In this document: one piece after another, positions 1 through 36,973 of the stretch
Layout: every line of letters starts with the position of its first letter
Numbering within the stretch: the stretch's first letter is position 1
Assembly (NCBI GenBank): GCA_026981855.1
Contig: JALSIB010000056.1
Span: 1 to 36,973, forward strand
Direction of reading: 5' to 3'
DNA from: Methylothermaceae bacterium
GTDB taxonomy: Bacteria; Pseudomonadota; Gammaproteobacteria; Methylococcales; Methylothermaceae
Length of the DNA stretch: 36,973 bases
The notes under the pieces: model-generated
Told to the model about the DNA's origin: nothing
The model's database searches: none
Seen by the model: the letters and a program-made list of their open reading frames with translations, nothing else
Program-made: the position numbers and the translations under genes

Positions 1-123
1 TCAGTGGCTCCTTTTGATCTTTTCCAGCTCGGGAATGACTGCTTCCAGGATATCCAGGGCCATCACCATTCGATGGCTGCTCTTGGGTATTCTATACAGT
101 TTATTATCTATTGGGACCTTACA
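1..123 (-). pseudogene. 3' remnant of an unidentified gene at the distal end of the integron
   Basis: On the minus strand an open frame enters from the cassette side and ends in TGA at 3-1. The readable tail includes LYRIPKSSHRMVMALDILEA and then a charged helix ending IKRSH. The only internal ATG (69) would give 22 residues. Codon use and amphipathic pattern look like the real C-terminus of a protein, but its 5' part is missing because the DUF4926 gene and its cassette end occupy that place. I read it as a gene truncated at the integron boundary. The family is not recognised. It could also be a chance open frame. Confidence 0.3.
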
Positions 124-131
124 GTTAGCAA

Positions 132-362
132 TTACGCAGCATCAAGCGCACGAACTGATAAAATTTCTCGATCGGATATTGGATGCACATCATTTATATT
201 CAGGGTTAAGAGTGCTTGTGTTGCACCTGAGCCGGTAACAAATTCAACCTCAATACCATCAGGCTCGTAGATCTCGACGATTGCACCTACATCTCCAGCC
301 TTCAGCCCATGCTCTGGAATATCCTTGTTTAACACTACAGTATCCAGGACGGTATACTTCAT
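132..362 (-). CDS. DUF4926 domain protein (cassette 6, second gene)
   Basis: A 76-residue protein with the DUF4926 pattern: YTVLDTVVLNKDIPEHGLKAG near the start, then GAIVEIYEPDG, VEFV and a TQALLTLNINDV stretch. It is predicted to be a small beta-rich, SH3-like soluble protein; no biochemical function is known to me. I chose ATG at 362 because GAGGTG lies at a good distance upstream; a GTG at 365 is directly before it. It follows the DUF6883 gene with no room for a promoter, so the two are co-translated in one cassette. Its TAA (134-132) is 2 bases from an attC-like core, as expected of a cassette gene. Small pairs of this kind are often toxin/antitoxin or effector/immunity pairs, but that is inference. 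Confidence 0.8.
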   Translation of the reverse strand: MKYTVLDTVVLNKDIPEHGLKAGDVGAIVEIYEPDGIEVEFVTGSGATQALLTLNINDVHPISDREILSVRALDAA

Positions 363-365
363 CAC

Positions 366-701
366 TCACCTCTTCGGATATACAGTAATCAAGCGGGGTT
401 TGCTCTCACCAGCCCTCACAATCCAGACGGTTACCACATCATGTGATACACCAGACCGGGACATTAGCTTGCCCTCAACAACATACTTTATTCCATAATT
501 CGTCTCTTCCGACTTCGTTACGTTTCCTTGGCGCAATATCCGATCAACATCTTCGGCCAAAGCTTTCCAATTCTGGCGGGAATAGCCTAATCCATAGAAA
601 AACTTCGCCTTGAACTTTCCGATTGGGTGTTCATGAGCCAACAAGTAATCACGTATTTTCTCGACTGGGATAACTCCTTTGTCACGGCCAGGGATTTCCA
701 T
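366..701 (-). CDS. DUF6883 domain protein (cassette 6, first gene)
   Basis: A 111-residue protein resembling the DUF6883 family: an N-terminal VIPVEKIRDYLLAHEHPIGK segment, then KAKFFYGLGY, a helix with LAEDVDRILRQ, and C-terminal beta strands including DVVTVWIVR and PRLITVYP. The layout (short helix followed by a strand-rich end with conserved basic residues) resembles small toxin-like proteins, though no catalytic site can be assigned with confidence. ATG at 701 is preceded by GTGGAAAT. It is the first gene after the attC at 719-789, which is the position expected of a cassette gene. The DUF4926 gene follows immediately. The function is unknown. Confidence 0.75.
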   Translation of the reverse strand: MEIPGRDKGVIPVEKIRDYLLAHEHPIGKFKAKFFYGLGYSRQNWKALAEDVDRILRQGNVTKSEETNYGIKYVVEGKLMSRSGVSHDVVTVWIVRAGESKPRLITVYPKR

Positions 702-718
702 GGATTATTTCCACGTAT

Positions 719-789
719 TGCTAACGTTAAGCTCACCTGCCGCTATGCAGCACAGCGGAATAGCGGTCAGGTGGAGCGCTTTGTTGGGC
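719..789 (-). repeat. attC site of cassette 5 (about 71 bp)
   Basis: On the minus strand it begins GCCCAAC (789-783, a perfect RYYYAAC core) and ends in AAC|GTTA at 725-722. The interior holds inverted arms CACCTGACCGC and GCGGCAGGTG, which fold the bottom strand into the usual attC hairpin. It follows the stop codon of the HEPN gene (793) by 3 bases. The arms match those of the site at 3657-3728. Confidence 0.85.
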
Positions 790-792
790 GTA

Positions 793-1491
793 TTATCTAA
801 TTGCGCAAAACATTCCTTTCCACCAACTTGCAAAAACTCCGTCGGTTTCAACGCAAAAGTTTTTTACTATTCGTATCATATCTTTAATTTCTGAAGGTGT
901 TTTGGTTGCGGACGGATCTCCATGTGCTATCCTGTTTCTAATCTCAACTAAATGCTCTATCATATTTTTAGTATACTGAAAGTTCGCCGCCAACTTTGAT
1001 GCCAAGTCACGTTGATAAGTATCGTATCCAAAACGATTAAAATATGATTTAATTTGTTTAAATGCTGGATTAGAGAACCCTTTATTAAACATTTCAGCTG
1101 GCACTGAAGCCGGAAAAGAACCATCACGAGACCAAAACTCTATATCGTTTGCCAGAAAAGAAAAAATTTTATCCCCGATTGCACCTGGGTCTGATGTGTC
1201 TTTTATTTCGTCTATGTAATTTTTAGATATATGATAAAAAAACCTTGAACATATCTCTTTTCTGGGGACCGATTTTTCATATAAGGAGTCTATAGCGAGT
1301 TCCCCAAGTTCTTTTATATATGCCTCCAAATGTCCAGAAAGAAGAACCACCGAAGCCCTACATAGTGCACTGATTTCAGAGCCATTATTGACAGGATCTT
1401 GCTTTTCCTTTTCTAAGGCAAACCTGCGTAGCAGTTCTACCTCCTCCAACCTTTCCACAAAGGAAGAGTAAGCTGCAGTATACCGAGCCAT
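793..1491 (-). CDS. HEPN-like nuclease, MAE_28990/MAE_18760 family (cassette 5, second gene)
   Basis: A 232-residue, mostly helical protein. The segment EIRNRIAHGD holds the HEPN ribonuclease signature R185-x4-H190 with the polar N186 after the arginine. The N-terminal part has the LSGHLEAYIKEL helix typical of this HEPN family. HEPN proteins of this type are usually RNases in toxin-antitoxin or anti-phage modules. The start ATG (1491) overlaps the last base of the upstream DUF262 gene (TAATG), so the two are translationally coupled and travel in one cassette. The stop lies 3 bases before the attC core. The family assignment is from recognised motifs; nuclease activity is inferred. Confidence 0.8.
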   Translation of the reverse strand: MARYTAAYSSFVERLEEVELLRRFALEKEKQDPVNNGSEISALCRASVVLLSGHLEAYIKELGELAIDSLYEKSVPRKEICSRFFYHISKNYIDEIKDTSDPGAIGDKIFSFLANDIEFWSRDGSFPASVPAEMFNKGFSNPAFKQIKSYFNRFGYDTYQRDLASKLAANFQYTKNMIEHLVEIRNRIAHGDPSATKTPSEIKDMIRIVKNFCVETDGVFASWWKGMFCAIR

Positions 1492-2579
1492 TACAGAATT
1501 CCTTCGAATGCCTCATCCCACATTTGAAATCTGCGCTTAGTTCTTTTTGTGTGATCAACTGACCTACTTATAAGGTCTTGAAACTCCTCGTTCGCCAATA
1601 ATTCATTATAGGCATTTCTGAATCTATCTTTGGTTTGTAATGCGATTTCTGGTGTAACGCTAGCGGCATGAAACGCAACAAGATCATAAAGCGCGCGATT
1701 TATAGATTTTGATCCTTCACGCCTATAACATTCTTGAGGCTCAAACCATGTCAGCGAGCACCGTAAGGCGTTGTTCCAAATATCATGTAACTCAGCAATC
1801 TTATTCTGCGGATATTTCATTCCCTCTTTAGCCACGGCATTCAGCCAATGTTTCAATGGTGTACGATACGACTCTAAGCCGGATAATTGAAATGCAAAAA
1901 ATCTTAGCACCAGCTCTTCGTCTCTCATTCTTTTGTCTGGTGTTTTTTTACCTAATATACTTAGCCAATCTTTATTGTTAACGGCTTCTTTGAGCAGGTC
2001 ATTTAGCGCACCGCGATAAATGCAGTTTCTCAATTCTTGAGAGTTTAAAGGAACCGTATTTGTGTTTAGTCTTTCAAATACATCAAACTTGACTTCTGGG
2101 TGCGATTCATTTGTAACTAGCATACATCTCAGGGTATGCGTTTTTAATCGACGTTGAAGCTTGTTCGGAATTGCATGAAACCTTTTGCCATTAAGCTCTG
2201 TTAACACCTCAAGGCCCTTTAATGGAAATTGATTATCAATGAATCTATATATTGAGAACAATCTCTGCTGACCATCAATGACATCCAATTCAAATTCTTC
2301 GTTTTGCGATAGATAACACGGAGGGATGGGCACATTTAGAAAAATCGACTCTATCAACCGAGAAGCTAAAATGTCAGTCCACACATACCTGCGCTGAAAA
2401 TCAGGGCGTTCAGATAATGGCCTAAGAAAGATTGTTCCAGCACGTATTTGATCGATTAGGGAATCTATCGCAAGATCATAAGGCTGCGTTACAACCTTTC
2501 GTTCCCGAATAGGTACCTCATCGGGATCTGGCGCATCCGACTCTCGATCTTTTTCATAAATTGGCTTGTCATCAATCAT
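1491..2579 (-). CDS. DUF262 domain protein (cassette 5, first gene)
   Basis: A 362-residue protein with DUF262 hallmarks: RPDFQRRYVW (58-67), the invariant DGQQR (102-106), and FERLNTN followed by LNSQELRN (168-185). DUF262 is a ParB/Srx-like fold found in GmrSD-type modification-dependent nucleases and other defence proteins, where DGQQR belongs to the nucleotide-binding or hydrolytic site. There is no C-terminal DUF1524 HNH domain here; the partner HEPN gene may supply the nuclease. ATG at 2579 was chosen; a TTG at 2597 is possible but has a poor ribosome site. At about 1.1 kb this makes a large cassette. The combination looks like a two-gene anti-phage or toxin module. Confidence 0.85.
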   Translation of the reverse strand: MIDDKPIYEKDRESDAPDPDEVPIRERKVVTQPYDLAIDSLIDQIRAGTIFLRPLSERPDFQRRYVWTDILASRLIESIFLNVPIPPCYLSQNEEFELDVIDGQQRLFSIYRFIDNQFPLKGLEVLTELNGKRFHAIPNKLQRRLKTHTLRCMLVTNESHPEVKFDVFERLNTNTVPLNSQELRNCIYRGALNDLLKEAVNNKDWLSILGKKTPDKRMRDEELVLRFFAFQLSGLESYRTPLKHWLNAVAKEGMKYPQNKIAELHDIWNNALRCSLTWFEPQECYRREGSKSINRALYDLVAFHAASVTPEIALQTKDRFRNAYNELLANEEFQDLISRSVDHTKRTKRRFQMWDEAFEGIL

Positions 2580-2613
2580 GGCGTTGATATACCTCAATCC
2601 AGTCTTATGCTAC

Positions 2614-2669
2614 GCCCAACGATGAGCTCAGCCGCCGCGTTAGCGGTCGGCTGAAGCGACTTGTTAAGT
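2614..2669 (-). repeat. attC site of cassette 4 (56 bp)
   Basis: On the minus strand it runs from ACTTAAC (2669-2663) to GTTGGGC (2620-2614, a perfect GTTRRRY core). The inverted arms GCTTCAGCCGACCGC and GCGGCGGCTGAGC form the stem. A 38-base interior stretch is identical to that of the attC at 4153-4208, so the two cassettes share an attC lineage. Confidence 0.88.
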
Positions 2670-2801
2670 GTTTGCACAATGGGCAGCAAACAGCACAGGG
2701 CCAATGCCGCCCCATTTACTCATTTTAGAATATTGCACACAATCTGCTACTGGGGTTCCTCGCACTGAACGGCCATTCGAGGCCGCACAGTTTGATTTCA
2801 T
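2664..2801 (-). CDS. Possible 45-residue cassette protein (cassette 4)
   Basis: This ATG-started frame on the cassette strand gives 45 residues beginning MKSNCAASNGRSVRG and ending AAHCANT. Its TAA stop lies within the attC core, exactly as in cassettes 1 and 3, which is the main argument that it is real. Shine-Dalgarno support is weak. Another frame on the same strand is open without an ATG from about 3012 to about 2711, and a plus-strand frame (2668-2919, GTG start) also exists. No homology is recognised. Roughly 2802-3047 carries no convincing gene, so this may be a decayed or non-coding cassette. Confidence 0.3.
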   Translation of the reverse strand: MKSNCAASNGRSVRGTPVADCVQYSKMSKWGGIGPVLFAAHCANT

Positions 2802-3047
2802 TCTTGAATGGGCCTGCTTGATGCCAACATCCTGGAAAATAACTTATTCGATGACGCAAACGGCGTTTAGCGGACAGAGGCTGATTTTTGATTCCCCGCA
2901 CCAAGCGGCTTCTGATTAGACCAGCGGCATCGGCTTTTCCCTTACCCTGATAGAAACCACCCTCCTTGCACGCACCTTGTTCGGTTGCCGGGATGCCGAC
3001 AAACAGTCAGCGGCAATATTCAATCAAAGAAGAAAACGAAGTTTTCC

Positions 3048-3119
3048 ACTTAACGACAAAGCTGTGCGGCGCAAACGAAGCGCAGCGTAGTTTGCGTCCG
3101 AACGAGCGCCTTGTTATGA
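3048..3119 (-). repeat. attC site of cassette 3 (72 bp)
   Basis: On the minus strand it begins TCATAAC (3119-3113) and ends GTTAAGT (3054-3048). Arms GCGCTCGTTCGGACGCAAAC and GTTTGCGCCGCACAGC pair imperfectly. This is a different sequence type from the other four sites. The TAA stop of the MltR-like gene lies in its first core. Confidence 0.8.
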
Positions 3120-3632
3120 ATCATTTTGATCATCTCCTTGCAGGTGAATGTATTCATTAGTCAGTTCAGGTCGTTTCCACTTTATTACCTCTAAATCTCT
3201 GTATAAAAGAGGAGGGACAGTATTCTGCGCCATATGCAGGAAAGAATCTCTGGCTATCATTCCCCAATCTTCAACGATAGGCCTGCATATTTTTTCAATT
3301 TTTGGGTGATCGAAACCAGCAGAAATCTCGTGAGCAAATACATTCCTAACTTGGCGTATGGCATCAATCTTTTTTACTTCATCTTTTGTAATAAGGCCCA
3401 TTACAAAGGCGGCTTTGGTTTTTCCTGACAATGAGCCGAATGGCGCATAAGGCCCTTCAAATAATTCTTTTACATTTTTTGAATCAATCAAGAATGACTC
3501 AATGATCCTACGTAGGCACTCTTCTATGTGGGCAGCTATTATAAGCGTAATGCCGCGATCACTTTCGTCCACGGAGTGCTCCATAGTGGCGAGCAACTCT
3601 TTGGCCCTCTCCATTTGTATATCTTCCGACAT
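3114..3632 (-). CDS. MltR-like protein (cassette 3)
   Basis: A 172-residue helical protein of the MltR family, whose type member is the mannitol operon repressor. The characteristic block LSGKTKAAFVMGLI (68-81) is followed by KIDAIRQVRNVFAHE (88-102). The stretch R96-N-x-x-A-H101 has the R-x4-H form of HEPN ribonucleases, so the protein could be a nuclease or RNA-binding protein rather than a sugar regulator. ATG at 3632 has GGAGA upstream at 5-6 bases. It is a single-gene cassette whose stop overlaps the attC core. No mannitol genes are nearby, so a role in mannitol control is unlikely here. Confidence 0.75.
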   Translation of the reverse strand: MSEDIQMERAKELLATMEHSVDESDRGITLIIAAHIEECLRRIIESFLIDSKNVKELFEGPYAPFGSLSGKTKAAFVMGLITKDEVKKIDAIRQVRNVFAHEISAGFDHPKIEKICRPIVEDWGMIARDSFLHMAQNTVPPLLYRDLEVIKWKRPELTNEYIHLQGDDQNDS

Positions 3633-3656
3633 CAAGTCTCCAAAAGTGCTACTGAT

Positions 3657-3728
3657 TCATAACGTTAAGCTCACCTGCCGCGGTGGAGCGCCAGCGGAAC
3701 CGCGGTCAGGTGAAGCAAATTGTTAGCA
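3657..3728 (-). repeat. attC site of cassette 2 (72 bp)
   Basis: On the minus strand it runs from TGCTAAC (3728-3722) to AAC|GTTATGA (3663-3657 core). Arms TTCACCTGACCGCGG and CCGCGGCAGGTGAGC form a strong stem with a GC-rich apical part. It shares its arms with the site at 719-789. Confidence 0.87.
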
Positions 3729-3776
3729 GGTACGAATGATTTTATTACGTTTCACATGGTGTACATGTACAAGATT

Positions 3777-4139
3777 TCATGGTTTACCATCAAACTCTTT
3801 GCCACATTTGTTACATTTAAACCGAACCATTGATTCATCTATTTTTTCTCCTACTTTATTTCCTATTACCGCACCACCGGAAGCACCAGCCAAAGCACCT
3901 AAGACAGCCCCTGCAACACCTCCTATTGTAGCCCCAGCCGCAGCTCCTATAGGACCCCCAATTAATCCAACTGTTGCCCCCAACTCAGCTCCTGCTGTTG
4001 CACCAGCAGATACACCTACAGCACCCGCCACACCTCCTGCCACAGCCCCAACACCAGTACCTACTTTTTCAGCAGTATTTTTCAATACAACAAACTCTGA
4101 TGTTTTACATTCTGGACATTTTGGCCTTTTGCCACTCAT
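3777..4139 (-). CDS. Glycine-zipper protein inserted in a split zinc ribbon (cassette 2)
   Basis: A 120-residue protein. Residues 8-11 are CPEC and 109-112 are CNKC, two zinc-knuckle halves that together would make one zinc ribbon. Between them, residues 27-97 are almost only Gly, Ala, Val, Ile, Thr and Ser, with repeated GxxxG spacing (glycine zipper), a form that inserts in or associates with membranes. A ribbon closed by a membrane hairpin would place both ends on the cytoplasmic face. The start ATG (4139) is preceded by AGGGG. It is the sole gene of its cassette. The exact function is unknown; a membrane-acting small toxin or stress protein is possible but only inferred. Confidence 0.75.
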   Translation of the reverse strand: MSGKRPKCPECKTSEFVVLKNTAEKVGTGVGAVAGGVAGAVGVSAGATAGAELGATVGLIGGPIGAAAGATIGGVAGAVLGALAGASGGAVIGNKVGEKIDESMVRFKCNKCGKEFDGKP

Positions 4140-4152
4140 TTTTTACCCCTTT

Positions 4153-4208
4153 TGCTAACGATGAGCTCAGCCGCCGCGTTAGCGGTCGGCTGAAGCGTAT
4201 TGTTAGAT
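4153..4208 (-). repeat. attC site of cassette 1 (56 bp)
   Basis: On the minus strand it runs from ATCTAAC (4208-4202) to GTTAGCA (4159-4153). Its interior is the same 38 bases as in the site at 2614-2669. The TAA of the cassette 1 gene (4205-4203) is inside the first core. Confidence 0.88.
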
Positions 4209-4658
4209 GCTTAGCTTCTTTGCACTTAAAGTAGATTCATTGTATTCCCAGAACTCGACGCCGCCTGGAATCAGGTGCCTATATGTCCGTATATAATACT
4301 GTGCTAATGTTTCTTTTCTTTTTTCACTATAGTCATACAGCACAAACATGATTTTCCGAAAGTTATTTGGTGCTGCAACAAAGTAATACATGGCTTCATT
4401 CCATACAGTCATCTTTGCACTTGGCACATTAGCTCCCGACGTCCACTTGTGTGATTTGCATTCGACAATTACTTTTTGATTTATGCAACCTAAGTCGAAT
4501 GCATGTTCCTTTTTGATACTTTCTATGCCAATCTGTATTTTTACGTTTCTTTCAAGGTACAACCCTTCTCTTTCAAAGAACCGCATTGCCGAAATTTCGA
4601 AATCACTACCTACTTGGGCATTGGATCTTGACCCTACTCTCTGGAATGCTTTGTTCAT
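4203..4658 (-). CDS. PD-(D/E)XK nuclease-like protein (cassette 1)
   Basis: A 151-residue protein with the restriction-endonuclease-like core: a helix with E21 (FEISAMRFF), D55 in HAFDLGC, then E66-x-K68 in VIVECKSHKW. This D...ExK arrangement is the PD-(D/E)XK metal-binding site. The rest includes FVAAPNNFRKIMFVLYDY, a typical beta-alpha-beta end of such folds. It may be a DNA-cleaving enzyme of defence or repair; no specific family is recognised. I chose ATG 4658, just inside the cassette. The frame stays open through the attI junction to an ATG at 4730, which would add 24 residues encoded by attI. It is the cassette closest to attI, hence the one most recently inserted or most strongly expressed. 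Confidence 0.7.
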   Translation of the reverse strand: MNKAFQRVGSRSNAQVGSDFEISAMRFFEREGLYLERNVKIQIGIESIKKEHAFDLGCINQKVIVECKSHKWTSGANVPSAKMTVWNEAMYYFVAAPNNFRKIMFVLYDYSEKRKETLAQYYIRTYRHLIPGGVEFWEYNESTLSAKKLSI

Positions 4659-4669
4659 ATTATCTTTGC

Positions 4670-4740
4670 ATCTAACAGTTAAATAGACGAAACACGTCAT
4701 TCTAATACTAGACGAATTTCGTCTATTCATCTATCATTCC
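4670..4740 (-). other. attI recombination site and intergenic control region
   Basis: The cassette 1 junction is GTTAGAT on the minus strand (4676-4670), complementary in form to the last attC core. Between it and intI lie an 8-base word TAGACGAA at 4684-4691, again at 4709-4716, and its inverted copy TTCGTCTA at 4718-4725, one base further on. Such direct and inverted repeats could be integrase-binding sites of attI or an operator controlling intI and the cassette promoter. No LexA-type CTG-N10-CAG box is seen. A cassette promoter must read leftward from here or from within intI, but I see only a weak TAGAAT box on the minus strand. Confidence 0.6.
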
Positions 4741-4744
4741 GATC

Positions 4745-6139
4745 ATGAGCGAAAATATCATACCCATCAGTTCCCGTGCAACCCAGAAATCCCACTACTC
4801 CAACTGGCAGCGTTACTTGAATCTGCTTGATCAAAGGGGGGTTCCGGAGAAATGCAGGCGCTGGTATGTCAGTCATGTCGAGGAGCTGATCACCGCTTTT
4901 GACGGACGTAATTTGAAGAGTATCTCATGTGGTGAACTCACTGGATACCTTCGTAAACTGATCAGCTCGTCCGGCATCCCTGGCTGGATACTGCGGCAGA
5001 AGGTGGACGCCATCCGGCTCCTTCTGGTCGATCTGGTTCAAAGCAGGCATGCATTGGAAGTGGAGTGGAACTATTGGGCAGAGGCGGTGGTGGATGCACT
5101 TCCCCGGCAACATCCCGCCACCGCCCGTGAAACCTCCCCTGAAAGGGTGGTCCGATACCGAACCGACAGTGTTTCCGACCCCGCTTCCCGTGCGGAAGTG
5201 GTCAAAATGATCCGGATACTAAGGACCCAGCATTACTCCATCCGCACGGAAGCGGCCTATCGTGACTGGGTGCTGCGGTTTCTCTCCTTCACGGAAAAAT
5301 CCACGGCGGAGTTGGGTTCTGAGGACGTCAACGCCTTCCTCACCTATCTCGCCGTGGAAAGGCAGGTATCCAGCAGCACCCAGCGTCAGGCATTGAATGC
5401 ATTGAGCTTTTTCTTCAAACACGTGCTGGAGCGGGAATTGTCTCTGCAGGAGGGTTTCCGTCCCGCCAAACGCACGCGGCGCCTGCCGGTGGTTTTGAGC
5501 CGTGAGGAGGTCAAGCGTCTGCTGAACCGGCTGGAAGGCACCCACCATTTGATGGCAGGCCTTTTGTATGGAACCGGGATGCGGCTGATGGAACTGGTGC
5601 GCCTTCGGGTTCAGGACATTGATTTTGCACGTCAGCTGATCGTGGTTCACGATGGCAAAGGTCGCAAGGACCGGGTAGTCCCCTTGCCACAAACGTATAC
5701 CGATTCCCTCCGCGACCACCTGGCGCAGCGCCGCCGGCTTTTCCTCTCAGACTGTCAGGCGGGGCCGGTGCATGTCTTTCTGCCCGATGCCCTGGCACGC
5801 AAGTATTCCAATGCCTCATCCGAATGGATATGGCAGTATGTGTTCGCATCGGCGCGCATATCCCAAGATCCCCGCTCCGGCCAGCGGCGCCGTCACCACA
5901 TCCACGAGCGCACCCTGCAGGTGGCCATTTCGCGGGCGGCGAAGGAGGCCGGTATCCCCAAACGGGTCAACTGCCATGCCCTGCGCCATTCCTTCGCCAC
6001 CCATCTGCTGGAAGCCGGTTACGACATCCGCACGGTGCAGGAACTGCTGGGCCATGCCGATGTCTCCACCACCATGATCTATACCCATGTGCTCAACAAA
6101 CCCGGCTTGCCGCCGGTTGTCAGCCCGGCGGATTTCTGA
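4745..6139 (+). CDS. intI: Integron integrase with extended N-terminus
   Basis: A tyrosine recombinase of 464 residues. Catalytic residues are all present: R280 (GMRLMEL), K305 (DGKGRKDR), H411 and R414 (HALRHSF), H437 (LLGHADV) and nucleophile Y446 (MIYTHV). The IntI-specific patch is present at 346-385 (LPDALARKY, SSEWIWQYVF, DPRSGQRRRHH), which separates integron integrases from XerC/D. The usual core-binding domain is at about 150-235. Residues 1-130 are extra compared with the typical 320-340 residue IntI, and look like a second SAM-like DNA-binding domain (RRWYVSHVEELI, ELTGYLRKLI). ATG 4745 lacks an obvious Shine-Dalgarno. It excises and inserts cassettes at attC/attI. Confidence 0.95.
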   Translation: MSENIIPISSRATQKSHYSNWQRYLNLLDQRGVPEKCRRWYVSHVEELITAFDGRNLKSISCGELTGYLRKLISSSGIPGWILRQKVDAIRLLLVDLVQSRHALEVEWNYWAEAVVDALPRQHPATARETSPERVVRYRTDSVSDPASRAEVVKMIRILRTQHYSIRTEAAYRDWVLRFLSFTEKSTAELGSEDVNAFLTYLAVERQVSSSTQRQALNALSFFFKHVLERELSLQEGFRPAKRTRRLPVVLSREEVKRLLNRLEGTHHLMAGLLYGTGMRLMELVRLRVQDIDFARQLIVVHDGKGRKDRVVPLPQTYTDSLRDHLAQRRRLFLSDCQAGPVHVFLPDALARKYSNASSEWIWQYVFASARISQDPRSGQRRRHHIHERTLQVAISRAAKEAGIPKRVNCHALRHSFATHLLEAGYDIRTVQELLGHADVSTTMIYTHVLNKPGLPPVVSPADF

Positions 6140-6141
6140 CG

Positions 6142-7089
6142 ATGGACGATCTTCTGAGCTGCACCGTGCCCGCCAGGTTGGCCGGCCTGCGGCTTGACCA
6201 AGCGTTGGCCGAGCTGTTTCCCGACTACTCCCGCAACCGCCTGCAACAGTGGATCAGGCAGGGGCGCGTGACGGTGGACGGGGCCGTTCTGCGCCCCCGT
6301 GACAAACTGCGGGGTGGGGAATGGGTCGAGTTGAACGCGGTTGAAGAAACGCGGGCCGATCATACCGCCCAGGATATTCCCCTGCGGGTCGTATTCGAGG
6401 ACGACCACCTGCTGGTGATCGACAAACCGGCGGGAATGGTCGTCCATCCCGCCGCCGGCCACCACGACGGTACCCTCCTGAACGCCTTGTTGTTCCACCT
6501 CCCGGCGCTGGAGTCGTTGCCCCGCGCCGGCATCGTGCATCGGCTGGACAAGGAAACCAGCGGCTTGCTGGTGGTCGCCAAAACCCTCAAGGCGCACAAG
6601 AGCCTGGTGGAGCAGCTTCAGGCCCGCACCGTCAGGCGCGAGTATCTGGCCCTGGCGCAGGGGGCGATGATCACCGGCGGGACGGTGGATGCGCCGATCG
6701 GCCGCCATCCCACCGACCGCAAGCGTTTTGCGGTCACGCCGACGGGCAAGGAAGCGATCACCCATTACCGGGTGGTGGAACGCTTCCCGCATCACACCGT
6801 GGTGCGGGTTCGGCTGGAAACCGGCCGCACCCACCAGATCCGGGTGCACATGGCCTATCTTCGTTTCCCATTGGTGGGCGATCCACAATACGGACGCTTG
6901 CGTCTGCCGCCCGACGCCGGTCCGGAGCTGACCGAAGCCTTGCGCAGTTTCAAGCGTCAGGCATTGCATGCCGCCAGGCTCGCGCTTCTCCACCCGGAGA
7001 GCGGCCGCGAACTCCAGTGGCAGAGCCCTTTGCCTGAAGATTTCACCTTGCTGCTGGAGAGTCTGCGCAAGGCGGCCAGCGGAAAATGA
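6142..7089 (+). CDS. rluD: 23S rRNA pseudouridine(1911/1915/1917) synthase
   Basis: A 315-residue protein with an N-terminal S4 RNA-binding domain (about 14-60) and an RluA-family catalytic domain. The motif GIVHRLDKETSGLL carries the catalytic Asp136, and GRTHQIRVHM is present near 235. RluD modifies helix 69 of 23S rRNA and supports ribosome assembly. Its ATG is 2 bases after the intI stop codon, so it is likely co-transcribed with the integrase or has a promoter inside intI. The usual neighbours of rluD (bamD, pgeF) are not here, so the integron probably lies at a rearranged site. It converges on tatD with 4 bases between. Confidence 0.93.
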   Translation: MDDLLSCTVPARLAGLRLDQALAELFPDYSRNRLQQWIRQGRVTVDGAVLRPRDKLRGGEWVELNAVEETRADHTAQDIPLRVVFEDDHLLVIDKPAGMVVHPAAGHHDGTLLNALLFHLPALESLPRAGIVHRLDKETSGLLVVAKTLKAHKSLVEQLQARTVRREYLALAQGAMITGGTVDAPIGRHPTDRKRFAVTPTGKEAITHYRVVERFPHHTVVRVRLETGRTHQIRVHMAYLRFPLVGDPQYGRLRLPPDAGPELTEALRSFKRQALHAARLALLHPESGRELQWQSPLPEDFTLLLESLRKAASGK

Positions 7090-7093
7090 CAGA

Positions 7094-7885
7094 TCAATCG
7101 CCGGGTTTTCCCGCCAATGGGAACAAGGCATGGAAGTTTTCCGCGCTGATCCGGGCCACCTGCTCGAACGCCAGGCCGCGCAGTTCCGCCACCTTCTCCG
7201 CCACATGCCTGACCAGATAGGGGTAATTGGGTTTCCCCCGGTGAGGGACGGGGGCCAGGTAGGGCGAATCGGTCTCGATCAGGAAACGGTCCTCCGGCAC
7301 CTTGACGGCGACTTCCTGTATGGCCTGGGCATTTTTGAAAGTGACGATGCCGGAAAAGGAAATGTAGAGATTCATGTCGAGGGCGCGCCGGGCCATGTCC
7401 CAGTCCTCGGCGAAACAATGGAGCACCCCCCCCACTTCCCCGCCTCCCTCTTCCTCCCAGATTCTGAGCGTGTCTTCCCTGGCGTCGCGGCTGTGGACGA
7501 TGACCGGCTTGCCCAGTTCCCTGGCCACTTGGATATGCTGGCGAAAACGCTGGTGCTGCCAAGCCAGGTCGCCCTCGCTGCGGAAATAGTCGAGACCGGT
7601 CTCACCGATGGCCACCACCCGGGGGTCGCGCCCGTATTCCAGCAGTTTCGCGGCAGGAATCGTCAGGCCCTTGCAATCGTTGGGATGCACCCCGACGGAA
7701 ACGGAGATTTCTTCTGGATAGGGATCGGCCAGATCCCGCATCCGGGGAAAGGTTTCGAGATTGATGCCGACAGAAAGCATGTGGGTGACGCCTTCCTGAC
7801 GGGCTTTTTCCATGAAACGGTCGAAATCCTGGTCATAGGGTTTCAGGTCGAGGCGGTCCAGGTGACAGTGAGAATCGATCAGCAT
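7094..7885 (-). CDS. tatD: TatD-family metal-dependent deoxyribonuclease
   Basis: A 263-residue TIM-barrel hydrolase of the TatD/YcfH family. Metal ligands are visible: H6 and H8 (DSHCHLD), the Glu of GETGLDY, His of VIVHSRDA, His of VLHCFAED, and Asp of ETDSPYL. Members are DNases or DNA-repair exonucleases, and this one corresponds to E. coli YcfH by position at the end of the fab-tmk-holB operon. It lies 32 bases downstream of pilZ and is probably the last gene of that transcript. No terminator hairpin is seen before the convergent rluD end. Confidence 0.9.
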   Translation of the reverse strand: MLIDSHCHLDRLDLKPYDQDFDRFMEKARQEGVTHMLSVGINLETFPRMRDLADPYPEEISVSVGVHPNDCKGLTIPAAKLLEYGRDPRVVAIGETGLDYFRSEGDLAWQHQRFRQHIQVARELGKPVIVHSRDAREDTLRIWEEEGGGEVGGVLHCFAEDWDMARRALDMNLYISFSGIVTFKNAQAIQEVAVKVPEDRFLIETDSPYLAPVPHRGKPNYPYLVRHVAEKVAELRGLAFEQVARISAENFHALFPLAGKPGD

Positions 7886-7917
7886 CCCAATACCCAGTCA
7901 TTGTAGTCGGAAAGGGG

Positions 7918-8268
7918 CTACATGGTATGGGTCGGCTTCTCCGATTGCAACATTCCGGCCAAGTGGGTTTCGATTTTGCCGCGGGTCTTTCCCTGATCCT
8001 CGTCGCTGAACCGCACCCCCACCCCGGCGGCGCGATATCCCTCCGCACCCTTGGGAGTCACCCAGATGATCTGCCCGGCCACCGGAATACGCTCCGGCTC
8101 GTCCAGCAGACTCAACAGCATGAACACCTCGTCCCCGAGTTCGTATTCGCGGCTGGTGGGGATGAACAACCCGCCGTTGGGCACGAAAGAGATGTAGGCC
8201 GCATAGAGCGCGCTTTTGTCCTTGATGGTCAGTGACAAAATCCCCTGTTTGGACTTGGCTTGACTCAT
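7918..8268 (-). CDS. pilZ: PilZ-type type IV pilus assembly protein
   Basis: A 116-residue single-domain PilZ protein. It resembles the original PilZ of Pseudomonas, which sits in the same place between holB and tatD. The N-terminal RxxxR and the D/NxSxxG motif needed to bind cyclic-di-GMP are not evident: the region reads AAYISFVPNGGLFIPT, which has NGG but no arginine pair. It therefore probably acts by protein contact (PilB/FimX type) in pilus biogenesis rather than as a c-di-GMP receptor. ATG 8268 overlaps the holB stop in ATGA; a longer frame upstream runs inside holB and is not used. Confidence 0.85.
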   Translation of the reverse strand: MSQAKSKQGILSLTIKDKSALYAAYISFVPNGGLFIPTSREYELGDEVFMLLSLLDEPERIPVAGQIIWVTPKGAEGYRAAGVGVRFSDEDQGKTRGKIETHLAGMLQSEKPTHTM

Positions 8269-9221
8269 GATCTCAAACGGTGGAGGGTGATAAACAGCGT
8301 TTCCAGTAACAGAACCTGATTCAATTGCGTATGCAGGCCTTCGCGCATCTCGAGCAGGCGTTGCCACAATTCATACAATCGCTTTAAGTTTAGCCTGCAT
8401 GCCAGCGTCTGCAACCATTGTCTGCGATCAGGATTGAGCAGCCGCTCTCCTCCTCCCTGGGCCAGACGAATCAGATCGGCGGTCACGGTCTGCAACCAGG
8501 TGAGCAGGTGGGACAAATCCTCTTCCTGCCAGGAGGCGGCGAGCAAAACCGGATCGTGCCGCCCATCGAGAAGTTTTTCCACGGTTTCCATGAACCGCCG
8601 GCGGCGGTCCGGCAAATCGCTTTCCATCCACTGCTTGGCCGCCAATGGCGCACCGCCGGTCTGTCCCAGGGCCACCTGGGAAAGCTCGGCGGCGAAACCT
8701 TGATCCTGCAACCATCGCAGCGCCTGTCTGGCGGGAGGAACCGCCAGCTTGAGATGCTGGCAACGGCTCAAGATGGTGGCCGGCAACCGCCCCGGCATTT
8801 CGCAAAGCAACAGAATCGTGGTCTCTTCGGCCGGCTCTTCCAGGGTCTTCAGGAAGCTGTTGGCCGCCGCGGCGTTCATTTGGTCGGCCGACTCGACCAC
8901 GACCATCCGCCCACGCTGGTATTGAGGCTTGAGTTCCAACCGCCCGATGAGGCCGCGAATCCGGTCCACCGTCAGGGGCTTTCCCGCCTCGGGGGCGATC
9001 TCGATCAGATCCGGATGGCTGGAAGCGGCAAGGAGACGGCAGGGGCCGCAACGGCCGCAAGCGGTTGCCGTTTCACACAGAACCCGGGCCGCGAATGCCT
9101 TGGCCAGGCGCCGTTTTCCCAGCCCCCGCGCGCCGCTCAGAAGCAGGGCGTGGGGTAGCCGGTCCTGGATCAGATAAGCATCGAGGTGCGCCCACAACGG
9201 GTCGTGCCACGGATAGGTCAT
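8265..9221 (-). CDS. holB: DNA polymerase III delta' subunit
   Basis: A 318-residue clamp-loader subunit of the AAA+ family. A P-loop-like GARGLGKR (30-37) and a zinc module with C49, C55, C58 and C61 are visible, as well as the SRC sensor motif in ILSRCQHL and the FLKTLEEP helix. It loads the beta clamp in the replisome. The start at 9221 gives a 4-base ATGA overlap with the tmk stop; an ATG 9 bases further upstream would add three residues. The downstream overlap with pilZ is also ATGA. Confidence 0.92.
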   Translation of the reverse strand: MTYPWHDPLWAHLDAYLIQDRLPHALLLSGARGLGKRRLAKAFAARVLCETATACGRCGPCRLLAASSHPDLIEIAPEAGKPLTVDRIRGLIGRLELKPQYQRGRMVVVESADQMNAAAANSFLKTLEEPAEETTILLLCEMPGRLPATILSRCQHLKLAVPPARQALRWLQDQGFAAELSQVALGQTGGAPLAAKQWMESDLPDRRRRFMETVEKLLDGRHDPVLLAASWQEEDLSHLLTWLQTVTADLIRLAQGGGERLLNPDRRQWLQTLACRLNLKRLYELWQRLLEMREGLHTQLNQVLLLETLFITLHRLRS

Positions 9222-9847
9222 GGCCGCCATGTGTCGATGATGGAATCCAGAAGCCGGGCGATCTGACCCTGCACTTGGGGCAACGGCAGTGTGGCGTCGA
9301 TTTTCCGGATCCTTTCCGGCTCCTCCCGCCACCGTTGCAGATAAGCCTGGCGCACCCTTTCCATGAACGCCCTCTCCTCCTCCTCGAAGCGGTTGGTCTC
9401 CCCCCGGGATCTGGCCCGGGCCAGCCCCACTTCCACCGGCGCATCGAAAAGCAAGGTCAGATCCGGCCTGCGACCGTCGAGCAGCCAGTCTTCCAGATAC
9501 CCGATCCGCTGCCATGCGATCCCCCGTCCACCACCTTGATAGGCATAACTGGCGTCGGTGAAACGGTCGCTGATCACCCACTTCCCTTCGGACAGGGCGG
9601 GGTCGATCTTCTCTTTGAAATGGTGCACCCTGGCAGCGAACATCAACAACAACTCCGCTTCCGGCAGCAGCGACCGCTGCGCCAGAATGAAGCCGCGCAG
9701 CTCCTCCGCCAACGGCACCCCTCCAGGCTCCCGGGTCACGACCACGTCTATCCCCCGGGAAACCAGATAGCCCCGGATATAGCCGAGATTGGTGGTCTTG
9801 CCGACCCCCTCTCCGCCCTCCAGGGTGATGAAACAGCCCCGTTTCAT
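9218..9847 (-). CDS. tmk: Thymidylate kinase
   Basis: A 209-residue enzyme that phosphorylates dTMP to dTDP. It has the P-loop GGEGVGKTT (11-19), the REPGG motif at about 39-43, the SDRFTDASYAYQGGGR substrate site near 93-108, and a basic LID (RSRGETNRFEEE). The start ATG 9847 overlaps the mltG stop by 4 bases. The coupling mltG-tmk-holB is the E. coli yceG-tmk-holB order. Confidence 0.95.
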   Translation of the reverse strand: MKRGCFITLEGGEGVGKTTNLGYIRGYLVSRGIDVVVTREPGGVPLAEELRGFILAQRSLLPEAELLLMFAARVHHFKEKIDPALSEGKWVISDRFTDASYAYQGGGRGIAWQRIGYLEDWLLDGRRPDLTLLFDAPVEVGLARARSRGETNRFEEEERAFMERVRQAYLQRWREEPERIRKIDATLPLPQVQGQIARLLDSIIDTWRP

Positions 9848-10848
9848 TGGCGCCTGATCTGGTAGCGGTACACGGCCCGGTTGTGCTCCTTCAGGGTGGC
9901 CGAAAACACGTGGCTGCCATCGCCCTTGGCGACGAAATACAGCGCCTTGCCGGGAGCCGGATGAAGCACCGCATGAAGGGCGTCACGGCCCGGCAGGGCG
10001 ATGGGGGTGGGGGGCAGGCCTGGGCGGACATAGGTATTGTAAGGCGTGGGTGCCCGCAAATCGTGGCGCCGGATATTGCCTTGGTAGGTTTCCCCCATGC
10101 CATAGATGACGGTCGGGTCCGATTGCAGCAACATGCCTTTTTGCAAGCGCCGCACGAATACGCCCGCGATCTTCGGCTGCTCTTCCCGCCTGCCGGTCTC
10201 CTTCTCGACGATGGAAGCGAGAATCAAGGCCTGGTAAGGATCCTTCAGCGGCAGACCTTGCGCCCTGGCGCGCCACTCTTCGGCCAGCACCCGCTCCATG
10301 CGCCGGTAGGCGCGCCGGAGGATCTCGCGGTCCTCGGTCCCCCGGGTGAAGAAATAGGTGTCTGGAAAAAAGCGCCCCTCCGGATGCCCGGGGGGAAACC
10401 CCAGCGCGGCCAGCAAGCGGCCTGGCGCAACTTCTCCGAGGGTGTGTTTCACCTCGGACTGGGCCTGCAAGGCCTGCAAGGCCTGCTTGACCGTCCACCC
10501 CTCCACGATCGTGAACCGGTGCTGCCTCACCTTGCCCGAAACCAGAAGCGACAACAAGGCCTTGGGTGTCATGCCCGGTTCCAGGAGATATTCCCCCACC
10601 TTGATATCGCCTGCGGCCTTCTTCTCGAAGGCCCACCACAGCAATGGCCGGTGATCTTCCAATATCCCCCGACGCTCGAGGCGCCTGGCGACGGACTTGA
10701 GCGACTCGCCTCTTTTGATCTCCAAGGTGACGGGCTCACGGAGCGCCAATGGCCGGTCGAGCGCCTGGCGATATTGGCGCCATTGCCAGCCGGCCACCGC
10801 CACGGCAAAAACGATCAGAAGCAGTCCCGCCCAAATCAGTTTTTTCAT
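9844..10848 (-). CDS. mltG: Endolytic murein transglycosylase
   Basis: A 334-residue inner-membrane protein with one N-terminal membrane helix (about 4-21) and a periplasmic YceG-like domain. The catalytic region LASIVEKETGR has E215 as the likely catalytic glutamate, followed by SDPTVIYGMG and RPGLPPTPI, which are hallmarks of MltG. It cleaves nascent glycan strands and sets their length. ATG 10848 overlaps the pabC stop by 4 bases; the alternative start further upstream lies inside pabC. Confidence 0.94.
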   Translation of the reverse strand: MKKLIWAGLLLIVFAVAVAGWQWRQYRQALDRPLALREPVTLEIKRGESLKSVARRLERRGILEDHRPLLWWAFEKKAAGDIKVGEYLLEPGMTPKALLSLLVSGKVRQHRFTIVEGWTVKQALQALQAQSEVKHTLGEVAPGRLLAALGFPPGHPEGRFFPDTYFFTRGTEDREILRRAYRRMERVLAEEWRARAQGLPLKDPYQALILASIVEKETGRREEQPKIAGVFVRRLQKGMLLQSDPTVIYGMGETYQGNIRRHDLRAPTPYNTYVRPGLPPTPIALPGRDALHAVLHPAPGKALYFVAKGDGSHVFSATLKEHNRAVYRYQIRRQ

Positions 10849-11666
10849 TGCCGAAACGCCCTCTGCAAGCGCCGGGCCGTCCCGCCGACAGGCCAATGGC
10901 GATCGTGGCAGGCCCATTCGGTCACCGGAACGATGCCCAGCACGCTATTGGTGACAAACACCTCCTCCGCCTCCAGCAAAGCTTCGGGCGACACCCGCAC
11001 CTCGGTCACCCCCTCGCCCCAGGCGCCCACCTTCTCCATCACCCAAGATCGGACAATGCCGGCGATCCCGCACCGATCGATTTTCGGGGTGCAGAGTTTT
11101 CCTTGCCGCAACCAGAAAAGATTGCTCACGGTCCCTTCCACCAAACAGCCTTCAGAATCGCACATCAGCCCTTCCTGAATTTCCGGGTCGTCCCATTCGC
11201 TCCGGGCCAGAATCTGTTCCAGCCGGTTGCAATGTTTGATACCCGCCAGGAACGGATTGATTCCCAAGGGGGTTCGGCACAAGCGTATCCTGATGCCTTG
11301 CCGGCGCCAGGTTCCGATATCGGCTGGAAGCGGATGCAAGGACAACACCCGGGTGGCGAGGGCAGGCGCGGGAGGACGGTAGCCGCGCCCTCCCGTCCCG
11401 CGGGTTACCAGAATCTTCAATACCCCGGCAGCCTTCTCCCGGCAAAGACGAAGGGCCTCGCGCCAAAGCAGCGCCGGATCCGGCATCGGAATGGCCAAGC
11501 GTCCGCACCCCCTTTCCAGACGCGCGACATGTTCCGGCCAAAGGAAAGGCCGACCTTCCGCCACAAGCAGGGTTTCGAAAAGTCCGTCACCGTACTGGAA
11601 CCCCCGGTCGAAGACATCGATCCAATGTCCGGGCCGGCCATTGATCAGTACCGGCGGGGTGTTCAT
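10845..11666 (-). CDS. pabC: Aminodeoxychorismate lyase
   Basis: A 273-residue class IV PLP enzyme that converts 4-amino-4-deoxychorismate to 4-aminobenzoate and pyruvate for folate synthesis. The PLP lysine is K144 in AGIKHCNRLEQ, preceded by R-x-G-F-x-Y-GDGLFET at 21-32. EGTVSNLFWL is present at the cofactor phosphate side. It lies 10 bases downstream of fabF, as in E. coli fabF-pabC-mltG. It could also show D-amino acid or branched-chain transaminase activity, but the position strongly favours PabC. Confidence 0.92.
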   Translation of the reverse strand: MNTPPVLINGRPGHWIDVFDRGFQYGDGLFETLLVAEGRPFLWPEHVARLERGCGRLAIPMPDPALLWREALRLCREKAAGVLKILVTRGTGGRGYRPPAPALATRVLSLHPLPADIGTWRRQGIRIRLCRTPLGINPFLAGIKHCNRLEQILARSEWDDPEIQEGLMCDSEGCLVEGTVSNLFWLRQGKLCTPKIDRCGIAGIVRSWVMEKVGAWGEGVTEVRVSPEALLEAEEVFVTNSVLGIVPVTEWACHDRHWPVGGTARRLQRAFRQ

Positions 11667-11676
11667 CGTTCAGAAA

Positions 11677-12930
11677 TCAGCCGGTGAATCGCTTGAACAC
11701 CAGGGTGGAGTTGGTGCCACCAAAGCCAAAAGAATTGGAAATGGCGATCTCGATCTTCATCTCCCGGGCAGCGTTGGGTATGTAATCCAGATCACAGTCC
11801 GGGTCCGGGTGTTCCAGATTGATGGTGGGCGGGGCCACCTGATCGCGAATCGCCAACAGAGTGAAAATCGCCTCGATTCCCCCTGCCGCCCCCAACAAAT
11901 GGCCGGTCATCGACTTGGTGGAGCTGACCGGAATGTGGTGGGCGTGCTCCCCGAAGGCTTTTTTGATCGCCCGGGTTTCGGCGATATCTCCAGCGGGCGT
12001 GGAGGTGCCGTGGGCGTTGATGTAATGGACGTCCTCAGCTGCTATCCCCGCCGAACGCAGTGCCCGGCGCATGCACAAGGCGGCGCCGTCGCCATCGGGG
12101 GTCGGCTGGGTCATGTGATAGGCATCGGCGGTGGCCGCATAACCGATCAATTCGGCATAGATCGGCGCCCCCCGTTTCCGCGCGTGCTCGAGAGACTCCA
12201 GAACCAACACTCCGGCTCCTTCGGATAGCACGAAACCATCCCGATCCTTGTCCCATGGCCTGCTGGCGCCCTGGGGATCTTCATTGCGCCGCGACAAGGC
12301 GCGGGCGGCGGCAAAGCCGCCGAGCCCGGTGGGAGAAATGGGATATTCCGCCCCACCGGCTATCATCACCTCGGCGTCTCCGGTACGAATGATTCGAGCC
12401 GCCTCTCCAATGTTGTGGTTGGAAGTGGCGCAGGCCGACACCACGGCGAAATTGGGGCCTCTGAGTCCATGCATCACCGCGAAGTTGCCGGAAATCATAT
12501 TGATGATGTTCGACGGCACGAAGAAGGGGGAGATCCGCCGTGGACCGCCCTTCATGAAAGCGGCGTGGCCGTTCTCGATACCGGTGATGCCCCCGATCCC
12601 CGCGCCGATGGTCACCCCGATCCATTCGGAGGATTCCTCGGTCACCTCGACACCGGCCTCGGTAAAGGCCTGATGCGCCGCCGCAATGCCATAATGGATG
12701 AAGGGATCCATCTTTTTGGCTTCCTTGGCCGGCATGTAATCGGTGACATCGAAATCCCTGGCCACACCGCCGAAACGGGTGGAAAACCGGCTGACATCGA
12801 AATAGTCGATGGGACCGATACCGCTCTTGCCGGAGAGGATGTTTTCCCAGGCCGCCGCCACCGAGCTACCCACCGGTGACACGATACCCATTCCGGTCAC
12901 AACGACCCGTCTATCGCTCAAATCACTCAC
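11677..12930 (-). CDS. fabF: 3-oxoacyl-ACP synthase II
   Basis: A 417-residue condensing enzyme that elongates acyl-ACP with malonyl-ACP. The Cys-His-His triad is C167 (VSACATS), H307 (NAHGTST) and H344 (MTGHLLGAAGG); the C-terminal SNSFGFGGTN loop is also present. Its length and motifs fit FabF rather than FabB. It lies 36 bases downstream of acpP in the same operon. FabF is the temperature-responsive elongase in E. coli; whether this holds here cannot be seen. Confidence 0.96.
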   Translation of the reverse strand: MSDLSDRRVVVTGMGIVSPVGSSVAAAWENILSGKSGIGPIDYFDVSRFSTRFGGVARDFDVTDYMPAKEAKKMDPFIHYGIAAAHQAFTEAGVEVTEESSEWIGVTIGAGIGGITGIENGHAAFMKGGPRRISPFFVPSNIINMISGNFAVMHGLRGPNFAVVSACATSNHNIGEAARIIRTGDAEVMIAGGAEYPISPTGLGGFAAARALSRRNEDPQGASRPWDKDRDGFVLSEGAGVLVLESLEHARKRGAPIYAELIGYAATADAYHMTQPTPDGDGAALCMRRALRSAGIAAEDVHYINAHGTSTPAGDIAETRAIKKAFGEHAHHIPVSSTKSMTGHLLGAAGGIEAIFTLLAIRDQVAPPTINLEHPDPDCDLDYIPNAAREMKIEIAISNSFGFGGTNSTLVFKRFTG

Positions 12931-12966
12931 CTGTAAACAACGCCAGAATATCCCGCAGAGGCGGGA

Positions 12967-13203
12967 TCACTTGTTGAGATGATTCTCGATGTAATCGATG
13001 GCTTCCTGGACCGTGGTGATCTTTTCGGCCTCCTCATCGGGAATCTCGCAGTCGAACTCTTCTTCGAGCGCCATCACCAGTTCCACGGTATCGAGCGAAT
13101 CCGCTCCCAGATCGTCCACGAAAGACGCATCGGTGGAAATCTCTTCCTTGACGCCCAACTGCTCGGCCACGATCTTCTTTACCCGTTCTTCCACGTCACT
13201 CAT
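12967..13203 (-). CDS. acpP: Acyl carrier protein
   Basis: A 78-residue very acidic four-helix protein. The phosphopantetheine attachment serine is S36 in [12 protein letters not shown]. It carries the growing acyl chain for all Fab enzymes in this operon and is usually among the most abundant proteins. The start ATG 13203 was chosen by family length; an upstream in-frame ATG at 13239 is less likely. An 85-base gap with a strong stem-loop precedes it, which may allow separate, higher expression. Confidence 0.97.
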
Positions 13204-13246
13204 GATTTTTGTTACCTCTGTCAGGTGTTGTTTATCCAAACATACA

Positions 13247-13270
13247 GGGCGGGCATTTTAATGTCCGCCC
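13247..13270 (-). other. Stem-loop between fabG and acpP
   Basis: GGGCGGGCAT and ATGTCCGCCC (plus-strand reading) form a 10-base-pair stem with a TTTA loop and one imperfect pair; read in the mRNA direction (minus strand) the imperfect pair is A-C. No T-run follows, so it is not a typical intrinsic terminator. It could be an mRNA processing or stability element in the acpP leader. Confidence 0.5.
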
Positions 13271-13288
13271 CCCGCAAACACAATCTTT

Positions 13289-14026
13289 TTAGGGCATGAA
13301 CATCCCGCCATTCACATGCAGGGTTTCCCCCGTGATATAAGCCGCCTTGTCGGAACAGAGAAATGACACCGCATGGGCGATTTCCTCCGCTTCGCCCAGT
13401 CTCCCGAGGGGGATCGCCTCGAGCAGCGCCTCGCGCTGCGCCTGCGGCAGATCCCGGGTCATGTCGGTATCGATGAACCCGGGGGCGACCGTATTGACGG
13501 TGATGCCGCGGGAACCCACCTCCTTGGCCAGGGACTTGGTGAATCCGAGCATCCCCGCCTTGGCGGCGGCATAGTTGGCCTGACCGGGATTACCGGTGGA
13601 GCCGACCACCGATCCGATATTGACGATACGCCCCCAACGCGCCTTCATCATCCCGCGCAGACAAGCCTTGGTCACCCGGAAGACCGAGGTCAGATTGGTG
13701 TCGATGATCGCCTCCCACTCCTCGTCTTTCATCCGCATCAACAGATTGTCCCGGGTGATACCGGCGTTGTTGACCAGCACCTGGGGCGGACCGAATTCCT
13801 CACCAATGGCGGCGACCACGGCGCTCACCTGACCGGCGTCGTTCACATCGAGCACCCGCCCCTTACCTGTGGCTTGCATCTCCGCCAAAGCGGCGGTGAT
13901 TCCGTCGGCACCCGCCTGGGTGGTCGCCGTCCCCACGACGGTGAAGCCGTCGGAAGCCAGCTGGAGGGCGATGGCCCGCCCGATTCCTCTGCTGGCGCCT
14001 GTGATCAGCGCAACCTTCTCGGTCAT
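13289..14026 (-). CDS. fabG: 3-oxoacyl-ACP reductase
   Basis: A 245-residue short-chain dehydrogenase that reduces 3-oxoacyl-ACP with NADPH. The TGASRGIG cofactor motif (9-16), NNAG (86-89), and catalytic S139, Y152 and K156 (GQANYAAAKAG) are present. ATG 14026 is preceded by GGAGGAAAT in the end of fabD, and the two genes overlap by 4 bases. Confidence 0.96.
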   Translation of the reverse strand: MTEKVALITGASRGIGRAIALQLASDGFTVVGTATTQAGADGITAALAEMQATGKGRVLDVNDAGQVSAVVAAIGEEFGPPQVLVNNAGITRDNLLMRMKDEEWEAIIDTNLTSVFRVTKACLRGMMKARWGRIVNIGSVVGSTGNPGQANYAAAKAGMLGFTKSLAKEVGSRGITVNTVAPGFIDTDMTRDLPQAQREALLEAIPLGRLGEAEEIAHAVSFLCSDKAAYITGETLHVNGGMFMP

Positions 14027-14976
14027 TCGATTTCCTCCAATGCAGTGGCCAAAGAGGCCGGATCGAACACCGGCAGGGTCCGGCATTCCTTGACGATTCG
14101 CTTGTTCAAGCCGGTCAGCACCTTGCCTGGGCCGGCCTCGACGAAGGTGCTCACGCCCTGGTCGTGCAGAAAGCGCATGGAATCGCTCCAGCGGACGGGC
14201 GAATACAGCTGTTCCGCCAGCATCGCCCGGATGACCTCCGGTGCCGTGTGGGTTCCCACGTCCACATTGTGGACCACGGTGACAGCAGGCATGCGGACCG
14301 GTATTTTCTCGAGCAAGGCGGCGAATTTCTCCGCCGCCGGTTTCATCAGTTCGCAATGGGAAGGGACGCTTACCGGCAGTTTCACCGCCCGTTTGGCGCC
14401 AGCCGCCTTGGCTGCTTCGCATGCCTTGTCGACCGCCGAGGCTTCACCGGCTATCACCACTTGCCCCGGGGCATTGAAGTTGGCCGCCGAAACGAGGCCG
14501 TTTCGGGACGAAACCTCGCGGCAAAGATGCACCACCACATGATCTTCCAGCCCCAGGATAGCGGCCATTGCGCCGACCCCTTCAGGCACCGCGCTTTGCA
14601 TCAGCCGCCCACGTTCGGCCACCAATTTGACGGCATCGGCGAAATTCAGCGCCTCCGCGCACACCAAAGCGGTGTATTCACCCAGACTGTGCCCGGCCAC
14701 CCAGGCGGGCCGGATCCCCGTCTGCCCGCACCATAGCCGCCAAACCGCCACGCCGGCCGCGAGCAGGGCCGGTTGGGTATTGACCGTCTGGTTGAGACGT
14801 TCGGCAGGCCCCTGCCGGGTCAGTTGCCACAAATCGAAGCCGAGCGCTTCGGAGGCCTCTTCGAAGGTTTCCCGGACCTGGGGATATTCATCCGCCAAGG
14901 CGGCCAGCATTCCCACCGACTGGGAACCCTGGCCGGGAAACAAAAATGCGAGATAAGGTCTTTGTTGTGGTTCCAT
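14023..14976 (-). CDS. fabD: Malonyl-CoA:ACP transacylase
   Basis: A 317-residue enzyme that loads malonate on ACP. It starts with the FPGQGSQ motif (13-19) and has the nucleophile S97 in AGHSLGEYTA, with the later VPSHCELM histidine. It sits between fabH and fabG as in many gammaproteobacteria, 7 bases after fabH. Confidence 0.96.
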   Translation of the reverse strand: MEPQQRPYLAFLFPGQGSQSVGMLAALADEYPQVRETFEEASEALGFDLWQLTRQGPAERLNQTVNTQPALLAAGVAVWRLWCGQTGIRPAWVAGHSLGEYTALVCAEALNFADAVKLVAERGRLMQSAVPEGVGAMAAILGLEDHVVVHLCREVSSRNGLVSAANFNAPGQVVIAGEASAVDKACEAAKAAGAKRAVKLPVSVPSHCELMKPAAEKFAALLEKIPVRMPAVTVVHNVDVGTHTAPEVIRAMLAEQLYSPVRWSDSMRFLHDQGVSTFVEAGPGKVLTGLNKRIVKECRTLPVFDPASLATALEEIE

Positions 14977-14983
14977 CGTTCCT

Positions 14984-15943
14984 TCAGTATCTGATTAAAG
15001 CCGAGCCCCAGGTGAACCCCCCCCCAAACGCCTCCATCAGGAGAACCTGCCCCCGTTTGATCCGCCCATCCCTGACCGCCTCGTTGAGCGCCAGGGGAAC
15101 GGAGGCCGAGGAGGTATTGCCTTGGTTTTCTATGGTGACCACCACCCGCTCCATGGGCATCTTCAACTTGCGCGCGGTGGCGGCGATGATCCGGATATTG
15201 GCCTGATGGGGCACCAGCCAATCGACATCGGACTTTTCCATCTGGTTGGCCGCCAGCGTTTCATCCACGATTCGTCCCAGGGTGTTGACGGCGATCTTGA
15301 ATACGTCGTTGCCCTGCATCTTGACGTAGGCCGGCTCCCCCGTGATCCCCATCTCGGGATTGGGCAGATAGAGCAGTTCGTGGTATCGGCCGTCGGCATG
15401 GATATGGGTGGAAAGGATACCGGCCTCGTCCGAGGCCTCGAGCACCACGGCACCGGCACCGTCGCCGAACAGGATGCACGTGGCCCGGTCGCTCCAGTCG
15501 ACGAGACGGGAATTGATCTCGCTGCCGACGACCAGCGCCCGGGTGGCGGCGCCGGTTCGGATGAACTGATCGGCGACACTGAGGGCGTAGATGAAGCCGG
15601 AACACGCCGCCTGCACGTCGAAAGCGCCACAGACACCGACCCCGAGGCGCTGCTGCAACATGCAGGCGGAACTGGGAAATATCCGGTCGGGGGTGCTGGT
15701 CGCCATGACGATCAGATCGATGTCGGCCGGCTCCCGGCCGGCGGCGGCGATGGCCTGGCGCGCCGCGATCTCCCCCATGCTGGAGGCCGTCTCTTCCGGC
15801 GCCGCGACCCGGCGTTCGCGAATGCCGGTCCGCTCCATGATCCAGGCATCGGAAGTATCCACCATCCGGGAGATGTCGTCATTGGTGCGAACCGCTTCGG
15901 GAAGATAGCCACCCGTCCCGGCGATACGGGCATAGCGCCTCAT
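14984..15943 (-). CDS. fabH: 3-oxoacyl-ACP synthase III
   Basis: A 319-residue initiating condensing enzyme that joins acetyl-CoA and malonyl-ACP. The triad is C114 ([10 protein letters not shown]), H246 (VPHQANIRI) and N276 (NQGNTSSAS). The substrate-site tryptophan and arginine region near [13 protein letters not shown] is normal. Its start overlaps the plsX stop by 4 bases. Confidence 0.96.
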
Positions 15944-17004
15944 GCGCTCTTCACCTGGGCCGGGCCGGAATCCTGCCGGGACCCGCTTTGGGCGACGATA
16001 CCGCTCACCCGCTCACCGATCCTCTCCGGCACCGCCTTGTCGATCTCCAACATGGCCATCCGGATGGCATTGGCGAAGGATTTCTGGTCCGCGTTGCCGT
16101 GGCTTTTGATCACGATTCCCCGCAATCCCAGCAGGGTCGCGCCATTGTAACGGCGCGGATCGAAGCGCCGTTTGAAGGGCTTCAATACCGGAACCGCCAA
16201 AAGTCCCACCAGTTTGGTATACCAGTTGACCTGGAAGGCATCCTTGAGGCTTTGCCCCAGCAGCCGGGCAAACCCCTCGATGGTCTTGAGGGCGACATTG
16301 CCGACGAACCCGTCGGTGACGACGATATCGACGGAATTCCCGAAGATGTCGTCCCCCTCCACGTAACCGATGAAATTGAGGTAGGAATCGGACAACAGAC
16401 GATAGGCCTGCTTGACCTGCTCGTTGCCCTTGATTTCCTCTTCCCCGATGTTCAACAGCCCCAGACGGGGGGAATCGATATTTTCCACCGCCCGCACCAG
16501 CTCGTAACCCATGACGGCGAACTGGAAAAGATGCTCGGCGCTGCAATCCACGTTGGCGCCCATATCCAGAATGTGGGTATGGCCCTGGGCGGAAGGGAGG
16601 GTCACGATGATCGCCGGCCGATCGATGCCGGGGATGGTCTTGAGCACGAACCGTGCGGTCGCCATCAACGCGCCGGTATTGCCGGCGCTCACACAGGCAT
16701 CGGCCTGTCCATCGCGCACCAGGTTGATCGCGACTCTCATGGAGGAGTCGCGCTTGTTACGGAGCGCCTTGGAAGGCAGGTCGTCCATGGCGACCACATC
16801 GGAAGCATGATGCACCTTCAGGCGGCCCCCGGGGCTCTCTCCGTGCCGCGCCAACCGTTCGCGCAGCTCAGGCTCACGGCCCACCAGAATCAGGGTCAGC
16901 CCGGGATGTTCACGCAGACAATCCAGGGCCGCCGCCACGGTCACTTCGGGACCATGGTCTCCTCCCATCGCATCGAGAGCGATGACCGGCCCTCGCTCAG
17001 GCAT
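15940..17004 (-). CDS. plsX: Phosphate acyltransferase PlsX
   Basis: A 354-residue enzyme that makes acyl-phosphate from acyl-ACP, linking fatty acid and phospholipid synthesis. It starts [12 protein letters not shown] and contains [25 protein letters not shown], and [12 protein letters not shown], all PlsX signatures. It follows rpmF by 80 bases, the classic rpmF-plsX arrangement. The C-terminal 25 residues are more polar than in most homologues. Confidence 0.95.
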
Positions 17005-17084
17005 GAACGATCCCTTGAGGTGATTCCATCATGATTGATGATCCAATTGCTCGTTGAGACTCGAGAAAAAGCGGAAGACGTTTT

Positions 17085-17282
17085 TTACTCTTCTTCTTCC
17101 ACTTCTTCCTGTTTGACTTCGATCACCCGGCGACCACGATAATAGCCATCCGGGCTGACATGATGACGCAGATGGGTCTCGCCGGTCAAAGGATCCTGGG
17201 ACAGGGCAGGCCCCTTGAGGGAGTCGTGGGCACGGCGCATGCCGCGCTTGGAACGTGTCTTTCGGTTCTGTTGTACCGCCAT
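17085..17282 (-). CDS. rpmF: 50S ribosomal protein L32
   Basis: A 65-residue basic protein starting [20 protein letters not shown], the L32 signature, with [15 protein letters not shown] near the end. It is longer than E. coli L32 (57 residues) by an acidic tail ending EEVEEEE. It lies 28 bases after yceD. The zinc-binding cysteines seen in some L32 proteins are absent, as is usual for the C-minus form. Confidence 0.95.
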
Positions 17283-17310
17283 TTTCGGTTTCTCCTGGTC
17301 AGGATGGTTT

Positions 17311-17805
17311 TCAGGTTTTCGTTTTCAAATCCGCCAGCACCGCGAAGGGATTCGGGCGCTCCAACGTATCTTTCCGTATCTCGCACATTTCACATCGCTC
17401 ATGCCGGGGAATCGGGGGAATGGCCAAAATCAGCTCATCTTCCACGATGTCCGCGAGCCGGATCCTTCCCTGCCCGATCAGCAAAGGCTCATAGTCCTCC
17501 GGCAGCAACGCCCCTTCATCGAGTGAAGTCACCAAGCCGAGGCTCACCGCCTGGTCCACTGCGATATCGACCGGCTCCAGACAACGTTGGCATGCCACTT
17601 TCAACCCCGCCCGCACATGACCTGTCACGACCGGCGTTCTGCCGTCCCGATGGAATCGAAGATCGATCTCGACCTCGTCCTCCGCGGGATTGACGATCAT
17701 ATCGGCCAATCTGCCCAGCCGGCCAAGCGCCAGCTTCCCCTGCCAATGACGCCCTTTGGCGGCGCACAACAAGGGATCGATCAATTCAGGCAAACGCATT
17801 GGCAT
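17311..17805 (-). CDS. yceD: YceD/DUF177 family protein (23S rRNA accumulation protein)
   Basis: A 164-residue DUF177 protein, associated with 23S rRNA accumulation and always next to rpmF. The conserved CQRCLEPV motif is present, plus an additional HERCEMCE pair that could complete a zinc site. I chose ATG 17805 ([10 protein letters not shown]); ATG 17799 would remove two residues, and an ATG at 17844 would add 13 residues outside the family's usual start. It is the first gene of the fab operon, divergent from yceF. Confidence 0.88.
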
Positions 17806-17814
17806 AATTGATAA

Positions 17815-17844
17815 ATGATATCGATATTCGGCAAAACCTGTCAA
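17815..17844 (-). promoter_or_regulatory. Candidate sigma-70 promoter of the yceD-rpmF-fab operon
   Basis: On the minus strand a perfect -35 box TTGACA (17844-17839) is followed after 18 bases by TATCAT (17820-17815, one mismatch to TATAAT). Transcription would start near 17808, leaving almost no leader before ATG 17805, consistent with the lack of a Shine-Dalgarno there. Confidence 0.45.
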
Positions 17845-17878
17845 AATAATATGGATTGATCAACGAATCGACAGTGCG

Positions 17879-18469
17879 ATGGCAATACCTCCCCTGGTTC
17901 TGGCTTCCGGCTCTCCCTATCGTAAAGTCCTGCTCGAAAAACTCCAGTTGCCCTTTACCACCGCGGCCCCCGACATCGACGAAACGCCCCACTTCAACGA
18001 AGGCCCCGAACAGCTGGCCATGCGTCTTGCGGGCGCCAAGAGCCGGGCGCTCAAAGAAGCCTATCCCCAACACCTGATCATCGGTTGCGACCAGGTCGCC
18101 CTGCTCGGCGGGCGGCAACTGCACAAACCCGGAAGCTTCGAGAAAGCAGTAGAGCAGCTCGAAGCCGCCTCGGGGCGCAGTCTGCGCTTCTATACCGGCG
18201 TCAGCGTTCTCAACAGCCGTTCCGGCAGACAGCTGAGCGACATCGACGTGTGCCGGGTCCACCTGCGCAAACTGAACCGCGGCCAGATCGAAGGTTATCT
18301 CCGCCGCGAACAGCCCTACGATTGCGTGGGCGCTTTCAAATCCGAAGGATTGGGAATCGCCTTGTTCCGGGCCTTCGAGGGCGATGACCCCAACGCCCTG
18401 ATCGGCCTGCCGCTCATCAAGCTGATCGGCCTGTTGCAACGTTTCGGTGTCGAGGTACTGCCGCCATGA
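17879..18469 (+). CDS. yceF: Maf-family nucleotide pyrophosphatase (YceF type)
   Basis: A 196-residue house-cleaning pyrophosphatase; the YceF subgroup hydrolyses 7-methyl-GTP. Motifs: LASGSPYRKVLL (8-19), PDIDE (31-35), IIGCDQVA with catalytic D71, and YDCVGAFKSEGLGIALF followed by DDPNALIGLP near the end. It is divergent from yceD, the same neighbourhood as in E. coli. Its TGA overlaps the ATG of smrA (ATGA). Confidence 0.93.
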   Translation: MAIPPLVLASGSPYRKVLLEKLQLPFTTAAPDIDETPHFNEGPEQLAMRLAGAKSRALKEAYPQHLIIGCDQVALLGGRQLHKPGSFEKAVEQLEAASGRSLRFYTGVSVLNSRSGRQLSDIDVCRVHLRKLNRGQIEGYLRREQPYDCVGAFKSEGLGIALFRAFEGDDPNALIGLPLIKLIGLLQRFGVEVLPP

Positions 18470-18978
18470 GCATCGACGACGAAGACAAGGCCCTGTTCCG
18501 CCAGGCGGTGTCAGGCATCCGGAAAATCCGCCACGACGCCAGGGAACACCGTTCCGTCAACAAAAAGCTCCGCGCGCCCGCCGCCGGTCGCAAAACGGAT
18601 GCAGCGCCGGAAGGAGGCGACCTCCTGACCATTGGGGATGTGATTCGCTATCTGCGCCCGGGCGGCGACCAACGACTGTTGAAAAAATTGCAACAGGGCA
18701 AAATCCCTCCCCAGGCCACGCTGGATCTTCATGGTTGCACCCGCGCCGAGGCCCGGCCGATGCTCGAGTTCTTCATCCGCGACTGCCGCGAACAGGGTTT
18801 GCGCAGCCTTCTGATCGTTCACGGCAAGGGTTGGCGCTCAGAGGGTTTCAAACCGATCCTCAAGACCGCGCTCAATCGGTGGCTGCCGCAATTCCCCGAA
18901 GTGGTGGCCTTCTGCTCCGCCAAAACCGCCCATGGCGGCAACGGCGCTCTTTACGTCCTGCTGGAACGGAATCTTTAA
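18466..18978 (+). CDS. smrA: Smr-domain protein (SmrA type)
   Basis: A 170-residue protein with a C-terminal Smr domain: LDLHG (86-90), IVHGKGWRSEG (117-127) and the TAHGGNGALYVLL end. Smr domains are nucleases; SmrA is a predicted DNA or RNA endonuclease, and the related SmrB cleaves mRNA at collided ribosomes. The N-terminal 60 residues are charged and probably flexible. It is coupled to yceF and converges on uppP with a 4-base overlap. Assignment to SmrA rather than SmrB is by overall form and is less sure. Confidence 0.82.
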   Translation: MSIDDEDKALFRQAVSGIRKIRHDAREHRSVNKKLRAPAAGRKTDAAPEGGDLLTIGDVIRYLRPGGDQRLLKKLQQGKIPPQATLDLHGCTRAEARPMLEFFIRDCREQGLRSLLIVHGKGWRSEGFKPILKTALNRWLPQFPEVVAFCSAKTAHGGNGALYVLLERNL

Positions 18979-19775
18979 GGCCGGAAGAGATAGAACAAAA
19001 CCCCGCCCAGCACCAGACGGTAGAAAACGAAAGGCAGCATCCCGGTCCGTTCCAGCAGTTTCATGAACCAGCCGATACAACCATAGGCCGACAGCCCCGA
19101 AACGGCCACCCCCAAAGACAGGACGTACCAGTCCACCGGAACCTGCGCGCGAACCAAATCCAGGGTTTCGAGTCCCCCGGCAAGGAAGATGACCGGTATC
19201 GACAGCAGAAACGAAAACCGGGCGGCACTGACACGGTCAAAGCCCAACACCAGCCCACCGGTGATGGTGATGCCCGAACGCGAAGTGCCGGGTATGAGCG
19301 CCAGCGCCTGGAACAGACCGATAATCAAGGCATCGCGCCAACCCAGCCGCCGCAGCGGCCGCTCTCCCGAGGCCCGGTGATCGGCAAGTCCCAGGAGCAG
19401 GCCGAAGAAAACGGTGGCGGCGGCGATCACCAGGGGAGAACGCAAGTTGCCCTCGATCCAGTCCTTGGCCAAAAGCCCCGCCAGACCCACCGGAATCGTC
19501 CCGATGATCACCCCCCATCCCAACACCGCGTGATCGTTCATTTCCCGCAGGTACAACGACCGCATCCAGTCCCGCACGATCGCCGTCAGATCCCGGTGGA
19601 AATACAACACCACGGCCATCAGGGTTCCCACATGAACCGCCACGTCGAAAGCCAGCCCCTGGTCGGTCCATCCCGCCAGCCTGGGAAGCAGGATCAAGTG
19701 GGCAGAGCTGGAAATCGGCAGGAATTCGGTCAACCCCTGGAGCAGCGCAAGCCAGAACGCATGATCACAACTCAT
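18975..19775 (-). CDS. uppP: Undecaprenyl-diphosphate phosphatase
   Basis: A 266-residue polytopic membrane enzyme (BacA) that recycles the lipid carrier for peptidoglycan and other envelope polymers. The two signature stretches are EFLPISSSAH (17-26) and PGTSRSG (162-168). About eight hydrophobic segments are visible. It starts in a 4-base overlap with truD, and is the last gene of the pyrG-led operon. Confidence 0.95.
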   Translation of the reverse strand: MSCDHAFWLALLQGLTEFLPISSSAHLILLPRLAGWTDQGLAFDVAVHVGTLMAVVLYFHRDLTAIVRDWMRSLYLREMNDHAVLGWGVIIGTIPVGLAGLLAKDWIEGNLRSPLVIAAATVFFGLLLGLADHRASGERPLRRLGWRDALIIGLFQALALIPGTSRSGITITGGLVLGFDRVSAARFSFLLSIPVIFLAGGLETLDLVRAQVPVDWYVLSLGVAVSGLSAYGCIGWFMKLLERTGMLPFVFYRLVLGGVLFYLFRP

Positions 19776-20803
19776 CGGAAACTGTCCTCGATTTCGATCA
19801 ACTCCCTTATCAGCGCAGTGGCATAAGCCCCGGCCGGCAAGGCGAATTCAAGCCGCAGGTCGTCACCTTCCCAACTCCAGGACAGATCCACCGGCCGAAT
19901 CCTCAAGGCCCGCCGGGCGGATTTGACAGCCACTCTTTCCAGCCCCCGGGCAAGCTCCCCGCATTCCTCCGCGATCCGGCGCTCGATCTCACCGGCAGCG
20001 AGAGAAGCCCGATCCTTTCCAAGGCCCCACAAGGGACCGCTCGGATGAATCTTCAAAGCCCGAACCCGGGAAACGATCTCGTCATCGACGGTTTCGACCC
20101 GGAAGAACGCGCCGCCTCCATCGAACATGAGCAGATCACCGGGCAACGGCTTGTTCCAATCCCCCCGCTCCACTCTCGAGGAAAGCACCCGATTGAATAT
20201 CCAGGCGCGCGCGGCCGAAAGATACAGACCCTTCAAATGGCGGCTGGCAGGCTTTTTCCCTCCCTCGAACCAGGCCAGAGCGCGCTCGATATTGCCAGCC
20301 CCGTTTCCAAAACGCTGAAGGCCGAAATAATTGGCCATGCCCTGCTCCGCAATCCGGGAAAGAATACCGTCGGCCTGCCCTCTGTCACCGGAAAAATCAT
20401 GGATTCGAATCCTGAAGCGATTGCCGGCCAAGGCCCCCCGCTTCAATTTGCGCCGGTTCCTGCGCCACCGCAAGACCTGGAAGCCCTCGCCCCGGCAATC
20501 CTCCCAGGGCAACGCCCTCCTCCCGGGCAAATGGACGCTGAACCACTGCCGGGTCAGGGCGTTCCTGTCCTTGAGACCGGCATAACTGATCTGCCGCCTG
20601 GCCACCGAAGCGAAACGGGCGAGCCGGTCGGCCACCTCATCGGTATTGAGACCGGATTTCTCCACCCACAGGAAAACGTGCTCCCCTTCCCCGTCGGGCG
20701 CGAAGCCAAGGATTTCCTCCACCTGGAAGTGTTCGGGAATTCCTTTCAACACCCCGCCCCCCGCGGGGCCGCCATAGGCCCGCAGCCACCGGGGAGGGAT
20801 CAA
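19772..20803 (-). CDS. truD: tRNA pseudouridine(13) synthase
   Basis: A 343-residue enzyme that makes pseudouridine 13 in tRNA-Glu. The catalytic residue is D79 in [23 protein letters not shown] and the FRIRIHDF strand also fit TruD. I start it at TTG 20803, which gives a TTGA overlap with the ispF stop and brings the N-terminus ([12 protein letters not shown], then [12 protein letters not shown]) in line with the family. No ATG is available at the right place; the frame itself stays open far upstream inside ispF and ispD. Confidence 0.88.
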
Positions 20804-21279
20804 ACCGCCCTCAAAAGCGTCACCGCATAGGCGGAAATGCCTTCGCCACGGCCCTCGAACCCCATCTTCTCTGTGGTGGTCGCCTTCACGTTGACGCACT
20901 CCACCTCCAGCCCCAGATCGGCGGCGATGTTCCGGCACATGGCGGCGATATGTCCTGACAGCCTCGGCGCCTGACAAACGATGGTCAAATCCACGTTGAG
21001 GGGGACATACCCTTTTTCCGCCACCAGGTCCCGCACCCGGCGCAATAACAGCCGGCTGTCGATTCCGGCGAAAGCGGGATCGGAATCGGGGAAGTGGCGG
21101 CCGATGTCGCCCAGGGCAGCGGCGCCCAACAAGGCATCGCAGAGGGCGTGCAGCGCCACGTCGCCGTCGGAATGGGCCGCCATCCCCTGCTCGAAGGGTA
21201 TCTTTTCGCCGCCCAGGATCACGTGGTCGCCGGGTTTGAAACGATGGGCATCGTACCCCTGACCGATTCGAAATGTCAT
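20800..21279 (-). CDS. ispF: 2-C-methyl-D-erythritol 2,4-cyclodiphosphate synthase
   Basis: A 159-residue MEP-pathway enzyme. Metal ligands D10 and H12 are in [21 protein letters not shown] and [10 protein letters not shown] follow, and [19 protein letters not shown] forms the CMP site. It works after IspD and IspE. It overlaps ispD by 4 bases. Confidence 0.97.
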
Positions 21280-21964
21280 AGACGTTGTCCCAGATAGAAT
21301 TCGGCCAAAGGCAGATCCTCCGGCCGGGTGATTTTAATGTTGTCGGGGCTGCCCTCCACGATTTTAGGCTGAAGCCCGGCGTGCTCGATCGCATTGGCCT
21401 CGTCGGTGATGACCCGGCCCGCAACCAACGCCTGCTCCAGGGACTCGCGCAACAATCCATAGCGAAACATCTGCGGCGTCAGCGCGCGCCAGACCCGGCC
21501 ACGATCCAGCGTCTTCCGGATCGTTCCCGCTTCCACCTCCTTGAGGGTATCCACCGAGGGCAAGGCCAGGATGCCACCCACGGGATCTTCCGCCAGCCGT
21601 TCCAGCAGCCGGACCACATCATCCGGACGCAGACAGGGCCTTGCGGCATCGTGCACCAGAACCCAGTCCTCCGCCGTGGCGATATCTTCCAGCGAACGAA
21701 GGCCCGCCAACACCGAATCGGCTCTTTCCGCACCGCCTACCGTGGTCAGCACCCGGGGATGGGAGGCGACGGACAATCCCGGCCATCTGTCATCCTCGGC
21801 GGCCAGCGCCACCATGACATGCCTGACTTCCTTGACCGCCAGCAACCTTTCCAGCGTGTGCTGCAAAACCGGCCGACCTGCCAGTTCCAGGTATTGCTTG
21901 GGAACCGCCGCGCCCATCCGCCTGCCGCTGCCGGCGGCGGGGACCACCACGAAACAGTGGGGTC

Positions 21965-21968
<4 letters not shown>
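21276..21968 (-). CDS. ispD: 2-C-methyl-D-erythritol 4-phosphate cytidylyltransferase
   Basis: A 230-residue nucleotidyltransferase. The CTP-binding loop [19 protein letters not shown] lies at 8-26, and [10 protein letters not shown] and DEANAIE are diagnostic. It forms CDP-methylerythritol in isoprenoid synthesis. It overlaps ftsB and ispF by 4 bases each, as in E. coli ftsB-ispD-ispF-truD. Confidence 0.97.
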
Positions 21969-23529
<1,561 letters not shown>

Positions 23530-23552
23530 TCAAAAAAATAAAGAATATGCAA

Positions 23553-26074
<2,522 letters not shown>

Positions 26075-26149
26075 TTACCTGAGCCACGCTCCATCGTCAC
26101 GGAGAGACATCTCTTGCCGCCCGCCCCGCCAATGGGTATCTTATTGGAC

Positions 26150-26770
26150 ATGATCCAATCCACTCGAAATCAAGCCATTGCCTTGGCAGGGCTGACTCAG
26201 GCCGTTCTCCTGGTCCAGCAAATCGCCAAAGAAGGGGAGGCGGATCAGGAATCCATGGCGGTGAGTATCGGCAGCACCCTGAAAATCGATGCCGAAAGTG
26301 TCGAGGACGTCTATGGCGGCCTGGGTGGACTCCGCAAGGGGCTGGTCAAATTGCGCCAACAACTGGGCGACAAGCTGCACATCGATCCCGAAAACGCCCG
26401 CTATGGCGCCCTGCTGGTGCTACTGCAAAGCAAACTGGAAAAGCGCCCCCGGGCCCGGGAACAGGTGCGTGCGGGGGTGGAGAAAGCCGCCGCCTGCGCA
26501 CGAAAATCCAGCCTGCTCGACGAATCGGTGCTGGAAATCCTGGCGGAAACCTATCACGATCATATCAGCCCGCTGGGGCCGAGAATCATCGTGTCCGGTG
26601 AAAGGATTCACCTGACCAACCCCGCCAACGCTCACAAGATCCGCTCGCTGCTGCTGGCCGGCATCCGATCGGCCGTATTGTGGCGCCAGTGCGGTGGTTC
26701 GCGCCTGAAACTGCTCTTCAACCGCCGCCGGCTTGGGCACGAACTCCAAAATTTGCTGGAACAGCTCTGA
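26150..26770 (+). CDS. hflD: HflD (YcfC) family protein
   Basis: A 206-residue helical protein resembling HflD, known in E. coli as a regulator of lambda lysogenisation that binds CII. The end of the protein is closest: HISPLGPRIIVSGE and LLLAGIRSAVLWRQCGGSRLKLLF. The start MIQSTRNQAIALAGLTQA matches the usual N-terminus; an ATG at 26132 is possible. The usual neighbour mnmA is absent. It lies 4 bases before the ABC transporter gene, so it may be co-transcribed. Confidence 0.88.
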   Translation: MIQSTRNQAIALAGLTQAVLLVQQIAKEGEADQESMAVSIGSTLKIDAESVEDVYGGLGGLRKGLVKLRQQLGDKLHIDPENARYGALLVLLQSKLEKRPRAREQVRAGVEKAAACARKSSLLDESVLEILAETYHDHISPLGPRIIVSGERIHLTNPANAHKIRSLLLAGIRSAVLWRQCGGSRLKLLFNRRRLGHELQNLLEQL

Positions 26771-26774
26771 CCCC

Positions 26775-27701
26775 ATGCTAATTGAAGCAGAACATCTTTA
26801 CCGTTTCTACGGAAACACCTGCGCCGTGTCCGACCTTTCCCTCACCCTGGAAAAGGGGGAGATCCTGGGTTTTCTTGGACCCAACGGGGCCGGCAAATCC
26901 ACCACCATGCAGATGTTATGCGGGAACCTGGCGCCCAGCGCCGGGCAGATCCGCATCCATGGCATCGACCTGCTGGACTCACCCAAAGAGGCCAAACGCC
27001 ATCTGGGTTATCTGCCGGAGACCCCGCCTCTTTACCGGGAACTGACGGTGGATGAATATCTGGACTACTGCGGCCGCCTGCACGGCCTGAGGGCCGCCCG
27101 GCTGCGCGCGGCCAGAGAAGAGTCGAAGCGGCGCTGCGGCCTGGGGCACAGCGGCGGCAGGTTGATCGGCAATCTTTCCAAAGGCTACCAGCAAAGAGTC
27201 GGGATCGCCCAGGCGATCCTGCATTCCCCCCCCGTGGTGGTGCTGGACGAGCCCACCGTGGGACTGGATCCCATCCAGATCCGCGAGATTCGCGAACTGA
27301 TCCGGGATCTTGGCAGAGAGCATGCGGTCCTGCTTTCCACCCACATTCTGCCGGAAGTTCAGGCGGTCTGCAGCCGGGTGCTGATCATTCATCAGGGGAG
27401 ACTGGCCCTCAACGCCACCACCGCGGAACTGGAACACCACGTCCGCTCTTCCAGTCTCACCCTGGAGACCCGCAACCCCATCGACCCCGGCCTTCTTTCG
27501 ACCCTCGACGGCGTGGAGGCCGTGGAACGGGAAGACGAAAATCATTGCCGCTACCGGATTTTCTGCGCCCGGGACAACGACCCGACGGAAACCATCGTCC
27601 GGAAGGTGCTCGAGAACGGCTGGGGGCTGGTCGAAGTGAGCCCGAGACGCCGGACGATCGAACAGATTTTCATGGAAATCACCCGACACGAGGAATCATG
27701 A
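26775..27701 (+). CDS. ABC transporter ATP-binding protein (GldA-like)
   Basis: A 308-residue ATPase with Walker A GPNGAGKST (35-43), signature LSKGYQQR (134-141), Walker B VVVLDEPTVGLD (154-165) and the STHIL switch histidine. The C-terminal 90 residues form an extra domain seen in GldA/CcmA-like subunits. It probably powers the membrane subunit encoded next. The substrate is unknown; in Bacteroidota the homologous GldAFG set is tied to gliding and secretion, but in Gammaproteobacteria such operons are common and uncharacterised. Confidence 0.9.
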   Translation: MLIEAEHLYRFYGNTCAVSDLSLTLEKGEILGFLGPNGAGKSTTMQMLCGNLAPSAGQIRIHGIDLLDSPKEAKRHLGYLPETPPLYRELTVDEYLDYCGRLHGLRAARLRAAREESKRRCGLGHSGGRLIGNLSKGYQQRVGIAQAILHSPPVVVLDEPTVGLDPIQIREIRELIRDLGREHAVLLSTHILPEVQAVCSRVLIIHQGRLALNATTAELEHHVRSSSLTLETRNPIDPGLLSTLDGVEAVEREDENHCRYRIFCARDNDPTETIVRKVLENGWGLVEVSPRRRTIEQIFMEITRHEES

Positions 27702-28453
27702 GCGCACTGACCATCGCCTCGCGTGAATTGCGCAGCCTTTTTCTGTCGCCGCTTGCCTGGTCGATCCTGGCGGTTGTTCAATTTCTGCTGGCCTACATAT
27801 TTCTGTCCCAGGTGGAATATTTCCAGAGGCTGCAACCACACATCGCCGCATTGGAGAGCAGCCCCGGGGTCACCGACCTGATCGTCGCCCCCCTTTTCGG
27901 CAACGCCGGTGTGATCCTGCTTCTGGTGACACCGATGCTCACCATGCGCCTCATCAGTGAGGAGCGTCGCAACCGCACCTTGAGCCTGCTGTTCAGCGCA
28001 CCGGTTTCCATCACCGAGATCGTGCTGGGGAAATATCTGGGCATTTTGGCTTTTTTGGCCATCATGATCACGATGATTGTCCTCATGCCCCTCTCGCTCA
28101 CCCTCGGCACCGATCTCGACTGGGGGAAATTCGCCGCCTGCGTGGTGGGCCTGGGGCTGCTGCTCGCCGCTTTCGCGGCCATCGGGCTCTATCTCTCCTC
28201 CCTGGCCACGCAACCGGTCGTGGCCGCGGTGGGTAGTTTCGGCATGTTATTGCTTTTGTGGATCATCGACTGGAATGCCACGGTGGGCACCGCGAAGGGA
28301 GAGTTGTTGGGTTATCTCTCGATGCTTCGTCATTATCAGAACCTCCTTAAAGGCATGGTGAATACCACCGACCTGGTGTACTTTCTTCTGTTGATCGTGA
28401 CTTTCGTGGGATTGAGCATACGCCGTCTGGACAACGACAGGCTGCAGAAATGA
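27698..28453 (+). CDS. ABC transporter permease (GldF-like)
   Basis: A 251-residue protein with about six membrane helices, of the ABC-2 family. LSVARE-like start (LTIASRELRSLFLSPLAW), the MRLISEERRNRTLSLLFSAPV intracellular loop and GKYLGIL are typical of GldF/NosY-type permeases. It overlaps the ATPase and the GldG-like gene by 4 bases on each side, so the stoichiometry is probably coupled. Confidence 0.9.
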   Translation: MSALTIASRELRSLFLSPLAWSILAVVQFLLAYIFLSQVEYFQRLQPHIAALESSPGVTDLIVAPLFGNAGVILLLVTPMLTMRLISEERRNRTLSLLFSAPVSITEIVLGKYLGILAFLAIMITMIVLMPLSLTLGTDLDWGKFAACVVGLGLLLAAFAAIGLYLSSLATQPVVAAVGSFGMLLLLWIIDWNATVGTAKGELLGYLSMLRHYQNLLKGMVNTTDLVYFLLLIVTFVGLSIRRLDNDRLQK

Positions 28454-29814
28454 AGATCGACCGCAAGATTCATCAACAAATCCGGCTGCAAAATCTTCTC
28501 TTCACCCTGCTGTTCCTGATCCTGGTGGGGTTGCTGGGATGGCTGTCACAACGCTACTTCCTGGAATGGGACTGGACCGCGGCCGGCCGCCACAGTCTTT
28601 CCGAAGCAAGCCGCAAAACCCTGGACAAGCTGGCGGGCCCGGTCAAAGTCACGGTCTATGCCCGGGAAAACAACGAACTGCGCCAGCGCATTGACGACCT
28701 GCTCGCCCCCTACCGGCGTTACAAGCCGGATCTCGAAATCGTCTTCGTCAACCCCGATCTCCACCCGGACAAGATCCGTGAGCTGGGCATCACCCTCGAC
28801 GGTGAGCTGGTGATCGAGTACGGGGGGCGCCGGGAAAAGATTCATGATTTGAGCGAACAGGGCATGACCAACGCGCTGCTCCGGCTGGCTCAAAGCCAGG
28901 AAAAGAAAATCCTGTTCCTACAGGGGCATGGGGAACGCGACCCTCTGGGCGATGCCAATTTCGACCTGGGTCAGTTTGGCCATACCCTGCAGCAGCGAGG
29001 AATGCAAATCGAAAAATGGAATCCGGGCAAACAGGCGGCGCTGCCGGAAAATACCACGCTCCTGGTGATCGCCAGTCCCCAGGTGTCCTATTTGCCAGGG
29101 GAAGTGGACATCATCCGTGACTACCTGAAAAAAGGCGGCAACCTGTTGTGGCTCACCGAACCCGGCGATTCCAGAGGATTACGGGATCTGGCGGCATTCC
29201 TGGGAATCACCTTCCTGCCGGGGGTGATCGTCGATACGACTGCAGGTCTTTTGGGAATCGACGACCCCACCTTCGTCGTGGTGGCACAATACCCCATTCA
29301 CCCCGTCACCCGGAATTTCGAGACATTGACCCTTTTCCCCCAGGCCAGAGCCATCGAGGCAGCCAACGAGGAGACCTTCTCGCCTGCCCCTTTCCTTCAG
29401 ACCCTGCCGGGATCCTGGAATGAGACAGACCCCCTTGAAGGCAGGGTCGTTTTTGATCCTGACCGGGGAGAAAAAGAAGGCCCCCTCACGCTGGGCCTCT
29501 CATTGACACGAACGATCGATACCACCCCGGAACAGGCGCCCGGCCAGCAGAGGATCGTCATCATAGGCGACGGCGACTTCCTCTCCAACAGCTATCTTGG
29601 CAATGGCGGCAACCTGGATCTCGGGCTCAACGTAGTGCAGTGGGCGCTCCATAACGACCAACTGATCGACATTCCCGCCAAAACCAACCCCGACACTCGG
29701 CTGACACTTTCCGAACTGACCCTGGCGCTGATAGCGTTCGGCTTCATGATCCTCCTCCCCTTGTCGCTGTTCGGCTTCGGAATGTTCATCTGGTGGCGCC
29801 GGAGGCGGGCATGA
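28450..29814 (+). CDS. GldG-like ABC-associated membrane protein
   Basis: A 454-residue protein anchored by an N-terminal helix (about 15-33) and a C-terminal helix (about 422-447), with a large periplasmic part between. The start of the outer domain (AAGRHSLSEASRKTLDKL) and ILFLQGHGERDPLGD, plus GGNLLWLTEPGD, are typical of the GldG/ABC_transp_aux family. This domain resembles a type 1 glutamine amidotransferase fold without catalytic function. It overlaps the permease gene and the DUF4340 gene by 4 bases. Confidence 0.88.
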   Translation: MKIDRKIHQQIRLQNLLFTLLFLILVGLLGWLSQRYFLEWDWTAAGRHSLSEASRKTLDKLAGPVKVTVYARENNELRQRIDDLLAPYRRYKPDLEIVFVNPDLHPDKIRELGITLDGELVIEYGGRREKIHDLSEQGMTNALLRLAQSQEKKILFLQGHGERDPLGDANFDLGQFGHTLQQRGMQIEKWNPGKQAALPENTTLLVIASPQVSYLPGEVDIIRDYLKKGGNLLWLTEPGDSRGLRDLAAFLGITFLPGVIVDTTAGLLGIDDPTFVVVAQYPIHPVTRNFETLTLFPQARAIEAANEETFSPAPFLQTLPGSWNETDPLEGRVVFDPDRGEKEGPLTLGLSLTRTIDTTPEQAPGQQRIVIIGDGDFLSNSYLGNGGNLDLGLNVVQWALHNDQLIDIPAKTNPDTRLTLSELTLALIAFGFMILLPLSLFGFGMFIWWRRRRA

Positions 29815-30662
29815 GCTTGCGTGGAATGTGGCGGCTCATTGGATCGTTGTCGCTCCTGGTGATCGCTTTGGGGAGTTGGGTTCTGTGGCTGGAAAAGAGA
29901 CCCGCCCCAGAGGAAGCCACCCTCGCCGATCTGGACCCACAATCCATCCAAACCATCGTGATCGAGCGCTCAAACGGCACCATGGCATTTACCCGCCGGG
30001 CCGAAGGCTGGTTCATGCGTAAACCTTTCCAGGCGCCGGCCGATCCCTACCACATGGAGCAGGTCACCGGACTTCCGCGACAAATCAGCCACGCCCGCTA
30101 CCAAATCGAAAAATCCAATCTGGCACAGTTCGAACTGTCGCCGCCCCGCGTCAGCGTCAAACTGAATGACACCCAGTTCCGCTTCGGGATGCAGAATCCC
30201 ATTGACTTTCGCCGCTACGTTCAGGTGGATGACGGCCTGGTCCACTTGACAGACGACACCCTCATGCCACTGCTGAACGCGCCGGCCACCAGCTGGATCG
30301 ACACCAAGCTGCTGCCCTCTTCCGCCATTCGCGAGCTGGAACTGCCGGATTGGCACGTCATGCTCACTGAAAAGGGTGCCTGGACATCCAAGCCTCCGGC
30401 AGACGACACCGCCTTGAGGGAATGGGTGAATGCCTGGCGAAACGCCCGTGCCATCCGGATCACTCCCTTCGAGCAAGAGATACCGGCGGATGCGCCGGTC
30501 ATCAAAGTCCGGCTGATGAATTCGACGATCGAATTCAGGGTACTGCAACAAGAACCTGAATTGATTCTGCTCCGGCCGGACTTGGGGTTGCGCTATCACT
30601 TCTATGCCCATACCGGTCGCCGGTTGCTCGCCCCCGGCGGCGAGGCCGAAAATTCCTCCTGA
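29811..30662 (+). CDS. DUF4340 domain protein
   Basis: A 283-residue protein with one N-terminal membrane helix (about 8-27) and a periplasmic remainder rich in beta strands. DUF4340 proteins regularly follow GldA/F/G-like genes, and the whole set is believed to work together at the envelope. The regions TIVIERSNGTMAFTRR and GWFMRKPF fit the DUF4340 repeat. The stop shares a base with the mutM start (TGATG). Function unknown. Confidence 0.82.
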   Translation: MSLRGMWRLIGSLSLLVIALGSWVLWLEKRPAPEEATLADLDPQSIQTIVIERSNGTMAFTRRAEGWFMRKPFQAPADPYHMEQVTGLPRQISHARYQIEKSNLAQFELSPPRVSVKLNDTQFRFGMQNPIDFRRYVQVDDGLVHLTDDTLMPLLNAPATSWIDTKLLPSSAIRELELPDWHVMLTEKGAWTSKPPADDTALREWVNAWRNARAIRITPFEQEIPADAPVIKVRLMNSTIEFRVLQQEPELILLRPDLGLRYHFYAHTGRRLLAPGGEAENSS

Positions 30663-31477
30663 TGCCCGAACTGCCAGAGGTGGAAACGACCGTTCGGGGG
30701 CTCGCCCCTCTGATCGAGGGCCGTCATTTCACCCGGATCGAAATCCATCAACCCAGGCTACGCTGGCCCGTTCCCGGGAATCTGGAACGGCAGCTGTCTC
30801 ACCGGCCGATCCTGAATATCGGGCGGAGAGGAAAGTACCTGCTGCTCGAAACCGGCCAAGGAACCCTCATCATCCATCTTGGAATGTCCGGTAGTCTCAG
30901 AATCTCCGAGGTGGCAACCGAACTGCGCAAGCACGATCATGCGGTATTCCATCTCGATGACGGCAGGCGCCTGATCTTTCACGACCCCAGACGGTTCGGG
31001 GCGCTCCTGTGGACGGAATCTCCCGCCGGGGAACACCCGCTGCTGAAATCCCTGGGACTGGAACCCTTTGACGATCTTTTCGATGGAACCTGGCTCCACC
31101 GGAAAGCCCAAAGCAGCCGGTGCCCGGTAAAATCCCTGATCATGAACCAACAGGTGGTGGTGGGCGTAGGAAACATCTACGCCAACGAGGCCCTGTTTGT
31201 TGCCGGAATCAGACCGGACAGGATTGCCAGGACGATCGCCAGAAAACGCTACGACAGGCTTTGCAAGGCGATCTGCGAGGTTTTGTCGCAAGCGATCGAT
31301 CAGGGTGGAACCACCCTGCGCGATTTCACCAACGAAAAAGGCCAGCCTGGATATTTCCAGCTGGCCCTGAACGTCTATGGCAGAGGCAACCTGCCTTGCC
31401 CCGCTTGCGGTACTCCGATCCGGGTCACGAGAACAGGGCAACGGACGACTTATTACTGCCCGCGCTGCCAGCGATAA
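30662..31477 (+). CDS. mutM: Formamidopyrimidine-DNA glycosylase
   Basis: A 271-residue bifunctional base-excision enzyme that removes 8-oxoguanine and opens the DNA strand. The catalytic Pro2-Glu3 (MPELPEVETT), K58 (GRRGKYLLLE), the H2TH motif (VVVGVGNIYANEALF) and a C-terminal zinc finger CPAC...CPRC are all present. It is fused by overlap to the DUF4340 gene, so its expression may depend on the upstream operon. Convergent with the next gene, 30 bases apart. Confidence 0.96.
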   Translation: MPELPEVETTVRGLAPLIEGRHFTRIEIHQPRLRWPVPGNLERQLSHRPILNIGRRGKYLLLETGQGTLIIHLGMSGSLRISEVATELRKHDHAVFHLDDGRRLIFHDPRRFGALLWTESPAGEHPLLKSLGLEPFDDLFDGTWLHRKAQSSRCPVKSLIMNQQVVVGVGNIYANEALFVAGIRPDRIARTIARKRYDRLCKAICEVLSQAIDQGGTTLRDFTNEKGQPGYFQLALNVYGRGNLPCPACGTPIRVTRTGQRTTYYCPRCQR

Positions 31478-31507
31478 ATCACGGGGTACCCCGGGTGGAG
31501 GATCACC

Positions 31508-32317
31508 TCAGAACGAGAATTCTTCCTCCAGGTCCGGCGCTTCCTGCTGGGCCTCTCCCGCCGGGAGCAATTCCTCGGCCCCCGATTCCATTTCTTCCAG
31601 TTTGTCTTCGAAACGCGAACCGGTATCGATACTGACGAAAGCACCTTTGAGCAGCGTCATCCTGTGTCCGGGGGCAACGAAGCTGAATTCCAGCCTGGCC
31701 TTCAGAGTACGGGAACCTGCGATCAGATAGCGTTTCTTGCCTTTGTACTCGAACAGGGCACTGTCGGTATCCTCGCCGACCTCGTGTTCCAAGGCGTCGG
31801 CGATCGGATCCTCCTGCCCTCCCTGGGAAAAAAAGCCGATGAAATGAACCTTGTCACCGGTCGCCACACCGACGCCCGTCTCGGTGGTAAAAAAACCGTC
31901 AATTTTGGCCCGCGCCATGACTTTTCCCACAGGACCTGGTGGAAACGTATGCCGGAATTCTATGACCACTTTATCCGGAAGGCCGCCGCTGGACAGGTCA
32001 TTCGCGGCCCCGGCTGCGGCGTCAGCCTGAATCTGCCCGTTGGGACCGGGCTGGCTGACGGCATTCGTGGCCACGAAGGTGGCATTGCGCAACGCCAGCA
32101 CGTCTTCCCTGGCGTCGCTGAAACAAATCAACGGCGTTTTCCCCGCCTCGCTGGCCTCTATCCTGACGCCAGGATACTCTCCAGAAATATCGATACAGGT
32201 ACTCCCATCCGCCACCGGAAGGAGGGTCGTTCCCTGAACGGTCGCCTCGACAGCGTGCGCTGCCATACTGCCACTCATCAGCGCCGCACATCCTAAACCC
32301 ATCATGGTTTTGAGCAT
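31508..32317 (-). CDS. Secreted protein of unknown function
   Basis: A 269-residue protein with a typical signal peptide (1-22, cut after AAHA). The mature part has two cysteines about 24 residues apart (STCIDIS, PLICFSD) that could form one disulfide, beta-strand-rich segments (VVIEFRHTFPPG, ARAKIDGFFTT, ARLEFSFVAPG), and an acidic end (EEMESG, DLEEEFSF). It is not a recognised family to me. ATG 32317 has GGGGGA upstream; the longer frame from 32521 lacks coding look. It lies downstream of SQR in the same direction but 222 bases away, with its own possible -10 (TATAGT, minus strand near 32360). Confidence 0.75.
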   Translation of the reverse strand: MLKTMMGLGCAALMSGSMAAHAVEATVQGTTLLPVADGSTCIDISGEYPGVRIEASEAGKTPLICFSDAREDVLALRNATFVATNAVSQPGPNGQIQADAAAGAANDLSSGGLPDKVVIEFRHTFPPGPVGKVMARAKIDGFFTTETGVGVATGDKVHFIGFFSQGGQEDPIADALEHEVGEDTDSALFEYKGKKRYLIAGSRTLKARLEFSFVAPGHRMTLLKGAFVSIDTGSRFEDKLEEMESGAEELLPAGEAQQEAPDLEEEFSF

Positions 32318-32539
32318 GGATCCCCCAACAAGATTAATTTGCCATGATCTGTACTTGAAAACTATAGCATCATCCCTGCTGAACGCGAATTTCAATCCGT
32401 CGACAGGCACCTCCGCATCATTCAAACATGCAGCGCCTTGACCAAGAGACAGGTGGTCCGATTCGAAAACCTCGCCGGCCTCCCTGCCGGCTGTGAAATA
32501 TCCGGGCCAGCACCGTAGCAACCTTACCTGTCTGCGGCT

Positions 32540-33757
32540 TCAGCCCAAAGGCCACATTTGGGTATCGCCACCTTTCAACAGTACGTTCCAGTAATACCAG
32601 GGCAGGAAGTATTTCTTGAACCAGTACATGCTGCGCCGTTCCTTGCTTTGATCGATCGGAAACGTTTCCTTGGGCTGCAGATTGTAATCGAATTCAGCCA
32701 ATACCAGTTTCCCATAGCCGGTGATGAGAGGGCAGGAAGCATAACCATCGTAGGCCGCGATGCCTTTACCCCCCCCAATATCGGTCAACAGGTTACTGAC
32801 CACGACGTAGGTCTGGCTGCGGGCGGCCGCAGCAGTCTTCGAATTGGGCGTGTTGGTACAGTCCCCCAGCCCATAGATGTTATCGAACTTGGTATGCCGC
32901 AGGGTGTGGGGGTCGACATCCATCCACCCCGCCTCATCCCCCAGGGGAGACCCCTTGAGAAACGCAGGTGGGCGCATGGGGGGGGTCACGTGGAGGAAGT
33001 CGAAGGCGTGAGTCTGGGTTTCACCGGTTCCGACATGCTCGAAGGTCGCCTCTTTCTTGTCTCCGTCCACCGCCACCAAATGATGCTGATAATGGGTTTC
33101 GATGGCCTTGCGCTTGAGCACCTCGTTCAATGTCTTGGCATACCGCTTGACGGGGAAGATACCGGGAGCGGCGGAAAAGAACAATTGCTTGGTCTTGCCC
33201 CGGACATTGCGTTTGCGCCAGGCATCATCGGCAAGATAGGTGATCTTCTGCGCTGCCCCCGGACATTTGAAAGGGGGCTTTGGCTGGGTGAAGATGGCCG
33301 TTCCACCGGAAAAATTCTTGATCGCCTCCCAAACCAGCGGAGCCAGATCGTAGTCATAAATGGAAACCACGCCGATATTCTTCTGTAGCGCGTCCTCCAA
33401 CCCCGGAATCGCGTCCCACGCGATTTCGATACCGGCCGCCACGACCAGATACTCGTAGCGGATTTGCTTTCCCGAAGTGGTGGTCAGGCTATTATGATCG
33501 GGATCGAAAGCGGCGGCGCCGTCGTGAATCCAGTCGACCCCCTGCGGTATCACCTTGTCCATGGGCCGCCAGGTCGCCTTGGGCTTCATCTCCCCCGCTC
33601 CCACCAAGGTCCAGCCGGGTTGATAATAATGGGCATCCCGGGGTTCGAGAATCGCGACATCCAGGGACTCGTCCATTTTTTTCAGATGAGCCGCCACCGC
33701 CACACCGGCGGTACCGGCACCTATGATGACCACTTTGTGTGAAACCGTTTCAGCCAT
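32540..33757 (-). CDS. sqr: Sulfide:quinone oxidoreductase, type II (HMT2/SQOR-like)
   Basis: A 405-residue FAD flavoprotein that oxidises sulfide and passes electrons to quinone at the inner membrane. The FAD fold is at 9-22 (VVIIGAGTAGVAVA), HYYQPGWTLVGAG (43-55) is the type II hallmark, and the two redox cysteines are C165 (FKCPGAAQK) and C342 (YASCPLITGYGK). The second Rossmann-type GLGDC is at 296-300. The C-terminal WYYWNVLLKG likely contacts the membrane. Unlike type I SQR, only two active-site cysteines are obvious. A very strong GAGGAGGT ribosome site precedes ATG 33757. It follows regA by 92 bases, so redox regulation is plausible. Confidence 0.9.
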   Translation of the reverse strand: MAETVSHKVVIIGAGTAGVAVAAHLKKMDESLDVAILEPRDAHYYQPGWTLVGAGEMKPKATWRPMDKVIPQGVDWIHDGAAAFDPDHNSLTTTSGKQIRYEYLVVAAGIEIAWDAIPGLEDALQKNIGVVSIYDYDLAPLVWEAIKNFSGGTAIFTQPKPPFKCPGAAQKITYLADDAWRKRNVRGKTKQLFFSAAPGIFPVKRYAKTLNEVLKRKAIETHYQHHLVAVDGDKKEATFEHVGTGETQTHAFDFLHVTPPMRPPAFLKGSPLGDEAGWMDVDPHTLRHTKFDNIYGLGDCTNTPNSKTAAAARSQTYVVVSNLLTDIGGGKGIAAYDGYASCPLITGYGKLVLAEFDYNLQPKETFPIDQSKERRSMYWFKKYFLPWYYWNVLLKGGDTQMWPLG

Positions 33758-33817
33758 TGGTTCTTACCTCCTCGTTCTTTTTTATACGTTATGGATCTGA
33801 AAATAGAACCATATCAC

Positions 33818-33846
33818 ATAATACCCTGCCTGCCCGGGCACTCCAA
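33818..33846 (-). promoter_or_regulatory. Candidate promoter of the SQR gene
   Basis: On the minus strand TTGGAG (33846-33841) is followed after 17 bases by TATTAT (33823-33818, one mismatch). The spacer contains the palindrome TGCCCGGGCA. The transcript would carry a leader of about 55 bases with a GAGGAGGT ribosome site. The -35 box is weak, so an activator may be needed. Confidence 0.35.
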
Positions 33847-33849
33847 GCC

Positions 33850-34386
33850 TCATTCCTTCACCGGGCGCTTGTCGAGTTTCCGCTGCAATGTCCTTCTGTG
33901 CATGCCCAAAGCCCTTGCGGCCGCGGATATGTTCCCATCGTGCTCCATCAACACCTTCTGCAGATATTCCCACTCCATTCGCTTGACCGACAATGGCCGG
34001 TCTTTGGGCGCAACGCTTGGATCCCCTTCCTCCTTATGCAAAGCGGCAACGATCTCGTCGGCATCGGCCGGTTTGGTCAGATAATGCACCGCTCCCAGCT
34101 TGATCGCCTCGACAGCGGTCGCGATACTGGCATAGCCTGTCAGCATCACGATGCGGGTATTGGCATCGAGCTGTTTCAATTCCTTGACCAAGACCAACCC
34201 GGACTCATGGCCGATCCTGAGGTCGATCACCGCGTATTCGGGCATATGGCGGGCCGCTTGCTCCAGCCCTTCCTCCAGCGTGCGCGCGGCTATGACCTCA
34301 AACCCGCGCTTACTCAAAGCTCTTTCCAAAACCTGGCAGAAAATTTCATCATCATCCACCAAGAGCAAATGGGGTTTGTCACTCAT
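33850..34386 (-). CDS. regA: RegA/PrrA/ActR-family response regulator
   Basis: A 178-residue redox-response regulator. The receiver domain has the acidic pair at 11-13 (VDDDE), phosphorylation site D55 (YAVIDLRIG), T83 (MLTGYAS) and K105 (LTKPAD). The C-terminal Fis-type helix-turn-helix (about 135-175, NISAAARALGMHRRTLQRKL) binds DNA and is almost invariant in the PrrA/RegA family. It overlaps regB by 8 bases. Its target sites are the GCGNC-N5-GNCGC type, and two perfect or near-perfect such palindromes lie upstream of regB. Confidence 0.95.
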   Translation of the reverse strand: MSDKPHLLLVDDDEIFCQVLERALSKRGFEVIAARTLEEGLEQAARHMPEYAVIDLRIGHESGLVLVKELKQLDANTRIVMLTGYASIATAVEAIKLGAVHYLTKPADADEIVAALHKEEGDPSVAPKDRPLSVKRMEWEYLQKVLMEHDGNISAAARALGMHRRTLQRKLDKRPVKE

Positions 34387-35704
34387 CTCCGTCCTCTCTG
34401 ACCATCAAAGGAAGGACGATCCGGATCACCGTGCCCCCCGCCGGGACCGATCGCATTTCTATGCTTCCTCCCAAACGTTCAATGGTGGCATAGGCCAGGA
34501 ACAACCCCACGCCCAACCCCTGCTTTCTGGAGACCACCGGCTGCTTCCCCAATTTCTCACTCAGCACCGGACTGATACCCGGACCATGATCGATGACAAC
34601 CAGCTCGAGCCTGGCGCGGTTCCAGCGCGCCCGTAATTCTACCCCTTCCGGCGAGACGTCCGCAGCATTGTTGAGAATGTTGATCAAGGCATGACTCAAT
34701 GTCTGTTCCGCAAGAATCAAAGCCTGGGAGTCCGCCTCCTCTCCGACCTGAAACTTCAGCCTGGTTTCCGGCCGTTGCTGCCGCCACTGGCCGACCAGTT
34801 TCTCGAGATATCGCCGGACCTCTTCCACGTGTCCGCCCTCGGCGCGCATATGGCCGGCGGAAGCCGACATCACGGAAAGCGCGTTCTTGCAACGGTCGAT
34901 TTGATCTTTGAAAATCATCAAGTGACGACGCAGATCTTCATGCTCCTTGTCCCCGTATTCTTCCAGGAGCTCCTGGAGCAGAATCGCCATCGTCGCCAAC
35001 GGTGTTCCCATTTCGTGGGCGGCACCGGCGGCCAGCGTTCCCAACGCGACCACCCGCTCGTCCCGCAACCCCTGCTCCCGCACCTCCGCCAGTTTTCGTT
35101 CCCGCTCGCGCAAAGTATTGGCCATTTCCACCACGAAATACGCCACCAGGCCGGCACTGAACACGAAACCGACCCAGGTACCGAACGTATGGAGTTCAAA
35201 CCGGCGCTGGTTGAGGTATTCCGGTGACAAAAGATGGGTGTCCTTGATCTCCGCAACCGGCAAAGGAGGAACAGGTTGATAATGGGTGATCAAAATGGAG
35301 TAACACCCGGTCGTCAGCAACATCATGTACCAGGTGTAGTGCTGCGGCAATACCGTGGCCGTAATGATCAAGGGCAACAACAAAAACCAGGCCATCGGAT
35401 TGGTGGCCCCGCCGGTGAAATACAGCATCACGGCAAGACCGAGCGCATCCAGACACAAGTGGGCAAACAATTCCAGCTCGGTGACGGCCGCAGTTTGCTG
35501 GAGCCTGAACCAGGTCAGACAATTGACCGCCACCATCAGCGCGATGACCCCCCAGAGCGGATCGGTTTCCAGGGGAATTCCAATCCCATACACCGTCACC
35601 AGAATGATCAGGATTTCCGCCGTGATCAAGAGATTACGCAACACGAACAGCCAGCGGAGATTTCTGCCGGCGGCATGGCTGGAGTTCAAGGGAAGGTGCA
35701 ACAT
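34379..35704 (-). CDS. regB: RegB/PrrB-family redox sensor histidine kinase
   Basis: A 441-residue membrane kinase. Six hydrophobic segments span about 18-193; the quinone-binding heptad GGxxNPx appears as GGATNPM (98-104). The H-box is AAGAAHEMGTPL with H230, and the redox-active cysteine of RegB corresponds to C272 in DQIDRCKNAL. Catalytic ATPase motifs are NILNNAAD and DHGPGIS. It senses aerobic respiration through the quinone pool and phosphorylates RegA. I chose ATG 35704 (MLHLPLNS) as the family start; an ATG at 35770 would add 22 residues and would cover the palindromic operator. Confidence 0.92.
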   Translation of the reverse strand: MLHLPLNSSHAAGRNLRWLFVLRNLLITAEILIILVTVYGIGIPLETDPLWGVIALMVAVNCLTWFRLQQTAAVTELELFAHLCLDALGLAVMLYFTGGATNPMAWFLLLPLIITATVLPQHYTWYMMLLTTGCYSILITHYQPVPPLPVAEIKDTHLLSPEYLNQRRFELHTFGTWVGFVFSAGLVAYFVVEMANTLRERERKLAEVREQGLRDERVVALGTLAAGAAHEMGTPLATMAILLQELLEEYGDKEHEDLRRHLMIFKDQIDRCKNALSVMSASAGHMRAEGGHVEEVRRYLEKLVGQWRQQRPETRLKFQVGEEADSQALILAEQTLSHALINILNNAADVSPEGVELRARWNRARLELVVIDHGPGISPVLSEKLGKQPVVSRKQGLGVGLFLAYATIERLGGSIEMRSVPAGGTVIRIVLPLMVREDGDE

Positions 35705-35755
35705 CTGTCGTCGATCCTGAAAGGGTGATGCCCGATTCGATAAGGTGTGCCACCT

Positions 35756-35770
35756 GCGACAATTTGTCAC
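35756..35770. promoter_or_regulatory. Palindromic RegA/PrrA-type operator 1
   Basis: GCGACAATTTGTCAC, a 7-base inverted repeat about one central base with a single mismatch. It matches GCGNC-N5-GNCGC, the PrrA/RegA recognition form, except in the outer base. It lies 52 bases upstream of regB and about 44 bases (centre) upstream of the predicted start of small RNA 1, so it could control both directions. Confidence 0.6.
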
Positions 35771-35794
35771 ATTCTAAAGTTCGATCTCAGGGGC

Positions 35795-35800
35795 TATCAT
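35795..35800 (+). promoter_or_regulatory. Predicted -10 box of small RNA 1
   Basis: TATCAT, at offset 40 from the start of operator 1. The -35 region (near 35772) is poor, as expected of an activator-dependent promoter. The second unit has its -10 box at exactly the same offset. Confidence 0.45.
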
Positions 35801-35806
35801 TAGCAT

Positions 35807-35902
35807 CAAGGTAATTGCTCATTACCTCTAGTCTCGCGTTGCTTCAAGCGTGCGATACTTTCCTCCTCTTGTGCAGGGAGTTCCACTCCCTGCAAGTTTT
35901 CT
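35807..35902 (+). ncRNA. Candidate small RNA 1 with CCUCCUC motif
   Basis: No protein frame is convincing here. Predicted transcript of about 95 bases: a 5' hairpin AGGTAAT-TGCTC-ATTACCT (35809-35827), a second imperfect hairpin closed by TCGC/GCGA (35834-35855), the single-stranded motif CCTCCTCTT (35862-35870), and an intrinsic terminator. The order hairpin, hairpin, CCUCCUC, terminator is repeated in the next unit, with the shared words GTGCRATACT and CCTCCTCTT. CCUCCUC motifs in known small RNAs (for example the Rhodobacter CcsR RNAs) pair with Shine-Dalgarno sequences or bind anti-Shine-Dalgarno competitors. Start inferred from the -10 box. Confidence 0.6.
35872..35902 (+). terminator. 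Intrinsic terminator of small RNA 1
   Basis: Perfect 9-base-pair stem TGCAGGGAG/CTCCCTGCA with a TTCCA loop (35872-35894), then AGTTTTCT. The T-run is short and interrupted. Confidence 0.65.
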
Positions 35903-35929
35903 CCCCCTGCTCAATTCTATTGCCCCCAT

Positions 35930-35944
35930 GCGACAATTTGTCGC
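35930..35944. promoter_or_regulatory. Palindromic RegA/PrrA-type operator 2
   Basis: GCGACAATTTGTCGC, a perfect 7-base inverted repeat about one base; it fits GCGNC-N5-GNCGC exactly and equals operator 1 in 14 of 15 bases. The centre lies about 44 bases before the predicted start of small RNA 2, a class II activator position. Confidence 0.65.
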
Positions 35945-35968
35945 ATTTTCAAAACAATACCGCTCTGC

Positions 35969-35974
35969 TAGGAT
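35969..35974 (+). promoter_or_regulatory. Predicted extended -10 box of small RNA 2
   Basis: TAGGAT preceded by TG and one base (TGCTAGGAT), at offset 40 from operator 2. The -35 region is weak. Confidence 0.45.
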
Positions 35975-35980
35975 ATTTAT

Positions 35981-36071
35981 GTGTTCGGCTGAAACCCGAA
36001 CCGAATATTGCATGACAGTAGTGCAATACTCCTCCTCTTTGACAGCAGGGCTTTACCCTGCTGTTTTTTTT
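35981..36071 (+). ncRNA. Candidate small RNA 2 with CCUCCUC motif
   Basis: Predicted transcript of about 90 bases: 5' hairpin GTTCGG-loop-CCGAAC (35983-36001), a perfect 7-base-pair hairpin TATTGCA/TGCAATA (36006-36028), the exposed CTCCTCCTCTT (36029-36039), and a strong intrinsic terminator. It is homologous in layout and key words to small RNA 1, which is 174 bases upstream (operator to operator). The sequence between the conserved words has diverged while base pairing is kept, which suggests selected RNA structure. No Shine-Dalgarno or frame supports a peptide. Confidence 0.68.
36042..36071 (+). terminator. Strong intrinsic terminator of small RNA 2
   Basis: Perfect 9-base-pair stem ACAGCAGGG/CCCTGCTGT with a CTTTA loop (36042-36064), followed by an unbroken T-run to 36071. 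Confidence 0.9.
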
Positions 36072-36155
36072 GCGCTCGAGAAAAAACGAAACGCCATCAC
36101 CATCGATCGGCGGAAACGATGGCCGGATGACGACCCCGAAATCAGGAGCAATCCT

Positions 36156-36785
36156 TCAAATCAAAGCCCATGCCCTGGCCAGAGTTTCCACCACCAGCCT
36201 TCCCGCCCCCTGGACCGATTCCCCATAAGCCAAAAAACCATCCCGATGTCCTTTCATGACGATGATATCGTCCTCGGGATGCTTTTTCACCAGGCAGACC
36301 ACCGCCTCCGCCATGGCGGGCGTACCATAGTCGATCTCTGAAGAGGTCGCCGCCAGCCCCAGACGATCCGCTTGTTCCCATATATCCGGGCTATGTCCAT
36401 GCAGAACCACACGCACTCGGGACGACGCCTCATAGACGGCGGCATGCGTCAGCGCCTCGGAAGAAGGCGGAGCGCCCCCCGAGGCGACGACCAAATTGGC
36501 GCCGAGATCGGCTCTATGGACCAGGCAATATTGGTCCGGCCGTAGATTTTCCACGCCACCGGTTTGGGTTGCACTGATCATGAAACCTTGGGCGACTCTT
36601 TCACTGACATTACCAAATCCCAGCCCCTGGTATCGAAACCTGTCCTGGCCTATCAGCTGCAAACGGAACAGAACCCGCCGCCAGGCATTGAGGCAAGGAT
36701 AGCCCGGCCAGACAGAAACCCTTCTTCGTTCGAAACGCAACCGGTATTTTATGACCCCTTCCCCGGGGCCGGCACCTGAATTCAT
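36156..36785 (-). CDS. Class II aldolase/adducin-family protein
   Basis: A 209-residue protein of the fuculose-phosphate aldolase fold. GFGNVSERV and SATQTGG (phosphate-binding loops), the catalytic E110 (PPSSEALTH), and zinc ligands H129, H131 (LHGHSP) and H180 (MKGHRDG) are visible. The substrate is unknown; sugar phosphate aldolases, methylthioribulose-1-phosphate dehydratase and related enzymes all share this fold. ATG 36785 is preceded by GAGGGGCGG. It converges on the small RNAs, ending 85 bases from the terminator of small RNA 2. Confidence 0.82.
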   Translation of the reverse strand: MNSGAGPGEGVIKYRLRFERRRVSVWPGYPCLNAWRRVLFRLQLIGQDRFRYQGLGFGNVSERVAQGFMISATQTGGVENLRPDQYCLVHRADLGANLVVASGGAPPSSEALTHAAVYEASSRVRVVLHGHSPDIWEQADRLGLAATSSEIDYGTPAMAEAVVCLVKKHPEDDIIVMKGHRDGFLAYGESVQGAGRLVVETLARAWALI

Positions 36786-36973
36786 TCCGCCCCTCTGTCA
36801 CATCCAAGAAGCGTTATCTGTTTCAATGATGTGGATCCGGCCTTCTTTACATTCGGCTAGTGTCTCCCCAATTTTCCCAAGCGGTCAGCGCAAGGCATTG
36901 ATATACGGATAAAAAGGGGTTCAAAACGAGAGGATCGGGGTTCCTGATCGGGTAAAATGTGTATAGCAATAAC
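36786..36973. other. Intergenic region at the right edge
   Basis: I see no gene in these 188 bases. It holds the upstream region of the aldolase-family gene and probably of a gene beyond the window. A direct repeat GATCGGG (near 36933 and 36948) and an AT-rich GGTAAAATGTG near the edge could be a promoter, but support is weak. Confidence 0.3.

Follow-up and report, generated by a model that had tools for sequence, protein, structure and literature searches.

An integron integrase with a second core-binding-type domain at its N-terminus and the attI layout associated with it

The DNA analyzed here, a complete contig of 36,973 nucleotides from a Methylothermaceae bacterium (JALSIB010000056.1; hereafter the window), contains an integron integrase gene, intI, beside a divergently oriented cassette array, in which five attC-like repeats lie within positions 753-4204 and the cassette ORFs are on the minus strand (Table 1). 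Because the window is the whole contig, the array may continue past its left edge. The cassette genes include a DUF6883-family gene (366-701, minus strand), and a C-terminal-looking stretch similar to it was found upstream of intI in locus L011. Another part of the cassette array (793-2597, minus strand) encodes a GmrSD-type protein, for which PADLOC reported NsnA (E 2.3e-88) and PD-T4-2_A (E 2.4e-45), and an adjoining RiboL-PSP-HEPN protein. Judged from their sequences, the two could represent an anti-phage defense pair residing in the integron array. On the other side, the gene of an S4-domain pseudouridine synthase starts 2 nt past the end of intI (6139-7089, plus strand), and because of this short gap the two genes may be co-transcribed. 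A similar gene follows intI in L010 and a different one in L012 and L013.

Table 1. Features of the integron in the window, with the evidence for each assignment.
Feature	Position	Strand	Basis
intI, integron integrase, 464 aa, with N-terminal extension	4745..6139	+	ORF; TIGR02249
Extra core-binding-type (SAM-like) domain, residues ~19-113	4799..5083	+	hhalign, fold model, VIA-align, dN/dS
Linker, ~40 residues	5084..5203	+	alignment of extensions (A3)
Usual IntI core-binding (CB) domain, residues 155-232	5207..5440	+	Pfam SAM_4, E 1.6e-29
Catalytic domain, residues 250-450	5492..6094	+	Pfam Phage_integrase, E 3.6e-42
Distal inverted pair of attI half-sites, TAGACGAA-A-TTCGTCTA	4709..4725	-	sequence and relatives
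Proximal attI half-site, TTCGTCTA	4684..4691	-	sequence and relatives
Inferred attI crossover TGTT (TG/TT), start of first cassette	4674..4677	-	sequence; aligned TGTT in relatives
Part of first attC-like site	4172..4204	-	repeat family D2
Part of attC-like site	3692..3724	-	repeat family D2
Part of attC-like site	3083..3115	-	repeat family D2
Part of attC-like site	2633..2665	-	repeat family D2
Part of attC-like site	753..785	-	repeat family D2

The match of the IntI protein to the integron integrase family TIGR02249 covers residues 157-463 and passes the curated cut-off (435.3 bits, cut-off 265). About 150 residues precede this usual part, comprising a domain of ~95 residues and a linker of ~40 residues. 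An earlier note on this DNA had described an integron integrase with an N-terminal extension, and an added domain, a linker and a complete IntI are indeed present. As the end of the added stretch, the position given there, 5140, is roughly correct, but the domain that folds stops near 5083. Across 32 extended IntIs the linker varies between 27 and 66 residues (40 in the window protein), and alignment A3 shows conservation of an H-A/P-T-x-A-R-like stretch around residues 123-128. In an alignment of these 32 proteins, R280, K308, H411, R414, H437 and Y446 are invariant and residues 346-369 show good conservation, which agrees with the previous claim of intact catalytic residues and an intact IntI patch if, as we assume, these are the positions of the two in the window protein.

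The extension is homologous to the CB (SAM-like) domain of IntI itself, as judged by profile comparison, predicted fold and HMM searches. Pfam SAM_4 matched 29 of 36 extensions (best E 8.5e-8; E 0.1 for the extension of the window). Alignment of a profile of the 36 extensions with a profile of 30 CB domains by hhalign gave a probability of 95.7% over 77 columns, whereas the controls reached at most 2.9% (60 column-shuffled profiles), 0.4% (reversed profile) and 1.0% (five catalytic-domain pieces). At E ≤0.01, the extension profile matched the CB domains of 138 out of 143 IntIs (100/102 short and 38/41 extended ones) but matched none of four further tyrosine-recombinase ORFs identified in the window's genome, which disfavors a fusion with a foreign domain. 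Among solved structures, the top two matches of the profile, both weak, were the CB domain of lambda Int (2oxo, E 0.017) and VchIntIA. Because the predicted fold of the full-length protein was poor (mean pLDDT 53), the extra domain was folded alone, from four sequences only, which yielded four helices with a pLDDT of 80 and a pTM of 0.74. Comparison of this model by VIA-align ranked VchIntIA first (Z 10.9, 101 residues, 3.3 Å), followed by XerA (Z 10.7), with lambda 1z19 at Z 7.5; since Z values below ~13 may reflect an arrangement common in helical bundles, we relied on the ranking and not on Z alone. Rows 1-26 were occupied by integrases and recombinases, except for a phage regulator at row 26, and subsequent rows fell to 4.6. 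Foldseek returned weak matches (best E 0.56). The invariant Q85 and the near-invariant A89 of the extra domain align with conserved residues in the last helix of the CB domain, and with a mean net charge of +2.1 compared to +7.0 in 32 proteins the extra domain is less basic than the CB domain. The proposal that the extension resembles a second SAM-like domain, for which structure prediction had been suggested as a check, was correct, and the domain that it matches is IntI's own CB domain. We conclude that the CB domain of IntI was duplicated, with the qualification that gain of the domain from another IntI would look alike.

The extension is under purifying selection in the one measurable pair, L012/L013, where dN/dS is 0.09 in the extension, compared with 0.173 in the CB domain and 0.154 across the whole core; this is the only close pair, and in the other nine pairs silent sites were too diverged for a firm ratio. 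Among the nine other genomes of the genus, four encode the extension and IntI as one protein, in open frames of 469-479 codons and with ~50% identity to the window.

In the class as a whole, the narrow extension profile A1 matched 48 of 369 genomes, including some fragments or broken copies, while an IntI above the curated cut-off was present in 138 of the 369. The wider profile A3 also matches ordinary IntI CB domains, and its raw counts (34/398 and 106/301) are not counts of extensions. Strong matches outside the class were obtained in three genomes (L181-L183), in one of which (L182) the frame is broken. A single one out of 72,556 plasmid records carried the extension, on a plasmid of Candidatus Thiodictyon syntrophicum, where the annotation gives the relative as a full-length integron integrase of 454 residues. 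No relatives of the extension were found in viral contigs and phage records with the queries used. In a tree of 143 IntI cores, the kind of phylogeny that had been suggested as a check, 42 labelled as extended and 101 short ones were split by one branch (SH-aLRT 97). This was a quick, unrooted tree that does not tell gain from loss of the extension, and its loci were the best-scoring and hand-picked ones and not a random sample. It contains 143 out of 150 IntI ORFs: four were omitted for short coverage of the core, one of them also being a copy, and L069, L091 and L124 were removed as unclear, either for lack of an extension match in a long frame or for a frame cut at the contig end. Two of the extended labels rest on weak matches at contig ends, namely L092 and L093, the latter relabelled as extended on a partial match with E 1e-4. 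Before this relabelling, a tree with an outgroup required two changes. The earlier note had set this protein against IntIs of usual length, but the extension is no peculiarity of this one protein: within its own clade, the side of the tree with the 42 extended cores, it is not unusual, and longer IntIs were already reported in 2008 (PMC2426708).

The region between intI and the first cassette has a distinctive organization, which came to light as a half-site repeated ahead of intI in members of the genus. Reading along the minus strand of the window, the proximal half-site is followed by six bases and then by the crossover TGTT, in which we take the cleavage point, between TG and TT, from other integrons. 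The full layout combines this half-site, placed 6 nt from the crossover, with an inverted pair of it at a further distance of 25-26 bp (4684-4725 in the window), and in the window the palindrome ends 20 bp ahead of the intI start codon. In relatives, the half-site is mostly TCTGTCTA plus its inverse; the window contains no copy of the corresponding TAGRCAGA motif because its half-site is a variant. Of 36 extended loci, 22 contained this motif (6.4 expected), compared with 14 of 97 short ones (15.5 expected), and at least three copies were present in 12/36 versus 0/97. When direct repeats were scanned over spacings of 5-60, extended loci had spacing 25 in 13/36 and spacing 26 in 10/36 cases (1.6 expected each), whereas the strongest spacing in 95 short loci was 34 (11 loci, 4.3 expected), with no peak at 25/26. 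A layout score of at least 15 was reached by 18/36 extended and 0/95 short loci, and the layout beat nearly all shuffles in 23/36 versus 4/95; on the same score, 13/36 extended loci were not above 1 in 30 shuffles. Anchoring the layout at the crossover gave at least 12 of 16 in 18/36 extended versus 1/95 short loci, and at least 11 of 16 in 19/36 versus 4/95, three of the four short sites being very AT-rich. Overall, about half to two thirds of the tested extended IntIs have the distinctive layout. Inverted repeats were enriched in extended and short loci alike in the scan of all spacings, and repeats as such were about equally frequent (12/36 extended and 24/95 short loci), so repeat content alone was rejected as a distinguishing mark.

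The motif, the layout and the anchored layout were all defined after the extended loci had been viewed, a choice that the scan of all spacings, the use of new loci and a search for inverted pairs with no spacing imposed were meant to offset. Among 12 previously unused loci, 8 passed at p ≤0.02, including all three from outside the class, and 4 failed. Bases beside the crossover allowed anchoring of 25 of 37 extended loci. In these 25 sites the proximal half-site resembled its own distal pair more than the distal pairs of others (12.12 versus 10.43 of 16; 0/5000 shuffles), and the best inverted pair, searched without imposed spacing, had its inner copy 39-41 nt from the crossover in 20/25, while its distance to the intI start ranged from 4 to 134 nt. 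The half-sites thus vary together and hold their place relative to the crossover and not relative to the intI start. For these comparisons, L173 was excluded as a copy of L013, as was L085 (run of N) where filtered, two short-IntI loci were dropped for length or N to leave 95, and intI start codons were chosen by rule. L079, L081 and L082 form an extended subgroup with a diverged extension, whose attI seemingly has more half-site copies; in L079 and L082 the best inverted pair was found at 64 nt.

Most likely, the extra domain touches one of the attI half-sites. In such an arrangement, one protomer would place its usual CB and catalytic domains on the core site and its N-terminal domain on an accessory half-site, and the additional DNA contact at attI could steer cassette insertion to this site and shape the synapse. 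Accessory sites with a comparable role are known as the arm sites of lambda integrase and have been proposed for the direct repeats of attI1. We give about even credence to the specific reading of the window protein as a tandem two-CB integrase in which the extra domain contacts an accessory half-site of attI and thereby steers insertion. The CB homology, the selection on the extension, the single split in the tree and an attI layout confined largely to extended loci argue for it. On the other side, the extension and the attI layout part on one and the same branch of the tree, so that the evidence for their link comes from one evolutionary event; partial correlations in Mantel tests of half-site divergence against individual domains were near zero; the extra domain has the lower net charge; repeats as such are about as frequent in short loci; and about a third to half of the extended loci lack the layout. 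The distinctive attI of the extended clade lends support to the earlier expectation that the extension alters attI recognition, although as a correlation that depends on one split of the IntI tree.

The main rival reading assigns the extra domain a role in protein-protein contacts, be it for synapsis, cooperativity or recruitment, and has the half-sites bound by the ordinary CB and catalytic domains of further IntI protomers. The low net charge of the domain would fit such a role, the core site recognized by the usual CB domain probably includes or borders the half-site adjoining the crossover, and IntI1, which has no extension, binds the attI1 direct repeats, according to the accessible parts of two reports (PMC8191803; PMC8946536). 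However, the CB fold has been kept, together with the residues Q85 and A89 that correspond to conserved positions in the last CB helix, and the attI layout is rare or absent among short IntIs, so that we regard this reading as rather unlikely. Improbable is a third possibility, that the extension is a leftover of the duplication with little function. Some extension copies are broken or truncated, and intI pseudogenes are described as common in the available text of PMC2426708, but the low dN/dS, the conservation of the extension within the class and in three genomes beyond it, and the absence of any loss among the 42 rows on the extended side of the tree, some of which carry weak contig-end labels, speak against it. 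That the palindrome serves as an operator for IntI or a repressor at the intI promoter, as its position close to the start codon in the window might suggest, is quite improbable in view of the fixed distance to the crossover and the variable distance to the intI start. Translation from an internal codon, such as the in-frame ATG at 5207 with its preceding GGAAG stretch or a start near 5180, which was named in the earlier note as the finding that would speak against an extended protein, is very unlikely because of the purifying selection on the extension, and is further contradicted as the sole start by amino-acid conservation upstream of 5207, by the presence of any Met in this stretch in merely 11 of 32 relatives and by the full-length annotation of the Thiodictyon relative.

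Extending the contact reading to the whole group, we tentatively consider, with the balance somewhat against it, that the IntIs of an old clade, one not confined to a single class of Pseudomonadota, are bivalent, combining a duplicated CB domain with a composite attI, where one half-site sequence is recognized both at the crossover and in the distal inverted pair. If this were true, chromosomal integrons would possess an inherent means of targeting attI and of ordering the synapse. A naturally occurring clade in which the CB domain is doubled and the accessory sites keep a fixed layout offers a direct test system for attI recombination, and the half-site pattern may help to place attI sites in a large group of chromosomal integrons.

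In comparison with IntI1 and VchIntIA, the window IntI has the same catalytic and CB domains (TIGR02249) and the same context of attI and attC array, but ~150 more N-terminal residues with a second CB-type domain and a different attI layout. The arm-binding domain of lambda integrase has a fold that differs from the CB type. The window protein would resemble the lambda system if the extra domain binds the distal sites, but its extension is all-helical and matches CB domains instead of the lambda arm-binding fold. Like the class 1 attI1 with DR1 and DR2, the window attI has accessory repeats beside the core site, as far as attI1 is covered in the accessible parts of PMC8946536 and PMC8191803. 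However, attI1 has two direct accessory repeats, whereas the attI of the window has an inverted distal pair and a direct proximal copy, so that the attI1 layout is not the one found here, and unlike in attI1 the accessory layout is conserved over a wide clade of chromosomal integrons. Additional length in IntI proteins has been known before: one group inside clade 15, which is deltaproteobacterial, comprises IntIs that are on average ~120 aa longer, which was attributed to a single and possibly functional gene fusion (Nemergut 2008; PMC2426708). The window IntI, with ~150 residues before its TIGR02249 match, is similar to these proteins in its length and in the group-wide sharing of the addition; the accessible part of that paper names neither the fused domain nor an attI. 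The accessible parts of PMC3414803 and PMC3108266 contain nothing on IntI extensions. Among the open-licence papers retrieved, considered at the level of titles and abstract openings, none named the extra domain or the attI layout. The nature of the domain and its attI partner thus apparently have not been described.

Several loci depart from the standard arrangement of an extension fused to a complete IntI. Extension-coding stretches without a complete IntI behind them occur in L014, L018, L035, L036, L044, L045 and L048 and represent remnants or separate genes; in L018 the extension runs into a tail that seems to resemble the terminal part of a specificity subunit of type I restriction systems. 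The genomes G834, G858, G867, G907 and G909 have frames of 493-534 codons that match the extension profile only weakly, and in L091 an IntI-like frame, 511 codons long and still open where the contig ends, gave no extension match; these proteins perhaps carry a second, unrelated N-terminal addition. In L207, the frame of the extended intI is reported to be open for 1570 codons.
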